This document shows positions 1-64,000 of a DNA stretch of 64,000 nt, piece after piece (the stretch's first letter is position 1; every line of letters starts with the position of its first letter). The notes beneath the pieces were generated by a model. That model was not told the DNA's origin and searched no databases. It saw only the letters and a list, made by a program, of their open reading frames with translations. The position numbers were made by a program, and so were the translations under genes. Origin of the DNA: Bacteroidetes bacterium HGW-Bacteroidetes-16 (lineage in GTDB: Bacteria; Bacteroidota; Bacteroidia; Bacteroidales; F082); contig PHDN01000003.1 of the NCBI GenBank assembly GCA_002840975.1, positions 62,001 to 126,000 on the forward strand. Direction: 5' to 3'.

Positions 1-576
1 GGCTACCGAAATAACAGGTATTTGGAGGTTTTGAGCCACGTAGGCAGGATCGAACCCTGCATTGTAATTTCCATCACCAATCAATAAAATCAAGCCCGTG
101 TTTTCCCCTGTCCACGCCGAATTTACAAAATCAAAAAAAGCGCCGTAATCTGAATTTCCATCCGAAAAGTCCGGCTTGTCACCAGCAATGATCTCTTTGC
201 CAAACAAAAAGGGTACCACCTCGGCATTTTCGCCCAGCAGAGCCAGGGTATTGGTTAACTGCTGTTGAAATTCGTTTTTATAATACAGCGAGTCGCCCGT
301 TTGTATCATAGAGGCTGAATTGTCGATGCCGACAATGATTACCGGTTTTTCAATATGCTTTAAATTCGATTTTAAATAGGGAGAAAGTAATAAAAAGGCC
401 AGCAGGCTTACAGACGAAAACCTGACGATGAACAGGATAACAGTCAGGGCGTTACTAAGTTTGTTCTTCCGGTTATAAAAATACAAGATGCCGGCAAAAG
501 CCAATCCTGTTGCCATAACCGGAATGATGCTCCACCACGAATAAGAAATAATCAGGTCGTTCGCCCACATAAGCAT
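1..576 (-). CDS. VWA-domain membrane protein, 5' part only
   Basis: The reading frame is open from an ATG at 576 to the window edge, giving 192 residues of a longer protein. Two hydrophobic segments (about residues 16-34 and 42-64) are followed by the start of a von Willebrand factor A domain. Residues 85-89 (DNSAS) match the metal-binding MIDAS motif DxSxS. VWA proteins with this layout sit in the inner membrane and bind protein partners through the metal site. A second ATG at 570 is possible. A TAnnTTTG box at 586-593 lies only 10 bases upstream, so the leader must be very short. It is not clearly a BatA or BatB protein. The C-terminal part is outside the window, so the role stays open. Confidence 0.75.
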   Translation of the reverse strand, partial: MLMWANDLIISYSWWSIIPVMATGLAFAGILYFYNRKNKLSNALTVILFIVRFSSVSLLAFLLLSPYLKSNLKHIEKPVIIVGIDNSASMIQTGDSLYYKNEFQQQLTNTLALLGENAEVVPFLFGKEIIAGDKPDFSDGNSDYGAFFDFVNSAWTGENTGLILLIGDGNYNAGFDPAYVAQNLQIPVISVA

Positions 577-585
577 GATTTACTG

Positions 586-593
586 CAAAAGTA
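586..593 (-). promoter_or_regulatory. Bacteroidota -7 promoter box for the VWA gene
   Basis: TACTTTTG on the minus strand matches TAnnTTTG. It ends 9 bases before the ATG at 576. No TTG -33 element is seen at the usual distance. Confidence 0.5.
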
Positions 594-619
594 CTGAAAT
601 GCCTGCTTAGGTTCATATA

Positions 620-651
620 AAAAAAGCATGAACAATTTGTTCACGCTTTTA
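620..651 (-). terminator. Rho-independent terminator after fabG
   Basis: On the minus strand a 14-bp stem (AAAAGCGTGAACAA pairing with TTGTTCATGCTTTT, one mismatch) is followed by a run of seven T. It lies about 20 bases after the fabG stop and before the VWA promoter, so it separates the two genes. Confidence 0.8.
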
Positions 652-670
652 ATATGATTTCAATTGATTC

Positions 671-1417
671 TCAGGTATCCATACCACCACAAACATTGAT
701 TACCTGGCCAGAGACGTATGATGAAAGGTCGGAGGCCAAAAAGACGGCTACATTGGCCACGTCTTCAGGTAGTCCGGCGCGTCGCAATGGAATGTTCTTA
801 ATCCATTCGTCACGCACTTCATCCGAAAGCTTATGCGTCATCTCGGTTTGAATAAAACCCGGAGCAATGGCATTGCAACGGATATTTCTCGATCCCAACT
901 CCTGGGCAATCGATTTGGTAAATCCAATCAATCCTGCTTTAGAAGCCGAGTAATTCGATTGTCCTGCATTTCCACTCACACCTACCACAGAGCTCATGTT
1001 GATTATCGAACCGGCGCGTTGTTTCATCATGACGCGTTGAACCGCTTTGGTCAGGATAAACGCCGATTTAAGATTAACCGTTAGCACCATGTCCCAATCC
1101 TTTTCCTGCATGCGCATTAACAGATTGTCGCGCGTAATACCGGCATTGTTTATGAGGATGTCGATCGTACCAAAGTCCGCAACTACCTGATCGATTAGCT
1201 TTTCGCCATCATCGAAAATGGCGGCATTGGAGGCATATCCTTTTGCTTTTACACCCAGAGCGGCAATTTCCGCTTCTGTAGCCATCATGTTGTCGTCGTA
1301 GTTTAAATCTGAAAAGGCAACATTTGCACCCTCACTGGCAAACTTCAGCGCGATGGCTTTTCCAATTCCTCTGGCCGCTCCCGTGATAAGGGCTGTTTTA
1401 CCTGCTAATAACTTCAT
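671..1417 (-). CDS. fabG: 3-oxoacyl-[acyl-carrier-protein] reductase FabG
   Basis: NADPH-dependent reduction of 3-oxoacyl-ACP in fatty acid synthesis, in the cytoplasm. The 248-residue protein has the cofactor motif TGAARGIG at 12-19, NNAG at 90-93 and the catalytic triad S143, Y156, K160 with the same spacing as E. coli FabG. The C-terminus VINVCGGMDT fits the family. The frame continues upstream for 13 codons, but the TATATTTG box at 1443-1450 lies inside that extension, so the ATG at 1417 is chosen. The gene ends at a strong terminator and appears to be transcribed alone. Other SDR substrates cannot be excluded, but the length and ending favour FabG. Confidence 0.88.
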   Translation of the reverse strand: MKLLAGKTALITGAARGIGKAIALKFASEGANVAFSDLNYDDNMMATEAEIAALGVKAKGYASNAAIFDDGEKLIDQVVADFGTIDILINNAGITRDNLLMRMQEKDWDMVLTVNLKSAFILTKAVQRVMMKQRAGSIINMSSVVGVSGNAGQSNYSASKAGLIGFTKSIAQELGSRNIRCNAIAPGFIQTEMTHKLSDEVRDEWIKNIPLRRAGLPEDVANVAVFLASDLSSYVSGQVINVCGGMDT

Positions 1418-1442
1418 TTTTTTATTGTTTAAATTCAGTCGC

Positions 1443-1450
1443 CAAATATA
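1443..1450 (-). promoter_or_regulatory. -7 promoter box for fabG
   Basis: TATATTTG on the minus strand, 25 bases before the fabG ATG at 1417. It supports the shorter start. No clear -33 TTG. Confidence 0.55.
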
Positions 1451-1520
1451 GTACAATATCTATAAAAAGGAAAAAGTCTAAATCCAAGGCCTCCTAATGG
1501 GGTCTTTTCATTTTCCTTTT

Positions 1521-1528
1521 TATCTTTG
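1521..1528 (+). promoter_or_regulatory. -7 promoter box for the SDR gene at 1552
   Basis: TATCTTTG matches TAnnTTTG and lies 23 bases before the ATG at 1552. It is divergent from the fabG promoter, the two boxes being about 70 bases apart. Confidence 0.55.
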
Positions 1529-1551
1529 CAGTTATTGACTAACCCTTCAAA

Positions 1552-2361
1552 ATGAAAACAATTTTAATTACCGGAGCTACCGATGGTATTGGAAAACAGG
1601 CGGCAAAATTAATCAGTGCTCAGGGGTTAAGGGTGATTATACATGGACGGAACGCTGAAAAGGTTAATCAAACGGCAGATGAGCTCAAACGACAGGATAT
1701 TCATGCCAATATCGAGTATTTAATAGCCAACTTCGAGGATTTTAACAGCATCGACCAGCTGCTTGATGATTTGCAAAAAAAACAGCTTAAACCAGATATC
1801 CTGTTGAATAACGCGGGAATAATTGAGCTCAATCGGGAGATTTTGCCCAATGGAATTGAGAAAACATTCATGGTGAATTACCTGGCCCCATATTATCTAA
1901 CACGGCGGCTTATGTCGGTTTTGCTCCAATCGACAAATCCGGGAGTCGTAAACGTAAGTTCCATGGCCCAGGCACGAACCATCGATTTTGATAACCTGGC
2001 AGGGAAGAAAAATTATGACGGTTACGAATCCTACGCGCTTTCAAAACTATGTAATGTATTATTTACATATAAGTTACATCGTAAATATGGCGCATCGGGT
2101 TTGAAGACAGTTTGTCTTCATCCTGGCATGATCAATACCAAATTATTGCGCGCCGGTTGGGGTTCCGGTGGTGCAACGGTTGAACTGGGTGCAAAACATG
2201 AAGTGTTTGCCGCATTAAGTGCAGAAATGCCTGAGTTTAACGGTAAGTATCTGGTGAATAGCCAACCTTCAAAATCGGTTGCAATTTCCTACGACACCAG
2301 GGTTCAGGATCGTCTGTGGCAAATAAGCGCTAAATTGACAGGGTTGGATGAGGATGGCTGA
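1552..2361 (+). CDS. Short-chain dehydrogenase/reductase, retinol-dehydrogenase-like
   Basis: NAD(P)-dependent oxidoreductase of 269 residues. Visible motifs are TGATDGIG (7-14), NNAG (86-89), and the catalytic S137, Y161, K165. The 24-residue Ser-Tyr spacing is longer than in FabG and typical of the retinol dehydrogenase/WWOX-like SDR branch. Bacterial members act on lipid-like or xenobiotic alcohols and ketones, and the substrate cannot be read from sequence. The gene is transcribed away from fabG, and the next gene (2626) is 264 bases on, so it is probably monocistronic. Confidence 0.8.
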   Translation: MKTILITGATDGIGKQAAKLISAQGLRVIIHGRNAEKVNQTADELKRQDIHANIEYLIANFEDFNSIDQLLDDLQKKQLKPDILLNNAGIIELNREILPNGIEKTFMVNYLAPYYLTRRLMSVLLQSTNPGVVNVSSMAQARTIDFDNLAGKKNYDGYESYALSKLCNVLFTYKLHRKYGASGLKTVCLHPGMINTKLLRAGWGSGGATVELGAKHEVFAALSAEMPEFNGKYLVNSQPSKSVAISYDTRVQDRLWQISAKLTGLDEDG

Positions 2362-2625
2362 GGTTTCAAGAGAAATTCAAAAAAGAGGTCGATCTAAAAA
2401 GTATACTGATCCGCCACCATCGTGACCAAAATTTTATTACATTGCAACATCCTTTCTGGCAGTTTGGTCGTAAGATTCAAATGTAGAATGGAGTACCTGA
2501 AATCTTAGATGTGGTTATATATGAAACGGTCAACTGTGAAATTTAAAGTATTGGAAATCCGTATTTTGCCTATGAATTTATGTACTCCTTTATTACTCAT
2601 GAATCTATTATAAATAGTCAGCCCC

Positions 2626-5340
2626 ATGATTAAGCTACTTTCAATCGATGATCAGCGCGACAATCAAATTGTGATAAAAGGTGCCCTTTCATCGGTTTTA
2701 CTTGATACAGAATTTCATTTCGCATCTTCAGGTAAAGAAGGAATCGCTGAAGCAAAAAAAGAACATCCGGATGTAATATTGCTGGACATTATGATGCCCG
2801 GGATGGATGGATTTGAAACCTGCAGACAGTTAAAATCTGATCCCGAATTGAATAATATCCCCATCATTCTATTATCGTCGATAGGCCATAAAACTGAAAA
2901 CAGGATTAAAGGACTTGAAACAGGGGCAGATGCGGTGATGTCAAAACCTTTTGATCCGGGTGAACTGGCTTCTCAAATTCATGTGATGCTACGAATTAAA
3001 AGGGCCGAAGACAAACTAAGGGAAGAAAATACCAAACTGGATGAACTGGTGAATGAAAAAGTGGCACAGATTGTTTATCAGGCTACAGTTTTGGAAAGCG
3101 TTTCTGATGCGGTAATTTCATCTGACACAAATTTTTTAATTAAAAGCTGGAATGAGGCCGCTGAACGAACTTATGGCTGGACGGAATCAGAGGTATTAGG
3201 CCGGGGATACGGTGAAGTGCTTAAACCTCAGTATGTAGGAACCTCACAGGATGAAGTTGAAGAGCATTTCAGGCGCAAAGGTAGAATTACCAATGAAGTA
3301 ATTCATGAACATAAAAATGGACATAAACTGAATATACTGACTTCTGTTTCAAAGCTCATAAATAGAAATGGCGAAAATATTGGCACAGTCGCGTTAAACC
3401 ACGATGTCTCCAAGGAGAAGGAAGCAGAGAAAGAAATCGCCAACCTTACCGCCCGACTGGAATTGGCTGTAAAAGCTGTTGAACTGGGGATTTGGGAATG
3501 GGATTTGAATACCAATCAGCTTAATTGGAACGATGAGTTTTCGCTCATGTATGGAATTACTGAATCAGCGCCACAGCATCCCATCAAAATATTTCGCAAA
3601 TATGTATGCCCGGAGGATATCAACCGCGTCTTAATTAAGATTCGTGAACTCATAAAATCGGGCGATAAAGTTACATTGGAACATAGCGTCAACAATCCGG
3701 CCAAAGGAACCCGGTTGGTGATATCGAAAGCTGTGTTGGATAAAGATGATAAAGGCATTGCCATCAGAATTATTGGTGTTAGTTATGATGTTACCCAGCG
3801 CATGAAAATGGAAGTGGATTTAAAGCATTCAGAAGAACGCTATAGGACCATGGTAGAAAATTCAAATGATTTGGTATGGGTTACCGATAAACAGGGTTGC
3901 TTTACATTTTTTAATCAACATGTTGAAGATGTTACTGGTTTTCAATTTGATAAGTTCATTGGTAAACCATATAACCTGCTCCTGAGAGAGAGCGACAAAG
4001 ATTGGGTGGCTCAGGAATATGCCCGTGTTGTTGGCGGAGAGAAGCGACAATTTGAAATAATGGTTTTATTTGCCGGTGGAGTAGAGCATATTCTCTGGGT
4101 TAATTTAGCGCCGGTTATTGAAGGGAATAAAATTGTGGGTGTTGTTACCTTCGCTCGTGATGTTTCAGATTACCACCAGGCAATAGAGGACTTTAAGATG
4201 GCATTAGACAAAGCAAAGGATTCAGACAGGCTTAAATCGGCTTTTTTAGCGAACATGTCGCATGAATTGCGCACTCCATTGAATGCCATCATGGGCTTTT
4301 CGAGTTTGATGGATATTAATATGGAAACCGATGAAGTGGGTAAATATGCCAAAATTATAAACGATAGCGGGAAGCATCTGTTATACCTTGTAGAGCAACT
4401 ATTTGATATCACCCTGATCGATTCGGGACAAATCAAGCTAAGTAAAGAAACATTTGATTTAATTCATTTTTTAACCATCATCCGGGGAATTACCCTCTCC
4501 GAACGAGCCGCTCTCAATCGCGACCACCTGGAAGTAATTTTCAAGTTTGAGCCTTCAATGGCTCCGATTTCTATTTATACGGATAAAAAACGCTTACAGC
4601 AGATCTTACTGAATTTGTTGAAAAACGCCCTTAAATTTACCGAAGAAGGCACGGTAGAATGTGGATTTGAAAAGAGACTTCAGCATGGCAAACCTGTGAT
4701 CAGGTTTTATGTTCGTGATACTGGTATTGGTATTCCCCAAGCAAAAAGAAGGTTTATTTTTGACGCCTTTCGACAAGCCGATGACAGCCATACCCGAAAA
4801 TATGATGGAGTGGGATTGGGTTTGTCCATAGCAAAAAAACTGGCGTTGCTATTGGGTGGGACACTTAACCTGAGTTCGATAGAGGGAGTTGGCTCAACCT
4901 TTTGGTTTTCGATTCCTTATTCAGGGTCTGAAGAATCCGGTAAAGAGCGAGGTGCTCATCAACCTGAAATTTCGTTTAAAGGACGAAAAGTGCTTATCGT
5001 TGAAGACGATATCGACAGTTATCACCTGCTTGAGTTGGTATTGTTAAAATATGATGGCGTACCTGTTTGGGCGCACAATGGCCAGGAGGCTGTTTCTTAC
5101 TGCACTGAAAATGAGTTGCCCTGGATTGTGTTGATGGACCTGAATATGCCATTGATGGATGGATTTGAAGCTACCAGGATACTAAAGCAAAGGTTTCCTG
5201 ATTTACCTATAATCGTTCAAACAGCTTATGCAATGAAAGAGGATGTGCGGAAATCCAAGGAAGCCGGGTGTGACGATTTTATATCAAAACCCCTTATAAT
5301 CAGCAAGCTGCTTGAGGTCATGCTAAAATATAACCGGTAA
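2626..5340 (+). CDS. Hybrid sensor histidine kinase, REC-PASx3-HisKA-HATPase-REC
   Basis: A 904-residue cytoplasmic phosphorelay protein with no membrane segment. Domains in order: an N-terminal receiver (phospho-acceptor D54, conserved K107), a short coiled coil (about 122-148), three PAS sensor domains (about 148-270, 275-390 and 400-520), the dimerisation/phosphotransfer helix with H546 in SHELRTPLNA, the HATPase with its N box and glycine boxes (DTGIGIP, GVGLGLSIA), and a C-terminal receiver with D838. Two receivers flank the kinase core, so it both receives and passes on phosphate. No response regulator or HPt gene is adjacent, so its output partner is elsewhere. Signal ligands of the PAS domains are unknown. 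Confidence 0.9.
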   Translation: MIKLLSIDDQRDNQIVIKGALSSVLLDTEFHFASSGKEGIAEAKKEHPDVILLDIMMPGMDGFETCRQLKSDPELNNIPIILLSSIGHKTENRIKGLETGADAVMSKPFDPGELASQIHVMLRIKRAEDKLREENTKLDELVNEKVAQIVYQATVLESVSDAVISSDTNFLIKSWNEAAERTYGWTESEVLGRGYGEVLKPQYVGTSQDEVEEHFRRKGRITNEVIHEHKNGHKLNILTSVSKLINRNGENIGTVALNHDVSKEKEAEKEIANLTARLELAVKAVELGIWEWDLNTNQLNWNDEFSLMYGITESAPQHPIKIFRKYVCPEDINRVLIKIRELIKSGDKVTLEHSVNNPAKGTRLVISKAVLDKDDKGIAIRIIGVSYDVTQRMKMEVDLKHSEERYRTMVENSNDLVWVTDKQGCFTFFNQHVEDVTGFQFDKFIGKPYNLLLRESDKDWVAQEYARVVGGEKRQFEIMVLFAGGVEHILWVNLAPVIEGNKIVGVVTFARDVSDYHQAIEDFKMALDKAKDSDRLKSAFLANMSHELRTPLNAIMGFSSLMDINMETDEVGKYAKIINDSGKHLLYLVEQLFDITLIDSGQIKLSKETFDLIHFLTIIRGITLSERAALNRDHLEVIFKFEPSMAPISIYTDKKRLQQILLNLLKNALKFTEEGTVECGFEKRLQHGKPVIRFYVRDTGIGIPQAKRRFIFDAFRQADDSHTRKYDGVGLGLSIAKKLALLLGGTLNLSSIEGVGSTFWFSIPYSGSEESGKERGAHQPEISFKGRKVLIVEDDIDSYHLLELVLLKYDGVPVWAHNGQEAVSYCTENELPWIVLMDLNMPLMDGFEATRILKQRFPDLPIIVQTAYAMKEDVRKSKEAGCDDFISKPLIISKLLEVMLKYNR

Positions 5341-5362
5341 GTTTATAGATTGATTTCCGGTT

Positions 5363-5857
5363 CTAATTATAGTTTCCGCTGTCGGGACGAAATAGTTGCC
5401 ATTTCTTGTTGAGACCCAACTCGTGTGTTTTGTATTTTCTGCCAATTTGATCAGTCACTACGAATCGAAACGTTCGAAAGGGTAATTCCCCTTTTTCGAG
5501 TAATTCGGTAAGTTGTTTGTAATCAATCCTGTATTTGAAACTGTGATTCGATTTTATTCGCATGGGAACATCGATTACAAGCTGGCGTTCTGTTAAATCA
5601 TAATAATGAAATTCCCTTTTTTTAGTAATGAGCTCAAGGTAAATCGTTTCAATGGTGATGTCATCCAGGGCTTTTATATGAAGGATATTTGCAGCAATTT
5701 TTCCAAGGTGTTTTTCGATATACAGACTAAAAACAAGCGTCGGGTAAAGTTGTTCCGAAAGAACATATTGTCTTATTTTGATTCGTTTGTACCTGTAGGT
5801 GATAAGTGATACAACCAGGACCAAGCCGATGAACACATAGCTGATGATTGATTCCAT
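5363..5857 (-). CDS. Small membrane-anchored protein, function unknown
   Basis: I do not recognise this 164-residue protein. It has one N-terminal membrane segment (about residues 4-20) followed by basic residues YRYKR, so the rest is predicted to be cytoplasmic. The remainder is a mixed strand/helix domain rich in charged residues. It starts 7 bases after the stop of the GNAT-like gene and is the last gene of the five-gene minus-strand operon starting at 8944. It converges on the hybrid kinase, with 22 bases between the stops and no clear terminator. Confidence 0.6.
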   Translation of the reverse strand: MESIISYVFIGLVLVVSLITYRYKRIKIRQYVLSEQLYPTLVFSLYIEKHLGKIAANILHIKALDDITIETIYLELITKKREFHYYDLTERQLVIDVPMRIKSNHSFKYRIDYKQLTELLEKGELPFRTFRFVVTDQIGRKYKTHELGLNKKWQLFRPDSGNYN

Positions 5858-5864
5858 GATGATA

Positions 5865-7052
5865 TTAATTATTTGAGTTTAATATGGCTGCCCTTTCGAA
5901 GGGGAGCGTACGATCGAAAAGATAACGGTATGTTACATGTGTTTTATAAATCCTGCCTCCAATCAGCTCTACCAGTTTCATCATGGTCGGGTTGAAATCG
6001 CCTATCCAGTTCATTTCCATATCTGTATAAGGGAAATCTTTTTGGGTGGCGTTTTCTTCAAATTGCTTTACCAATCCTGCTTCAATGCCTTTGCCTTGAA
6101 ATTCGGGAATAACGCCAAATATTAATCCAATCACCCGAGAACACTTTTTTTGGACTTTTAATCCATAGAGCAACCTTAACCTATTCAACCAATTCATCTT
6201 GCCATGAAATTTACCAATGATCTGGTTTAAATCAGGAATCATGATAAAAAATCCAATTGGTTGGTGTTGGTGGTGTGCCAGAATGATGAGACGGGGATCG
6301 ATGATGGGTTGTAAAGAATGAATTATTGTAGTCGCGTCATCGGTCGATATGGGTCTTACTCCAGGGAAATTTGCCCACGCTTTGTTAAATACTTCGCTGA
6401 ATTCCGCGGCAATCAGGTGGTTTGATTTTTTATCATAATTTGAAAAAGTAAATTTCGGATCTCTTTTTAATCTCTCAGCTTTGTAGTGAACGATTGGGCT
6501 GACCGATTCGGGTGAGATCAAAACATGATAGGTGTATTGGTTAAAATAATTTTCAAATCCGTATCGGGTAAATAGATCATTGTAATAGGATGGATTGAAG
6601 GGCATGTTAAATAATGGCCGATGAAAACCCTCTTTCAAACAGCCCCAAAAAAAATCACGGTTTCCAAAGTTGACAGGGCCATCCATGGCTTGCATCCCCT
6701 GGAGTTGCAACCATTTTTTGGCCTGGTCGAAAAGCACGTTGGCAGCTTCCTGATTGTTGATACATTCGAAAAAACCCACACCTCCGGTTGGCTGGTGATG
6801 GCTTGATGAGGTAAACTCGTCATAAAATGCCGCTATTCGACCACACGGGCGTTGCTGCGAATCGAATAATATCCACCGAATGGCATTTCCGTGCAAAAAC
6901 CGCTTGTTTTTGTTAACATTAAATACCTTGCTTATTTCAACATCAAGTGGCCTGACCCATTGTGGGATATTAACGTATATTAAATCAACAACATCCAAAA
7001 ATTGTTTTTCCAGACGCGGATTGCTTACCTCCTTAAGTCGATATTCGCTCAT
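5865..7052 (-). CDS. GNAT-fold acyltransferase-like protein, two-domain
   Basis: A 395-residue soluble protein resembling the large GNAT-like family often annotated as N-acetyltransferase (E. coli YghO is a relative, from memory). The N-terminal half holds conserved-looking stretches such as GPVNFGNRDFFWG and MPFNPSYY. The C-terminal half has the GNAT-like segment IPEFQGKGIEAGLV, which resembles the acetyl-CoA-binding motif A (Q/RxxGxG/A) but with a changed last glycine. Substrate unknown. Its ATG lies one base after the stop of the upstream CAP-SPOR gene, which points to translational coupling within one operon. Confidence 0.65.
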   Translation of the reverse strand: MSEYRLKEVSNPRLEKQFLDVVDLIYVNIPQWVRPLDVEISKVFNVNKNKRFLHGNAIRWILFDSQQRPCGRIAAFYDEFTSSSHHQPTGGVGFFECINNQEAANVLFDQAKKWLQLQGMQAMDGPVNFGNRDFFWGCLKEGFHRPLFNMPFNPSYYNDLFTRYGFENYFNQYTYHVLISPESVSPIVHYKAERLKRDPKFTFSNYDKKSNHLIAAEFSEVFNKAWANFPGVRPISTDDATTIIHSLQPIIDPRLIILAHHQHQPIGFFIMIPDLNQIIGKFHGKMNWLNRLRLLYGLKVQKKCSRVIGLIFGVIPEFQGKGIEAGLVKQFEENATQKDFPYTDMEMNWIGDFNPTMMKLVELIGGRIYKTHVTYRYLFDRTLPFERAAILNSNN

Positions 7053-7053
7053 C

Positions 7054-7905
7054 TTACTCCTTTAATATCCACGCTTCGCTATAAGCAATGGGTAATTGTT
7101 GCTTGGCAAACATGGCTTCTTTTAATGAATTAAACTTATTTAAATAGATCCTGATTTTTCCATTTTTATTGAGTATCCCTGCATCGGTAAAATCATCTTT
7201 CTTCAACTTTTTAAGGGCCTCTTTTCCCTCTTGCAAACTGTTGAAACTGCCAAAAATGAGATAGAACAATCCGGGGGAAATGGATTGATTGATTGGGGTG
7301 CTCTTTTCTATCACCTCAATACCATCACACGGTTCCGGCGAAGGCAAGGCATCTTTTCTCTGCCCAAACCAAATTGATACATAATGATCGTTGATGCCTA
7401 TGCCACAACAAGCCCACTTTTTCTTGCCTTGATCTTCCTGGCTAAGTATCAGATTGAGTACTTCTTTGGTGTCAGAAAACAAGGAAATAACCGAGTCGAT
7501 ATTGATCAGGTCATCAAAATAAGTTACCAGCTCATAGCCGTGGTAGGGGTAAGGTGTGAGTTCTTTTGGCTTATCTCTCATGCACTCAGGGGTTGGGATG
7601 TACGCGTTGTAGCAACAGGCTTTCCAATTTCCTTTGTCCGACCAGCTCGACAGACCGCAAACCGATGTATCGGGATGATTGGTCATCAAATCATTTACAT
7701 GAGTCTTAGCAACAAAGGAAAGCGATGCCGACTGCTGAAGGGTTTCCTTACCGTAAGTAACCCTAAGCTCGTTAATCTTAGAAAACAATTGGATTTCATC
7801 TGCATTTAAACAAAAATCCTTTGGAAGTTCCTTCTGCCCCCAAATGGGTGATCCAACCAAAATTCCAATGATAAATAGCCATCTTTTTATTTTCCCAACA
7901 ATCAT
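7054..7905 (-). CDS. Exported CAP-domain protein with C-terminal SPOR domain
   Basis: 283 residues with a signal peptide (about 1-23, ending at IWGQ). The middle (about 38-185) resembles the bacterial CAP/SCP-PR1 fold, with INELR near its start and a C-terminal strand HYVSIWFGQ. The last 75 residues (from about 208) look like a SPOR domain (FYLIFGSFNSLQEG), a fold known to bind denuded peptidoglycan glycan strands at division sites. Several Cys pairs (for example ACCYN and WACCG) suggest disulfides in the periplasm. It is third in the operon, 56 bases after the aminotransferase stop. The CAP call is moderate, the SPOR call better. Confidence 0.65.
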   Translation of the reverse strand: MIVGKIKRWLFIIGILVGSPIWGQKELPKDFCLNADEIQLFSKINELRVTYGKETLQQSASLSFVAKTHVNDLMTNHPDTSVCGLSSWSDKGNWKACCYNAYIPTPECMRDKPKELTPYPYHGYELVTYFDDLINIDSVISLFSDTKEVLNLILSQEDQGKKKWACCGIGINDHYVSIWFGQRKDALPSPEPCDGIEVIEKSTPINQSISPGLFYLIFGSFNSLQEGKEALKKLKKDDFTDAGILNKNGKIRIYLNKFNSLKEAMFAKQQLPIAYSEAWILKE

Positions 7906-7961
7906 GAGGTTGTAATTTGGACGTAAAAATACAAAAAATGGATTGCTAAAGTCAGATCATG

Positions 7962-8705
7962 TTACCAGACAAAGTGTTTCAGATCGTTTTCGCAAGTTTC
8001 CCGATAAGCAAGGTATAGTTGTTGTATGAGTGGGTTGTTAACTAAAAATGACTGATCGTCAATAGATTGTATAGGTAAAACCCCAAAGGAGGTACTGGTA
8101 AGAAAAGCCGATTGAAACCGGTTTAATTCATCAACATGAATTAGTGTTTCTACCAGGGTGATTCCCATGTTTTGGATGAGTTTGATTAGAACATTACGGG
8201 TGACTCCAGGTAGCACCAGTTGGCTTTCCTGGGTGAATATTTGATTCGTCGAAACAAAGAAGCAATTGGAACGACTACCCTCCGTTATCATTCCGTTATT
8301 GGTAAGGAGTACTTCACTAAAGCCGGTTTCTTTCAAATATTGTTCTGTATTCTGCCGCAGATCCTGGTACCAAATTTTTACATTGGGAGTGGGCCTGATG
8401 GCTTGGTAAAGCCCTGTTTTAACACCTTCTTCAACTTGTGTTTGATTGGGATAATGATGTGGAGTTATCCAACAGTCCCAAATAGCTGGTTTTTTGTTTG
8501 TCGCCGAAATTTGAAACCGGATGTTTCCAGTATGTAGGTTGTTTGTTTCAATTAGCCTTTGAATGCTGTTTTTTACAAAACCGATCTCAGGAATGGCTAT
8601 TTGAAGTATGGATGCTGAATTTTGAAAGCGTAGAAAATGTTCCTCTAAAAAGAGTGGGATGTAGTTAATTACCCTAATTACCTCATAGATAATTTTCCCA
8701 TCCAT
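7962..8705 (-). CDS. Class IV PLP aminotransferase / aminodeoxychorismate lyase-like
   Basis: A 247-residue fold-type IV PLP enzyme, the family holding branched-chain aminotransferase (IlvE), D-amino-acid transaminase and 4-amino-4-deoxychorismate lyase (PabC). Evidence is the N-terminal pattern around EEHFLRF, the hallmark MITEGSRSNCFFV (about 155-168) and the length, which matches PabC. The PLP lysine is normally 18-20 residues before the following conserved G; here K in PNVKIWYQ fits that position, while the segment after it (DLRQNTEQYL) differs from the usual KxxNY pattern. A folate role is possible but unproven. The start codon overlaps the DUF2007 stop by one base (TAATG). Confidence 0.75.
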   Translation of the reverse strand: MDGKIIYEVIRVINYIPLFLEEHFLRFQNSASILQIAIPEIGFVKNSIQRLIETNNLHTGNIRFQISATNKKPAIWDCWITPHHYPNQTQVEEGVKTGLYQAIRPTPNVKIWYQDLRQNTEQYLKETGFSEVLLTNNGMITEGSRSNCFFVSTNQIFTQESQLVLPGVTRNVLIKLIQNMGITLVETLIHVDELNRFQSAFLTSTSFGVLPIQSIDDQSFLVNNPLIQQLYLAYRETCENDLKHFVW

Positions 8706-8944
8706 TACTTTTTTTCTAGTGAATCAAAATATTCGCGTAGAATTTTTAAGGCTTCGTCCTTAAATTCAGTGGCAACGAATAGCCGAACAGCATCTTCAGG
8801 GGAGCCATCAACCCATCCGGCTTGTAGACTTGAGCTTAGCGTATCGCGGCGGATTACGCCAATTCCATTTTCTTCCAGTATTTCTTCCAGAAAAAGACCC
8901 TCCACCCGTGAGCCTGTGTAAACCAATCTGAGATCGTCTGACAT
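8705..8944 (-). CDS. DUF2007-family small protein
   Basis: 79 residues with the DUF2007 pattern (putative signal-transducing protein): an N-terminal strand followed by GSRVEGLFLEEILEENGI, a middle glycine turn, and the ending VATEFKDEALKILREYF. The fold resembles a small ferredoxin-like PII-type domain. Its molecular role is not known. It is the first gene of the minus-strand operon 8944-5363, and its stop overlaps the next start by one base. A near-consensus TATCTTTA box lies at 8982-8989. Confidence 0.75.
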   Translation of the reverse strand: MSDDLRLVYTGSRVEGLFLEEILEENGIGVIRRDTLSSSLQAGWVDGSPEDAVRLFVATEFKDEALKILREYFDSLEKK

Positions 8945-9050
8945 GATAATAAAGAATTAAATTAATGATTCATTTCACGGTTAAAGATACTTCTTTTTTC
9001 TCCACCATGCCAGAGGTTCGGTTTGTTTTATAAAAAAAACTTTTAACTGA

Positions 9051-9962
9051 TTAGTGCTTCAGATTGCTCAACCGAATGATGGCAAAAACCATGACCAAAG
9101 CACTGATTATCTGTACCGGGGAAAGTATACTGTTGTTGAACAGGTAGTCGAAAAGAATAGCCGAAATAGGGAAAAGCAACTCACTGATGGTGGCTACAAT
9201 GGCTTTTACCCGACGAAGCCCATAGTAATAAATGAAAATTGCACCCGATCCGGTGGTAAGGCCAATGATGAGAAAGAATATCCAGTTAATAGAGGTGGTA
9301 TGATAAAACTCTACATAACTTCCCGAAAGCAATACAAAAACCAATAAGATGAGCGATGTAAAACCATACCTGAAAAAGGTAGCTGTTATAAAATTGTGGT
9401 TTTGCAATAGTTTCTTTGAAAAAACCGTTGAACTGCCAAACGAAAACGCAGCTAACACAGCATAAAGTGCCGCGTGGAGGGTATTATCGTCACTGGTTAA
9501 GGTTGGAATACTGAGGCCAAAAGCCAAAAAATAGCTGGCTACAATGGCCAGGGCGGCCCACAAAAGAAAATGTTTGCCGATTTTTTCCTTTAGTAAAATG
9601 GATGCCAGGATGATGGCAAAAATGGGTTGAAGTTTCTGTAGAAGAACTACCACCGATAATTGCTCAAAGTTTACCAGAAAAAGTGCCTTTACAATGGAAA
9701 CAGTACCAACGGCTCCCCCAAAAAACGCGATTAAAAACAGCATGAGGTAATCCTGTTTTATAAACGTTTTGAGGTTCTTGTATTCCCTGAACAGGAATAG
9801 GTTCATCAGTAAAAAGGGAAAAGCATGAAGTACAAAAACAACCCAATCCACCCCGAGGTTATGCAGTCTTGGCGTGAGCACTACCCCGTCGAATCCCCAC
9901 AAAATAGCCGAAAAGCTAATGGCGATGGTTCCTTTTAATAATTGGTTGTTCCGAAACTTCAT
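9051..9962 (-). CDS. EamA/DMT-family transporter
   Basis: A 303-residue inner-membrane protein with ten predicted helices in two EamA repeats, as in the drug/metabolite transporter superfamily (for example RhaT/YdcZ-like permeases). SAILWGFDGVV at the N-terminus and the glycine-rich helix FGSSTVFSKKLL opening the second half fit the family. Members export amino acids, nucleotides or other metabolites, and the substrate is not evident here. The frame allows an ATG at 9983, but that overlaps the -7 box at 9981-9988, so the ATG at 9962 is chosen. No operon partner is seen. Confidence 0.82.
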   Translation of the reverse strand: MKFRNNQLLKGTIAISFSAILWGFDGVVLTPRLHNLGVDWVVFVLHAFPFLLMNLFLFREYKNLKTFIKQDYLMLFLIAFFGGAVGTVSIVKALFLVNFEQLSVVVLLQKLQPIFAIILASILLKEKIGKHFLLWAALAIVASYFLAFGLSIPTLTSDDNTLHAALYAVLAAFSFGSSTVFSKKLLQNHNFITATFFRYGFTSLILLVFVLLSGSYVEFYHTTSINWIFFLIIGLTTGSGAIFIYYYGLRRVKAIVATISELLFPISAILFDYLFNNSILSPVQIISALVMVFAIIRLSNLKH

Positions 9963-9980
9963 CTTTGGTTTATGAAGGGG

Positions 9981-9988
9981 CAAAAGTA
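9981..9988 (-). promoter_or_regulatory. -7 promoter box for the DMT transporter
   Basis: TACTTTTG on the minus strand, 18 bases before the ATG at 9962. It covers the alternative start at 9983 and so decides the start codon. Confidence 0.55.
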
Positions 9989-10085
9989 GGTATTTCCGGG
10001 GGATAACAGCTTTTATTAAAAGTAAAATGCAACGAATTTAAGTGCCCTGTTTCTGTAAAAACTCGTTTACTTCATCAGGTTTTAC

Positions 10086-10093
10086 TATTTTTG
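10086..10093 (+). promoter_or_regulatory. -7 promoter box for the SDR at 10109
   Basis: TATTTTTG matches TAnnTTTG, 15 bases before the ATG at 10109. It overlaps an upstream in-frame TTG at 10091 and argues against that TTG as the start. Confidence 0.5.
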
Positions 10094-10108
10094 AAAAAAA
10101 CGGTTGTG

Positions 10109-10885
10109 ATGAATTTTAAAATAGAAAATCAGGTTTTTGTGGTAGGCGGTGCTGGCAGTGGGTTTGGCAACGCTATTGCAACACTGCTGGCTTCTGAAGG
10201 TGCAAAAGTACTGGCAGTAAGCCGAACCCTTTCAAAACTTGAATCCCTGGTGCTGGCTTTTCCAAATCAGGTTGAATGTTTGGCTGGTGATATGATGCGT
10301 GATGAGGTACACGATCAGTGTTTGACCTGGATGGCAGAAAACAATGCTTCCGGGGTCGTGTTTAATGCGGGGGGTCCACCGGCAGGTGGTTTTCATCATG
10401 TGGATATGCAACAATGGGACAATGCTTATTATGCTGTATTGCGCTGGAAAATTGCATTGGCAAAAAAAGTGGTGCCCTATTTTCAGAAAAAGGGCTATGG
10501 TAGATTGCTTTTTATCGAAAGTGTATCGGTAAAGCAACCCATAAAAAATCTGGTATTGAGTAATGCTTTGCGCGCAGCGGTTGTGGGAGCTGTTAAAACC
10601 TTATCGCAGGAGGTGGCACATCAGGGAATTACGGCTAACATACTTGCTCCGGGCTATCATCGGACGCCAGCTATGGAAAGGCTTTTTATCAAAAAAAGTG
10701 AGATCGAAGGAATCACAGTTAATGAGGCCGCTGCTGCTTTTGAACTGGAAATTCCGGTAGGTGAGATGGGCAAACCTGAAGAAATGGCTACCCTGGCTTT
10801 GTGGTTACTTTCACCTTGGTCCCGCTATGTTACAGGGCAAACCTTTACCCATGATGGTGGATTGGTGTCGGGGTTATTTGGATAG
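10109..10885 (+). CDS. SDR-family protein lacking the catalytic Tyr and Lys
   Basis: 258 residues with a Rossmann fold of the SDR type: GGAGSGFG (13-20) at the cofactor site, FNAGGPPAGG (85-94) in place of NNAG, and YVTGQTFTHDGG near the C-terminus. The usual Ser-Tyr-Lys set is changed: S138 is present, but alignment by spacing puts S151 where Tyr is expected and R155 where Lys is expected (LVLSNALRAAVVG). I recall a subfamily, often annotated FabG-like, with the same LSNALRA pattern, so this is likely a stable variant rather than decay. Whether it is a reductase is uncertain. It is transcribed alone. Confidence 0.75.
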   Translation: MNFKIENQVFVVGGAGSGFGNAIATLLASEGAKVLAVSRTLSKLESLVLAFPNQVECLAGDMMRDEVHDQCLTWMAENNASGVVFNAGGPPAGGFHHVDMQQWDNAYYAVLRWKIALAKKVVPYFQKKGYGRLLFIESVSVKQPIKNLVLSNALRAAVVGAVKTLSQEVAHQGITANILAPGYHRTPAMERLFIKKSEIEGITVNEAAAAFELEIPVGEMGKPEEMATLALWLLSPWSRYVTGQTFTHDGGLVSGLFG

Positions 10886-10947
10886 TTTAAAAGGGTAACT
10901 AGGTCATATAATGAAGATAAAGGAAGCGCAAACTGAGGCTTGTGTCA

Positions 10948-10981
10948 TTCATTGCACCGGGCTTAAGCCCGGTGCAATGAA
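10948..10981. repeat. Perfect 34-bp palindrome (17 + 17)
   Basis: Each 17-base arm is the exact reverse complement of the other around a central CTTAAG, with GCACCGGG and CCCGGTGC flanking. It lies between two genes ending towards each other (SDR stop 10885, GPx stop 11040). No T run follows on either strand, so it is not a standard terminator. It resembles dispersed intergenic palindromes seen in Bacteroidota. Confidence 0.8.
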
Positions 10982-11039
10982 CCACAGGGTGATAACTAAA
11001 AAAAGATACCCGTCACAGATCAGGCAATATGCCTGCTCA

Positions 11040-11585
11040 TTATTTCTTTCTTTCAATCCATTCGGTGATACTGTCACTTTCAGGGGTGACCCAGGGATTG
11101 ATTACCTCCTCAAGAACACCTTGCTCATTGATCAGGTATTTTTGAAAGTTCCACTTAACTGATGAGTTGGAAACACCATTTAGTTCTTTCTCGGTTAGCC
11201 ATAGATAAAGTGGTGCCATGTCATCGCCTTTCACCGAAATTTTCCCCATCATAGGAAACGTAACACCGTAATTAAGTGTACAAAAAGTTTTGATCTCTTC
11301 ATTGGTCCCGGGCTCTTGTTCTTTGAAGTTATTTGCCGGGAAACCGATGATAACAAAATTGCTTTCCTTATACTTTTGATATAGTGCTTCAAGTTGCTCG
11401 TACTGAGGGGTAAATCCACATTTTGAGGCCACGTTTACCACCATGACCTTTTTGCCTTTTAATTGACTTAGTGCATAAGGGTTTCCATCAATGTCGGTGA
11501 CTGTAAAATCATAAAACGCGTTTTGTGCTGACAATGTAAAGGTCAGAAGAGCGCTGAATAAAAGGGAGAAGATTATTTTTTTCAT
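11040..11585 (-). CDS. Exported glutathione peroxidase family protein
   Basis: Thiol peroxidase of the GPx family, 181 residues. A signal peptide (about 1-20, LTFTLSAQ) sends it to the periplasm. The peroxidatic residue is Cys56 in NVASKCGFT (cysteine, not selenocysteine). FPANNFKEQEPG (about 92-103) and VKWNFQKYLIN (about 145-155) carry the other conserved Gln/Asn/Trp positions. Bacterial GPx enzymes of this kind usually use thioredoxin-like reductants. Its ATG is 11 bases after the stop of the EEP-family gene, so the two are probably co-transcribed. Confidence 0.88.
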   Translation of the reverse strand: MKKIIFSLLFSALLTFTLSAQNAFYDFTVTDIDGNPYALSQLKGKKVMVVNVASKCGFTPQYEQLEALYQKYKESNFVIIGFPANNFKEQEPGTNEEIKTFCTLNYGVTFPMMGKISVKGDDMAPLYLWLTEKELNGVSNSSVKWNFQKYLINEQGVLEEVINPWVTPESDSITEWIERKK

Positions 11586-11596
11586 CTTATAAATTT

Positions 11597-12757
11597 TTAG
11601 TGTGTTAGTTTAAGTGAGGCTGTTACCGGAAAATGATCGGAGCGTTTAAACCGATGCCTTGCATATTGAGTGGTCTTAAATCCTGAATGCAGGATATAAT
11701 CGATTCGCAACAAGGGGATCGGTCCTGCAAATGTAATACTGATTCCTTTTCCACGTTCAACGAAACTGTCGTTTAAATGGGATTGAAGCTGATGGTAAAC
11801 CCACGATGAAGGCGTATCGTTAAAGTCGCCACACAGTAAAATCGGATAGGTAGTGTTCACTATCATATCCTTGAGCAAATCAACCTGTTTTTCACGAAGT
11901 AAAAAGGCCTTGTTGAGTTTTTGATAGATTGCCAGTGATTTAACTTTGAGTTGCTCTTGGCTTTCGTTGGTTGGACTTGAAACAAATCCAAGGTCTTCCT
12001 TTCCCAGCTTGATGCTTGCCAGGTGAATATTAAAAACCCTTACCGTATCTTCATTGATCAGCAAATCGGTATAAATCCCAAAGGTGCGTGAACCCTCTAT
12101 TTTCAGTTTGCCCTTGTCCACAGCGGTATATTTGGAAAAAATCACCATCCCTGATAGCAGATCGTATTTAGGATTAAAATAGCTTTCGTAGTAATAAATG
12201 CCCGTATTCAGTTCGTCACGTGTGTGTTTGAGTGTCTCATAAATCTGGCGACCGGTTGTTTGGTATTCCTGAAGACAAACGATGTCGGCCTTTTCATTGT
12301 TGATAAAGGTCAGGATATCACTCTGAATTCCGGGCTGCGGCGTTTTGTTCCCGTCCCTGAACTGCTGCACATTATAGGTTAATACCTTCACAACTCCTTG
12401 AGCGTTATTTGCGGAATCGGTATGAAAAGGCATTTGAAAATTATCGATGAAGTTGTTTGCTCCAAAGATTAAAATGATAACGGGAATAACTGTAAACCAG
12501 CTTTTTCTGATCAACCAAAATACCATGAATACGGCGTTGGCAAATAAAATCAGGGGAAAAAACAAACCAAAAATTGGAACATAGCCATTTGATGAAGGTG
12601 GTATTTTTCCTGCCATCAACCCAAAAACAAACGCAGCCAATGCAATCAGATTTAGCACAGTGATGATGTAGAGCATTACTTTGACCAAGCTGCTCGTATT
12701 GGCGGTGTTTTTAGATGTGTATTTAAAGAAGTTCAATGTTACGGTTAATTTGGGCAC
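11597..12757 (-). CDS. Membrane-anchored endonuclease/exonuclease/phosphatase (EEP) family protein
   Basis: The N-terminal third has three hydrophobic segments (about 28-48, 60-85 and 88-103), and the rest is an EEP catalytic domain: VKVLTYNVQQF (strand 1, metal Asn), CLQEYQ (metal Glu), GDFNDTPSS (catalytic Asp/Asn), RIDYIL and SDHFPV (catalytic His). This fold cuts phosphodiester bonds in DNA, RNA or lipids. The membrane anchor suggests a periplasmic or lipid substrate. The open frame begins with GTG at 12757, and a later start cannot be excluded since the next Met is residue 28. It follows two rhomboid genes, an arrangement I recall from other Bacteroidota. Confidence 0.8.
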   Translation of the reverse strand: MPKLTVTLNFFKYTSKNTANTSSLVKVMLYIITVLNLIALAAFVFGLMAGKIPPSSNGYVPIFGLFFPLILFANAVFMVFWLIRKSWFTVIPVIILIFGANNFIDNFQMPFHTDSANNAQGVVKVLTYNVQQFRDGNKTPQPGIQSDILTFINNEKADIVCLQEYQTTGRQIYETLKHTRDELNTGIYYYESYFNPKYDLLSGMVIFSKYTAVDKGKLKIEGSRTFGIYTDLLINEDTVRVFNIHLASIKLGKEDLGFVSSPTNESQEQLKVKSLAIYQKLNKAFLLREKQVDLLKDMIVNTTYPILLCGDFNDTPSSWVYHQLQSHLNDSFVERGKGISITFAGPIPLLRIDYILHSGFKTTQYARHRFKRSDHFPVTASLKLTH

Positions 12758-12879
12758 TAAAATAAGTCAAAATTTGGCATCCTGATGGAGTGATGAGTGT
12801 TAGACTGTCTATTTATCTGAACCTTTTTCCAACTGAATAAGAATTAACCTATTGTAATAAAATATAATCGTGTGGAAAA

Positions 12880-13806
12880 CTACTTTTTATTACTCGATTT
12901 AAACAGCAGTTCTTTTTCATCTGGCGACAGGCTTGAATATCCCGATTTACTGATTTTATCCAGTATTTTGTCAATTTGTTCCTGGGTGGCTACGCGCCTG
13001 CTGTTGTATTCAACATCTGACAGAGGCTTGCTGTTTCCCGGGCGGCTGGTGGTATATTTCATGGATGTTCTATGGGAGGAGGTCACTGGCTTTTTAAACC
13101 AATCGAAGATTCGATAGAAATCGTTTCCTTTTTTTAACTGGAAAGCGTATGCAAATCCCCAAAGTGCACCGCCCAGATGAGCAATGTGCCCTCCGGGATT
13201 GCCATGCTGAATACTCAATAAATCGATACCAATAAAGGCGATAGCAAGGTATTTCATTTTTAGACGCCCAAACAGAAACAAATGGACTGTGTAATCAGGA
13301 ACATAGGTAGCAATGGCAATAAAAATAGCCAGGACGGATGCAGAGGCTCCAATGGCGACTGCTTCGGAGGTAACATGTTGAAAAACAGGAAACAGGTTAA
13401 AGGCACCAACGAAGAAGATGGCTCCGGTAATACCGCCAAGTAAATAGGTGGTCAATAATTTACGCTCGCTTAAGTACTCCAGAAATATAGTGCCTCCAAA
13501 ATAGAGCATAATCAGGTTAAACAATAAATGGAAGAATCCTTCCTGGGTAAACATGTAGGTAATTATCGTCCAGGGCATCTGGCCCAGTGAGCTGAGGTCG
13601 GAGGGAAGCGCCAGAAATTGACCAATATAGCTTAACTCGTCATTACCAGACGCTTCCATGCCAAAAAGCCACATGAGCTGACTGATGACATTGATCACCA
13701 GAAAAATCAGCGTATTAATCAGAATAAGGCGTGAAAGGATGCCTGGACCTAAAAAGAGGTTCCTGAAAAAGGTGCCTGAATTGACCGGCTGTTGAAATGG
13801 CATCAT
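12880..13806 (-). CDS. Rhomboid family intramembrane serine protease (second of two)
   Basis: 308 residues with six or more membrane helices. The catalytic serine is S155 in GASAS, and the helix-6 histidine is H210 in HIAHLGGALWG. The expected loop/helix-2 region (HLLFNLIMLYFGG) is present. Rhomboids cut membrane proteins within or near the bilayer. The C-terminal 75 residues are a soluble tail rich in Ser/Lys with QEQIDKILDKISKSG, which looks like a short helical regulatory segment. It starts 21 bases after the stop of the other rhomboid gene, so the pair is an operon. Confidence 0.88.
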   Translation of the reverse strand: MMPFQQPVNSGTFFRNLFLGPGILSRLILINTLIFLVINVISQLMWLFGMEASGNDELSYIGQFLALPSDLSSLGQMPWTIITYMFTQEGFFHLLFNLIMLYFGGTIFLEYLSERKLLTTYLLGGITGAIFFVGAFNLFPVFQHVTSEAVAIGASASVLAIFIAIATYVPDYTVHLFLFGRLKMKYLAIAFIGIDLLSIQHGNPGGHIAHLGGALWGFAYAFQLKKGNDFYRIFDWFKKPVTSSHRTSMKYTTSRPGNSKPLSDVEYNSRRVATQEQIDKILDKISKSGYSSLSPDEKELLFKSSNKK

Positions 13807-13827
13807 GCTGTCAGTTGTTTTTGATGA

Positions 13828-14574
13828 TTAATCAAACAATTTACCTTTTTTCTTCCAGTACATGATGAGAAAAAAACCGAAAATCATCCCGCCAAGGTGT
13901 GCAAAATGTGCCACATTGTCTGTTGGGTTGTTGCTAAAACCCATGTACAATTCTACCGCACCATATCCCATAACGAAGTATTTGGCTTTCACGGGTATGG
14001 CAAAGTACAGGTAAATAAGGCTGTTAGGGAACATCATACCAAAAGCAAGCAAGATTCCGAATACTGCCCCGGATGCTCCAACGGTGGGTGTGTTGACGAT
14101 GTTGTTGAGGATACGCATGGCATCATTGCTATAGTTCATGCCTTGCTTCATCACATCTGCACCCTGCGTATACACAATTTGAATCTCATCGGGGGTCAGT
14201 TGGGGCAATATGCCTTGAATTCTGATAAACCCAACAAGCCATTGCACAAGTCCGGCACCAATCCCTGTTACCAGGTAATAGTTTAAAAACCTTTTGGATC
14301 CCCAAACATTTTCCAGCACATTACCGAACATCCAGAGTGCGAACATGTTAAACAATACATGGGTAAAACCCGCATGCATGAACATATACGACACCAACTG
14401 CCAGACACCAAAATGCTGACTCCCCGGAAAATGCAGCCCAAGATATTGGGTCAGGTCAATTTGAAAAGCGGAGCCAAGAGCCAGGGTAGAAAGGAAAAAT
14501 AATCCATTGATGATCAAGAGGTTTTTCACTACCGGTGGTAGAAAGCCAAATCCTGAAGGACGATATTGTTGCAT
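13828..14574 (-). CDS. Rhomboid family intramembrane serine protease (first of two)
   Basis: 248 residues, six predicted helices. Catalytic dyad S168 (GASGAVFG) and H226 (VAHFAHLGG), plus THVLFNMFALW in helix 2. A loop of about 45 residues (118-162) between helices is longer than in GlpG. Two neighbouring rhomboids downstream of mutL are a recurrent gene order in this phylum as far as I recall. A TATTTTTG box at 14662-14669 lies 87 bases before the ATG. The substrate is unknown. Confidence 0.9.
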   Translation of the reverse strand: MQQYRPSGFGFLPPVVKNLLIINGLFFLSTLALGSAFQIDLTQYLGLHFPGSQHFGVWQLVSYMFMHAGFTHVLFNMFALWMFGNVLENVWGSKRFLNYYLVTGIGAGLVQWLVGFIRIQGILPQLTPDEIQIVYTQGADVMKQGMNYSNDAMRILNNIVNTPTVGASGAVFGILLAFGMMFPNSLIYLYFAIPVKAKYFVMGYGAVELYMGFSNNPTDNVAHFAHLGGMIFGFFLIMYWKKKGKLFD

Positions 14575-14661
14575 AGATAATTCTGATTTGTTATTTCTTA
14601 AGCCTTGATAATTCTCAATTTATTAACTTCATGGGAAACTATTTATGGCATCTTAAGGGTG

Positions 14662-14669
14662 CAAAAATA
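14662..14669 (-). promoter_or_regulatory. -7 promoter box for the rhomboid operon
   Basis: TATTTTTG on the minus strand, 87 bases before the ATG at 14574. A TTG lies 14 bases further upstream, closer than the usual 17-20. Confidence 0.45.
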
Positions 14670-14786
14670 GTATATTTTAATGGCAAGGGATATGCAATGA
14701 TGGTGCCAATTGATAAATAACCGTACAACTTGTCATGTGGAAGGTGATTGTACACCAGCTGGTTTTTTGTTGTTTAATTGATTTGA

Positions 14787-16601
14787 TTATTTGAGGAAAC
14801 CCTCAAGTTCTTCGCTGCTGATAATGCAAAATATTTTTTTGCCGGAGGGTGAAACGGAGGGTACCTGACATGAAAACAAATTATTGAATAGCTCTGACAT
14901 TTCTTTAATTGATAATTTAAAACCCGCTTTAACGGCCATGTTCATAGCCATCGACTTCGCCAACATAGCGTTTTGGTCGTAGTTCAGACTGCTGGCTTCC
15001 TTTTTGTGGTTTTCAACAATCCGCTCAAGCAACGACAAGGGTTCGTTTACATTGGGCGGAGTTCCATTCACCACGAAAGTGTTGGCTCCAAGCGGTTCCA
15101 GTATGAAGCCAAGATTTTTTAATTCTGCATCCAGTTGCCTGAGAATGTTGGCATCTTCGGGCGAAAAATGCAGATGTTCGGGGAATAACTGCTGCTGCGA
15201 AATGTGTTGGTGATTTTGGAGTTGGTTAACGAAAAATTCATATAAAATCCGTTCGTGTGCTCGTTGCTGGTGAATCAACAACAGACCTGTTCGTACATTG
15301 CAAACCAGGTAAGTTTGTCGCACCTGTAAAAAACCGGCATCGCTTTCCGGCACAAGATCGTTAATTGATTCTGTTTTGTCGTGCTCTGGCTGAATTTCTG
15401 CAGGGTTCTTTATTGTTTCAAACAAAGCTTCCCATTCAGATTGGGCCGGTCTGTCGTGCGTTTTAAAACCACGGCTGATCTCCTGATTCGACTTAAATGG
15501 ATTGTAATCCGGGTTCACCCGCACTTCCGGTTGGTTCAGGCTGGTCGAAGGGCGTTGGGAGAAGGCCGCTTCGATGCTGGGATCCACATTAAAATCGATG
15601 GTGGGTGTAAGTGCGTGTTTGCCAATGGATTGCTTTATAGCTGCGTGTAAAATGGCGTACACCAACCGTGCATCTTTAAAATTAATCTCCGTTTTGGTGG
15701 GATGAATATTGATGTCGATTTCACCAGGGTCGATTTCGATGTTGATAAAGTACGTGGGATAGGCATCTGACGGAATCAATTCAGTATAAGCATTGCTAAC
15801 AGCATGGTGCAGGTATGGATGCTTGATGTACCGTTTGTTGACGAAAAAATACTGTTCACCTCTTGTCTTCTTTGAGAATTCGGGTTTCCCGATAAACCCG
15901 GTAATGGTCACCAATTCCGTTTTCTGTTCTACCGGCAACAATCGCTCATTATAAGGCTGTCCGAACAATCCCACGATACGCGATTTAAACGAGCCGGGAG
16001 ATAGCTTGTAAACGAGTTTATCGTTATTGAAATAAGAGAAACCAATGTCAAATTGTATTACCGCAATGCGGATAAATTCTTCCAGGATATGTCTGTTTTC
16101 CACATTCACGCCTTTCAAAAAATTACGGCGGGCCGGTACGTTAAAAAACAGGTTCCTGACAGAAATACTGGTTCCGGACTGACATTGACACGGGTTTTGT
16201 TCTATCAATTTCGAACCTTCAATTTTCAGGCAGGTACCAACCTCGTCATCATGAGGTCTGGTTTTCATTTCCACCTGGGCAATGGCGGCAACCGATGCCA
16301 GGGCTTCTCCGCGAAAACCCATGGTTCGGATAGCAAACAAATCATCGGCCTTGGTAATTTTGGATGTAGCATGCCGCTCGAAGCTCATGCGTGCATCCAC
16401 CACTGAAAGTCCGCTGCCATTGTCAATCACCTGAATAAGCGTTTTCCCGGCTTCTTTGACAATCAGATGGAGGACAGTACCACCTGCGTCCACGGCATTT
16501 TCAAGCAGTTCTTTTACTGCTGAAGCCGGACGTTGTATCACTTCCCCGGCGGCAATTTGGTTGGCTACAGAATCGGGAAGCAGTTTGATCGTGTTTAACA
16601 T
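14787..16601 (-). CDS. mutL: DNA mismatch repair protein MutL
   Basis: MutL is the ATP-driven matchmaker between MutS and downstream repair. The 604-residue protein has the complete GHKL ATPase: AAGEVIQRPASAVKELLENA (ATP-metal motif I), DNGSGL (motif II), HATSKI and GFRGEALASV (motif III). The C-terminal dimerisation domain spans about 410-604. The endonuclease motif normally written DQHA(x)2E(x)4E reads HQQRAHERILYE at 444-455, so the first Asp and the His are replaced. It begins 6 bases after the small membrane gene at 16608-16922, which shares its promoter. Confidence 0.93.
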   Translation of the reverse strand: MLNTIKLLPDSVANQIAAGEVIQRPASAVKELLENAVDAGGTVLHLIVKEAGKTLIQVIDNGSGLSVVDARMSFERHATSKITKADDLFAIRTMGFRGEALASVAAIAQVEMKTRPHDDEVGTCLKIEGSKLIEQNPCQCQSGTSISVRNLFFNVPARRNFLKGVNVENRHILEEFIRIAVIQFDIGFSYFNNDKLVYKLSPGSFKSRIVGLFGQPYNERLLPVEQKTELVTITGFIGKPEFSKKTRGEQYFFVNKRYIKHPYLHHAVSNAYTELIPSDAYPTYFINIEIDPGEIDINIHPTKTEINFKDARLVYAILHAAIKQSIGKHALTPTIDFNVDPSIEAAFSQRPSTSLNQPEVRVNPDYNPFKSNQEISRGFKTHDRPAQSEWEALFETIKNPAEIQPEHDKTESINDLVPESDAGFLQVRQTYLVCNVRTGLLLIHQQRAHERILYEFFVNQLQNHQHISQQQLFPEHLHFSPEDANILRQLDAELKNLGFILEPLGANTFVVNGTPPNVNEPLSLLERIVENHKKEASSLNYDQNAMLAKSMAMNMAVKAGFKLSIKEMSELFNNLFSCQVPSVSPSGKKIFCIISSEELEGFLK

Positions 16602-16607
16602 AAAGGC

Positions 16608-16922
16608 TTAGTGTGTTACTCCGAAAGCCGAAAGCAATCGTTCGATAAAATCGGTGAACATAATCAGGTAAACACTACCTAAAATTAAGGTGGCATAAAT
16701 GGCATAAGTAATGACCTTTGACATGGAAGTGCCTTCCCGAGCGGAACTGCCCCTACGCCATCTTCTCGACATCTGTAACCTGATCTGTTCATGGTGTGTC
16801 AATGTGCTGTCAAGCCCCATGGCCGCCTTTTTCTGCTCCAGTGCCAGCTTATCGGGATCGTAGTAACGGGGTATGTAGGTAAACGACTTCGGCTTGGGTG
16901 TTTTAAAAACGAAAAAACGCAT
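16608..16922 (-). CDS. Small membrane protein upstream of mutL, function unknown
   Basis: 104 residues. The first 65 are soluble and basic (RYYDPDKLALEQKKAA, then SRRWRRGSS), followed by one or two hydrophobic segments (about 70-90). I recall a similar small gene before mutL in other Bacteroidota, annotated as hypothetical. Nothing shows a catalytic function. It shares the promoter at 16943-16950 and is 6 bases from mutL, so the two are co-transcribed. Confidence 0.7.
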   Translation of the reverse strand: MRFFVFKTPKPKSFTYIPRYYDPDKLALEQKKAAMGLDSTLTHHEQIRLQMSRRWRRGSSAREGTSMSKVITYAIYATLILGSVYLIMFTDFIERLLSAFGVTH

Positions 16923-16942
16923 GGCAGAATAATTAGTTTCTG

Positions 16943-16950
16943 CAAAAGTA
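16943..16950 (-). promoter_or_regulatory. -7 promoter box for the mutL operon
   Basis: TACTTTTG on the minus strand, 20 bases before the ATG at 16922. No TTG at -33. Confidence 0.5.
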
Positions 16951-17247
16951 CCATTTTTTAAAAGAATTTGGGTCGTTGCCCGGGTGGTTGTTTTTCCAAA
17001 CTTGGATGATAAACCAACGTAAAATCATTCTGACATTTTTCAGGAAGTTAAACTAAAATTTGGGGTAACAACATACTGGAAAACTGAGAGGAACTTTTTA
17101 AACTGACAAAAGGGTCTTCTCATTCAATATAGTAGTGGGTAACCGTCACCAAACATTAAAAATACATGGATTATTGGTGAATCTTGATACATGATTTATG
17201 ATGACTTACTCCATTTACACAAAGTTCCGTTTTCAAGCAAATCAACA

Positions 17248-17311
17248 GGTACAGCGTACCGCCAATATTTATAGAAAAAAAATACCTATTTTTTTAAGGT
17301 GCAGCGCCCCG
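17248..17311 (+). repeat. Two copies of a 14-base palindromic motif, 50-bp period, plus orientation
   Basis: GGTACAGCGTACCG at 17248-17261 and GGTGCAGCGCCCCG at 17298-17311, starting exactly 50 bases apart. The first is followed by AATATTTATAG and an A-rich spacer. It pairs with the mirror-image set at 17425-17488. Confidence 0.75.
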
Positions 17312-17424
17312 ACCTATTTTCCCGTTTTTTTAAACGTGTAAGAATTAAAATAGTATCCAATGGAATTTATCTTGTAGCTAAGGCTAATTATAAAAATACA
17401 TTGGCTTTTGTTAAATCAATATTA

Positions 17425-17488
17425 CGGTGCTCCGCACCTTAATATATTGATAATAAATTGGCTATAAATATTTTCGGTTCGCTGCACC
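17425..17488 (-). repeat. Two copies of the same motif, 50-bp period, minus orientation
   Basis: On the minus strand GGTGCAGCGAACCG (17488-17475) is followed by AAAATATTTATAGCC, and 50 bases on by GGTGCGGAGCACCG (17438-17425). Period and flanking AATATTTATAG match the plus-strand pair at 17248-17311, so the two sets face each other across 113 bases. Confidence 0.75.
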
Positions 17489-17711
17489 TCAAGATTGAGC
17501 CTCAAAACCAATAAAAAATATTCTTGTATATGCTCCACATATTGATTGATGTAATAACCTTTCACTTCGTAATTCCTTTCCGGGAATTGGTCTGTCGTTG
17601 TCACTAAAATATAAACCCTTAGGAAAGTCTGATAAATATTTGCCTACTTTTATTATTTAGATTGCTGCTCAGGCAACTTCTCGCCACTTTGGTGTTATTG
17701 AGTTGTAACGT

Positions 17712-18296
17712 ATGCATAAACTGTTTGAACCATCGTTTATAAAGCGCCTTAAGAAAGGTGACCGGCAGGCTATTACTGATTGGTACGACCAATCAGCGCC
17801 GTCGTTGTTAGGCGTGTGCATGCGGTATGGAACTTCAACACAGGATGCGGAAGATCTCTTGCATAATGGAATGTTAAAGATTTTGGCAGGGCTGCCCCGA
17901 TTTAATTATCAGGGTCCGGGTCGGTTCGAGGGCTGGATGAAACGGATTATCGTCAATACAGCGCTCAATCACCTGCGTGCCGAAAGTAAAATAAAAAACC
18001 TGAGGTTTGAAGAGGAAATTCACGGTAATGCGTTGACCGACACTCCTGATGAAGTGGATGAATTGCCCCCTGCTCCCGAACCTGAGGAGCTGATTGAGTG
18101 GATCAGGCATCTGCCACTTGGATATCGTACTGTACTCAACCTGTATGTTTTCGAAGGGTACACGCACAAAGAGATTGCTGACGAACTGAATATTTCAGAG
18201 AATACTTCTAAATCGCAACTGTCGAAAGCCAGGGTTCTTTTGAGAAAAAGAGCCTCGGGTAAACTTGTTAATCTTGAATTACAGAAAAATGGATAA
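17712..18296 (+). CDS. ECF-type RNA polymerase sigma factor
   Basis: A 194-residue sigma-70 family protein of the extracytoplasmic function class, with only regions 2 and 4. Region 2 (about 20-88) contains AEDLLHNGMLKILAGLPRF, the -10 recognition helix area. Region 4 (about 132-182) contains GYTHKEIADELNISENTSKSQLSKAR, a helix-turn-helix for the -35 site. The stop codon overlaps the start of the next gene by 8 bases (ATGGATAA), the usual sign of a sigma factor made together with its membrane regulator. Promoter targets are unknown. Confidence 0.9.
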   Translation: MHKLFEPSFIKRLKKGDRQAITDWYDQSAPSLLGVCMRYGTSTQDAEDLLHNGMLKILAGLPRFNYQGPGRFEGWMKRIIVNTALNHLRAESKIKNLRFEEEIHGNALTDTPDEVDELPPAPEPEELIEWIRHLPLGYRTVLNLYVFEGYTHKEIADELNISENTSKSQLSKARVLLRKRASGKLVNLELQKNG

Positions 18297-19623
18297 TTCT
18301 AAAACTGATCAATGGCTTCGGTCCTCATTAGAGGATTACCGACCAGTCCCGGGCGGGGATGGGCGTGCAAAGTTTCTGCAGGAAGCCGCACAGATAAATG
18401 AGGCAACCCGACTACACCAAAATAATAAAAAATGGTGGCTTCTTGGCCTGTTGATGTTGGTTTCCGGAGCATCATCCATCTACATTTTTTACCTTGCAAA
18501 CGAGCCTGTACCCGCCCACCGGCTTGCCGTTGATATGACTGTGCCTGCCCAAACTCCGGTTATACCCATTCAAAAGAATGAAACGATCAGCCCGGAACCC
18601 GCATCTCCCATTTTAACAACCCCGTCTGTGACTAACGAAACGGGTATTGTTAAAAATGAAAAGCTCGCTTCTTACTCAGGATCAGCTTTACCTGAAATCA
18701 ACTATCATGAAATGCCTCCTCCTCATCCTGTTAAATTAGAGGAAATGAACGACGTACCAGTGGTAGTTGTAGCGTCAGATGAAATTCAAATCAATAACAG
18801 GATCATTGACAATCTATTATCGAAAAAAAGTGATAGCATTCCTGAGAAAGACACCCTTCAAAAGTCACGGGAATCGAGTGTTGGGTTTGCCCCGGAGGAT
18901 ACCCCCTTGAACTTAAAATCAGATACCAGGCAAAAACACCTGGCATACAGTCTTTTTTACCGACCAGAAATCACCTATAACCTCATCCAAAGCAACATGT
19001 TAAGTCATCACTTTGGGTTGGAGGTACAATATCGGTTTTTCAACGACCGCTACAGCATCCGAACAGGAGCGGGGCTTTCTGTAAGTAAAGGGTATTATGA
19101 ATACGCCACTAAATACCAGGAGTATTTGGGCAGCTATCAGAAGCTCGACTCTATTACCTTCGCCTGGGATGAGAGGAAGTACCATTTGTTGCCCACCTAT
19201 TTTAAGTCGGAAAAGGAGGTGTTCGACGACACGTTGACCACTGAATACGCTAAAGTAATGAAGCAGCACTTTTATCTTCAGTTACCCATGATTTTGGGAT
19301 ATGATTTGATCAAGCAAAAGAACCTCAGGTTTGGATTGCGTGCCGGACCAAGATTGTCACTGCTCATGGAAACGAAAACGTTAAGCCATCTTGTAGATCA
19401 GGGAAAAAACAAGGTCATCCAGATTAACCAAATAACACCTGACCGCATCAGGGCCAACTGGCAATTTGTGGCGGCGCTGAACCTGGGACTTTACTCCAAA
19501 GGTCGGCTGTTTTACGAACTAGAACCCCAGTTCACCTACTATTTTAATTCTGTATATGAAAGTCCTGATCAACAGAAAAGGCCTTGGAGCTTGGGTTTGC
19601 GACTGGCCATCGGATTTAAGTAA
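18289..19623 (+). CDS. Membrane-anchored protein with C-terminal outer-membrane beta-barrel-like domain; candidate anti-sigma partner
   Basis: 444 residues from the ATG at 18289 that overlaps the sigma gene stop. Residues 1-45 are a charged, soluble N-terminal segment; about 46-67 form one membrane helix (WWLLGLLMLVSGASS); about 70-210 are a Pro/Ser/Thr-rich linker. From about 218 to the end the alternating pattern with aromatic strand ends (FGLEVQYRFF, LRFGLRAGPRLSLL, WSLGLRLAIGFK) looks like an outer-membrane porin-family barrel. Its position suggests an anti-sigma role for the N-terminus. No classical anti-sigma motif is visible, and a helix-anchored barrel is topologically odd. Confidence 0.65.
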   Translation: MDNSKTDQWLRSSLEDYRPVPGGDGRAKFLQEAAQINEATRLHQNNKKWWLLGLLMLVSGASSIYIFYLANEPVPAHRLAVDMTVPAQTPVIPIQKNETISPEPASPILTTPSVTNETGIVKNEKLASYSGSALPEINYHEMPPPHPVKLEEMNDVPVVVVASDEIQINNRIIDNLLSKKSDSIPEKDTLQKSRESSVGFAPEDTPLNLKSDTRQKHLAYSLFYRPEITYNLIQSNMLSHHFGLEVQYRFFNDRYSIRTGAGLSVSKGYYEYATKYQEYLGSYQKLDSITFAWDERKYHLLPTYFKSEKEVFDDTLTTEYAKVMKQHFYLQLPMILGYDLIKQKNLRFGLRAGPRLSLLMETKTLSHLVDQGKNKVIQINQITPDRIRANWQFVAALNLGLYSKGRLFYELEPQFTYYFNSVYESPDQQKRPWSLGLRLAIGFK

Positions 19624-19709
19624 TGTATTTCAGGCAACTTTTTTAACTTTTGTGGTTATTAGGGTAGATCGATCAAAATTAATTGACCAGAAACTAAAAT
19701 GATAATAAC

Positions 19710-21941
19710 ATGAAAAAAATGATCCTCATTTTACTGCTGATGACAGGCTTCGCGAGCATGGCCCAATCTCAGCTCACCATTATGGGAACCGTGATGGATA
19801 ATACTCCGATCGGACAACCCATTCCCAACCAGGAAATTACAATTGACGTATATGCCGGTGGGGCACTATTTGTTTCCAATGTGGTTTACTCTGATTCGGT
19901 CGGGTATTATGCTGATTTTATCCAATTGAATAACAATCAGGGTGAAGTCATCATCTCTACTCAAGACTGTGACAGTACAATTCTGTCCTATAGCCAAACT
20001 TTCTTTGGGGACAGTCTTTTTGTTTATCACGATTTTGTTATATGTGGAAATTTTCCTCCGGGATGTGTGGCCGATTTTCGTTATGAGATACAGGAACCTC
20101 TGACGGTCAGTTTTTTGAACCTTTCGCAAGGAGGTGAGTCTTATTTCTGGGATTTTGGCGACGGACATCATTCAAATGAAGAAAATCCGGAGCATACTTA
20201 CCAGGATGAAGGCTACTATAATATTTGCCTGACCCTCATGAGCAACGATTCATCTTGTTACAGCAAATACTGTCAGACGGTAACTTTAACGGATGACACC
20301 CTCAGATGCCAGGCTAATTTTACTTACTTCCCGGTGGGTGATTCAAATAATCCCATCCACGGCTCCCTGACGGTTCAATTTCTTGATATGAGTTTGGGTA
20401 ATCCCTCACTCTGGTTTTGGCAATTTGGCGACGGAACGGGTGCCTCGGATCCAAACCCAATCCACACTTTTGGTGGCCCGGGTATTTATCAGGTGTGTTT
20501 AACCATCCAAAGTGCGGATAGTAGTTGTACATCGACTTTCTGCCAGGATGTCGTTGTTCAGAATGATTCAGCTTCCTGTGTAGCACAATTTGTACACCAT
20601 CCTGCTGACTCTGCTCAGGGCGATCTGAGTCTTCAATTTATTGACCTGAGCTATGGAAACCCGACCCATTGGTTGTGGGACTTTGGTGACGGGCATTCGT
20701 CCACAGAGCAAAACCCCATGCATACCTATGCCAGTGAAGGGGATTATTATGTTTGCCTGACGATTAATGGCCCTGACTGCCAGAGTGTCTGGTGCGAGAA
20801 TGTATGGGTTGGAGCAGGATCTGATTGTTATAATTATTTTTCCTATCAGGTATTGGATAATACGGTTGTGTTTTCCGGATTTCATTCTGCCAATATCCCG
20901 GCCAGCTATGTGTGGGAATTTGGCGATGGTACGTCGGCCATGGGTCAGGAGGTAACCCATTCTTATTCAGGACCCGGTATGTATTATGTGTCGTTGACAA
21001 CCTTCGACGACAATTTGTGCAGGGCTTTTTCATCTCAACTGGTTGTTGTGGGTGATACCATCGCCTACAACCAGGTATATGGGCAGGTTTTTGAAGGTGA
21101 CTTTCCTCTCGAACAAGGCGTAGTCATGATTTTTAGCATCGATACCAGCCTCAATTACAATCCTTTTATTGATGTGACCCTGATTGATTCTTCAGGTGTT
21201 TATGTTTTTCCTTATGTGCCCTCAGGTGAGTTTGTGATTTATGCGTTGAATACGACTTACAACCAGTATTTGCCCACCTATTATGGGGACGTAATTAACT
21301 GGGAGGACGCTGAGGTGGTAGTGCTGGGACAACCCAACAATCCTTATGACATACATTTGGTAAGTGCCGTCACCACTTCAATTGGCGGTAACGGCGTGAT
21401 TAATGGACAAATATCAGATGAAGTGGTGAGAGGCTCAGGATTTTTAGATAAAATCAATATGCTGCTTTACAACGAGAGCAAAGAAAGCCTTGGGTTTGCT
21501 AACGTAACTTCCGATGGCGACTTTAATATGGATAACCTGGCTTATGGTGTGTATTATTTATATCCCGAGTTAACTGGTGTAAGTGCGGAGTTCATCAGGG
21601 TTGAGCTGACCAGCGAACAGCCAACTGCCCAGGTCAATATGACTTTTTCCGGGGGCAGCATCACAGGTATTGAAAATCAAAATGAGCTGGTTTTTGCCGG
21701 GGAAATTTATCCCAACCCGGTTACCTATATTTTGAAAATTAATATCGAAGCTCTGGAAATGAGTGATGTAGGCCTCAAAATTATAGGCACCGATGGCCGG
21801 GTATATCATGCTTCAAATATAAACCTCAATGGTACTACGGAAACCATCCAAATTAATGTAAGTGATCTGCCGAAAGGAATGTTTATACTTCAGATCACCG
21901 ACCATAACCAGGTGTTTTTGAACAGGAAATTCATCCGCTAA
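19710..21941 (+). CDS. Secreted PKD-repeat protein, T9SS cargo
   Basis: 743 residues with a signal peptide (about 1-20, MTGFASMAQS). Four PKD domains in the first half are marked by WDFGDG or variants at about 147, 235, 323 and 402 (FWQFGDG and WEFGDG in repeats 2 and 4), each with a Cys pair. A carboxypeptidase-regulatory-like region follows, and the last 75 residues form a type A T9SS sorting domain (YPNPVTYILKINI ... GMFILQI). PKD domains mediate surface binding, and no catalytic domain is seen. It is transcribed alone and ends 30 bases before a strong bidirectional terminator. Confidence 0.88.
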   Translation: MKKMILILLLMTGFASMAQSQLTIMGTVMDNTPIGQPIPNQEITIDVYAGGALFVSNVVYSDSVGYYADFIQLNNNQGEVIISTQDCDSTILSYSQTFFGDSLFVYHDFVICGNFPPGCVADFRYEIQEPLTVSFLNLSQGGESYFWDFGDGHHSNEENPEHTYQDEGYYNICLTLMSNDSSCYSKYCQTVTLTDDTLRCQANFTYFPVGDSNNPIHGSLTVQFLDMSLGNPSLWFWQFGDGTGASDPNPIHTFGGPGIYQVCLTIQSADSSCTSTFCQDVVVQNDSASCVAQFVHHPADSAQGDLSLQFIDLSYGNPTHWLWDFGDGHSSTEQNPMHTYASEGDYYVCLTINGPDCQSVWCENVWVGAGSDCYNYFSYQVLDNTVVFSGFHSANIPASYVWEFGDGTSAMGQEVTHSYSGPGMYYVSLTTFDDNLCRAFSSQLVVVGDTIAYNQVYGQVFEGDFPLEQGVVMIFSIDTSLNYNPFIDVTLIDSSGVYVFPYVPSGEFVIYALNTTYNQYLPTYYGDVINWEDAEVVVLGQPNNPYDIHLVSAVTTSIGGNGVINGQISDEVVRGSGFLDKINMLLYNESKESLGFANVTSDGDFNMDNLAYGVYYLYPELTGVSAEFIRVELTSEQPTAQVNMTFSGGSITGIENQNELVFAGEIYPNPVTYILKINIEALEMSDVGLKIIGTDGRVYHASNINLNGTTETIQINVSDLPKGMFILQITDHNQVFLNRKFIR

Positions 21942-21971
21942 GTATAGGATATAAATGTAATGATTGAAAAC

Positions 21972-21999
21972 AAAAAAGCGGCCCATGGGCCGCTTTTTT
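21972..21999. terminator. Bidirectional rho-independent terminator
   Basis: A perfect 28-base palindrome: A6, an 8-bp GC-rich stem (GCGGCCCA/TGGGCCGC), T6. It serves the PKD gene on the plus strand and the methyltransferase (stop 22036) on the minus strand. Confidence 0.9.
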
Positions 22000-22035
22000 G
22001 TTTGTCAAATGTTTTTTCATTCACCATTCAAAGTA

Positions 22036-22806
22036 TTATTGAACCAATGAATTCTTGCTTAGCTCATAACAGATAATGGCCGCGGCCATGGAGGCATTGA
22101 GTGATTCAGCGTTTCCGGATGATAGGGTTGATCCGGGAGGAATGGTGATGCGGTGTGTTATATGAGGGAGTAAGGTGGTGCTGATGCCATGTGCTTCGCT
22201 TCCAATCAGGATGATTCCCGGCCCTGAATGGCGAATTTCATGCAATGAAGTTCCTTCCAGAAGTGCCCCATAAACAGGCAGGTCAACAGGCAGACCTGAT
22301 AAATAACTTGCCAAATGGGTATATCGGACGCTTACCCTGGCCAGCGAACCCATGCTGGCTTGCACTACTTTGGGACTGTACGCATCGGTGGTAGCCTGTG
22401 AACAGATCACCTGGCGAATGCCAAACCAATCGGCGGTGCGAATCATGGTGCCTAAATTGCCCGGATCTTTAATATCGTCCAACATTAAGGTCAGGGTCTC
22501 AGGTCTTTTTGGTGTTGCTGTGTGTTGTACAGGCAGTTTAAATAGCGCCAATACTTCTGAAGGTGAGGTGAGTGAAGTGATTTTTTTCATTTCCATCTCA
22601 CCTACTTCATGAGTCCGGATGTTGCCGATGTCTGAACCATGGAGTTCAATCCAGGTGCCGGAGGCGAAAATTTCTACCGCTTCCAAACCGCCATGCAAAA
22701 AGTCAAGTACATTGTTTGATCCTTCAACCCTAAAAAGCTGGTGTTGTTCACGATATTTTTTGTTTAGTAAAGAGGTAATCAGTTTGGTTTTGGCTTTGCT
22801 CAGCAT
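22036..22806 (-). CDS. SpoU/TrmH-family RNA 2'-O-methyltransferase
   Basis: 256 residues. An N-terminal substrate-binding domain (about 1-90, KYREQHQLFRVEG) precedes the SPOUT knot domain with its three motifs: DIKDPGNLGTMIRTADWFG (motif 1), ILIGSEAHGIS (motif 2) and IPPGSTLSSGNAESLNASMA (motif 3). Members methylate ribose in tRNA or 23S rRNA with S-adenosylmethionine. Motif 3 has an insertion before AESLNAS compared with the usual SLNVSVA. A second family member lies at 56809-57567. The target RNA is not clear. It is 72 bases after rplI and may partly share that transcript. Confidence 0.85.
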   Translation of the reverse strand: MLSKAKTKLITSLLNKKYREQHQLFRVEGSNNVLDFLHGGLEAVEIFASGTWIELHGSDIGNIRTHEVGEMEMKKITSLTSPSEVLALFKLPVQHTATPKRPETLTLMLDDIKDPGNLGTMIRTADWFGIRQVICSQATTDAYSPKVVQASMGSLARVSVRYTHLASYLSGLPVDLPVYGALLEGTSLHEIRHSGPGIILIGSEAHGISTTLLPHITHRITIPPGSTLSSGNAESLNASMAAAIICYELSKNSLVQ

Positions 22807-22825
22807 GGCATCTTGTATAAAATGA

Positions 22826-22857
22826 GAAACCCTCTCAGGGTTTCCTGAAAGGGTTTC
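22826..22857 (-). terminator. Hairpin between rplI and the SpoU methyltransferase gene
   Basis: A 14-bp stem with one mismatch (GAAACCCTTTCAGG/CCTGAGAGGGTTTC on the minus strand) and a 4-base loop, just after the rplI stop. The T run behind it is weak (CATTTTA), so it may be an attenuator or processing site rather than a full stop. Confidence 0.5.
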
Positions 22858-22878
22858 AAATTTAGTAAAAAGTTTAGA

Positions 22879-23328
22879 TTATTCTGCAACCACGTTGAGT
22901 TTGATTTCAACCTGAACGCCTTTGTGCAATTTAATCACAGCCGTGTATTCTCCCACTTCTTTGATGTGGTCGTCATCAAGCAGGATTTTTTTACGATCGA
23001 TTTCGATGTTTTTGGCTTCCTTAATGGCATTGGCGATAACAACAGAGTTTACCGAACCGAAAATCTTTCCGTTGGCAGCAGCTTTGGTACCAATGGTGAG
23101 TTCCAATCCTTGAAGCAGTTCGGCGACAGAGCCCACTTCCTTCAGGATTTTCTCTACTTTAAAAGCCTGTTGTTTTTTTAACTCGGCCAATACTTTTTTT
23201 CCTGATTTGTCAGCTAAAACTGCCAGTCCTTTGGGGATCAGATAGTTTCTTCCAAATCCATTTTTCACGATTAACAGGTCATTTTTATCACCTACACCGT
23301 TTACATCTTGTTTAAGAATTACTTCCAT
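22879..23328 (-). CDS. rplI: 50S ribosomal protein L9
   Basis: 149 residues, the normal L9 length. The N-terminal RNA-binding domain shows GVGDKNDLLIVKNGFGRNYLIPKGLA (about 11-36, family signature), joined by a long helix to the C-terminal domain (KIFGSVNSVVIANAI). L9 binds 23S rRNA domain V at the base of the L1 stalk. It is third in the rpsF-rpsR-rplI operon, 14 bases after rpsR. Confidence 0.95.
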   Translation of the reverse strand: MEVILKQDVNGVGDKNDLLIVKNGFGRNYLIPKGLAVLADKSGKKVLAELKKQQAFKVEKILKEVGSVAELLQGLELTIGTKAAANGKIFGSVNSVVIANAIKEAKNIEIDRKKILLDDDHIKEVGEYTAVIKLHKGVQVEIKLNVVAE

Positions 23329-23342
23329 TTCTTTTCCCTCCT

Positions 23343-23612
23343 TTATTTTAGTAAGTCAGCTACATAAGGCATTAGAGCCAGGTGACGGGCGCGCTTAACA
23401 GCCTGTGCCACTTTCTTTTGGTATTTTGTTGAAGTTCCTGTTAAACGACGAGGTAACAATTTTCCCTGTTCGTTTACAAATTTGAGCAGGAAGTTAGCAT
23501 CTTTATAGTCGATGTATTTGATGCGACTTTTTTTAAACCGGCAGTATTTTTTCTTTTTAGTGTCGACTGCAATCGGAGTTAAATATTTGATATCTGAATT
23601 AGGTTGTGCCAT
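23343..23612 (-). CDS. rpsR: 30S ribosomal protein S18
   Basis: 89 residues with the S18 signature ([20 protein letters not shown], then [20 protein letters not shown]). S18 pairs with S6 on the 30S platform. It lies 27 bases after rpsF and 14 before rplI, the usual order in many bacteria. The N-terminus has one Cys (KKKYCRFKK). Confidence 0.95.
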
Positions 23613-23639
23613 TGTTCTTTAATTTAATTGATGAATAAA

Positions 23640-23996
23640 TTATGCTTCCTTTTCGGCTACTGCCTCTGCGGCTTTGTTTCTCCGTTTTTTCTCGTTGTAT
23701 GCGATGGCATGTTTGTCGAGTTTAACGGTCAGGAAGCGAAGAACACGTTCGTCGCGTTTCAGTTGAATCTCAATCTTGGCGATCAGATCACCAGGAGCCA
23801 GATATTCAAACAGGTTATAAAATCCGGTGGATTTTTTTTGGATGGGATATACGAGTTTGCGTAATCCCCAGTTTTCACGGTGCACAATCTCGGCACCATG
23901 GTCGATGAGAAAAGTCTCATACTTTTTTACCGCTTCCTTCATCTGATCTTCAGACAAAACGGGAGTTAAAATGAAAACGGTTTCGTACTGGTTCAT
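23640..23996 (-). CDS. rpsF: 30S ribosomal protein S6
   Basis: 118 residues. The family pattern is clear: [17 protein letters not shown] at the start, [20 protein letters not shown] in the middle, and [18 protein letters not shown]6 forms a heterodimer with S18 on the 30S subunit. It is the first gene of the operon, with a consensus phylum-type promoter at 24048-24078. The leader is about 45 bases and very AT-rich; I see no S6:S18-binding motif in it. Confidence 0.95.
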
Positions 23997-24047
23997 AATA
24001 AAATAATTAGTTAATTAATTGATAATTAATACATAAAAATTGGAGTG

Positions 24048-24078
24048 CAAAAGTACAAAAATCTTTGATATTTCAAAA
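24048..24078 (-). promoter_or_regulatory. Consensus promoter of the rpsF-rpsR-rplI operon
   Basis: Minus strand: TTTTG (24078-24074), an 18-base spacer, then TACTTTTG (24055-24048). This matches the -33 TTG / -7 TAnnTTTG promoter of Bacteroidota. The rpsF ATG is 51 bases downstream. Confidence 0.75.
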
Positions 24079-24176
24079 CGTTGCATAACATTTTATTTTT
24101 GTAATCAGAAGGCTTGCTAATTATGTTTGATATTACTCACCAGCGGACGTTGGAGAGAGATTTGGTATTTCGTCGA

Positions 24177-24671
24177 TTAGCCGAATAGTACGTCAAGTGT
24201 TTTTATTGTTATGAACATCTTCCCGCTGTCCGGAAGCCCGATAAAGTCATACTTCTTATAAAACCTTACTGCTTCTTCGTCAATTGGGTCAACCACAACG
24301 GCGAATGAACCAATTACTTGTGAGTTATCATAACTCCTTTTTAGTGCATCAATAAGCAAGATTTTTCCAATTCCTTGTCCTTGATACTTTTTACTAATTG
24401 CCAATTTACCAAGTAGGGTAGTAGGAACTGAGGTGTAAGACTTAGGAAGTTTTTTTTTAATTTGTTCGGAAAAGCTGCTTAAAGGAATACCGTAGTTTGA
24501 AAGTGTGTAAAATCCCTGAATAATGTTAGTATCATTTTCTGACAACACAAAACAAACAGACAATTTTCTTTTTACATCTTGTCCGACTTGATTCTTCAGG
24601 TAGTTATTAAGAAGCTCTTTTCCACAGTCAAAATCGTTTCGATTGTGCTTTTTGTCTAATAGTTCAATCAT
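24177..24671 (-). CDS. GNAT-family toxin of a DUF1778/GNAT toxin-antitoxin pair
   Basis: 164 residues of the TacT/AtaT type GNAT toxins, which stop translation by acetylating the amino group of charged tRNAs. The start FDCGKELLNNYLKNQ and the acetyl-CoA site LLGKLAISKKYQGQGIGKILL (about 86-106, with QGQGIG) are typical, as is the late FYKKYDFIGLP. The usual catalytic Tyr near the C-terminus is most likely in this segment. It overlaps the antitoxin stop by 8 bases (ATGATTGA), so the two are translationally coupled. Acetylation of another substrate is possible. Confidence 0.85.
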   Translation of the reverse strand: MIELLDKKHNRNDFDCGKELLNNYLKNQVGQDVKRKLSVCFVLSENDTNIIQGFYTLSNYGIPLSSFSEQIKKKLPKSYTSVPTTLLGKLAISKKYQGQGIGKILLIDALKRSYDNSQVIGSFAVVVDPIDEEAVRFYKKYDFIGLPDSGKMFITIKTLDVLFG

Positions 24672-24966
24672 TATTCAATTTTGAGTTAGAGACAAAAGCG
24701 TTATAATCATCTAATGCTTTTTTCAAAGTTTTAGAAGGTTTCGCCGGATTTGTAATGGCATCAAAAAAGATTTGACTGTCTCTTTCGCTGGCAATTACCA
24801 GTTCCTTTTCTTTGATTATTTCTTTTGCTTTTTCTTGAACTGCCAAAATAACGAATTCAGTTAGGTTTCTATAACCACCTAAGTACGCAGCTCTCTCAAA
24901 AAATTGTTTTTGCTTTTTGGGAAGTCTTGCATCAAATCGTGTCTGTTCCTCAATCGATGTAGCCAT
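24664..24966 (-). CDS. DUF1778 (TacA-type) antitoxin
   Basis: 100 residues. The N-terminus TRFDARLPKKQKQFFERAA is a ribbon-helix-helix DNA-binding domain, and the C-terminal half (SERDSQIFFDAITNPAKPS) is the part that wraps and blocks the GNAT toxin in characterised TacA-type antitoxins. It is the first gene of the pair, as usual. An inverted repeat overlapping its -7 box (24988-25006) is a likely autorepression site. Confidence 0.88.
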   Translation of the reverse strand: MATSIEEQTRFDARLPKKQKQFFERAAYLGGYRNLTEFVILAVQEKAKEIIKEKELVIASERDSQIFFDAITNPAKPSKTLKKALDDYNAFVSNSKLNND

Positions 24967-24982
24967 AATTTTATTCTTTTTG

Positions 24983-25006
24983 CAAATGTACGGACAAAAT
25001 ACGTAC
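24983..25006 (-). promoter_or_regulatory. Toxin-antitoxin promoter with overlapping operator candidate
   Basis: Minus strand -7 box TACATTTG at 24990-24983, 17 bases before the antitoxin ATG. The inverted repeat GTACG-N9-CGTAC (24988-24992 and 25002-25006) overlaps it, as expected for a ribbon-helix-helix autorepressor. Confidence 0.5.
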
Positions 25007-25111
25007 TTGTTGCAAAATATACATTCATTTTTTAGTATGACAGGGTTTTGTTTTTGGTTTTGTGGGGTGATATTGGCTAAGTATTTGTTTAAATGCTACT
25101 TACGTGCAATA

Positions 25112-25170
25112 CTATTTTGTCATCTCAAAAGAAGCAGGAGGAGGGACCTGCCTATCGGTAGGTAGGCATC
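25112..25170. repeat. Intergenic repeat-like segment with CCTGCCTA hairpin
   Basis: Contains TGTCATCTCAAAAGAAGCAG followed by a hairpin CCTGCCTA-TCGG-TAGGTAGG (25147-25166, one G-T pair). It resembles a degenerate intergenic repeat I recall from Bacteroidota genomes. There is only one copy in this window. Confidence 0.4.
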
Positions 25171-25180
25171 TCCAAAATAT

Positions 25181-26323
25181 TTACCCTAAAATAATCTCAC
25201 AAATAAACTCCGCTGCCTTCCCATCGCCAAACAACGGCGGAAAATTTAAAGCGGTGCTTGTATCTGAGAAATGAAGGTATGCTTTCCGTATTTTTTCCTT
25301 ATCAGCATCCACGATGATGGCCGTCTGTTCTTTCACCACTTCAAGCCACTCGGTTTCAGAACGCAGTATTATTCCGGGTTTCTGAAAAAAATACGCTTCC
25401 TTTTGCACTCCACCCGAATCGGTGATAACGAGTTTGCATTGACTTTCCAACTGAATCATGTCCAGAAACGAAACCGGAGGTAAAATTTTTATGGTCTGAG
25501 TGCTTTGAAGCTTCTGGTACAAATCACTGCCAAGGTTTCGTTCCAGCAATTGCGAAGTTCTCGGATGCAATGGCAAAACAATGGTTTCCTGATACGTTAC
25601 GGCAATTTCTATCAAAGCAGCAAAGATGGCCTGCAGTCGCTCAGGCAGATCAGTATTGTTGTCGCGGTGAATGGTTCCCAGGATAAATTGGCCATCGGCC
25701 AGCCCATATCTTTCAAGGATATCACTTTTCGATTTCGCCAGCTCTTTAAAAAAAAGACTGTTGTCGTACATGACATCTCCACAATGGAAAATTCCCGGAT
25801 GGTCAGGATGAAAAGGTGCCTTGTGGCCGGGATTAAAGCCTTCACGAACCAGGTTGTCGTAGCCTGTCCGGGTAGGTGAAAACAACAAGGTAGAAGCATG
25901 ATCGCACAAAATCCGGTTGATTTCTTCGGGCATTTTCTTGTTGAACGACCTCAATCCGGCTTCGATATGAACAATGGGGATATGTATTTTTGAAGCGGCA
26001 ATGGCGCCTGCCAGGGTGGAATTGGTATCGCCATAAAGTACCAGAAAATCCGGTTTTTCATCCAGCAGGATGGTTTCTAACCCTTCTATCATGCGTGCAG
26101 TCTGCAAACCATGCGAGGCACTACCCACATTCAGGTTGTAGTTGGGATTTGGAATGCCAAGCTCATCAATAAAAACCTTCGACATGTTGGTGTCGTAGTG
26201 TTGCCCGGTGTGAACAATGACTTCCGTAATCTGATCGCTATAATGGTTGGCAATGGCTCTGCTGAGCGCTGCCGCTTTGATAATCTGTGGTCTGGCACCT
26301 ATGACGGTTACTATTTTTTTCAT
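25181..26323 (-). CDS. wecB: UDP-N-acetylglucosamine 2-epimerase (non-hydrolysing)
   Basis: 380 residues of the WecB/MnaA family, converting UDP-GlcNAc to UDP-ManNAc for surface polysaccharide synthesis. Clear features: VIGARPQIIKAAAL at the N-terminus, HTGQHYD, HIEAGLRSFNKKMPEEINR (about 120-138), LPLHPRTSQLLERNL and ITDSGGVQKEAYF (UDP-binding region). The cytoplasmic GT-B-like fold is complete. No other polysaccharide genes lie beside it, and the nearest glycosyltransferase is at 45822. It appears to be transcribed alone. Confidence 0.92.
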   Translation of the reverse strand: MKKIVTVIGARPQIIKAAALSRAIANHYSDQITEVIVHTGQHYDTNMSKVFIDELGIPNPNYNLNVGSASHGLQTARMIEGLETILLDEKPDFLVLYGDTNSTLAGAIAASKIHIPIVHIEAGLRSFNKKMPEEINRILCDHASTLLFSPTRTGYDNLVREGFNPGHKAPFHPDHPGIFHCGDVMYDNSLFFKELAKSKSDILERYGLADGQFILGTIHRDNNTDLPERLQAIFAALIEIAVTYQETIVLPLHPRTSQLLERNLGSDLYQKLQSTQTIKILPPVSFLDMIQLESQCKLVITDSGGVQKEAYFFQKPGIILRSETEWLEVVKEQTAIIVDADKEKIRKAYLHFSDTSTALNFPPLFGDGKAAEFICEIILG

Positions 26324-26398
26324 GCAGGGGAGTGTGTTATTAATAGCAATGGGCTAGTATTTTTAATTAGAGAAAGAACATAACAAAAGATCATTCCA

Positions 26399-27046
26399 TT
26401 ATATGATCACCAACTTGTGCCTGATGGCATAGGCCAACAAAGAAATCGCATTCTTGCATCCTGTTTTGGCAAGCAGGTTCGACTTGTGACCTACTACGGT
26501 GCGCTCGCTGATGTACAACACATCGGCAATCTGCTTGTTGCTTAAACCTTCTGAAAGCAATTGCAGGATTTCTTTTTCACGCGCGGTGAATTTAACCTCA
26601 TTATCCCGGTGTTTTTCCTCCGTGGTTACACGTTTAGTGAAAAAATTGAAAAGCTCTTCACTGTAGTATGCTCCGCCATTCATCACTGTTTTGATGGCTT
26701 TGTCGAGGGTGTCTTTATTGATATTTTTAATCAGAAATCCCCTGATACCTGCATCTATCATGCTTTGGACATAATCATCATCATTGAACATAGTCAGGGC
26801 AATGATTTTAAGACCCGGATTTTCTTTCATGGCAATGGCCGTGGCATCAATGCCCGACATCACCGGCATTTCAATGTCCATCAACACAACATCTGCAGGG
26901 GTGGTGCGGATTAAATCCAGGAACTCCTGCCCGTTGGCTGCTTCGCCAACAATGTGGACATAAGGCAACTTGCCAAGTACCATTTTCAGTCCGTTCCGAA
27001 AAATTTCGTGATCGTCAACAATAATGATTTTGATGGCTTCTTCCAT
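26399..27046 (-). CDS. NarL/FixJ-family response regulator
   Basis: 215 residues from the ATG at 27046. The frame is open further upstream but into the kinase stop region. Receiver domain with acidic pair D11, D12, phospho-acceptor D57 (LMDIEMP) and the switch Thr/Lys (ALTMF, LIKNI), followed by a LuxR-type helix-turn-helix (about 150-208, LTAREKEILQLL-like with FTAREKEILQLLSEGLSNKQ). Encoded 52 bases downstream of its cognate kinase. It binds DNA as a dimer when phosphorylated. The target genes are not visible here. Confidence 0.92.
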   Translation of the reverse strand: MEEAIKIIIVDDHEIFRNGLKMVLGKLPYVHIVGEAANGQEFLDLIRTTPADVVLMDIEMPVMSGIDATAIAMKENPGLKIIALTMFNDDDYVQSMIDAGIRGFLIKNINKDTLDKAIKTVMNGGAYYSEELFNFFTKRVTTEEKHRDNEVKFTAREKEILQLLSEGLSNKQIADVLYISERTVVGHKSNLLAKTGCKNAISLLAYAIRHKLVII

Positions 27047-27098
27047 GAAGGATCTTGTGAATGGCAAAAATAACAAAGAAAAACGAACTGGATGCTGT

Positions 27099-29198
27099 TT
27101 ATATCTCGATAATGATTTTAAATCCCTGACCTTCCTCACTGCTGAACTGGCATCTGCCGTTGATTGATTTAATCCGGCTGATGATGCTCTTAAGCCCGAT
27201 GCCGGTTTTTTTATCGCTCATAATTTTTTCGGTGTTAAAACCGATGCCATTGTCCTTGAATTCAACCTTGATTTTTCCCTCGTTGGCTTCAATATTGATG
27301 TTGATGAGAGTAGCTTTCGCATGTTTGATGGTGTTGTTGATCAATTCACTGATGACCCGGAAAAGGATGAGCTGAATATTTTTATCCATGGTTTGATCCA
27401 CCCCGATGGAATTAAATTCAATTTTTATCCGGTTTGTGAGGTTTATTTTGTTGCAAAAGGCCTGGATGGCTTTTACTACGCCATATTCATGAATGACTCT
27501 GGGCATCAGGTTGTTTGATATTTCGCGTGTGCTTGAAACCGCTTCATCGATGATCTCGTTCACCTGTTTGATATAGGATGCTTTTTCCTCTTCCGAAGTA
27601 TGTGCATCAGCCAATTCGCCTACATACAATTTGACGGTCGATAACATGGGACCAAGACCATCGTGCATATCTTTTGAAAAGCGTTCCCTTTCCCGTTCTT
27701 CGGTCTGAATTACAGCGCTTAGTACTTTTCGTTCCAATTCGTTACGCATCTTCAGGTTACGCGAAATACTCAGCACTGCGCTTTGCTGGTTAAAATCCAA
27801 TAACCTGCTGTTGATTTCAACCGGGATGAGGTTACCCGTTTTGGTGATATACTCCGAATCGAAAATCAAACTACCAGAACGTACTAACTGATCCCGGTTT
27901 TCCAGAAACTTTTGACTAAATTTGGCAGGTTTTAAATCCAGGATATTCATTTCCAACAACTCTTCTCTGGTGTACTCAAGTGTTTCACAGGCCATTTCAT
28001 TCATTTCGATGATATTCCCCTGCATATCCGAAACCAGCATTTCATCGCTGCTGTTGTTGAACAGTGTCCTGAAATTGTATTCACTTTGTCTGAGGGCATC
28101 CTTTGCCGACCGCAATTTTATGTTGCTTAACCTAATTGCATTGAGTAACTTGTGAACACGGCGTGTGGTGGTTAACAGCACCATCAGGATAAACAGGATG
28201 GAGATAAGCAAGGCGAAATATATAGCAGTTATGATGAGGTTTTTGATCGGGTCATACGTTAACTCCCTTGTGGGGATGATGGCGGCAATGATCAACCCGA
28301 ATTCATCGTATCGGGCATAGGTTAATAAATATTCACCTTGATTTGAGGATTTGAAAAGATGACCAGTGCCGGAGGTATCACCAATCATATCGTTGAACCA
28401 TTCTTCATGTGCAACCGATTGATTGATGTCCGGGGCATCAATGATCACTTCCCCTTTTTGATCAACGACAAATATATAACCACTTTGCCCGATTTTTAGT
28501 TTCTGTAGAATGCTTCTTAGTTTCTCCAGGTCCTTTTCTTTGTCTCCAACATAAATCATCCCCGCCAGGGTGTCGGAATGGTAAAATGGTTCATACGAAG
28601 TGATGTACCAATTATTCACAACATAAGCACGGCCTTCGAATATTTCCCCTTTCATCATGGCTTTTGCAACAGGAGAATCGTTTGGAATAAAGGTGCCAAC
28701 AGCAGCATGACCGGAAGTATTTAATACATTGGTAGAGATGCGCAGAAATCCCATGTCGGTTTTCTGAAAAATGGTGGTCGTGCCACCAAATAATTGGTAG
28801 GTTTCTTCCGGAAATTCAGTCGATTTGTAAACCAGGTTATTGTTGCGCATCATGGCAGGAATGGTCACTATGCTGGTATCTAATGTATGCTGATTGATGG
28901 CTTCCACCTGAATTTCCTTGTCGGAAAATGAAATGGGATTCCGGAAGAATAACTCATGCGCCACCTTCAGGTTGGTTTTTACTTTTTCAAGCTTGAGTTC
29001 CCGCTCGCGTTCAAACATGTAGCGAATGGTGTTCACCTCCAGCCTCATGTTTTTCTCCGACTGGTTATAAATCTCCTGTTTCGATTTGCTGACAAGAACA
29101 ACCGTGATGAGGGCAATAGCCACGATGGATCCAATAAATACCGGATAAAACAATTTAAATTTGATGTAAAGGTTGTTGATATTCTTATTTACATCCAT
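27099..29198 (-). CDS. NarL-type sensor histidine kinase with Cache and PAS domains
   Basis: 699 residues in the inner membrane. A first helix at about 15-36 and a second at about 320-342 enclose a periplasmic Cache-type sensor (SGYIFVVDQKGEVIIDAP is typical of single Cache domains). A cytoplasmic PAS domain (about 385-490) follows, then the HisKA_3 helix with H512 in KDMHDGLGPMLS and a HATPase (ELINNTIKHAKA; FKDNGIGF; GIGLKSI). Cache domains sense small metabolites such as amines, amino acids or organic acids. It works with the response regulator just downstream. The start at 29198 gives a normal short cytoplasmic N-terminus. Confidence 0.92.
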   Translation of the reverse strand: MDVNKNINNLYIKFKLFYPVFIGSIVAIALITVVLVSKSKQEIYNQSEKNMRLEVNTIRYMFERERELKLEKVKTNLKVAHELFFRNPISFSDKEIQVEAINQHTLDTSIVTIPAMMRNNNLVYKSTEFPEETYQLFGGTTTIFQKTDMGFLRISTNVLNTSGHAAVGTFIPNDSPVAKAMMKGEIFEGRAYVVNNWYITSYEPFYHSDTLAGMIYVGDKEKDLEKLRSILQKLKIGQSGYIFVVDQKGEVIIDAPDINQSVAHEEWFNDMIGDTSGTGHLFKSSNQGEYLLTYARYDEFGLIIAAIIPTRELTYDPIKNLIITAIYFALLISILFILMVLLTTTRRVHKLLNAIRLSNIKLRSAKDALRQSEYNFRTLFNNSSDEMLVSDMQGNIIEMNEMACETLEYTREELLEMNILDLKPAKFSQKFLENRDQLVRSGSLIFDSEYITKTGNLIPVEINSRLLDFNQQSAVLSISRNLKMRNELERKVLSAVIQTEERERERFSKDMHDGLGPMLSTVKLYVGELADAHTSEEEKASYIKQVNEIIDEAVSSTREISNNLMPRVIHEYGVVKAIQAFCNKINLTNRIKIEFNSIGVDQTMDKNIQLILFRVISELINNTIKHAKATLININIEANEGKIKVEFKDNGIGFNTEKIMSDKKTGIGLKSIISRIKSINGRCQFSSEEGQGFKIIIEI

Positions 29199-29257
29199 GG
29201 GTCAATCGTTAGTAAGTCAAATTCATACATAAGTCTGGTCTAAAAAGGTAATAGAAC

Positions 29258-29308
29258 GTTTTCAGCCACTTGTACCCCTCATCCCCTAAAGGGGAAGTGG
29301 CTGAAAAC
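29258..29308. repeat. Long intergenic hairpin with 14-bp perfect stem
   Basis: GTTTTCAGCCACTT (29258-29271) pairs exactly with AAGTGGCTGAAAAC (29295-29308). The loop holds a second small stem CCCCT-AA-AGGGG (29283-29294). No T run follows. It lies in the 293-base gap between the kinase promoter region and msrB, where nothing else is recognised. Confidence 0.75.
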
Positions 29309-29491
29309 TGATTTTCAATTATTTTCATGACTCACCTTTTTTGACCAGGCACATACTTTCTATCCATCTCAATTCCATCTTTTATTTTTTTGAGGCGATG
29401 TGCCTTCCTCATCCCGGTTTTCTTATTTAAGGAGCAATTTCGCGCCGTCCCTTCGTCCTGACTATCACCTACCGTCTCTTTTTTAGTAAAA

Positions 29492-30007
29492 CTATTCTTT
29501 TTTAAAATCGAGGCTGACAGAGTTTACACAATAGCGCATCCCTGTCGGATTGGGGCCGTCGTTAAAAACATGGCCCAAATGACTTTTACATTGTCCACAT
29601 TTAATCTCGGTGCGGGTCATACCGTAGCTTTTATCCAAAACTTCCACGATGCTGCTGTCGGCCACCGCCTGATAGAAACTCGGCCAACCGGATCCCGAAT
29701 CAAATTTGGTGTCGGAGCTGAAAAGTTTCGCCCCGCAGGCGGCACAATAATAGGTGCCATCTTCGTGGTGGTTTACATATTTTCCCGAAAAAGCGGGTTC
29801 GGTACCGCATTGTCTTAGAACACGGTATTGTTCAGGTGAAAGCTCTTTCGACCAGTCCTGTTCCGATTTTGAATTAGTTTGAGTAGTTGTCATTGATGAG
29901 TTGGTTTGGGCCGACAGAATTGGTTGAAATAATAAGGCAATGGCCATGATAAAAACCAATCTGTATAGCGTTGATTTAGATGTAACTGGTTTATTAATGT
30001 GTTGCAT
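29492..30007 (-). CDS. msrB: Exported peptide-methionine (R)-S-oxide reductase MsrB
   Basis: 171 residues. A hydrophobic segment at about 16-33 ending in LSAQ looks like a signal peptide, so the enzyme repairs oxidised methionine in the periplasm. Zinc site Cys pairs are in [11 protein letters not shown] and [23 protein letters not shown] and the catalytic Cys in RYCVNSVSL are in place. A 35-residue Ser/Thr/Gln-rich linker sits between signal and domain. A start at the Met of VFIMAIALL would remove part of the N-terminus and still leave a signal. It is apparently a single-gene unit, lacking an MsrA fusion. Confidence 0.92.
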
Positions 30008-30085
30008 AGTAAGTAGGCTTATAAATTGAATTATAAACGGTGCAAATAGAAAAATGGTATTGAAAAACCAGGCATTTCACGTTTT

Positions 30086-32308
30086 TTAATAAATCATAAA
30101 CTTCACTCTGGCACCGTCCTCACTCAGCACCACATAGAGTCCGGGGGCAAACTTTCCAATATCAATGGAAGAAATTTGTGATCCCGAAAACATCATTTTG
30201 CCTGAAGAGTTAAAAACCCTCGCATTTATCTTTCTGTTTAGATTGACCACTTCGCCTGTTGCCGGATTTGGATATACCATTAAATGAAGTAGGTCGCCGG
30301 TTTCATCAATAGCACTGGGGGCATTGGTAGATCCCGGAGTTGAGGTAGTAAAAAACACCAGGGTGGTATCCCCATCTGTCACCCGGCCATAGCTGACATC
30401 CTCTGATTGAGCTTCAAAAATAAGCTCATCTACCGCAATCAGCTGCAATGAAAATATCCCCACCGCTTCTCCATCTTTGCTTAGTTTAAAATTGGTATGA
30501 TGACTGCCAAGTGTTGGATCGCCATCGGCCCAAAACAATTCAAATCCTCCAACAGGGATGCTGATATCAGGCATTTGCCATTTGTTTGGAGAGTCCGGGT
30601 TGTCGGTCAGAAAATAGTCGCCCAGGAAAACAGGTTCGCTGTCACCATTGTAAATTTCGACCCAATCGCTAAAAACGCCGTACTCATCCGCAATAACATG
30701 TGCGTTGTCAGCCATCAATTCGTTGATAAAAAGCAAGGGAGTGTCACCGGTGGCCGGGTTTATGATCCTGGCTTCACAGGGCAAAATCTGTTCCTGTTCC
30801 AAACCATCCGTAACGCTAACCTGATAGCTTACCTTGGTCTCTTCTGAAATATCAGTTAAGGTAACAGCGTAATTTCCATTCTCTTCATGAATCATTTCTG
30901 CTTGTTGAATTTCTCCATCATTTAAAGAATACAAAACAGCAACCATCTCCACTACTGTTTGTACATCCACAAAAGCGGTTATCCTGATCTGCTGACCCGA
31001 TTCACGTTTATGCCGGATATATTTAATCACAGGTGCCATGCTGGTATTTTCGAGTTGAGCATTCATCGAAGTAGCCCTTTCATTCAGGTAAGGGTAAAGT
31101 CCTTTCTTTACATGAGCTCCTGTAGACTCGTTGTAAGAGCGTAAAAAGTCATCATACGAATAACCATAATCGAGCGGATAAAAAGGATCATCAGTAACGT
31201 AAGGGGCTATCATGTTTTTCCTGATTTCAATACTTTGTATAAGCGAATCTATATTGATTGCCCTGTTAATCAATGCGTCAGCATAGAACGTGAATTGTTT
31301 TCTGAGTTCAGGATTGGTCACCAGTCGTGTATAAAGGGGTCTGGGTTCGCCTTCAGGTTGCCAGTTGTAGATATCACGCGTAGCCCAATCGATATTGAAC
31401 CAATCGATTCCAAAGGTGTTGTCCACATCGTAAGGAATAAACTCCATCTTGCCTGTGGCCGTGTTGTGGTAGATATAATAATTGTTTTTGTTGTAAATAT
31501 ATCCGTCCCAGTCGCCGCAATACAGGTCGGCAGCCATGATCTTTAAATAGTCATAGGTGTTGAAGACTTCATCCAACTGACAGATCAGGTGATTTTCAGA
31601 CGCGTTGTTCACAATGTTGATCAGGTTGGCCAGATCAGTATAATCGTCAGATTCTTCGTTTGTTTTTAGTTCGTAAACCCTTCTATCACCGGATTCCAGT
31701 TTATAATCGTTCGGATTTGAACTGATATAATCCAAATCGGCGGGATAAAGACATTTAAACAAGTTGCCATCATTGTTGCCAAATCGTGATAGTACAAACT
31801 CCTCGTCAACATGTTCCACATTAATATAAAGTCCATGATAATTTCCATTGATAAACAGTCTGACATGGTTGGCCCTGGGAGCGGGAACATCAAATTTTCG
31901 CAGGATATCCCACATGACTTTCGACCGCATTATGGTTGGGTCGTTGTGTTCACCGTTCAGGTTTATCTTTTCAACGCCATAATATTTTTCCCCTTTCAGA
32001 AAAGTATTTAATGAGACTTTGAATGATTTCTTTGCCGAATACCGGGAAGTATTTCCGCGCAAGCGAAAGCCCACCGGGTTGATGGTATCCAATACGGTTC
32101 CGTTGTTAAAGACAAACATGGCATGGAATTCGGTTTCACTTTCAGGATTTTCATAAATCCAGGTGAGCGTATCAGGGTCAACGGTGATGTCGATGCGTGG
32201 AACAACGGTGTCGATATACAATGGGCCATTTTCTGGAAAAAATCCCTGGGCCAACATCAATTGAGCAACAAAAAGGCTAAGAATCCAGCTAAATAGAATT
32301 TTTTTCAT
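30086..32308 (-). CDS. CotH-kinase-family secreted protein with lamin-tail domain, T9SS cargo
   Basis: 740 residues with a signal peptide (about 1-20). The CotH domain (about 40-400) shows FRLRGNTSRYSAKKSFKVSL near the start, NLNGEHNDPTIMRSKVMWD, and the presumed active-site region FIPYDVDNTFGIDW. CotH proteins of spores are atypical protein kinases; the activity of the Bacteroidota members is not established. A lamin-tail domain (about 535-640, INELMADNAHVIADEYGVFS) follows, and the last 70 residues are a type A T9SS sorting domain (VYPNPATGEVV). It is 78 bases from msrB and probably separate. Confidence 0.85.
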   Translation of the reverse strand: MKKILFSWILSLFVAQLMLAQGFFPENGPLYIDTVVPRIDITVDPDTLTWIYENPESETEFHAMFVFNNGTVLDTINPVGFRLRGNTSRYSAKKSFKVSLNTFLKGEKYYGVEKINLNGEHNDPTIMRSKVMWDILRKFDVPAPRANHVRLFINGNYHGLYINVEHVDEEFVLSRFGNNDGNLFKCLYPADLDYISSNPNDYKLESGDRRVYELKTNEESDDYTDLANLINIVNNASENHLICQLDEVFNTYDYLKIMAADLYCGDWDGYIYNKNNYYIYHNTATGKMEFIPYDVDNTFGIDWFNIDWATRDIYNWQPEGEPRPLYTRLVTNPELRKQFTFYADALINRAINIDSLIQSIEIRKNMIAPYVTDDPFYPLDYGYSYDDFLRSYNESTGAHVKKGLYPYLNERATSMNAQLENTSMAPVIKYIRHKRESGQQIRITAFVDVQTVVEMVAVLYSLNDGEIQQAEMIHEENGNYAVTLTDISEETKVSYQVSVTDGLEQEQILPCEARIINPATGDTPLLFINELMADNAHVIADEYGVFSDWVEIYNGDSEPVFLGDYFLTDNPDSPNKWQMPDISIPVGGFELFWADGDPTLGSHHTNFKLSKDGEAVGIFSLQLIAVDELIFEAQSEDVSYGRVTDGDTTLVFFTTSTPGSTNAPSAIDETGDLLHLMVYPNPATGEVVNLNRKINARVFNSSGKMMFSGSQISSIDIGKFAPGLYVVLSEDGARVKFMIY

Positions 32309-32376
32309 GCCGGTATTTTTTTTTGTAAAGGTACGGTTTTATCAGTTTTGAGCGTGTTTTTTTAAAGTGCTTTCCG

Positions 32377-32384
32377 TATGTTTG
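32377..32384 (+). promoter_or_regulatory. -7 promoter box for the PNP gene
   Basis: TATGTTTG matches TAnnTTTG, 16 bases before the ATG at 32401. A TTTTG lies 26 bases upstream, further than usual. Confidence 0.5.
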
Positions 32385-32400
32385 CATAAAACTGAGTTTT

Positions 32401-33213
32401 ATGATGCAAAAGATAAATGAAGCAGTTGCTTATTTGCAAAAACAGGGTGTAGGAAGTCCAAAAATTGGTATTGTCCTGGGAACAGGATTGGGGGGAATGG
32501 TAAAGAATGTCGTCATCAGCCATGACATCCGCTACCGCGATATCCCGCATTTTCCTGAATCGACCGTTGAATCCCACTCCGGGAAATTGATTTTTGGCTC
32601 CATGAATGGAAAACAGGTGGTGGTCATGAATGGTCGTTTTCATTTTTATGAAGGTTACAGTTTTGATCAAATCACGTTTGGTATCCGGGTGATGAAGCTA
32701 TTGGGCGTTGATACTTTGCTGGTTTCCAATGCTGCCGGAGCTATCAACACCGCCTTCAAACCGGCTTCTTTAATGCTGATCGATGACCACATTAACATGC
32801 TGCCTGGCAATCCGTTGGTAGGTAAGAACCTGGACGAACTGGGCACCCGTTTTCCGGATATGAGCGCTCCTTATGATGCTGGGTTAATGGCTAAAATAGA
32901 GCAGATTGCCACGGAAGAATCCATCGAACTGAACAAAGGTGTTTATGTTGCCTGGATCGGTCCCAGCCTGGAAACCAGAGCCGAGTACCGGTTTATTAAA
33001 ACCATGGGCGCCGATGCGGTTGGTATGTCCACCGTTCCCGAAGTGATTGTTGCCCGTCACATGGACATGAAAGTATTGGCCATTTCGGTGATTACCGATT
33101 TGTGTGACCCCGACAACCTGAAACCGGGCAATATTGATGACATTCTGGCCAATGCCGCCCTGGCAGAAAAAGATCTGGTTAAACTCTTTACAAGGCTGGT
33201 GTTATCATTGTAG
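32401..33213 (+). CDS. punA: Purine nucleoside phosphorylase, trimeric PNP type
   Basis: 270 residues of the PNP/MTAP class I family, phosphorolysing purine nucleosides for salvage. GIVLGTGLGG (phosphate loop), the GRFHFYEGYS phosphate/ribose site, VSNAAGAIN, and GPSLETRAEYR with the base-binding Glu are present. At the position of human Asn243 the protein has D233 (VITDLC), a difference that affects base preference in engineered PNPs. Two ATG codons are adjacent (32401 and 32404). The acyl-CoA ligase gene follows but has its own -7 box. Confidence 0.88.
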   Translation: MMQKINEAVAYLQKQGVGSPKIGIVLGTGLGGMVKNVVISHDIRYRDIPHFPESTVESHSGKLIFGSMNGKQVVVMNGRFHFYEGYSFDQITFGIRVMKLLGVDTLLVSNAAGAINTAFKPASLMLIDDHINMLPGNPLVGKNLDELGTRFPDMSAPYDAGLMAKIEQIATEESIELNKGVYVAWIGPSLETRAEYRFIKTMGADAVGMSTVPEVIVARHMDMKVLAISVITDLCDPDNLKPGNIDDILANAALAEKDLVKLFTRLVLSL

Positions 33214-33238
33214 ATTTTTTTAACTCTTCAAATTGTTG

Positions 33239-33246
33239 TATCTTTG
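33239..33246 (+). promoter_or_regulatory. -7 promoter box for the acyl-CoA ligase gene
   Basis: TATCTTTG, 19 bases before the ATG at 33266. It rules out an upstream TTG at 33233 as start. Confidence 0.5.
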
Positions 33247-33265
33247 TGAATCTATTTTGCAATTT

Positions 33266-34924
33266 ATGGATCTTCATTTATCCCTGACTCTTCCCAGGCT
33301 ATTTCAACAGTCTGTCGACAAGTTTTCTGATTTTCCGTTTCTTTCCTTTGTGGATGAGACCCCCATTACATACGGTCAGGCAAATATAAAAGTGCTTGCT
33401 GTGCAAAGCATGCTTCAGCAAATCGGATTAAAACATGGCGAACGTGTGGCTTTATTAAGCACCAACATGCCAAATTGGGGAATCACTTACCTGGCTATTA
33501 CCGGAATGGGAGCTGTGGTAGTTCCGCTATTGCCTGATTTTACCCCGGAAGAAATTAAAAATGTGTTGGAACACTCGGAAGCTGTGGCCATTTTCGTGTC
33601 TTCAGGGTTGAGAAATAAAATTGCCGATTTTAATGGAATCCACCTTAAAAGCAGGGTGCTTATTGATGACTTTTCTATGATTAGTTCCCACCATCTTTCA
33701 GTCGAATTTAAATTGGACAATCGACCCGGATTTGATTATCAGGTAGCGGAAAATGATCTGGCAGCCATTATCTATACATCCGGCACCACCGGGAAAAGCA
33801 AGGGAGTGATGCTCTCGCACCGAAATATCTGTTTTACCGCTGTCAAAGGACGTACCATCCAGGCCATTGGCCACAATGACCGCATGTTGTCGGTATTACC
33901 ACTGTCGCATACTTACGAAAATACCATTGGTTTTATACTACCTATGGTTGGAGGTGCGGCTATTTATTATCTTACAAAACTGCCCACACCGGCAGTATTA
34001 TTGCCGGCACTTAAACAGGTGAGACCAACGGCCATGTTAACGGTGCCATTGATTATTGAAAAAATTTACAAGTCAAAAATACTACCTGCCTTTAATGAAA
34101 AATGGGCAACCCGTGTACTGTATCGAATTCCGGTGTTGCGTAAAAAACTCAATGTGTTTGCCGGAAAAAAACTCATGCGCACCTTTGGGGGTGAGTTAAA
34201 ATTTTTTGGAATTGGTGGCGCCAAACTCAGCGGAACTGTTGAGCGCTTTCTGATAGAAGCTAAGTTTCCTTATGCCATCGGGTATGGCCTCACCGAGACA
34301 GCTCCTCTCCTGGCCGGCGTGGCTCCTTTTGCAGGAAAATGGCAGTCAACCGGGCCTGCAATGGAAGGGGTACAACTTAAAATTGTTAAAAGGGACCGTT
34401 GGACCGGAGAAGGCGAAATATGGGCCAAAGGACCAAATGTGATGATGGGATATTACAAAGAACCTATCCTGACGAAGGAGGTACTCACAAAGGACGGTTG
34501 GTTCAAAACCGGAGATCTGGGTTTGATCGACACAAATGGGTACCTTTTTATTAAAGGGCGAAGCAAAAATGTGATTATAGGTGCCGGCGGTGAAAACATC
34601 TTTCCCGAAGACATTGAGTCGATTATCAATAATTTCAGGTTTGTAGTTGAGTCGGTAGTGGTGGAACAAAAGGGAAAGCTGGTAGCGCTGGTGCACTTTA
34701 ACCGCGAAGAAATTGAACAACAATATCGCTATATGAAAGATGAGGTAACCTCTTATGTGGAAGCCAAATGCGATGAATTAAAAGTGGAATTGCAAGATTA
34801 TGTCAATCAACAAGTAAATAAATTCTCTAAAATCCAGTTGGTAGTTGTGTATGCTGACCCGTTTCAGAAAACAGCCACTCAAAAAATAAAAAGGTTTTTG
34901 TATACCCAGCCTCCCTTGGAGTGA
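33266..34924 (+). CDS. Long-chain acyl-CoA ligase-like AMP-forming synthetase
   Basis: 552 residues of the ANL superfamily, activating a carboxylate (probably fatty acid) with ATP and then CoA. Core motifs: YTSGTTGKSKG (A3, about 171-181), GYGLTETAPLL (A5), GWFKTGDLG (A7), KGRSKNVIIGAGGENIFPEDIE (A8), and the catalytic-lysine end TQKIKRFLY (A10). It is slightly shorter than FadD-type enzymes. It has no fatty-acid oxidation partners nearby, so the substrate is inferred only from family. It is downstream of the PNP gene but has its own promoter box. Confidence 0.87.
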   Translation: MDLHLSLTLPRLFQQSVDKFSDFPFLSFVDETPITYGQANIKVLAVQSMLQQIGLKHGERVALLSTNMPNWGITYLAITGMGAVVVPLLPDFTPEEIKNVLEHSEAVAIFVSSGLRNKIADFNGIHLKSRVLIDDFSMISSHHLSVEFKLDNRPGFDYQVAENDLAAIIYTSGTTGKSKGVMLSHRNICFTAVKGRTIQAIGHNDRMLSVLPLSHTYENTIGFILPMVGGAAIYYLTKLPTPAVLLPALKQVRPTAMLTVPLIIEKIYKSKILPAFNEKWATRVLYRIPVLRKKLNVFAGKKLMRTFGGELKFFGIGGAKLSGTVERFLIEAKFPYAIGYGLTETAPLLAGVAPFAGKWQSTGPAMEGVQLKIVKRDRWTGEGEIWAKGPNVMMGYYKEPILTKEVLTKDGWFKTGDLGLIDTNGYLFIKGRSKNVIIGAGGENIFPEDIESIINNFRFVVESVVVEQKGKLVALVHFNREEIEQQYRYMKDEVTSYVEAKCDELKVELQDYVNQQVNKFSKIQLVVVYADPFQKTATQKIKRFLYTQPPLE

Positions 34925-35092
34925 AAGATTTCAGGGAGTTGAAAGCTGAGACCGGGGAATATTCAGCATCATAGAAGGGGAGTTAAATTGTTACTCCTTT
35001 CATTTTCACGGGACGTTCCCGCCTCTCGCCATTAGAAGTCTTCTATTGAAAAATAGCAATAAATTCATAACCCGTTATAATTGAATGTATTC

Positions 35093-36235
35093 ATGAAAAA
35101 AAATAACATCGTGGTTCTTGGCGCAGGTCTGGTGGGAAAACCCATCGCCGTTGATTTAGCACAGGACGCCAATTGTTTCGTCACCCTGGTAGACATTAAT
35201 CCACCTTCACAAGTATTGGCCGATCGCTATGGAATTAAATTGGTTTTGGCCGACCTGAGTAAAAAATCACAGGTGGTTGACGCGGTTCAGGAAGCTGATT
35301 TTGTGGTCAACGCAGTTCCCGGTTTTATGGGATTTAATGTCCTAAAGCAGGTGATTGAGGCCGGGAAAGATGCAGTAGACATCGCTTTTTATCCTGAAAA
35401 TCCAATGGATTTGGATGAATTGGCCAAAAAACAAGGTGTCCGGGTAATTTGTGATATGGGAGTTGCACCCGGTATGAGCCACTTGTTGGTAGGCCATTTC
35501 GCCAATCAGCTCGATCACGTGGAACGTGCGGATATTTTCGTAGGAGGCTTGCCAAAAATACGTACCCAGCCATGGGAATACAAAGCCGTGTTTTCACCTG
35601 TGGATGTGTTGGAAGAGTACACACGTCCGGCACGTTTGGTAGAGCATGGTCAAATGGTGATAAAGCCGGCACTCACTGAGGTGGAAAACCTGGAATTTGA
35701 AGGATTGGGTACTTTGGAAGCTTTTAACAGCGATGGACTGCGATCGTTGGTTTACACCTTGAAAGCAGATGTGATGCGTGAAAAAACCTTGCGATACCCC
35801 GGCTATACGGCTAAAGTGAAGTTATTGGCTGATGCCGGTTTTTTTAATCCTGTGAAAATGAGGGTAGGAGGCGTTGAAATTTCACCCTTGTCTCTGACTT
35901 CGCAATTGCTGTTTGATCAGTGGAAACTCCATGAAGGTGAAGAAGATATGACCATCATGAGGATAGTGGTGGAAGGCAGTATGAACGGTGTCCGGCATCA
36001 ATTTGTATGCGATTTGCATGATGAATATGATCCCATCTCAAATGTGCACAGCATGGCACGCACTACAGGTTATGCCGCTTCGGTGGCGTTGCGTTGGTTA
36101 ATGAGTTCAGCAAAGCTGAAAAAGGGCATCACATTGCCCGAAAAACTAGCGATGGTACATGGTTCCGTCGACTATATTTTGGCCGGTTTGGCTGAAAGAA
36201 ATGTGAATTATAAATTCACACACAGGCTTTTGTAA
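35093..36235 (+). CDS. Saccharopine dehydrogenase family protein
   Basis: 380 residues. An N-terminal Rossmann domain (VVLGAGLVGKPIAVDLAQD) is followed by the saccharopine-dehydrogenase/lysine-6-dehydrogenase type core, with DMGVAPGMSHLL (about 123-134) and the C-terminal TTGYAASVALRWL. Family members oxidise amino-dicarboxylates or lysine with NAD(P). No partner of lysine catabolism lies beside it, so the substrate is open. The frame begins with a TTG at 35081; the ATG at 35093 is preferred. It is 168 bases after the acyl-CoA ligase stop. Confidence 0.82.
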   Translation: MKKNNIVVLGAGLVGKPIAVDLAQDANCFVTLVDINPPSQVLADRYGIKLVLADLSKKSQVVDAVQEADFVVNAVPGFMGFNVLKQVIEAGKDAVDIAFYPENPMDLDELAKKQGVRVICDMGVAPGMSHLLVGHFANQLDHVERADIFVGGLPKIRTQPWEYKAVFSPVDVLEEYTRPARLVEHGQMVIKPALTEVENLEFEGLGTLEAFNSDGLRSLVYTLKADVMREKTLRYPGYTAKVKLLADAGFFNPVKMRVGGVEISPLSLTSQLLFDQWKLHEGEEDMTIMRIVVEGSMNGVRHQFVCDLHDEYDPISNVHSMARTTGYAASVALRWLMSSAKLKKGITLPEKLAMVHGSVDYILAGLAERNVNYKFTHRLL

Positions 36236-36370
36236 AAAAAGTCCGGTTTGATTACCAACTGAATGTGAGCATTTTTATTGATCTATTTGGGAATCATCAC
36301 TTAGAAATTTAATCATATCTAACCATTCATCCTCTTACTACCTTGCATATCACTACCTAACTATCCCTAA

Positions 36371-36772
36371 CTATTCTCCCACTAACCTGTCGGCCTGTTT
36401 TTCAGCCCAATTGATTAAAGTGGCCTTGTTGTCGGCAGACAAAGCAATTTCAGGGTGCTTTTTAACGTAAGACTTTTTTGGCATCCTGCCTTCCTTCACT
36501 TCATCTGCAATTTTATGTAACCTGTTCACCTGCTTAGCTTTGGTGAGATTTGCCAGATCATCGAAGTTAAGCTTTGATTTGGGCCTGAACCGTGTCAACC
36601 AACAGGCCTGATCGCTGTGGCAAGGCATGCAGGATGTGCTAATGATATTCTGTACATTTTCAGGTACTTCTAATTTCTGATCACTGCTGTTTATTGACTG
36701 ATCAGGAGATTGAAAGGCGAACAGAAGTGCTCCCAATGGTATGGCGAGTAAAAACAAAAGGTTCTTTTTCAT
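36371..36772 (-). CDS. Periplasmic monohaem c-type protein (haem-binding domain), copy 2
   Basis: 133 residues: signal peptide (about 1-20, LFAFQS), then a haem c site CMPCH (about 48-52), a basic segment, and the pattern GRMPKKSYVKKHPEIALSAD-like before NWAEKQADRL, typical of the Haem_bd family often linked to surface electron transfer or oxidative metabolism. It starts 6 bases after the very similar gene upstream. The two share gene order and residue spacing, so they look like a tandem duplication. Confidence 0.8.
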   Translation of the reverse strand: MKKNLLFLLAIPLGALLFAFQSPDQSINSSDQKLEVPENVQNIISTSCMPCHSDQACWLTRFRPKSKLNFDDLANLTKAKQVNRLHKIADEVKEGRMPKKSYVKKHPEIALSADNKATLINWAEKQADRLVGE

Positions 36773-36778
36773 GGTGTG

Positions 36779-37180
36779 TTATTTTAAATATGAATTGGCC
36801 TGGTTATCAGCCCAGTCGGAAATGATTTTAGCTGTTTCATTTGTGAGTGCCATATCGGGATATTCGTCAAGAACTTTTTTTGGAGGCATATCACCTTTGT
36901 TAACAATTTCTGAAATTTCAGTTAGTTTTCCAACCAGTCTCGCTTTTGTCAATTCACCCAGTCGATCAAACATCAGTTTCTTCTTGGCTTTGTCATTTTT
37001 TGAATCTGATTTGTGACAGCCCATACATGAATTGTCAATGATCTCCTGCACATCTTGAGGAATCTCAAAACCAGTATCCTGAGTGCTGCTTATCGGATGT
37101 TGTTTCGGTTGGTTAAGGCTGGCGCCGATGAAGAGTAACCCGACAAAAATGGCCAGAATAAATAATGTAACCCTTTTCAT
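36779..37180 (-). CDS. Periplasmic monohaem c-type protein (haem-binding domain), copy 1
   Basis: 133 residues, exactly the length of the next gene, with a signal peptide (about 1-22, LLFIGAS), CMGCH haem site (about 51-55) and the same C-terminal plan (KGDMPPKKVLDEYP, ISDWADNQAN). Haem needs c-type cytochrome maturation, whose genes are not in this window. TACCTTTG at 37205-37212 gives a promoter 25 bases upstream. The function beyond haem binding is unknown. Confidence 0.8.
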   Translation of the reverse strand: MKRVTLFILAIFVGLLFIGASLNQPKQHPISSTQDTGFEIPQDVQEIIDNSCMGCHKSDSKNDKAKKKLMFDRLGELTKARLVGKLTEISEIVNKGDMPPKKVLDEYPDMALTNETAKIISDWADNQANSYLK

Positions 37181-37204
37181 AGTTTAAATTTTATGTTATT
37201 TGCA

Positions 37205-37212
37205 CAAAGGTA
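37205..37212 (-). promoter_or_regulatory. -7 promoter box for the haem-protein operon
   Basis: TACCTTTG on the minus strand, 24 bases before the ATG at 37180. The plus-strand gene starting at 37246 is divergent from it. Confidence 0.55.
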
Positions 37213-37245
37213 ATTATATTGCTATTTAAAATCGATTTAAACAGT

Positions 37246-38016
37246 ATGAAATTCAAAGATGACATCAAATATTTTTTAGACATCAAGTACAATCAGTATT
37301 GCAGACCTGAGTTCATTCAACACGATCCCATCTCAGTTCCTAAAAACTTTGACTGTAAGGAAGATATTGAGATTTCAGCTTTTATCACCGCCCTTATCTC
37401 ATGGGGCAGGCGACCTTCTATTATTGCCAAGTCAAATCAATTGATGCAATTGTTTGATAATCAGCCTTTACAGTTTATTACACAAGCGAACCCAAACGAA
37501 TTAAAACAATTGGAGGCGTTTGTTTACCGCACTTTTAATTCCTCTGACCTGTTGTTTTTTATTCATGCATTAAGAGGGATTTATGAGGAGCAGGGGGGAC
37601 TTGAATTCGTGGCGCAGCAGGCATGGAATACTTATGGAGAAATGAAAATGGTTGTTATCAAAATAAGGGAAACCATGTTGAGCTATCCCCACTTAGCCAG
37701 ATCAGAAAAACACCTGGCTAACCCGGGAGTCGGATCAGCGGCCAAACGAATCAACATGTTTTTGAGATGGATGGTCCGGCGCAATACCGAAGGAGTGGAT
37801 TTTGGCATTTGGAAAAATATCCCGATGAGTGAATTGCTCTGCCCGCTGGATGTGCACACAGCACGTGTAGCCAGGCGATTGGGTTTACTCGAACGTACTC
37901 AAAACGACTGGAAAGCAGTGGTTGAATTAACAAACAACCTAAAATCATTCGATGCTGAAGATCCCGTCAAATATGACTTTGCACTCTTTGGTCTGGGTGT
38001 TTACGAAAAATTTTAA
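37246..38016 (+). CDS. TIGR02757 family protein
   Basis: 256 residues matching the conserved Bacteroidota/proteobacterial family TIGR02757 (DUF2400), including DIEISAFITALISWGRR near residue 41, LRGIYEEQGG, GVGSAAKRINMFLRWMVR and PLDVHTARVARRLGLL. The helical helix-hairpin-helix-like C-terminal part resembles DNA glycosylase folds in outline, but no catalytic activity is established. The start is taken at the ATG 37246; an upstream TTG at 37219 in the frame is less likely. Confidence 0.85.
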   Translation: MKFKDDIKYFLDIKYNQYCRPEFIQHDPISVPKNFDCKEDIEISAFITALISWGRRPSIIAKSNQLMQLFDNQPLQFITQANPNELKQLEAFVYRTFNSSDLLFFIHALRGIYEEQGGLEFVAQQAWNTYGEMKMVVIKIRETMLSYPHLARSEKHLANPGVGSAAKRINMFLRWMVRRNTEGVDFGIWKNIPMSELLCPLDVHTARVARRLGLLERTQNDWKAVVELTNNLKSFDAEDPVKYDFALFGLGVYEKF

Positions 38017-38331
38017 TGACCTTCATTTTTGATGAAAATCAGAAAATAGAATCATCACTTCAGAGATCTGTCGGGTCGAAAAATGAAAGAATACACAGAT
38101 TTGTAGCAATTGCCATCAGGGTGATCATGATGATATTGCTTTGTACTGTAAGAGGTGCGGAAACGCGCTGTAATGTTAACAAAACTTAATGAGTTAAGAA
38201 AAAGGTGGTGATTTTATTCACAAAACTGATTTATTATTACTTTTGTCGTGTATAATAAAACATCCGTCCCCATCGGTTGTCATTGGATGACCAACGACGT
38301 ATGTAAATACTAAATATTAAAATAACAACCA
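38017..38331. other. Intergenic stretch before the DUF1573 gene
   Basis: 315 bases with no gene and no tRNA or rRNA signature that I can see. It contains the -7 box TACTTTTG at 38238-38245 and an AT-rich leader of about 80 bases with an imperfect GTTGTCAT/ATGACCAAC hairpin (about 38275-38296). Confidence 0.6.
38238..38245 (+). promoter_or_regulatory. -7 promoter box for the DUF1573 gene
   Basis: TACTTTTG, 86 bases before the ATG at 38332, giving a long leader. No -33 TTG. Confidence 0.5.
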
Positions 38332-38784
38332 ATGAAAAAAATTGTTTTAGCAATTGCAATCATGTTCTCCATGGTGATGGTAAACGCACAGGATGACGCC
38401 AAGAAAGCCAATGGACCTGAAATTACTTTTAAGGAAACCATCCACGATTATGGTACCATCTTTGTCGACGATGATGGAGCCTATGATTTTGAATTTACCA
38501 ATACAGGTAATGAACCTTTGATTCTCAGCAAACCCCGTTCTTCATGTGGATGTACCGTGCCTTCATGGCCAAAGGAGCCCATTTTGCCAGGAGAAACCAA
38601 TAGCATTAAAGTTACTTATAACACACACAAAGCCGGACCATTCAATAAAACAGTAACGGTGTATTCTAACTCTGCTACTTCGGCCAATGTGATGTTGCGC
38701 ATCAAGGGAACAGTAAACCCAAAACCAGGTGAAGTACTTCCTGAAAAAGACAACAGCAACGGAACTTCTCCTATTAACGAGTAG
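38332..38784 (+). CDS. Exported DUF1573-family protein
   Basis: 150 residues with a signal peptide (about 1-20, MVMVNAQ). The rest is one immunoglobulin-like DUF1573 domain: HDYGTIFVDDDG, FEFTNTGNEPLIL and the conserved SSCGCTVP Cys pair. The function of the family is unknown; it is common on the surface or periplasm in this phylum. A clear terminator follows (38800-38847), so it is a single-gene unit. A related gene lies at 49414. Confidence 0.87.
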   Translation: MKKIVLAIAIMFSMVMVNAQDDAKKANGPEITFKETIHDYGTIFVDDDGAYDFEFTNTGNEPLILSKPRSSCGCTVPSWPKEPILPGETNSIKVTYNTHKAGPFNKTVTVYSNSATSANVMLRIKGTVNPKPGEVLPEKDNSNGTSPINE

Positions 38785-38799
38785 GTATAATCATGTGGT

Positions 38800-38847
38800 A
38801 AAACAGTCTTCATTTGCTCAGGTATTCCTGACAGGAAGGCTGTTTTT
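38800..38847 (+). terminator. Rho-independent terminator after the DUF1573 gene
   Basis: AAAACAGTCTTC pairs with GAAGGCTGTTTT (one G-T pair), and the 3' arm ends in T5. The loop also contains a smaller TCAGG/CCTGA stem. Confidence 0.8.
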
Positions 38848-38960
38848 GCATTTTACAGGAGAAATTGTCTCTTGGAATTCCTGTTTTTAGGGAGATCATT
38901 CTGATAAACAGTTTCGGATATCATTAACAAAAATGAATCATCCATAATATAAACCGGATC

Positions 38961-40160
38961 ATGTTAAATATATCAAAAAAAGGGCAGCAAATGCCGGAAT
39001 CTCCTATCCGAAAGTTGGTGCCTTATGCTGAGAAAGCAAAAAAAAGGGGTGTGTATGTTCATCACCTGAATATTGGTCAACCCGATATTGAAACACCTGA
39101 GGTGGCCTTAAAGGCAATAAAAAACTTTCCTGATAAAGTAATTGCCTATAGCCATTCGGCAGGGGTTCTTTCGTTGAGGAAAAAATTAGCCGAATATTAC
39201 GAAACGGTGAATATCCACTTCGAGCCGGAAGAAATCATCGTGAGTGCAGGTGCTTCCGAAGCCCTGCTCTTTGCCTTTCAGTCCATCATGGATCCTGACG
39301 ATGAAGTGATTATTCCTGAACCTTTTTATGCCAATTACAATGGGTTTGCGATGAATGCGGGCATTCGGGTAGTTCCCATTTTATCGAGTATTGAAAGCGG
39401 ATTTGCACTTCCTCCCATCGAAGAATTCGAGAAAAACATAACCCCCAGGACCAAGGCCATTTTGGTTTGCAATCCGAATAACCCTACGGGATATTTATAT
39501 TCAAAAGAAGAGCTGGAGGTGCTACGCGACATTGTTAAAAAGCATGGACTTTTCCTCATAGCTGATGAGGTTTACCGGGAGTTTACCTACGATGGCAAGA
39601 CCCATTATTCGTGCATGTACCTGGATGGTATTTCTGAAAATGTAATCCTCATCGACTCGGTTTCTAAGCGTTACAGCGCCTGTGGAGTAAGAATTGGATG
39701 GATGGCCTCGAAAAATAAAAAATTGATGGCCACTGCATTGAAATTCGCTCAGGCCAGGTTAAGCCCTCCTTCGCTCGGGCAGGTAGTTGCTGAAGCTGCC
39801 GTTGATACTCCAAAGGAATATTTTGTATCGGTAATAAAAGAATATATTGCGCGGCGCAATACGGTGGTTGCCGGAATAAACAAAATTCCGGGTGCGTTTT
39901 GCCCCAATCCTGAAGGGGCGTTTTATGTCGTGGCCAAATTGCCTATTGATGATTCCGACCGTTTTTGTCAATGGTTGCTCGAAGATTTTGCTTTTGAAAA
40001 CCAGACCGTTATGCTCGCACCTGCCTCAGGTTTTTATTCCACCAAAGGCAAAGGAAAGGATGAAGTCAGGATAAGTTATGTACTTAAAGTGAGCGATCTG
40101 GAGAAATCAATTCATGTTCTGGAGGAAGCCTTAAAAGTGTATCCCGGCAGGACCAACTAG
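38961..40160 (+). CDS. PLP-dependent aminotransferase, class I/II
   Basis: 399 residues of fold type I. Visible: HLNIGQPDIETP (N-terminal arm), VSAGASEALLFAF, NPNNPTGYLY (about 170-179), IADEVYREFTYDG (PLP Asp/Tyr), the Schiff-base Lys in DSVSKRYSACG, and GVRIGWMAS (Arg that binds the carboxylate). It belongs with aspartate/aromatic-type aminotransferases, and the substrate is not determined. It is 19 bases upstream of hypA, so they may be co-transcribed, though their roles are unrelated. Confidence 0.9.
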   Translation: MLNISKKGQQMPESPIRKLVPYAEKAKKRGVYVHHLNIGQPDIETPEVALKAIKNFPDKVIAYSHSAGVLSLRKKLAEYYETVNIHFEPEEIIVSAGASEALLFAFQSIMDPDDEVIIPEPFYANYNGFAMNAGIRVVPILSSIESGFALPPIEEFEKNITPRTKAILVCNPNNPTGYLYSKEELEVLRDIVKKHGLFLIADEVYREFTYDGKTHYSCMYLDGISENVILIDSVSKRYSACGVRIGWMASKNKKLMATALKFAQARLSPPSLGQVVAEAAVDTPKEYFVSVIKEYIARRNTVVAGINKIPGAFCPNPEGAFYVVAKLPIDDSDRFCQWLLEDFAFENQTVMLAPASGFYSTKGKGKDEVRISYVLKVSDLEKSIHVLEEALKVYPGRTN

Positions 40161-40179
40161 ACATTTAAATCGACCTGTG

Positions 40180-40524
40180 ATGCATGAGTTTTCCATAGCC
40201 ATTAGTATTATTGAATCTGCTGAGTTGGAAGCCTCCAAGGTCAATGCAACCGAAATTACTGATCTGGTATTGGAAATTGGTACCATGGCCGGAATTGAAT
40301 TCGAAGCATTGGATACAGCCCTGGAAGCTGCTGTTCGCCAGACAAAGCTCGAAAAAACACGCATTCAGGTGATTAAAATTCAAGCCATTGGCCGGTGTAC
40401 CGATTGTGATAACGAATTCGAGATAAATGATTTCCTTGATCCTTGTCCCCGATGTGGAGGTTTGTTTCATCGGGTGTTGTCAGGGAAAGAGATGAAAATT
40501 AAATCGATTGTGGTGGAGAACTGA
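40180..40524 (+). CDS. hypA: HypA-type nickel metallochaperone
   Basis: 114 residues from the second codon of the frame (a GTG sits just before the ATG). HypA inserts nickel into [NiFe] hydrogenase or urease. The N-terminus MHEFS supplies the Ni-binding His2, and the zinc site is C73-x2-C76 with C89-x2-C92 (GRCTDCDN, DPCPRCGG). The start at 40180 is chosen because His2 must be second. There is no hydrogenase or hypB gene nearby, so it may act with genes elsewhere. A strong terminator follows. Confidence 0.9.
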   Translation: MHEFSIAISIIESAELEASKVNATEITDLVLEIGTMAGIEFEALDTALEAAVRQTKLEKTRIQVIKIQAIGRCTDCDNEFEINDFLDPCPRCGGLFHRVLSGKEMKIKSIVVEN

Positions 40525-40548
40525 ATTTACTTACTGATGAGATTGTAT

Positions 40549-40583
40549 AAAAGCAGGCTGGACAACATCCTGCTTTTTTTTTT
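40549..40583 (+). terminator. Rho-independent terminator after hypA
   Basis: Stem AAAAGCAGG/CCTGCTTTT with an 11-base loop, followed by a long T run. It ends the aminotransferase-hypA unit. Confidence 0.85.
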
Positions 40584-40637
40584 ATCGGTTTTCATGGTCC
40601 ACCAAAAAAGGGCATGCCATCAACCTGATTAATTTAG

Positions 40638-40645
40638 TATTTTTG
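40638..40645 (+). promoter_or_regulatory. -7 promoter box for ftsK
   Basis: TATTTTTG, 20 bases before the ATG at 40666. No TTG -33 at the usual distance. Confidence 0.5.
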
Positions 40646-40665
40646 TGTTTCATAATCACACGTAA

Positions 40666-43185
40666 ATGACGCCAAAGGCCAATAAATTAAAATCAAATTC
40701 TTTGAAAACGCCCCCCGTGGAACCGGAGATAAAAAAGGGGAATAACAAGACTGAAATAAAAAAGAAGTCGGGCTCAGCATCAGGTAAGTCAATCCATTTA
40801 TCCGACCCACGGATCGCGAAAGCATTGGGCTTCTTTCTGGTGTTTTTTAGTCTTTACCTTTTTTTTGCATTCACCTCGTATCTGATCAATTGGTTTGATT
40901 CCAATCCCGGCAGCATTTTCATGCCGGCAGACTCTGTGTTTTTTAAGGATCATGCCGAAATTGTGGAGACCTGGACCGGCAGATTGGGTTCTTTTCTTTC
41001 GGAATGGTTTATATTTAACGGAATCGGTTTAGGTGCCTATCTGATCACTTTGGGTCTGTTTGCCCTTGGCATGAGGCTACTGCTTAAAATAAGCATGATT
41101 AAATTTTGGATATGGGTCGAATTGCTGGTGCTTCTTGGATTGTGGATGCCATCGTTTATGAACCTGGTCTTCCCGTCGCATCCTGAGAATATCCTGGGCG
41201 GATTGGCAGGTCATCAGTTAAATATTTGGTTGATCAGCTATCTGGGGAATGTAGGACTCATCATGGGGCTCATTTTTGTATTGGCTATTTTTCTGATCAT
41301 CCATTTTTCTTTTCTTTTTGATAAAAGCTTCTTTACAAAATTCAGTGATCAGGCAAAACTAAACAAACAGAAATCTGTTCAAAATGAAGACCTTTATAAT
41401 ACAGTTGAGTTTTCTGTAGAGGATGAAGAGGATCATGAAGAAGATTTTATCTCTTCAAAAAAGAAAGCAGGGACAAACGAATATAAAATACTGATCGATG
41501 ACCGTGTGGTTGATCATTCCCCTGATGATGATTTTGAACCAATTGATCCTGCCGTAAAAATCAACACTGAAGATATTGAGCTCACCATTGAACATCCTGT
41601 AGAAGAAAACAAACACCCGAAATTGGCGCCCGGAACTCATTTTGGTGTCGATACCGAATTCGATCCAACACTTGATTTGCCCGATTACAAGATGCCACCA
41701 CTCGATTTACTGGAGGATTACGATTCGGGAAATGTGACTGTTGACAAGGATGAATTAGAAGCCAATAAAAACCGCATCGTCGAAACACTTCAGCATTATG
41801 CCATCAACATTACAAAAATAAAGGCCACCATTGGTCCAACCGTTACATTATACGAAATAGTACCGGCGCCGGGAGTGCGCATTTCGCGCATCAAAAACCT
41901 GGAAGATGACATCGCGTTGAGCTTATCGGCCATGGGTATCCGCATCATTGCACCCATCCCCGGAAAAGGTACTGTAGGGATTGAGGTTCCCAATCGCAAT
42001 CCCACCATCGTGTCGATGAAATCCATCTTCTCCTCTGAAAAGTTCCGGAACAACACCTATGATTTGCCTTTTGGTATCGGGAAAACCATTTCGAACGAAA
42101 GCTTTGTTGCCGACCTGGCGAAGATGCCCCACGTTTTAATGGCAGGTGCTACCGGACAAGGAAAGTCGGTAGGATTGAATGCCATCATTGCTTCGTTGCT
42201 TTATAAAAAACATCCGGCTGAGCTCAAGTTTATTCTGGTTGACCCGAAAAAGGTTGAACTTACCTTATTTTCACGTATCGAAAGACACTTTCTGGCAAAG
42301 CTTCCCGATTCTGAAGAAGCCATTATCACCGATACACGAAAAGTAGTTCGCACGTTAAATTCCTTGAGCATCGAGATGGACAATCGTTACGAATTGCTTA
42401 AAGACGCTCAGGTACGCAACATAAAGGAATACAACAAAAAGTTTATTTCCAGAAAGTTAAGCCCTCTGCATGGGCACAGGTACCTGCCATATCTGGTGTT
42501 GGTGATTGACGAGTTTGCCGATTTGATTATGACCGCGGGCAAAGAAATTGAAAGTCCCATTACTCGTCTCGCACAGTTGGCACGTGCGGTGGGTATTCAC
42601 CTGATTATAGCCACACAAAGGCCCTCTGTCAACATCATCACCGGAACGATCAAGGCGAATTTTCCTGCTCGTATCGCGTTTAGGGTGATCTCAAAAATCG
42701 ATTCACGTACCATTCTCGATTCAAGCGGTGCCGACCAGTTAGTGGGAAGGGGTGACATGCTTTTTTCCACCGGCAGCGACCTGATCAGGTTACAATGTGC
42801 CTTTATTGATACTCCCGAAGTAGAAAAATTAACAAGCTACATCGGTGCTCAGCGAGGTTATTCTGATGCGCTTCATCTTCCGGAATTTAAGGATGAAGAA
42901 AATGATACGAAAGCGGATGTTGATCCTTCGGAACGCGATGAATTGTTCGAGGATGCCGCTTTGATTATCGTGCAAACCCAGCAGGGATCAACCTCTTTGC
43001 TCCAGCGTAAATTGAAGCTGGGTTACAACCGCGCCGGGCGTATCATCGATCAGTTGGAAGCGGCAGGAATCGTCGGACCATTCGAGGGAAGCAAGGCACG
43101 AGAAGTGAAAGTAGGAAGTGAAATGGCTTTGGAACAATATTTGAAGGATCTACATTCACGGGAAACTCCTCAATCGGATTTCTAG
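40666..43185 (+). CDS. ftsK: DNA translocase FtsK/SpoIIIE family
   Basis: 839 residues. Four N-terminal membrane helices (about 48-70, 119-140, 145-170 and 195-218) anchor it at the septum. An acidic linker (about 235-350) leads to the RecA-like motor: GATGQGKSVGL (Walker A, about 494-504), VIDEFADL (Walker B, about 613-620), and the TQRPSVNIITGTIKANFPAR block. The last 70 residues are the gamma winged helix (QGSTSLLQRKLKLGYNRAGR) that reads KOPS-like sites. The motor pumps chromosomes to resolve dimers at division. Length and order are typical. lolA follows by 38 bases. Confidence 0.95.
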   Translation: MTPKANKLKSNSLKTPPVEPEIKKGNNKTEIKKKSGSASGKSIHLSDPRIAKALGFFLVFFSLYLFFAFTSYLINWFDSNPGSIFMPADSVFFKDHAEIVETWTGRLGSFLSEWFIFNGIGLGAYLITLGLFALGMRLLLKISMIKFWIWVELLVLLGLWMPSFMNLVFPSHPENILGGLAGHQLNIWLISYLGNVGLIMGLIFVLAIFLIIHFSFLFDKSFFTKFSDQAKLNKQKSVQNEDLYNTVEFSVEDEEDHEEDFISSKKKAGTNEYKILIDDRVVDHSPDDDFEPIDPAVKINTEDIELTIEHPVEENKHPKLAPGTHFGVDTEFDPTLDLPDYKMPPLDLLEDYDSGNVTVDKDELEANKNRIVETLQHYAINITKIKATIGPTVTLYEIVPAPGVRISRIKNLEDDIALSLSAMGIRIIAPIPGKGTVGIEVPNRNPTIVSMKSIFSSEKFRNNTYDLPFGIGKTISNESFVADLAKMPHVLMAGATGQGKSVGLNAIIASLLYKKHPAELKFILVDPKKVELTLFSRIERHFLAKLPDSEEAIITDTRKVVRTLNSLSIEMDNRYELLKDAQVRNIKEYNKKFISRKLSPLHGHRYLPYLVLVIDEFADLIMTAGKEIESPITRLAQLARAVGIHLIIATQRPSVNIITGTIKANFPARIAFRVISKIDSRTILDSSGADQLVGRGDMLFSTGSDLIRLQCAFIDTPEVEKLTSYIGAQRGYSDALHLPEFKDEENDTKADVDPSERDELFEDAALIIVQTQQGSTSLLQRKLKLGYNRAGRIIDQLEAAGIVGPFEGSKAREVKVGSEMALEQYLKDLHSRETPQSDF

Positions 43186-43223
43186 TGGAAAACTCATCAG
43201 TTGATATATTACATAAAATCAAA

Positions 43224-43865
43224 ATGAAAATGAAAAATTATTTGTTAGTCCTGTTGGTTGTGGCGATGACGCCTGCCTGGGCTCAAAGTGAAAAAGATGC
43301 CGAAAAACTGCTTGAATCGGTCATCAATAAAACCGCTTCTTATTCCAATTTTAAAGCCCAATTGGCTTATACCATGGTGAATGCAGAAATGAATATTGAT
43401 GAAAAGAAAACAGGCGTTATTTATGTCCAGGGTGATTCGTACCGCATCGAAATGGAGGGACAGCAGATTATCAGCGATGGTAAAACCGTTTGGACCTATC
43501 TTCCCGATTCAAAGGAAGTAATGGTTAGTGAGGTGTCGGAAACTGAAGAAAGTTTTTCGCCAACTAAGATACTAACCAAATACAACGATGATTACGATGC
43601 ACGCTTCGATCCTGACAGTAAATACAAAAATGCCAACTTAAAAGTCATCAACCTCAAGGCAAGCGAGGGTAAAAACTTCGACAGAATAAGCGTTACGGTG
43701 AATTCGGATAAGCTTTCGCTCGAGAGTTTTTCGATGTATGATAAAGACGGGAATGTTTTTACTTATCAGATTATTTTGTTGGAGCCAAATCTTAATCTGT
43801 CAGCCAATACTTTTGTGTTTAACATAAAAGATTATCCCGGGGTAGATGTGGTGGACATGCGCTAG
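43224..43865 (+). CDS. LolA-like outer-membrane lipoprotein carrier protein
   Basis: 213 residues from the ATG at 43224. A signal peptide (about 1-20, VVAMTPAWAQ) places it in the periplasm. The beta-rich domain with GVIYVQGDSYRIEM, ISDGKTVWTYLPDSKEV and the late strand DVVDMR fits the LolA fold that carries lipoproteins to the outer membrane. It is 38 bases from ftsK and probably co-transcribed. Its stop shares the four bases CTAG (43862-43865) with the stop of the convergent DUF423 gene. An alternative Met two codons later is possible. Confidence 0.82.
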   Translation: MKMKNYLLVLLVVAMTPAWAQSEKDAEKLLESVINKTASYSNFKAQLAYTMVNAEMNIDEKKTGVIYVQGDSYRIEMEGQQIISDGKTVWTYLPDSKEVMVSEVSETEESFSPTKILTKYNDDYDARFDPDSKYKNANLKVINLKASEGKNFDRISVTVNSDKLSLESFSMYDKDGNVFTYQIILLEPNLNLSANTFVFNIKDYPGVDVVDMR

Positions 43866-44272
43866 GTTTTGCTGGTCTGTTTTTTGTGCTTGTAAGTCAC
43901 TCCCGCAATAAACAGAACTATCCAACCCGCAATCATCACCAATGAACCAAAGGGAGGGAATGCTGAAAGTCCGCTAAATGCCCCGCCCGTAAGTTCGGTA
44001 ATTGAAGTAAGGTACATCGGAACGGAAAACAGGATAACACCAATTAAAAATAAATAATACATGCTTCTCAGGTAGGCTCTTACCATATAACGGTTCATAA
44101 AAGTGATGGCCAATAAAACTACCGTGTAAAACATCTGGTTTAATACACCTGTGTTGAATTCTTGTAAATGAGATTCACTGATGTTTCCCTTAAGAATGAA
44201 AGTGCCAACAGCGTCAAGTATCACTGCGGTTGCTCCCAGGACACTGGCGGTGATGAGAAATTGTTTAGTCAT
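43862..44272 (-). CDS. DUF423-family membrane protein
   Basis: 136 residues with four predicted helices. The pattern (GATAVILDAVGTFILKG at the N-terminus, VILFSVPMYL and PFGSLVMIAGWIVLF) matches DUF423 (YwdK/YgdD), small inner-membrane proteins of unknown role. The stop codon overlaps that of the LolA-like gene by four bases, CTAG, so the two transcripts must run into each other. No terminator is seen between them. Confidence 0.8.
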   Translation of the reverse strand: MTKQFLITASVLGATAVILDAVGTFILKGNISESHLQEFNTGVLNQMFYTVVLLAITFMNRYMVRAYLRSMYYLFLIGVILFSVPMYLTSITELTGGAFSGLSAFPPFGSLVMIAGWIVLFIAGVTYKHKKQTSKT

Positions 44273-44314
44273 TGTTTCTTATTTTTTTCAAAGATAGCAA
44301 TTATGAAAAACGTG

Positions 44315-44322
44315 TACCTTTG
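44315..44322 (+). promoter_or_regulatory. -7 promoter box for the vitamin-import operon
   Basis: TACCTTTG, 22 bases before the ATG at 44345. The transcript leader is too short to hold a TPP riboswitch. Confidence 0.55.
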
Positions 44323-44344
44323 TAGGGCAATAATTTTATAAGTG

Positions 44345-44596
44345 ATGAACATTTCAGTCGACATTAGTTATTATCCTCTAAAAGAAGAGTTTATACCCCC
44401 AATTAAACACTTTATTCGCCGAATGAACCAATATCAGACCCTGGAGGTTCAAACCAATGGCATGAGTACACAGGTCTTTGGCGAATATGACGAGGTGATG
44501 GAGGCCCTTACGCGTGAGATAAAGGATTCATTTAACATGCCTCATTCGGTATTTGTACTTAAAATAATCAATGCCGATTTGCAAAAATATGCCTAA
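44345..44596 (+). CDS. Thiamine-binding-like protein (MTH1187/YkoF family)
   Basis: 83 residues of a small ferredoxin-like fold that resembles the MTH1187/YkoF group (VDISYYPLKEEFIPPIKHFI, QTNGMSTQVFGEYDEV). Some members bind thiamine or hydroxymethylpyrimidine. It is the first gene of an operon with a PnuC-family transporter, a NadR-type kinase and a glycosyltransferase, and is 9 bases from the transporter. A thiamine link is suggested by family and position only. A GTG start at 44342 precedes the ATG used here. Confidence 0.7.
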   Translation: MNISVDISYYPLKEEFIPPIKHFIRRMNQYQTLEVQTNGMSTQVFGEYDEVMEALTREIKDSFNMPHSVFVLKIINADLQKYA

Positions 44597-44605
44597 GTCT
44601 GATTG

Positions 44606-45316
44606 ATGAGCGAATTTTTCCTTTTCTTTCTGCAACCCTATCAATCGGCTACTCCTGGTAATATCATCCTTGAGTTGGTAGCCGCTTTTTTTGGTGTAAT
44701 CAGTGTATTTTATGCACGAAAACAAAACATCCTGGTGTTTCCAACAGGCATCATCAGTACGGCCATATATGTTTATCTGCTTGCGCAATGGGCTTTGTAT
44801 GGCGATTTAATTATCAACATTTATTACACACTGATGAGTGTTTATGGATGGTACATGTGGCAAAAAGTGATTAACGACCAACAGCAACATATTTCAATCA
44901 GTAGGACGAACAGAGTAGACAAATTGAAAGCGATGGGTATATTTTTATTTACCTCCGTGTTTGTTATCGCAGTTTACAGGTATTATAACGTAATGCCCAA
45001 TGAACTGGGATTCCTGGATAGTGTGGTGTATGCCTGGAGTCATATCACCTCCGGGAATCTGGATGATTTGAGGGATGTTACACCCTTTCTTGATACGTTT
45101 ACCACCGGAGTTTTTTTTGCAGCTATGTGGTTGATGGCCAATAAAAAGCTGGAAAACTGGACATTGTGGATTATCGGGGACATCGTATCCATTCCCTTGT
45201 ATTTTGTTAAAGGGTATGGCTTTACAGGATTGCAATACGCTATATTTCTCACAATTGCCATCATGGGATATCTCGAATGGCGTAAACAAATGAACCTGGC
45301 ATTCAGCCATGATTAA
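44606..45316 (+). CDS. PnuC-family transporter (nicotinamide riboside or thiamine)
   Basis: 236 residues with about seven membrane helices, the PnuC fold. Typical stretches are FFGVISVFYARKQNILVFPTG, YGDLIINIYYTLMSVYGWY and NWTLWIIGDIVSIPLYFVKG. PnuC carries nicotinamide riboside by facilitated diffusion, trapped by phosphorylation; PnuT relatives carry thiamine and are common in Bacteroidota. The upstream thiamine-binding-like gene favours thiamine, the downstream NadR kinase favours nicotinamide riboside. Its stop overlaps the kinase start by 8 bases (ATGATTAA). Confidence 0.85.
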   Translation: MSEFFLFFLQPYQSATPGNIILELVAAFFGVISVFYARKQNILVFPTGIISTAIYVYLLAQWALYGDLIINIYYTLMSVYGWYMWQKVINDQQQHISISRTNRVDKLKAMGIFLFTSVFVIAVYRYYNVMPNELGFLDSVVYAWSHITSGNLDDLRDVTPFLDTFTTGVFFAAMWLMANKKLENWTLWIIGDIVSIPLYFVKGYGFTGLQYAIFLTIAIMGYLEWRKQMNLAFSHD

Positions 45317-45818
45317 ACGCGTAGCCATCACCGGACCTGAATCTTCAGGAAAGACAGAACTTGCCAGCTACCTGGCTGATCATTTCCTGGATTTATGGGT
45401 TCCTGAGTTCTCAAGAGAATACCTGGCCGAAATGGGCTTGGCCTATCGCCTTTCTGATATTGAAACCATCGCCCGAGGACAGTTTCAAAGAGAAGAGCAG
45501 ATGATATCAAAAGCAAAAAAATACCTGTTTTGTGATACCGACTTCACTGTGACAAAAATATGGAGTGAAGTGGTTTTCGGCCGTTGCCCGGATTGGATCG
45601 ACACGAGGTTTAAGGAGGATCACTATGACCTTTATTTGCTTTGTTATCCTGATTTGCCATGGAAGCCAGATCCTTTGCGACAAAACCCCGATAACAGGAA
45701 AGACCTGTTTTTATTGTACCAAAAGGCATTGGTAAGTATCGGTGCAAATTTTCGGCAGGTTGATGGCGTGGGGGACGAAAGAACACAAAAAGCAATTAGC
45801 TTTGTACTCAGCTTGTAG
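45309..45818 (+). CDS. NadR-type nucleoside kinase/ATPase
   Basis: 169 residues with a P-loop GPESSGKT (9-16) and CDTDFTVTKIWSEV (about 75-88), as in the kinase domain of NadR that phosphorylates nicotinamide riboside. The adenylyltransferase domain of NadR is absent. Paired with a PnuC-type transporter it could trap imported nicotinamide riboside as its phosphate. The partner upstream suggests thiamine instead, so the substrate is open. Translation is probably coupled to the transporter by the 8-base overlap, and the next gene starts 3 bases after the stop. Confidence 0.82.
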   Translation: MIKRVAITGPESSGKTELASYLADHFLDLWVPEFSREYLAEMGLAYRLSDIETIARGQFQREEQMISKAKKYLFCDTDFTVTKIWSEVVFGRCPDWIDTRFKEDHYDLYLLCYPDLPWKPDPLRQNPDNRKDLFLLYQKALVSIGANFRQVDGVGDERTQKAISFVLSL

Positions 45819-45821
45819 AAG

Positions 45822-47030
45822 ATGACCTTGAAAAAAGATAATATTACGGTATTGCACTTTGCACGTTGGTATCCCAACCGCTACGATCCCATGTATGGAC
45901 TGTTTATCCAACGACATGCAGAAGCCGTTGCCCTGTATGGTACAGTGGGAGTGATATATGTACATGCCACACCAGACCCTTTAATTCCTAAGCGCATGGA
46001 AGTATGTTATCATCGGGAGAATGGCGTACATACTGTCCGTGTATATTATCCGGTTTCACGTTGTAAGCAAAAGCAAATTGGGCAATTGATCGGAATGATA
46101 CGCTTTTATAAGGCCTGCAACCTGGGGCGCAATAGGATTGCCAGGGAAATGGAGAAACCGGATGTGGTACATATCCACATTCTTACCAGGATGGGGATTT
46201 GGGGGTTATATTATAAATGGATGCATCAAACACCATATGTTATCAGCGAACATTGGTCCCGCTATCTGGAACGAACTGGCAGTTATCAGGGATGGTTGCG
46301 TAAATTTTTTACCCGAATGGTGGTGATGAATGCATCGTATGTCACTACCGTGACTCAGAATCTGGCCGGGGCCATGCAACGTCACGGACTAACAGGTGTG
46401 CCTTATCAGGTGCTGCCCAATGTAGTCGATCCGGTATTTTTTAATCCGCCGCTGATTCAAAGCAAACCCCCAAATCTTAAAACATTCATTCATGTGAGTT
46501 GTTTTGAAGACAAGTCCAAAAACATAAGTGGACTATTGCGCGCGGTTAAGCTATTATTTGAAAAAAGGAATGATTTTAAAGTGGTGCTGGTAGGCGATGG
46601 AATGGATTTTGACAGGATGAAAAATTATGCCGTTGAGTTGAATCTGAATGGGAAACAGGTGGAATTCACAGGACTTTTACAGGGTGAAGAACTTGTTGCT
46701 CAAATGAGCCAGGCAGACATGTTGTTGGTGACCAGCCACTACGAAAACCTGCCTGTGGTAATTCTTGAAAGCTTCGTGTTGGGTATACCGGTGTTGGCTA
46801 CACGCGTTGGTGGTATTGCAGAAATTGTTGATCCGTGCAATGGATTATTGATTTCTCCCGGCGATGAAAATGAACTGGTTGCCAGGATGGATGATTTCCT
46901 CAGTGGGGTTTTTAAGTTTGATTCAGAAATGATTAAGGCAAATTCACGCTTACACTTTACTCCTCAAGCGGTTGGTCAACAACTCATTGACTTGTATAGT
47001 CTAATTTTAAGGAAAAACGATGTGGACTGA
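45822..47030 (+). CDS. Glycosyltransferase family 4
   Basis: 402 residues of the GT-B fold. The start LHFARWYPNRYDPMYGLFI, the acceptor-side HIHILTRMG and the C-terminal UDP/GDP-sugar site (VGDGMDF; then ESFVLGIPVLATRVGGIAE, with the EX7E pattern, about 313-331) are visible. It likely adds a sugar to a lipid-linked or surface glycan, with unknown donor. The gene starts 3 bases after the kinase gene, so it rides in the same transcript, although its role differs. It converges with UspA, the stops 6 bases apart. Confidence 0.88.
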   Translation: MTLKKDNITVLHFARWYPNRYDPMYGLFIQRHAEAVALYGTVGVIYVHATPDPLIPKRMEVCYHRENGVHTVRVYYPVSRCKQKQIGQLIGMIRFYKACNLGRNRIAREMEKPDVVHIHILTRMGIWGLYYKWMHQTPYVISEHWSRYLERTGSYQGWLRKFFTRMVVMNASYVTTVTQNLAGAMQRHGLTGVPYQVLPNVVDPVFFNPPLIQSKPPNLKTFIHVSCFEDKSKNISGLLRAVKLLFEKRNDFKVVLVGDGMDFDRMKNYAVELNLNGKQVEFTGLLQGEELVAQMSQADMLLVTSHYENLPVVILESFVLGIPVLATRVGGIAEIVDPCNGLLISPGDENELVARMDDFLSGVFKFDSEMIKANSRLHFTPQAVGQQLIDLYSLILRKNDVD

Positions 47031-47036
47031 CCAAAG

Positions 47037-47906
47037 TTACTCGTGCATGGCCAGCATGGGAAGGTCGAGTTTGAAAAAATCTTTTTTGTTCAATTTCTGA
47101 CTGAACAACGATTTAAAAATATTGGATTTATGTGAAATAAACGCGATGACATCAATATGCTGATGTTCAACAAACGTTTCAAGGGCATCCTGTTTATCTT
47201 CGGCGTCTATTACAAAAAAGCGCACCTTGTCAAGCTTTTTTTCCATTGCGAATGCTTCTTTCAGGTCATTGATGAAAGCCACTCCCTGATCTTTTTTATT
47301 CTCTGAAACCAGGTGCATTACTGAAATATTGATCGGGGTTTCTTTAAACAGATTGAGCAACAAGTTAATTTTCGCGAAGTCATTTTCACTGGCATTGCTT
47401 GCATACATGATGTTATGGATGAGGCACCTTTTGGTTGTCATCGGAACTGCAATAACAGGAATACTTGCATGATCCATGATGCTCTCAGCCATACTTCCTT
47501 CCAAAAATCCTTTTTTACCGACTCCGTGAGTTCCCATAACAATAATATCAGGATTAAGATCGTCGCAAAGATTCCTGATTTCCCACTCCGGATCACCACC
47601 GGTAATACTATGCGAAAGTGTGATGTTATTTATTTTATTCTCAATAAGATACGCTTTAGTTTCATGTAGCAGACCAGTCATGCGGATTTCAGACTGTTGC
47701 TTGAGTTCCTCAATGAATTGCACGTTCATAAAGGCGTCACTATCGATGCCTGAAGGAAAACTGCTGTCAGGAATCATGAGTTGATCAGGGTAAATGTGTA
47801 ATAAATGAAGTGTTGTCGGGGTTGTTGCTCCTGCAATTTTGATGGCATATTTGCAAGTGATCAGTGAATTTTCAGAGAAATCAACCGGAATAAGCATGGT
47901 TTTCAT
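47037..47906 (-). CDS. Tandem universal stress protein (UspA)
   Basis: 289 residues from the ATG at 47906. Two UspA domains: the first (about 1-145) ends with GTHGVGKKGFLEGSMAESI, the G-2x-G-9x-G(S/T) ATP-binding motif. The second (about 150-289) has the fold but not the motif (ISHKSNIFKSLFSQ). UspA proteins bind ATP or small ligands and help survive stress. It is transcribed alone and is flanked by the convergent glycosyltransferase and the divergent Mpl-like gene. Confidence 0.88.
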   Translation of the reverse strand: MKTMLIPVDFSENSLITCKYAIKIAGATTPTTLHLLHIYPDQLMIPDSSFPSGIDSDAFMNVQFIEELKQQSEIRMTGLLHETKAYLIENKINNITLSHSITGGDPEWEIRNLCDDLNPDIIVMGTHGVGKKGFLEGSMAESIMDHASIPVIAVPMTTKRCLIHNIMYASNASENDFAKINLLLNLFKETPINISVMHLVSENKKDQGVAFINDLKEAFAMEKKLDKVRFFVIDAEDKQDALETFVEHQHIDVIAFISHKSNIFKSLFSQKLNKKDFFKLDLPMLAMHE

Positions 47907-48061
47907 CGCAGTATTTTTTTTTATAAAAATAGTTATTATTTGTTGGTTTGTAAAGATCAAAAAAAAACTAATTGATATTGCATTTTTTCTGGTATTTTTA
48001 CGCCTGTTAAAAAGGTTTATCGCATTGATAACTTCACTTGAGGATTAAAATCCATCAGAAT

Positions 48062-49417
48062 ATGAGAATACATTTTATTGCCATTGGGGGAAGTGCCATG
48101 CATAACCTTGCCATTGCCCTCAAACAGGCAGGACACATCATTAGCGGTTCGGATGATGAGATATTTGAACCTTCTAAAAGCCGGCTACAGCACTTTGACT
48201 TATTTCCCGGGCAGATGGGCTGGCATCCTGAATCAATCAGCCACAAACTGGATGCAGTGATTCTGGGGATGCACGCCAAGGCTGATAATCCTGAATTAAT
48301 ACAAGCTCAACAAATGGGTATTCAAGTATTTTCATACCCTGAATTTTTAGCACTACATGCACAACACAAACAACGCATCGTTATTGGAGGCAGTCATGGC
48401 AAAACAACCATCACCTCCATGGTGATGCATGTGATGAAGCAGCTCCGTTTTGATTTTGATTACCTCGTGGGTTCAAAAATTAAAAACTTTGATGTCATGG
48501 TACGTCTCAATGATGAGGCTCCGACCATGATTTTTGAAGGAGATGAATACCTGAGTTCCCCGATCGACTTACGTCCAAAGTTTCATTGGTACAGGCCTCA
48601 TATTGCATTGATCAGTGGAATTGCCTGGGATCACATGAATGTTTTCCCTACATTTGAGAATTATCTTGATCAGTTTAACCTCTTTATCCGGGGAATTGAA
48701 CCCAACGGTGTATTGATCTATAGTAGCGATGATGAACAACTGGTGCAATTGGTAAAGAATAATCCTGCTGTCCATTCAATTGGATACGGGGTTCATCCCC
48801 ATGTTGTTAAGGAAGGTGTTACCCGGTTGCTGACGGAAAATGGAGAAGTGGCTATTGGGTTATTTGGTCGGCACAATCTCCAAAATTTAAATGGTGCCAG
48901 GCTGATATGTCAACAGGTCGGGATTTCTGACACTGATTTTTATGATGCCATTGGTAATTTCGAGGGTGCTGCCAACAGGCTTGAGAAAGTACTTGATGAA
49001 AAGGGAATGATCTATTTCAAAGATTTCGCACATGCTCCTTCCAAGTTGAAGGCCACAATACAGGCCGTAAGGAACCAGTATCCCGATCGCAAACTACTGG
49101 CCTGTTTTGAATTGCATACCTATAGCAGTTTGAATAAAAGCTTTTTATCTGAGTACATCCACACACTCGCCCTTGCTGATATGGCCTGTGTTTATTTTAA
49201 TCCACACGCCCTGACATTAAAGAAGTTGCCGATGCTGATGAAACGGGATGTATTAAGTGCTTTTGGCAGAGATGACCTGCATGTTTTTGATCAATCATCG
49301 GATGTTGTTGACTGGATAAGGAAAAACAAATCTGAAAATACCGTGATTTTGATGATGAGCTCAGGCAATTTTGACGGGATTAATCACATGGAGTTGGCCA
49401 AATCGCTTCTCCAATGA
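48062..49417 (+). CDS. mpl: Mur ligase family protein, Mpl-like (UDP-N-acetylmuramate:peptide ligase)
   Basis: 451 residues. MRIHFIAIGGSAMHNLAIAL is the UDP-binding N-terminal domain of MurC/Mpl enzymes. The ATP site is GGSHGKTT (about 109-116), and FEGDEYLSS and HAPSKLKATI mark the catalytic and C-terminal domains. The order and length fit Mpl, which joins recycled cell-wall tripeptide to UDP-MurNAc, more than MurC. MurC cannot be fully excluded. The start at 48062 is taken over a TTG-type start at 48038. The last four bases overlap the next gene (ATGA, 49414-49417). Confidence 0.85.
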   Translation: MRIHFIAIGGSAMHNLAIALKQAGHIISGSDDEIFEPSKSRLQHFDLFPGQMGWHPESISHKLDAVILGMHAKADNPELIQAQQMGIQVFSYPEFLALHAQHKQRIVIGGSHGKTTITSMVMHVMKQLRFDFDYLVGSKIKNFDVMVRLNDEAPTMIFEGDEYLSSPIDLRPKFHWYRPHIALISGIAWDHMNVFPTFENYLDQFNLFIRGIEPNGVLIYSSDDEQLVQLVKNNPAVHSIGYGVHPHVVKEGVTRLLTENGEVAIGLFGRHNLQNLNGARLICQQVGISDTDFYDAIGNFEGAANRLEKVLDEKGMIYFKDFAHAPSKLKATIQAVRNQYPDRKLLACFELHTYSSLNKSFLSEYIHTLALADMACVYFNPHALTLKKLPMLMKRDVLSAFGRDDLHVFDQSSDVVDWIRKNKSENTVILMMSSGNFDGINHMELAKSLLQ

Positions 49418-50247
49418 AAAGGTGGATTTTCAACATAATACTGGGTCTTCTCCTGGCGGGAAATGCGGCTTTTTCTCAACAGCCGGAAGACGCTTTGCAT
49501 AAAAAATTTAATTACAGGGTGGGTAACCTGGGTTTCGCTGCCGATAGCATTGATTTGATTATTCCTGATGTCCCGCAAGGAGTGGTCACCAAATATTCCC
49601 TCGAGGTATATAATTTCGGAAAAAAGTCCATAGCGTTAGCCGATGGCAGGGCAAGCCGATTTGTTTCATCCAGCCCCAATCCTGCCGTTTTAATGCCTCA
49701 AACTTCAGGAACCATCATGGTTGAACTAAACATTGTAAAAGAATTGCCTTTTGGACCATTTAGGGCAGAGGTTTCGTTAGATACAGATGACGCCACTTCC
49801 AAATATAAATTTCTCAATCTGTTAACCAATATCGTTGTCAATACGGAAAAGTCAGGAGAATCTATTGGTTTGGATACGATTCCGCGTTTGTTCTTTGATT
49901 CGTATAATTATGATTTTGGATATCTGAACCGTGGGAAAAGACTCTATCATTCTTTTCGGTATACCAATGTGGGAGGAATGCCCGTGGTGATTAGCTACAT
50001 TGATGTTTCTCCTGACTGTAGAATGGTGGTTGCTCCCAACAAAATCATCCAACCGGGCGAGAGTGGCATGATCAGGTTAAAATTGATCCTTCGGGGCAGG
50101 GTAGGTGTGCAACACCGATCGGTCATTCTCACCACAAACGATCCTGTAACTCCCGTGATTACTCTTGGTCTCCATGGCAATGTGCGTAAAGATTCCCCTT
50201 CAAAAAGTAACCCGAACTTCTGTAACGAAAGTCCGGGTCGCTTTTAA
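49414..50247 (+). CDS. Exported DUF1573-domain protein, two-repeat
   Basis: 277 residues with a signal peptide (about 1-22, AAFSQQ). The C-terminal half carries a DUF1573-type Ig fold (YDFGYLNRGKRLYHSF, RYTNVGG) without the Cys pair SSCGC. The N-terminal half has a similar strand pattern and may be a second, diverged copy. Translation is coupled to the Mpl-like gene by the ATGA overlap. The last 14 codons lie within a terminator hairpin (50203-50245), which shapes the C-terminal sequence. Confidence 0.8.
   Translation: MKRWIFNIILGLLLAGNAAFSQQPEDALHKKFNYRVGNLGFAADSIDLIIPDVPQGVVTKYSLEVYNFGKKSIALADGRASRFVSSSPNPAVLMPQTSGTIMVELNIVKELPFGPFRAEVSLDTDDATSKYKFLNLLTNIVVNTEKSGESIGLDTIPRLFFDSYNYDFGYLNRGKRLYHSFRYTNVGGMPVVISYIDVSPDCRMVVAPNKIIQPGESGMIRLKLILRGRVGVQHRSVILTTNDPVTPVITLGLHGNVRKDSPSKSNPNFCNESPGRF
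50203..50245. terminator. Terminator hairpin overlapping the end of the DUF1573 gene
   Basis: AAAAGTAACCCGAACTT (50203-50219) pairs with AAGTCCGGGTCGCTTTT (50229-50245), two mismatches and one G-T pair. It sits inside the last codons of the gene, with the T run forming part of the stop region. Its other face can serve rho, whose stop is at 50268. Confidence 0.65.
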
Positions 50248-50267
50248 TATGCACCAATCAAAAAAGA

Positions 50268-52208
50268 TTAGCTATTCATCGAGATCAGAAATTCCTGATT
50301 GCTCTTTGTAAATTTAATTTTATCTTTTAAAAATTCCATGGCTTCTACAGGATTCATGTCTGCCAGGTGATTTCGCAGCACCCAGATGCGTTGAAGCATG
50401 TCTTTGTCCATTAACAAATCTTCGCGGCGGGTACTCGAAGCCACAATGTCGATGGCTGGATAGATCCTTTTGTTTGACAGTTTGCGGTCGAGCTGAAGTT
50501 CCATGTTACCGGTGCCCTTAAATTCTTCAAAGATCACCTCGTCCATTTTTGATCCGGTATCGATGAGGGCCGTAGCCAGAATGGTGAGCGAACCGCCATG
50601 TTCAATTTGACGGGCGGCTCCAAAGAACCTTTTAGGTTTCTGTAACGCGTTGGCTTCAACGCCACCCGAAAGAACTTTTCCGGAGGCCGGTGAAACGGTA
50701 TTATAAGCCCTTGCCAAACGGGTAATCGAGTCGAGCAGAATGACCACATCGTGACCGCATTCGGTAAGTCTTTTGGCTTTTTCCAGGATCAGGTTGGCGA
50801 TTTTAACATGCTTTTCGGCAGGCTCGTCAAAGGTAGAAGCAATGACTTCGGCATTTACATTCCTGGCCATATCTGTTACCTCTTCAGGACGTTCGTCGAT
50901 GAGTAGGATAATCAGATAAACCTCTGGGTGATTGGCAGCTATGGCGTTTGCAATCTCTTTTAGGAGTACCGTTTTTCCTGTTTTCGGCTGTGACACGATG
51001 AGCCCGCGCTGACCTTTGCCAATCGGGGCAAACATATCCATCAGACGGGTTGAAATGGTCTCTTGTTTATGACCTGTAAGAATGAATTTTTCTTCAGGGA
51101 AAAGAGGTGTCAGGAAGTCAAAAGGAACTCTGTCGCGGACTTCTTCCGGGAGTCTTCCATTGATATGGTCAACCTTTATCAGTGGGAAATATTTTTCTGA
51201 TTCTTTTGGGGGGCGCACGGTTCCTTCAACTGTATCGCCCGTTTTTAATCCAAACAATTTAATCTGCGATTGCGAAACATAGATGTCGTCAGGAGAGTTC
51301 AGGTAGTTATAATCGGAGGAACGCAAAAAACCGTAACCATCTGGCATAATTTCCAAAACTCCTTCTGCCGGTACCATCCCTTCAAATTCAAACGCAAATT
51401 CTGCGCGTTGCGGTTGAGGTTTTGGTTGAATTTGATTTATTTCCCTGGTATTTGGATTGTCAGATTTTACGTATGGTTTAGGAGCTCTGACATCGTTTTC
51501 GAAACGAGGTCTTTTATCATAAGGCTTCCTTTCTTCCCTGTTTTCGATAGGTCGTGATACGGCCGGTTGTTCGGGTCTTATCACAGTTTCAGAAATTTCA
51601 GGTTCTTTTGTCATCGTCACAGTTGAAACGATGGGCAAAGGTTTTCTTTCTATCCGTTCACGTTTTCGGTGCCGGGAAGCATCATTGTCAGATGGTTTCC
51701 TTGGATAAGAGGTAACAGGGGAATCTGGTTTCTTTTCCTCGATCGCAGATTCGGTTGGTTTATTATCAGGTGCTTTCACGACAGCCTCAGGAGAGGTTTG
51801 TAGAGTTCGCTCTGGAATTGGAACTTCTATCTTTGGCCTATTTTCGATCGGCCTGGTATATTCTTGTTGCTTTTTTGGTTCTGGTTTTATGGGATTATCC
51901 TTTAACGGTCTCATTGCAGGCTTTGAGTCGTTTCCCTGAGCTGCCGGTGTTACAGGTCTGTCTTTAATCACCTCCTGTGGCCTTCTGTCATCAGGTTTTC
52001 GCTTAATGACAGGGCGTCCACGTTTTTTCTTTTCAATAATTTCTTCTTTCTGGAGGGTCTCCGGTGATGGATTTAAAGCTTGATAATCAAGGATTTTATA
52101 AATCAACTCCTTTTTTAAAAGCTTATCTGTTTTTGGAATTTTAAATTCCTCGGCAATCAGCCTTAAATCAGCTACAAGTTTGCCATTAAGTTCCACAATA
52201 TCGTACAT
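50268..52208 (-). CDS. rho: Transcription termination factor Rho with long insertion
   Basis: Hexameric RNA-dependent ATPase that ends transcription. At 646 residues it is over 200 longer than E. coli Rho (419). The N-terminal Rho helical domain (about 1-52) is followed by about 215 residues rich in Lys, Arg, Pro and Glu (55-270), which include [12 protein letters not shown] with the AT-hook core RGRP. The cold-shock-like RNA-binding domain (about 275-350, [15 protein letters not shown]) and the motor ([40 protein letters not shown]) are intact. Insertions here are known in Bacteroidota Rho. A hairpin lies in its leader. Confidence 0.95.
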
Positions 52209-52230
52209 ATACGGGGATTTTGTAATATAC

Positions 52231-52248
52231 CGAACTTGATTAAGTTCG
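52231..52248 (-). promoter_or_regulatory. Hairpin in the rho leader
   Basis: Perfect 7-bp stem CGAACTT/AAGTTCG with a 4-base loop, about 23 bases before the rho ATG. It may help regulate rho, as E. coli rho is autoregulated in its leader. No clear promoter box is found upstream, only a one-mismatch TATTTTCG. Confidence 0.45.
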
Positions 52249-52472
52249 ATTAAAAATAAATACTTGAATTAATTATACTGGAATTTTCAGATCCTTCTTC
52301 TTAGTTCCTTTAGTGCTGCGAAAATACTACAAAAAGCATTGTAATTGAAATTAATAAACATTTATTTTGATTATTTATTCAATTTAAAATCAATTCACAT
52401 AGAAAAAAGATTTTTAATTACGAGTTTATAAAGATAAATAGTTAGTTATTATAAAATTTTTATTAATGTTGG

Positions 52473-52503
52473 TTGGGCAGGCATAGGTAAATGATTATTT
52501 TTG
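52473..52503 (+). promoter_or_regulatory. Consensus promoter of the DUF4293 gene
   Basis: TTG at 52473-52475, a 20-base spacer, TATTTTTG at 52496-52503. The ATG at 52528 is 24 bases downstream. The box overlaps the upstream end of the frame and supports that start. Confidence 0.7.
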
Positions 52504-52527
52504 TGGATCAAATTTACAAATAAATTT

Positions 52528-52998
52528 ATGATACAACGTAAACAATCTGTTTTTTTATTCTTGTCATTCATTTCATTGGCAGGATTGACTTTTCTGCCTT
52601 TGGCAAATTTTCTTGGCGATCAGGATTCTTTGGTGATGTATGTATATCAAATTGTCAGCAAAGTTCCGGATTCCATACCCCCCTTTAGTAGTTTGTTTTT
52701 ATTGCCTTTATTGTCAATTGTGATCATCGCGGCAACGCTATCATTTGGAGCGATTTTCATGTTTAAAAATAGAAGCAGACAGCTCATGGTTGTTCGTTTA
52801 ATGATTTTTTTACTCATCGTTTTCATCGGATTGTTTTTCTTGTATTATGTAAATGCCCTTGAAGAAATCAGCGGTGGACTTATTGAACCTGAATATGGAA
52901 TGTACCTGATACCGATGGCACTGGTCTTCCTCTTTCTGGCTATGCGCGGTATTGTGGCTGATGAGCGTTTGGTGCGTTCATCCGAGCGTTTGCGCTAA
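52528..52998 (+). CDS. DUF4293 membrane protein
   Basis: 156 residues with four predicted helices, starting MIQRKQSVFLFLSF, the typical opening of DUF4293. The family is confined largely to Bacteroidota and often lies next to rho, as here. No function is known. It has a consensus promoter. Its stop overlaps the stop of the phosphodiesterase gene by four bases (CTAA, 52995-52998), so the genes converge. Confidence 0.85.
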   Translation: MIQRKQSVFLFLSFISLAGLTFLPLANFLGDQDSLVMYVYQIVSKVPDSIPPFSSLFLLPLLSIVIIAATLSFGAIFMFKNRSRQLMVVRLMIFLLIVFIGLFFLYYVNALEEISGGLIEPEYGMYLIPMALVFLFLAMRGIVADERLVRSSERLR

Positions 52999-53498
52999 AA
53001 CTGACTTTCCCGCTTCAGTTCAAGAATCTCCAGGTCTTTAATCTGTTTTTTATCGACTACAAACCTGACTGCCGTAATCACTTGATGAATTCCGGATGTT
53101 CCGGCAGCACCCGGATTAATATGCAATAACTCATGCTGTTTGTCATAGATCACTTTAAGGATGTGAGAATGGCCAGAAATAAACAAACCGGGCCGATTCT
53201 CCAGGATTAGTTTTCTGGACTGTTGTGTATACCTTCCCGGATAGCCACCAATATGAATCATGGCTACCAATAAATCTTCACATTTAAAAATCGCTGTTTC
53301 GGCGCATGCTGACCTCACTTTGGTGTCATCAATATTCCCAAAAACAGCTACAACGGGTTTATAAAGTTCCAGTTTTTCCAATGTTTTCATGTTGCCAATG
53401 TCACCGGCATGCCATATCTCGTCGCAAGAATCGAAAAATGAAACCACCCGGGGAAGCAGGGTTCCATGGGTGTCAGAAAGGAGTCCTATTCTTTTCAA
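52995..53498 (-). CDS. YfcE/MJ0936-type metallophosphoesterase
   Basis: 167 residues of the calcineurin-like family. GLLSDTHG, WHAGDIG, VFGNIDD, MIHIGG and SGHSHI carry the usual metal-binding Asp, His and Asn residues, so it should hydrolyse phosphodiesters with Mn or Ni. MIHIGGYP replaces the more common HG(H) in that motif. The physiological substrate is unknown. It follows the DUF3078 gene by two bases (53501) and may be co-transcribed with it. Confidence 0.88.
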   Translation of the reverse strand: MKRIGLLSDTHGTLLPRVVSFFDSCDEIWHAGDIGNMKTLEKLELYKPVVAVFGNIDDTKVRSACAETAIFKCEDLLVAMIHIGGYPGRYTQQSRKLILENRPGLFISGHSHILKVIYDKQHELLHINPGAAGTSGIHQVITAVRFVVDKKQIKDLEILELKRESQF

Positions 53499-53500
53499 AA

Positions 53501-54409
53501 TTAAAAATTGATGCCTATACCAAGCATCATATTCTCATTAAACTGAGTGCGGGGACCAATAGGCATCCCATTATTATCGTGGAATATCACATCATCATCG
53601 TATTTCAACTCTGAGGTAATGTTCACATTTAACCATGAATTTACTTTGAGTAAAAGCCCAACCTGCCAGTTTACATCAATGTTTTGCGGATTATCTAAAT
53701 AATCGGAATACAATTCGAGTTTAGTTCCAAGGTTGACATTTTTAAATATTTCATATTTGTAGGTCATCAACATTTTAGCGCCAAACATGGTTTTCACTTT
53801 TTTAGCATGCTGAATTACAACCCCATTTGTGTCTAATTCTGCCGGGTCAAGTCCAAAAGCACCGGCATCAGCCAGCCTTTCATCGTTTACAATGATCCAG
53901 CGCATCGCCGCCGGGGAAATATTCATCAGGAAATGTTCATCAGGAGTGTATTCGAAACCGGGCCCAATGTCGATGGTTGCCGGTGCCATGAACTTAGAAA
54001 CATAGATGGTTGAATCGACTTTGTAATCATATCCTTTGGCAAACTGGCTCTTGTAAGTGAGTACCATGGTTGCATACCACGATTTCGCTAATTTGTAACC
54101 ATAGGTCGAAATAAATTCTATCTTATCATCTGTTTTCATGGCCTTGTTTTCGCCGATGATTGAATATCCAAGTGCTAAACTCACCCAGTTAGTCCATTTA
54201 TGTTTTCCTTTTATATAGTCGGCTGTCAGCGTGTATTTGCCAGAGGTTGCCAATGTGTTTTCACCTCCGGCTGACCAATTGGAGAAATAACTCTGTGCAA
54301 AGTTGATGCTGATATTCTGTTTCACTTGCCAGTGCTTGATGGTGTCCTCCTGAGCTTGTAACAAAAAGCAAGATGAAAAGATCAAAACGATTAAAAAGTT
54401 CTTTTTCAT
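53501..54409 (-). CDS. DUF3078 outer-membrane beta-barrel protein
   Basis: 302 residues with a signal peptide (about 1-19, LLQAQE). The remainder is a barrel pattern with conserved NISINFAQSYFSNWSAGGEN, typical of DUF3078, and an aromatic C-terminal end (MLGIGINF) expected for outer-membrane insertion. The family is Bacteroidota-specific and of unknown role. It starts a small operon with the phosphodiesterase gene, 2 bases downstream. Confidence 0.88.
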   Translation of the reverse strand: MKKNFLIVLIFSSCFLLQAQEDTIKHWQVKQNISINFAQSYFSNWSAGGENTLATSGKYTLTADYIKGKHKWTNWVSLALGYSIIGENKAMKTDDKIEFISTYGYKLAKSWYATMVLTYKSQFAKGYDYKVDSTIYVSKFMAPATIDIGPGFEYTPDEHFLMNISPAAMRWIIVNDERLADAGAFGLDPAELDTNGVVIQHAKKVKTMFGAKMLMTYKYEIFKNVNLGTKLELYSDYLDNPQNIDVNWQVGLLLKVNSWLNVNITSELKYDDDVIFHDNNGMPIGPRTQFNENMMLGIGINF

Positions 54410-54581
54410 ATTTATAAGCGGTTGGTTAATAACCAGATAAACCTGTAAAGATATGGGATATTAAAATTTGTTTTCATAATAGAGACGAGCGTATTTGAGT
54501 TAATTTGATCGCAAAAATAAATATTTATACTGAAATAATGATCACTAAAAAATCCAATCTGATTCAATTTCAGATTCAATT

Positions 54582-55388
54582 TCATATTCCTGTATTTGAT
54601 TGATTTGGAATGTGACCGTCCTTATTTTCCCCCTTTTTAAAGAGGATATTTATTTCAAAGTAGGTTCGTACATATTGATTGTCCAACATGCCTGGTATCC
54701 ATCGTGTTAACTCTAGAAGTCGGATAGCTTCTTCAGTGCACCCTCCTCCAATATATTCCAGCACAACTATATTGGAGGGCAATCCGTTTCGTTCCACAAC
54801 AAATTTTAACTTCACGGTGCCACTAATTCCAAGTTTTGATGCGTTATCAGGAAAGTTGAGGTGTTCGTGTAAAAAATCCGCCAGGGAAGTACCGCTATCT
54901 TGCAATTGAAATTGAGGTGCGGTTTCACATTTTTTCATTGGAAAAATCGTTCCGGAAGAGTCATAAGGGGAGTAGTTTCGGGGAACATGCAGGTAGCCAC
55001 GCTTTTTCACCAGGCGTCGAAACGCCTTTAGATCAAAATTCAGTTCATAGGTACTTTTACAGGTGATTTTTTTTCCCATGCTTAACCCCGGTTTCCATAA
55101 TAGATAATCGAAAATGGAAAGGGCAGTACTGTCGATTCCGGGGGAAATACCCCTGGCGATATTTCTATCGATGATCTTTCCTGTATTGTCCGCCGTAAAC
55201 TCAACAACCACTTTCCCTTCTTCATCACGGTTTATCGATTCCTGAGGATAGTCCATAAATAGTTGCAGGAAGCTTTTATACTCTGGTTTTGCCATCTGCG
55301 TGGCAGGTAAAGTGACTACTTGGGTATGTCCCGGCGCAGGAGTTAACCAGAGTGAGAAAACCAGTAATCCAAAGAAGATACATTTCAT
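54582..55388 (-). CDS. Exported protein with two TonB C-terminal-like domains
   Basis: 268 residues with a signal peptide (about 1-22). Two repeats of the TonB_C/energy-transducer fold are visible: EGKVVVEFTADNTGKIIDRNI (about 57-77) and ISGTVKLKFVVERNGLPSNI (about 189-208), each followed by a Trp-Pro-like end (LWKPGL, RWIPGM). There is no N-terminal membrane anchor, so it does not transduce from the inner membrane as TonB itself does. Such proteins are common in the phylum and probably bind outer-membrane partners. It is transcribed alone, divergent from rmuC. Confidence 0.82.
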   Translation of the reverse strand: MKCIFFGLLVFSLWLTPAPGHTQVVTLPATQMAKPEYKSFLQLFMDYPQESINRDEEGKVVVEFTADNTGKIIDRNIARGISPGIDSTALSIFDYLLWKPGLSMGKKITCKSTYELNFDLKAFRRLVKKRGYLHVPRNYSPYDSSGTIFPMKKCETAPQFQLQDSGTSLADFLHEHLNFPDNASKLGISGTVKLKFVVERNGLPSNIVVLEYIGGGCTEEAIRLLELTRWIPGMLDNQYVRTYFEINILFKKGENKDGHIPNQSNTGI

Positions 55389-55460
55389 TTTTATGCCGAT
55401 TGGTTCACCGGGTGAAATTAAATTAATTTGAGAATATTTGCTAGTTTTACCATAAAAAAA

Positions 55461-56816
55461 ATGATGGGTATCGAAGGAGTGGTCGCGTTGATTATTGGAG
55501 CTGCATTGGGTGCCTTTATCATGACATTAATATCAAAAAACCGCCTGCAGCAACTTAAGCAAATGCAGCAGGAAGAAATCAATGGGTTTTTAAATCAACA
55601 AATTGAACTCAATAAGGCATTGGCCATATCGAACGAAAAAAGCGATAACCTGGCTAACCGGATGGACCAACTTGACCGGCAACTCGAAAAGGAGCGTGAG
55701 TTAAGGCACGAAGCGGAAAAAATACTGGTTTCAAGAGATTCCGAATTGATTAACTTGAAACAACGGTTGGAGGAAGAGAAAAAAAACCTGGAAGCCATCC
55801 AGGAACGTTCGCGTGTTGAGTTTGAAAATGTGGCCCACCGCATTTTGAAACAACAAACAGCTGATTTTACTATCACGAGTCAAAAAGGCTTACAAGATAT
55901 TCTCACTCCTTTAAGAGAGCGGATTCAGGATTTTGAGAAAAAGGTGGATCTTACTTATGAGAAAGGATTGAAGGACCAATCGGACCTGAAAGCAGAGCTG
56001 TTGAAAATTTACGACCTGAGTGTTACCCTTGATAAAGATGCCAAAAACCTGACCAATGCGCTGAAATCGGATAGCAAGAGACAAGGTAACTGGGGTGAAA
56101 TTATTTTGGAACGTGTGCTGGAACGGTCGGGTTTGATAAAGGATCAGGAGTATTATTTGCAGTTTTCATCAAAAAATGAACAGGGAGCCATCATGCGCCC
56201 CGATGTGGTGATCAGGCTACCTGAGGACAAACACCTGGTTATCGACTCCAAGGTTTCGCTTACCGCCTATACAGAATATGTGAGTGCTGAAGAGGAACCC
56301 TTAAGAAGTAAGAAATTGCGTGAACACCTGGATTCCATTCGTCGTCATATTAAGGAATTAAGTGAAAAGCGCTACGACCAGCTTCTGGGGATTAATTCTC
56401 CTGACTTCGTTTTGATGTTTATGCCCGTAGAACCTGCCTTTGGGTTGGCTGTGCAGGCCGATCATGAATTATTCAATTATGCCTGGCACGAACGGGTGGT
56501 AATTGTTAGCCCGACTACTTTGCTCGCTACGTTGCGTACGGTGTCTTCCATTTGGAAATTTGAAAAGCAGAATCAAAATGCCCTCGAAATTGCCGACAGA
56601 GGAGGCAAATTGTACGATAAATTTGCGAGCTTTGTCAACGATCTGGAAAACATTGGTCAGAACATTGAAAAAGCCGAAAAGGCATATCAGGAGGCACATA
56701 AAAAGCTCATTTCGGGCAGCGGGAATTTGATCAGGCAGGTTGAACAAATAAAAATAATGGGAGTAACTACAAAAAAAAGTTTACCCGAAACACTAATTAA
56801 CGAAGCAGATGAATAG
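55461..56816 (+). CDS. rmuC: DNA recombination protein RmuC
   Basis: 451 residues. One N-terminal membrane helix (GVVALIIGAALGAFIMTLIS), a long coiled coil (about 30-130), and the RmuC nuclease-like domain with GNWGEIILERVLERSGL, RPDVVIRLPEDKHLVIDSKV and the later FMPVEPAF. RmuC limits DNA inversions and acts in genome stability. The frame is open upstream from 55428, but the hydrophobic start MMGIEGVV at 55461 is the more likely one. It overlaps the next gene by 8 bases (ATGAATAG). Confidence 0.92.
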   Translation: MMGIEGVVALIIGAALGAFIMTLISKNRLQQLKQMQQEEINGFLNQQIELNKALAISNEKSDNLANRMDQLDRQLEKERELRHEAEKILVSRDSELINLKQRLEEEKKNLEAIQERSRVEFENVAHRILKQQTADFTITSQKGLQDILTPLRERIQDFEKKVDLTYEKGLKDQSDLKAELLKIYDLSVTLDKDAKNLTNALKSDSKRQGNWGEIILERVLERSGLIKDQEYYLQFSSKNEQGAIMRPDVVIRLPEDKHLVIDSKVSLTAYTEYVSAEEEPLRSKKLREHLDSIRRHIKELSEKRYDQLLGINSPDFVLMFMPVEPAFGLAVQADHELFNYAWHERVVIVSPTTLLATLRTVSSIWKFEKQNQNALEIADRGGKLYDKFASFVNDLENIGQNIEKAEKAYQEAHKKLISGSGNLIRQVEQIKIMGVTTKKSLPETLINEADE

Positions 56817-57567
56817 AGAATCAAGGGAAACACCCAACCAGGATTTTATATATGGTGCCTGGCCGGTGATGGAGGCATTAAAAGCTTCAAAAGAATTTGA
56901 AAAGGTACTCATTCAGCATGGGTTGCGCAATGAAGTGATAAAAGAGGTCATCAGTGAGTTGAAGCATCTTGATATTCCATTCCAGTTTGTTCCCATAGAG
57001 AAGCTGAACCGGGTAACCCGAAAAAATCACCAGGGGATCATCGCTTACCTGTCGCCGGTTACCTTTAGTAGAATTGAACAGGTGTTACCCGAGATTTATG
57101 AAAAAGGTGAAGATCCTTTTCTTTTGATCTTGGATAAAATAACGGATGTACGCAATTTTGGAGCCATATTGAGAACGGCTTCATGCACCGGGGTTCATGC
57201 CGTTGTCGTTCCTGTTAAAGGCACGGCCTTATTAAACTCTGATACAGTAAAATCTTCTGCAGGAGCTATTTATACCCTGCCAATCTGTCGCAGCGAAAAT
57301 CTGAAAGATTCCATTGAATACCTGAAGAATAGCGGTTTGAAAATTCTGGCTGCTACCGAGAAGGGAGAGGAAGTGTATTATAACGAAAAACTTACCGGGC
57401 CGGTTGCCCTGATCATGGGTTCTGAAGGTGAAGGAATTTCCCCGGAATATTTAAAACGCTCGGATTTGTTGGTAAGAATTCCCATGGCAGGAACCATCGA
57501 TTCACTAAATGTTTCGGTAGCTGCCGGCGTGTTGCTTTATGAAATCTTCAGGCAAAGGAACCAATAA
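56809..57567 (+). CDS. rlmB: 23S rRNA (guanosine-2'-O-)-methyltransferase RlmB-type
   Basis: 252 residues of the SpoU family. The N-terminal RNA-binding part (YGAWPVMEALKA, KNHQGIIAYLSP) matches RlmB. The SPOUT motifs are DKITDVRNFGAILRTASCTG, MGSEGEGIS and PMAGTIDSLNVSVAAGV. RlmB methylates G2251 in E. coli 23S rRNA. The start overlaps the rmuC stop by 8 bases, so translation is coupled. A strong terminator follows the stop by 1 base. Confidence 0.88.
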   Translation: MNRESRETPNQDFIYGAWPVMEALKASKEFEKVLIQHGLRNEVIKEVISELKHLDIPFQFVPIEKLNRVTRKNHQGIIAYLSPVTFSRIEQVLPEIYEKGEDPFLLILDKITDVRNFGAILRTASCTGVHAVVVPVKGTALLNSDTVKSSAGAIYTLPICRSENLKDSIEYLKNSGLKILAATEKGEEVYYNEKLTGPVALIMGSEGEGISPEYLKRSDLLVRIPMAGTIDSLNVSVAAGVLLYEIFRQRNQ

Positions 57568-57599
57568 AAAAACTCCGGTTGAAGAACCGGAGTTTTTTT
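57566..57599. terminator. Strong bidirectional terminator
   Basis: A perfect hairpin: seven A, an 8-bp stem ACTCCGGTT/AACCGGAGT with a GAAG loop, seven T. It ends rlmB on the plus strand and rplS (stop 57621) on the minus strand. Confidence 0.92.
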
Positions 57600-57620
57600 G
57601 TAAGATATAATGTAATCAGA

Positions 57621-57974
57621 TTAAAATCTTTTTTCTTTAATTCTGGCTTTTTTACCGCGCAATCCACGGAAGTAGTAAATTCTGGCCCTGCGAACCACAC
57701 CCACTTTATTTACCTCTAGCTGACTGATAAAAGGTGAGGAAACAGGAAAAATTCTTTCAACCCCAATATTTCCCGACATTTTACGAACGGTAAAGGTGGC
57801 GGTATTACCGCTGCCTGAACGCTGTAGTACAACACCTTGGTATTTTTGCAGGCGCTCTTTGGCTCCTTCAATAATCTTATAAGTAACGGTAATCGTGTCT
57901 CCGGCTTTAAAGGCTGGCAGTTCTTGCATCGTTACCGTGTTTTTTACATATTGCAATAATTCATTCTGGCTCAT
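57621..57974 (-). CDS. rplS: 50S ribosomal protein L19
   Basis: 117 residues, the normal length. [52 protein letters not shown], and [18 protein letters not shown] match L19, which sits at the 30S-50S interface. trmD is upstream on the same strand but 180 bases away, and a consensus promoter at 58013-58042 gives rplS its own transcript. The start of that transcript can fold into a small hairpin. Confidence 0.95.
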
Positions 57975-57997
57975 CTTCTTACAGGTTTAGCGTGGTA

Positions 57998-58012
57998 CAC
58001 TCAAAAAGAGTG
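57998..58012 (-). promoter_or_regulatory. Hairpin at the 5' end of the rplS leader
   Basis: CACTC-AAAAA-GAGTG stem-loop directly after the -7 box, about 25 bases before the ATG at 57974. It may protect the 5' end or bind a regulator. No match to a known leader is claimed. Confidence 0.4.
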
Positions 58013-58042
58013 CAAATATACAGCTATTTATTTATCTGCAAA
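58013..58042 (-). promoter_or_regulatory. Consensus promoter of rplS
   Basis: Minus strand: TTTG (58042-58039), an 18-base spacer, TATATTTG (58020-58013). This matches the Bacteroidota -33/-7 consensus. Confidence 0.75.
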
Positions 58043-58153
58043 TAAAAACCACTAAAAAAGTTGGGGATTTATTAAAAGGACATTGTTAGTAATTTTTATT
58101 CCCGGTTTTGATAATTAAAAAGGTGTTTGCAATCGGGCAAAGATCATTTAATA

Positions 58154-58831
58154 TCACTCATTTAATAATTCAGGACGGCGTATTTTAGTGCGTTCAACCG
58201 ATTGATTGTACTTCCATTCTTCAATAATCCTCTCATTTCCCGACAACAAAATTTCCGGGACTACCCACCCGTTAAAATCACGCGGACGGGTGTATACCGG
58301 TGGAGAAACCAGGTTGTTTTGAAATGAGTCGCTCAGGGCGGAAGATTCATCTGTGAGCACTCCCGGAATCAATCGGACGATGCTGTCGCTGATGACCGCG
58401 GCGGCCAGTTCTCCTCCGGATAAAACATAATTCCCAATGCTGATTTCCATCGTCACCAGGTGTTCGCGGATGCGTTCGTCCACACCTTTATAATGTCCAC
58501 ACAACACTATCAGGTTGTTAAATCCCGACAACCGGTTGGCCAAAGGCTGATCAAGCATCTGTCCGTCAGGGCTGGTGTAAATGACGGCATCATAATCGCG
58601 CTCAGCCTTCAGCGAAGCGATACACCGTGCTACCGGTTCAATCATCATCACCATTCCGGCACCTCCCGAAAAAGCATAATCGTCTACCCGTTTGTGTTTG
58701 TCGGTGGTATAATCACGCAGCTGATGCAGGTGAATTTCTGCCAACCCTTTTTCAATTGCGCGTTTTACAATGGAATGACTGAAAGGGCCTTCAAACATTT
58801 CCGGAAAAAGTGTTATGATATCGATTCTCAT
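58154..58831 (-). CDS. trmD: tRNA (guanine-N1-)-methyltransferase TrmD
   Basis: 225 residues. TrmD methylates G37 of tRNAs next to the anticodon, which keeps the reading frame. [42 protein letters not shown] and [11 protein letters not shown] carry the trefoil-knot AdoMet site and the catalytic Asp region. Length is normal. It begins 18 bases after the stop of the aldehyde dehydrogenase gene, whose transcript it may share. Confidence 0.94.
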
Positions 58832-58849
58832 ATTTTGATGTATCCGGGA

Positions 58850-60211
58850 TTATTTTATCCAAACAGTTTTTACGTTTAAAAATTCTTTGATGCCATAGCT
58901 ACCCAGTTCTCGTCCAAACCCAGATTGTTTAATTCCCCCGAAAGGGATGCGCGGATCAGATTTGGTCATACCGTTAATGAATACAGCTCCGGCTTCGATC
59001 TTTAAAGCCATTTCTTCTGCCAGTTTCAGGTTGTTGGTCCAAATGCTGGCACCCAGTCCCATGTTGGTATGATTGGCAATACGCACGGCATCTTCGGCGT
59101 TTTTTGCAGGGACGATGACCGAAACGGGACCAAACGTTTCTTCTTTAAAAACAGGCATTTCGGGGGTGACATTGGTGAGTAGGGTGGGTTGAAAATACAA
59201 CTGTTGTTGATGGATGCGATGACCGCCTGTTACTAAAGTGGCTCCCATAGAAATGGATTCGTTGATTTGCTTTTCAAGTTGTTCCACTAAATCCATACGG
59301 GCCATAGGACCCATGTGAGTTGCGGGATTTGTTGGGTCTCCAACCACCAGGTTTTCCAACAATCTTTTATGCTCTTGAATAAAATCATTGTAAACACCTT
59401 GTTCCACAATAAATCGTTTGGCTGAGATACAAACCTGCCCCGCGTTGAGCATTCGGGAACCCACACCCGTACTGCATGATGTGTTAAGGTCTGCATCATT
59501 CAATACAATAAAAGGATCGGAGCCACCGAGTTCAAGAACGCATTTTTTCAGGTACTTTCCGGCTACGGCGGCCACTGATTTGCCTGCACGAGCGCTTCCC
59601 GTCAGGGTGACACCACAAACTGCCGGATGCGCGATGACATGTTCTGCAAGTTCTATTGAAATGTTGAGGTTGGTGAAACTGTTTTTTGGAAACCCGGCTT
59701 CAAGGAACAACGACTGGATGGCTTCGCCACAGCCGAGTACATTGCGTGCATGCCGCAGCACGAAGGTGTTGCCAGCCATCATGGTTGGTACGGCAGCCCT
59801 GAACACCTGCCAAAATGGAAAATTCCATGGCATGAGGGCGAACACAGTCCCCAATGGATCGAAGCGAACATAGCAGGTCGATGCATCGCTGGTCATCGCT
59901 TCTGTGTTTAGCAAACTAGCTGTGTGTTCGGCATAATACTCACACAACCAGGCGCATTTTTCAATTTCAGCTTTCGATTCCCGCAGGATCTTTCCCATTT
60001 CGGAAGTGATCAGCAAGGCCAGTTCATCCATTCGTTCACGAAGCAGGTGGGCCAGTTTAAGAAAAAGATCCCCACGTTCTGAAATGGAAAAATTTTTCCA
60101 GTTTAAGTAGGTGTCGTGGTTTAGACTAAGTAACTGATCAACTTCTGCTACGGTTAACAGAGGATAATCTTTTATCTCTTTTTGTGTGGCGGGATTAACG
60201 GTGGTGATCAT
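58850..60211 (-). CDS. NAD(P)-dependent aldehyde dehydrogenase, succinate-semialdehyde type
   Basis: 453 residues. Catalytic Cys261 in NAGQVCIS, the general base Glu in VLELGGSDPF, the NAD site LTGSARAGKSVA and the late ETFGPVS are all present. The sequence looks closest to the GabD/Sad-type succinate-semialdehyde dehydrogenases, which oxidise the aldehyde to succinate. The frame is open for 29 codons upstream, but the -7 box at 60227-60234 lies in that region, so the ATG at 60211 is taken. trmD follows by 18 bases. Confidence 0.88.
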   Translation of the reverse strand: MITTVNPATQKEIKDYPLLTVAEVDQLLSLNHDTYLNWKNFSISERGDLFLKLAHLLRERMDELALLITSEMGKILRESKAEIEKCAWLCEYYAEHTASLLNTEAMTSDASTCYVRFDPLGTVFALMPWNFPFWQVFRAAVPTMMAGNTFVLRHARNVLGCGEAIQSLFLEAGFPKNSFTNLNISIELAEHVIAHPAVCGVTLTGSARAGKSVAAVAGKYLKKCVLELGGSDPFIVLNDADLNTSCSTGVGSRMLNAGQVCISAKRFIVEQGVYNDFIQEHKRLLENLVVGDPTNPATHMGPMARMDLVEQLEKQINESISMGATLVTGGHRIHQQQLYFQPTLLTNVTPEMPVFKEETFGPVSVIVPAKNAEDAVRIANHTNMGLGASIWTNNLKLAEEMALKIEAGAVFINGMTKSDPRIPFGGIKQSGFGRELGSYGIKEFLNVKTVWIK

Positions 60212-60226
60212 GGTAATGAATTTGTA

Positions 60227-60234
60227 CAAAAATA
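60227..60234 (-). promoter_or_regulatory. -7 promoter box for the aldehyde dehydrogenase
   Basis: TATTTTTG on the minus strand, 15 bases before the ATG at 60211. It excludes the longer upstream frame as coding. Confidence 0.5.
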
Positions 60235-60340
60235 ATGGTTTTCTGTTGATAATAACTACTTTTACACCTCGGTTTTGGCCTTGGTAAATGTGAGCCAATT
60301 ATAGGATACAAACCCCCTTATTTACGTTAATGTGTTATTT

Positions 60341-62242
60341 ATGAATAAAATAGCTTTTGTTTTATTTTTATCCCTTGGAAATTTTGGGATATTATTATCG
60401 GTTTATGGTCAAAATCAGCCTGCACTCCCGCGTGAAATTGCTCAGGCAACAAAAAGCGGAAGTCGCTCTGTGGTTGGGATTCCCGGTCCAAATTATTGGC
60501 AAAACAGGGCCGATTATTCTATCAATGTACAAGTAGATCCACAAACAGGCGTGTTGACCGGACATGAACTGATCAACTACTTTAACAACAGTCCTGACAC
60601 CTTGCGCCAACTTGTTGTCAGACTTTATCCTGATTTTTACAAAAAAGGCAATGCCCGTTCCTGGCCCATCGGTTCGAAGGATCTTACAGATGGAACGATA
60701 ATCAATTCCTTGTTAATTAATAAGTTAATGGTTGATCCAGCCGACACAAAAGTGGTCAACAGGTCCGCGACCAATATGTACATTCAATTGGTAGAGCCCT
60801 TGCTGCCCCTCGATTCTTTAAGTTTAGAAACAAGCTGGACCTTTATCATACCCCAAAACCAGCCCGTACGCATGGGAAAATACAGCGAAAATATCATTTT
60901 TGTGGCCTATTGGTATCCGCAGATCGCTGTATACGATGACATTGATGGCTGGGACCAAATCGATTATCTCGGCACCGTTGAATTTTATAATGACTTCAAT
61001 GACTACCACGTAACTATTTCTGTTCCTAATGATTATAAAGTTTGGGCTACAGGCGAATTACAAAATCCCGGAATTCACTATTCTAAAGCGGTGCTGGATC
61101 GGGTGTCAGAGGCCAAACGGTCGGGTGAGATCGTTCGGTTCTTTTCAACCAATGAATGTCTGGCAAATACAGTATTACAGAAACAGAGCGATCAAGCCTG
61201 GCAATTTGTAGCCAGGGATGTGCCCGATTTTTCTTTTGGTTTGGCTAAAGAAATTAATTGGGAAGGAAGCTTTGTAACCGTGGATACCCTGTCCGGACGA
61301 CAGGTACTGGTGGATGCTGTGTACCCTGATTCGGTCTTAACTTTTAATCAAGGTGCCAGGTGGGCTTCCCTGAGCGTCAGGATGATGTCAACCGAAATGC
61401 CAGGCGTTCCTTTCCCTTATCCACACATGACTTCTTTTTGTAATGGACGGCGAAATGGAGGTATGGAATCACCGATGATGGCGATAGACGGAGATCCAAA
61501 ATCGGAATCACAGGCCATGGGTTTGTTTTATCATGAAATTGCTCATACCTATTTTCCATTTTATATGGGTGTCAACGAACGAAAATACGCCTGGATGGAT
61601 GAAGGTTGGGCTGCCTACACGACCAATGAAATCATGGAAAAGGAGGATCCTGAATATCATTATTTTGATCGTATCGTTTCGGCATTTGAATCCATGAGCG
61701 GCCGTGAAAAAGAAGTGCCCATGATGTATTTAAGTTATCAGATTGAGGACTACTCCAGTTACCGCATACATGCGTATAATAGATCTGCTCTGGCTCTGGC
61801 TTTTTTGCGTGATGCCCTTGGTGAAACCACCTTCAAAGCGGCTTACCAACAATTTATTGAGAACTGGCATGGCTTGCATCCCGGCCCGTTTGATTTCTTC
61901 AACTCGTTTAGCCAAACCGCACAAAAAGACCTATGGTGGTACTTTACTCCCTGGTATTTTAACAGGGCTTATGCCGATTTAGGGATAAAAAAGGTAACTT
62001 TTGATAATAAAATAGTAGTAGAAAACCCGGGAGGGCTGCCTCTTCCCATTCGCCTGCTGGTAAATTATACCGACGGGACACAGGAAGAGATTGAAAGGAA
62101 TACAGGAGTCTGGGCCGATAGTCCGGATGCTGTAGTGGTTCAGGTGGATAATAAAAAACAAATTGAAAAAGTCATTTTGGGTTCCAAAGGAGTTCCTGAT
62201 GTAAATTTGTCAAATAACACCGTTATCCCTCAATATCAATAA
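60341..62242 (+). CDS. M1-family metallopeptidase (exported)
   Basis: 633 residues with a signal peptide (about 1-22, VYGQNQ). The zinc site is HEIAH (398-402) with the third ligand E421 in MDEGWA, the HExxH-x18-E of gluzincin aminopeptidases. The exopeptidase motif is NGGMESP (close to GxMEN). A beta-rich N-terminal domain precedes it. There is no T9SS tail, so it is likely periplasmic. A GTG start three codons upstream is possible. The subtilase gene follows 52 bases on. Confidence 0.88.
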   Translation: MNKIAFVLFLSLGNFGILLSVYGQNQPALPREIAQATKSGSRSVVGIPGPNYWQNRADYSINVQVDPQTGVLTGHELINYFNNSPDTLRQLVVRLYPDFYKKGNARSWPIGSKDLTDGTIINSLLINKLMVDPADTKVVNRSATNMYIQLVEPLLPLDSLSLETSWTFIIPQNQPVRMGKYSENIIFVAYWYPQIAVYDDIDGWDQIDYLGTVEFYNDFNDYHVTISVPNDYKVWATGELQNPGIHYSKAVLDRVSEAKRSGEIVRFFSTNECLANTVLQKQSDQAWQFVARDVPDFSFGLAKEINWEGSFVTVDTLSGRQVLVDAVYPDSVLTFNQGARWASLSVRMMSTEMPGVPFPYPHMTSFCNGRRNGGMESPMMAIDGDPKSESQAMGLFYHEIAHTYFPFYMGVNERKYAWMDEGWAAYTTNEIMEKEDPEYHYFDRIVSAFESMSGREKEVPMMYLSYQIEDYSSYRIHAYNRSALALAFLRDALGETTFKAAYQQFIENWHGLHPGPFDFFNSFSQTAQKDLWWYFTPWYFNRAYADLGIKKVTFDNKIVVENPGGLPLPIRLLVNYTDGTQEEIERNTGVWADSPDAVVVQVDNKKQIEKVILGSKGVPDVNLSNNTVIPQYQ

Positions 62243-62294
62243 ATGCAACGACTTGATGAAAAAATTTGTCAACATGACTAACAATTATTCGAAC

Positions 62295-63971
62295 ATGAAA
62301 TTCATTTCTACACTAGCTGTATTACTTGCTCTGGGAACGATGCTTACCGGACAAGTAGCGCCGGATAAATACTATATCCAGTTTACCGACAAAAACAATT
62401 CTCCTTATTCGATCAACCAGCCGGAGGAATTTCTCTCACAGCGGGCCATCGATCGCCGTGAAAAGTATGGTATTGTCATTACCGAAGAGGATTTGCCGGT
62501 TAATCCGGCTTATCTTCAGGGAGTTTCCGCAGCTGGGGCTCAATTGCTCAACCCTACTAAATGGATGAATGGGGTAACTGTCTTTACCGAAGATACAACG
62601 GTTATTGAATTGATCGGGGCCCTGCCTTACGTTCAAAACGTGGTGAAACTTCCTCAGCCGATACCTACAGGGATTGATAAAGCCTACTTTGCTAACGAGA
62701 CCATCGCGTTAGCTGAGAAATTGGAATACAACAACCTGAAGAACACGGGTACTTATAATTATGGTGGAGCGGGTCCGCAAATCAACCAGATCAATGGTAC
62801 TGTCCTACATGATATGGGATATCAGGGTCAGGGAGTGGTGATTGCTGTTTTGGATGGTGGGTTTAGCGGTACAGAGCAACATCCGTTTTTTGATAGCCTG
62901 TGGATGAACAACCGGGTGTTGGGCACCAAAGATTTTGTTCATCCCGGAGGAAATGTTTTCACTGAAAGTGGACACGGCAACTCTGTATTGTCGACCATGG
63001 CAGCCTATTCGCCCGGGCAGATGATTGGAACCGCCCCACAGGCCGGCTATTGGTTGCTAAGACCCGAAGATGTACAATCGGAAAATGTGATTGAAGAATA
63101 CAATTGGGTTTCGGCGGCTGAATTTGCTGATAGTGTAGGAGCCGACATCATCAACAGTTCATTGGGTTATATTGATTTTGATAATCCACAGTTTAATCAT
63201 ACCTACCAGGACATGAACGGCGCCACCAATGTGAGCACCCGTGGTGCAGACCGGGCAGCTGAAAAAGGTATCGTTGTGGTGAACAGTGCAGGAAATTCAG
63301 GCAATGATCCTGATTTTCCATATATCGGTGCACCTGCGGACGGGTTTAATGTTCTTAGCATTGGCGCTGTTGATCCGGATGGGGTCAGGGCCTCTTTTAG
63401 TTCTATTGGGCCAACATACGATGGAAGACATAAACCCACTATTGCTGCAACAGGTCAAAATACTTTTGTTGCTTATGGGATGAGTGATGCCGGCTTTGGA
63501 AATGGAACTTCTTTCTCATCACCTGTCATTGCAGGAATGACGGCATGTTTGGTACAAGCTTATCCCGAAATGCCGGTGATTGAAGTTCATAATGCACTTA
63601 AACAAAGCGGAAGCCAGGCCCTGAACCCGGATGATATACTTGGATGGGGAATACCGGATTATGGAGTGGCTTATGGACTGCTGTTGGAAATTGCCGGAAA
63701 TCAGGCAAATGGAAAAACCTTGGTTGAGGCATTCCCAAACCCGTTTAGGTATGAACTCGACCTGAAGCTTAACCTGGATTCTATTGAATTAGTTGTTGTT
63801 GAGTTGATAAGTACCTCTGGAAAATTAGTGTATTCAGGGAAATATACCCGCTCAAGGGCTGATCGTATCATCAACCTTGATCGTGTGGTAAACTTGTTGA
63901 ATTCAGGTGTTTTTTATGTGCGTGTTGTTATTCCCGAAAAAACTGAGGTAATTAAAATTATAAAACAATAA
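62295..63971 (+). CDS. Secreted subtilisin-like serine protease (S8), T9SS cargo
   Basis: 558 residues from the ATG at 62295, which gives a clean signal peptide (MKFISTLAVLLALG). A pro-region (about 20-160) precedes the peptidase. The catalytic triad is D187 (AVLDGGF), H227 (SGHGNS) and S406 (GTSFSSPV), with the oxyanion Asn in NSAGNSGN. The last 70 residues form a type A T9SS sorting domain (AFPNPFRYELDLKLN), so the mature enzyme should reach the cell surface. Earlier Met codons at 62253, 62256 and 62274 are possible. It ends 29 bases before the window edge. Confidence 0.9.
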   Translation: MKFISTLAVLLALGTMLTGQVAPDKYYIQFTDKNNSPYSINQPEEFLSQRAIDRREKYGIVITEEDLPVNPAYLQGVSAAGAQLLNPTKWMNGVTVFTEDTTVIELIGALPYVQNVVKLPQPIPTGIDKAYFANETIALAEKLEYNNLKNTGTYNYGGAGPQINQINGTVLHDMGYQGQGVVIAVLDGGFSGTEQHPFFDSLWMNNRVLGTKDFVHPGGNVFTESGHGNSVLSTMAAYSPGQMIGTAPQAGYWLLRPEDVQSENVIEEYNWVSAAEFADSVGADIINSSLGYIDFDNPQFNHTYQDMNGATNVSTRGADRAAEKGIVVVNSAGNSGNDPDFPYIGAPADGFNVLSIGAVDPDGVRASFSSIGPTYDGRHKPTIAATGQNTFVAYGMSDAGFGNGTSFSSPVIAGMTACLVQAYPEMPVIEVHNALKQSGSQALNPDDILGWGIPDYGVAYGLLLEIAGNQANGKTLVEAFPNPFRYELDLKLNLDSIELVVVELISTSGKLVYSGKYTRSRADRIINLDRVVNLLNSGVFYVRVVIPEKTEVIKIIKQ

Positions 63972-64000
63972 GCAGGATAGGCCTGTTTATCACAGGGGTT

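Follow-up and report, generated by a model that had tools for sequence, protein, structure and literature searches.

A MutL lacking its three endonuclease motifs, and the spread of the loss through a bacterial class

The mutL locus

The window (the whole stretch of DNA analysed, 64,000 nucleotides, to which all coordinates refer) carries a mutL gene on its minus strand, encoding a protein of 604 residues, with two rhomboid genes and an endonuclease/exonuclease/phosphatase (EEP) family gene downstream. The features are as follows.

14787..16601, minus strand: mutL, nuclease motifs lost, 604 aa
15603..16601, minus strand: N-terminal ATPase and transducer region, residues 1–333 (Pfam HATPase and DNA_mis_repair)
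14790..15332, minus strand: C-terminal dimerisation domain, residues 424–604 (Pfam MutL_C, predicted model and structural match)
15237..15272, minus strand: degenerate DQHA(x)2E(x)4E motif, residues 444–455, reading HQQRAHERILYE
15180..15197, minus strand: retained β-clamp-type motif QQQLFP, residues 469–474, aligned with QEMIVP of the B. subtilis clamp–MutL structure 6e8d
14940..14948, minus strand: position of the ACR motif, residues 552–554, reading AMN
14835..14852, minus strand: position of the CPHGRP motif, residues 584–589, reading SPSGKK
16608..16922, minus strand: membrane-type protein of 104 aa just upstream of mutL (context)
13828..14574, minus strand: rhomboid gene downstream of mutL (context)
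12880..13806, minus strand: second rhomboid gene (context)
11597..12757, minus strand: EEP family protein with hydrophobic N-terminal segments (PF03372, 75.9 bits; context)

The protein belongs to the MutL family, with a score of 493.5 bits against TIGR00585 (cut-off 180), and its MutL_C domain scores 83.2 bits in Pfam against a cut-off of 25. A search of its own assembly (3.94 Mb in 46 contigs, 96.6% complete) returned one MutL match and one MutL_C match and no second copy of either; an additional MutL with a live nuclease was rejected on these grounds.

The gene neighbourhood recurs in related genomes. Of 80 named loci (L133–L212), 69 have a rhomboid gene next to mutL, 59 have two separate rhomboid frames and 42 an EEP family protein. 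Neither rhomboid nor EEP genes were found near mutL in 20 loci from the rest of the phylum, outside the class (12 with an intact MutL and eight with a dead one). The operon marks the class and not the state of the nuclease. The 104-residue upstream protein has no Pfam or NCBIfam match; one locus of another class (L295) gives a weak match to it (18 bits).

The metal site of the window MutL

Three motifs are described as present in MutL endonucleases and absent from MutLs without the activity, and the arginine of CPHGRP as catalytic (excerpts of PMC10366529). In B. subtilis MutL, according to an excerpt of PMC2965676, His464 and Glu468 bind zinc together with residues of the other motifs. From our own reading of these two excerpts, five ligand columns were scored: the histidine and first glutamate of motif 1, the cysteine of motif 2 and the cysteine and histidine of motif 3. 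Aligned directly to B. subtilis MutL (3gab), the window MutL retains one of the five, Glu450. The other positions are occupied by Gln446 (in place of the motif 1 histidine), Met553 (the ACR cysteine), Ser584 and Ser586 (the CPHGRP cysteine and histidine), and that of the catalytic arginine by Lys588.

A first-pass annotation of this DNA had quoted HQQRAHERILYE at residues 444–455, as we also read it, without giving a strand (the gene is on the minus strand), and had proposed that the metal-binding Asp and His of the first motif are replaced, each through one base change. Both residues are indeed replaced, and the codons CAC (His444) and CAA (Gln446) agree with single changes from Asp to His and from His to Gln under the genetic code; the Asp, however, is no metal ligand, being described in the excerpt of PMC10366529 as taking no part in zinc coordination and as a possible helix cap. 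The change is larger than the one motif relied on there would indicate, with ACR and CPHGRP lost as well. The loss of the metal site is well shown, and the reading of the changed motif as a very probably dead nuclease is borne out: the known MutL nuclease has almost certainly been lost. Judged from its residues, the MutL of the window probably does not nick DNA.

Relatives in the genus and family

Two MutLs of the same genus (L031 and L032) also read HQQRAHERILYE at motif 1, and a third (L034) reads HQQRAHERILFE. The alignment of relatives thus places the change beyond the window, with HQQ shared by the genus. The possibility raised in the first-pass annotation, that relatives would carry DQHA and the window a base error, fails on this point; as HQQ is common to the genus and the other two motifs are gone across the class, a base or assembly error was rejected. 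In one of these relatives (L032; genome G226, contig C128) mutL contains an in-frame TAG near residue 194, marking either a naturally mutating strain or a fault in the assembly.

The first motif alone is misleading, since its ligand histidine is retained in 28 of 56 family MutLs, yet the ACR cysteine and CPHGRP are absent from them. At the level of the class, the pattern D.H...E....E is still matched by nine sequences (seven from the family and two from named loci).

Spread of the loss in the class and phylum

We assembled 184 class-level MutLs, comprising that of the window, 56 from its family, 48 that represent all remaining class members of a phylum sample, and 79 from named loci. The family set was drawn from 60 genomes, where L001 is the window's own locus, G255 gave no match, and G249 (L033) and G236, split over contigs, were left unscored; the named loci numbered 80, less L133, the MutL of which is identical to that of L044. 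At most two of the five ligands are kept in 184/184. For L032 the score covers the stretch that follows its stop, and L213, the frame of which ends after motif 1, was scored in part and counted as lost by default. The loss therefore spans the whole class sampled and not the single lineage on which the first-pass annotation had focused.

Outside the class, 73 genomes of other classes of the phylum were picked out of 149 from the matches listed, from which the weakest are absent, and the resulting fractions are not those of a random sample. Among these listed matches, all five ligands and the arginine are present in 45 of the 73 MutLs scored, at most two ligands in 28, and intermediates in none. 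A CPHGRP-like pattern, sought independently of any alignment, occurs in 0/184 class sequences and in 45/73 of those of other classes, again among the matches listed. The other-class rows with a lost site are L067, L069, L070, L072, L095, L097, L098, L105, L107, L108, L112, L116, L118, L249, L253–L261, L267, L268 and L270–L272.

By NCBI class, 66 of the 80 named loci are assigned to Bacteroidia, Flavobacteriia, Sphingobacteriia, Chitinophagia, Saprospiria or Cytophagia; 13 have no class name and one (L208), titled an alphaproteobacterium, is most likely a mislabelled bin. Because the named loci group with the window's class, and because L133, from a contig of the Marinilabiliales (members of the Bacteroidia), carries a MutL identical to that of L044, a member of the window's family, we take the class to be Bacteroidia in the broad GTDB sense. 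The name given to the window protein by the NCBIfam models, 'DNA mismatch repair endonuclease MutL', is probably wrong throughout this class.

A FastTree phylogeny built from 132 rows of the N-terminal domain sets the class apart across a branch with a support of 99, and in a tree of 256 rows, from which L032 was excluded, the 79 named loci fall with the window's class and the 73 other-class MutLs opposite (support 99); the method is a quick one, some long branches meet and several rows have an odd letter make-up. The intact and lost states require at least four changes on the smaller tree, with the same counts on the larger, and such counts cannot separate loss from regain. One other-class sequence, L249, is a lone loss within an intact clade. 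The simplest history would be a single loss, at the base of the class or earlier, and elsewhere either further losses or, in some cases, the transfer of an intact gene.

Retained regions and divergence of the C-terminal domain

Columns of the ATPase region are invariant in an alignment of 12 class sequences. The clamp motif is likewise kept in the class, with Gln469 in 181/184, Pro474 in 181/184 and Phe473 in 179/184 sequences; QQQLFP may serve to dock MutL on the clamp of the replication machinery. Between the window and L031 there are three nonsynonymous and 41 synonymous differences in the N-terminal domain, and five nonsynonymous and 28 synonymous differences in the C-terminal domain (dN 0.012, dS 0.290); dS is saturated against four more distant relatives. 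These counts indicate that MutL is under purifying selection.

The predicted model of the C-terminal domain (39 sequences) has a pLDDT of 94.3 and a pTM of 0.87. Its best structural match is N. gonorrhoeae MutL (Z 19.4), followed by the MutLs of B. subtilis (Z 15.7), A. aeolicus (Z 14.8 over 92 residues) and E. coli (1x9z, Z 14.3), a shared fold that is no proof of function; a Foldseek search was also run on the model.

The domain has diverged strongly within the class. At 60–65% N-terminal identity, C-terminal identity with the motifs omitted is 31% in the class (376 pairs), against 63% among intact MutLs (25 pairs) and 55% among nuclease-lost MutLs of other classes (35 pairs), the last being near the intact value. 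C-terminal divergence in the class is thus about twice that of intact MutLs at like N-terminal identity, and the class has changed by more than the disappearance of the site would by itself call for. Each of the five ligand columns varies within the class (conservation ranks 57 to 127 of 177), and the column of the catalytic arginine includes K, R, N and S among other residues. His449, Arg451, Glu455 and Cys578 are strongly conserved. The last (window 14868–14870) ranks 14 of 177 in the class as against 70 in intact MutLs; for Ala448, His449, Arg451 and Glu455, conservation among intact MutLs is just as strong as in the class.

Partners and possible substitutes

The genome of the window contains MutS_I (E 1.1e-38) and also matches MutS_V. 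In the class, MutS_I was found in 140/149 genomes and not in the other nine, some of which are highly complete. A MutS2 with an Smr domain is also present in the window's genome; endonuclease activity is known for Smr domains (excerpt of PMC3200294).

A profile search for MutH at E ≤ 1 gave no match in the genome of the window, the E. coli control being positive; the absence from the window noted in the first-pass annotation, which had suggested a genome search, thus extends to the whole 3.94 Mb assembly. No Dam-type methylase match was obtained there at E ≤ 0.001 in a search that covered PF02086 (E. coli control positive). In the class, the MutH profile PF02976 is matched in 9/198 genomes at E 0.001, eight of them over the cut-off. 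MutH was rejected for the class on the five proteins scanned, four of which pass the cut-off for the Sau3AI restriction enzyme. The fifth, L127 (213 aa), may be of either kind, with 52.5 bits for Sau3AI, 48.0 for MutH and no equivalog cut-off exceeded; L121, L123 and L124 were judged on frame length alone (465, 466 and 486 aa), and L128 is a weak match below the cut-off with two stops in frame. In the phylum sample PF02976 matched in 3/198, with frames of 463–481 aa, and one of the three (L122) was scanned with profiles.

NucS-like matches occur in 11/149 class genomes, nine over the Pfam cut-off; NucS was rejected as a substitute because these are scattered and not class-wide. In the window's own genome (L273:904-1827, contig C23) a 307-residue protein has a NucS_C-type nuclease domain (Pfam NucS_C, 39.3 bits against a cut-off of 24) and scores below both NucS equivalog cut-offs (38.5 against 216 bits and 26.7 against 252 bits). 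By eye, its gene is directly downstream of a frame resembling a type I restriction specificity subunit.

Possible mismatch repair without a nicking MutL

Bacteria with MutS and MutL are described as nicking in two ways, through MutH with Dam or through a nicking MutL (excerpts of PMC12733681 and PMC8744996). The most far-reaching reading, held with middling confidence, is that the broadly defined Bacteroidia and, on the tree, also other lineages in the phylum run MutS–MutL repair with neither the MutL nuclease nor MutH, by an undescribed route that would be either a MutL-activated nuclease or the use of pre-existing ends read through the replication clamp. The lost nicking activity has presumably been replaced in one of these ways. 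Among the literature matches listed we found no account of a class-wide loss of the MutL nuclease without MutH, and no paper plainly on such a loss in Bacteroidetes or Bacteroidota; a prior description is possible.

The mechanism that we favour, and which we regard as evenly poised, is that MutL acts as a nuclease-dead, clamp-docked matchmaker on pre-existing strand ends. The endonuclease would have been lost in the ancestor of the class, with MutL still serving mismatch repair. MutS would detect the mismatch and load MutL, the ATPase and dimer of which would still form a clamp on DNA; QQQLFP would dock on the replication clamp, which is loaded at strand ends and would in this way supply the strand information; and MutL would steer helicase and exonucleases to existing ends, such as Okazaki ends and nicks left by other repair, with no nicking of its own. 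There is precedent for parts of this scheme: the nuclease-free MutL of E. coli is able to capture UvrD where a strand is already broken (excerpt of PMC6876574), and Okazaki ends and RNase HII nicks are discussed as entry points for one species that lacks MutH (excerpt of PMC8744996). Against it, E. coli MutL depends on MutH for the break (PMC6876574, same excerpt) and T. thermophilus MutL altered only at the CPHGRP arginine does not restore repair (excerpt of PMC10366529); on both counts loss of nicking is costly where tested. The roughly twofold C-terminal drift might also reflect an altered role or the gain of a partner. The scheme further takes 'no known nickase' to mean 'no nickase', a step that we infer.

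The main alternative is that a separate, unrecognised nuclease of a family other than MutH nicks the new strand when activated by MutL, which we regard as a tentative possibility. Loss of the nuclease from E. coli MutL accompanies MutH (excerpt of PMC8744996), no known nickase was found here (MutH absent from the genome, NucS-like matches few and scattered), a highly diverged nuclease would slip past profile searches, and the C-terminal domain is altered beyond the metal site, as it would have to be to offer a surface to a new partner. None of the candidates, however, follows the pattern of the loss. The EEP neighbour, absent from all 20 other-class loci including the eight with a dead MutL, was rejected as the new nuclease of MutL, and its hydrophobic N-terminus, seen by eye, suggests a membrane protein with the domain outside; no observation made here ties MutS2, with its Smr domain, to MutL.

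Two further readings are improbable. MutL might still nick through a metal site rebuilt from other residues, for which the strongly conserved His449, Arg451, Glu455 and Cys578, the last with its raised rank, are candidates; the first three, together with Ala448, are as well conserved in intact MutLs and need not form a new site, and the variability of the five ligand columns and of the arginine column counts against both this reading and the differently built nuclease site suggested in the first-pass annotation. Equally doubtful is the reading that the class has little or no mismatch repair and that MutL has another task, for example control of recombination: the low C-terminal identity, the nine class genomes in which MutS_I was not found and the in-frame stop of L032 would fit, and MutS_I in 140/149 genomes, the kept clamp motif and the signs of purifying selection speak against it.

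If the class has neither way of nicking, it would offer a natural test of whether existing ends and the clamp suffice or, alternatively, a place to seek a new repair nuclease.

Comparison with known systems

A nuclease-free MutL is already known where MutH exists, in E. coli. The MutL of the window resembles that protein, which is described as having no endonuclease activity (excerpt of PMC8744996), in the absence of the motifs and in its fold. The E. coli protein works with MutH and Dam, whereas the searches of the present genome gave no MutH and no PF02086 methylase, and unlike it the class keeps much of the motif 1 helix (Gln445, Ala448, His449, Arg451 and Glu455). The MutL endonucleases of B. 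subtilis, N. gonorrhoeae and A. aeolicus share with the present protein the C-terminal fold and the region of the clamp motif, and differ from it in that all three metal motifs are lost here.

MLH1 is a eukaryotic MutL subunit without nuclease, and nuclease-free eukaryotic subunits pair with another MutL. Unlike these, the present genome was found to contain a single MutL with a single MutL_C domain. Human PMS1 likewise has a MutL C-terminal domain from which the metal motif is missing (excerpt of PMC2965676).
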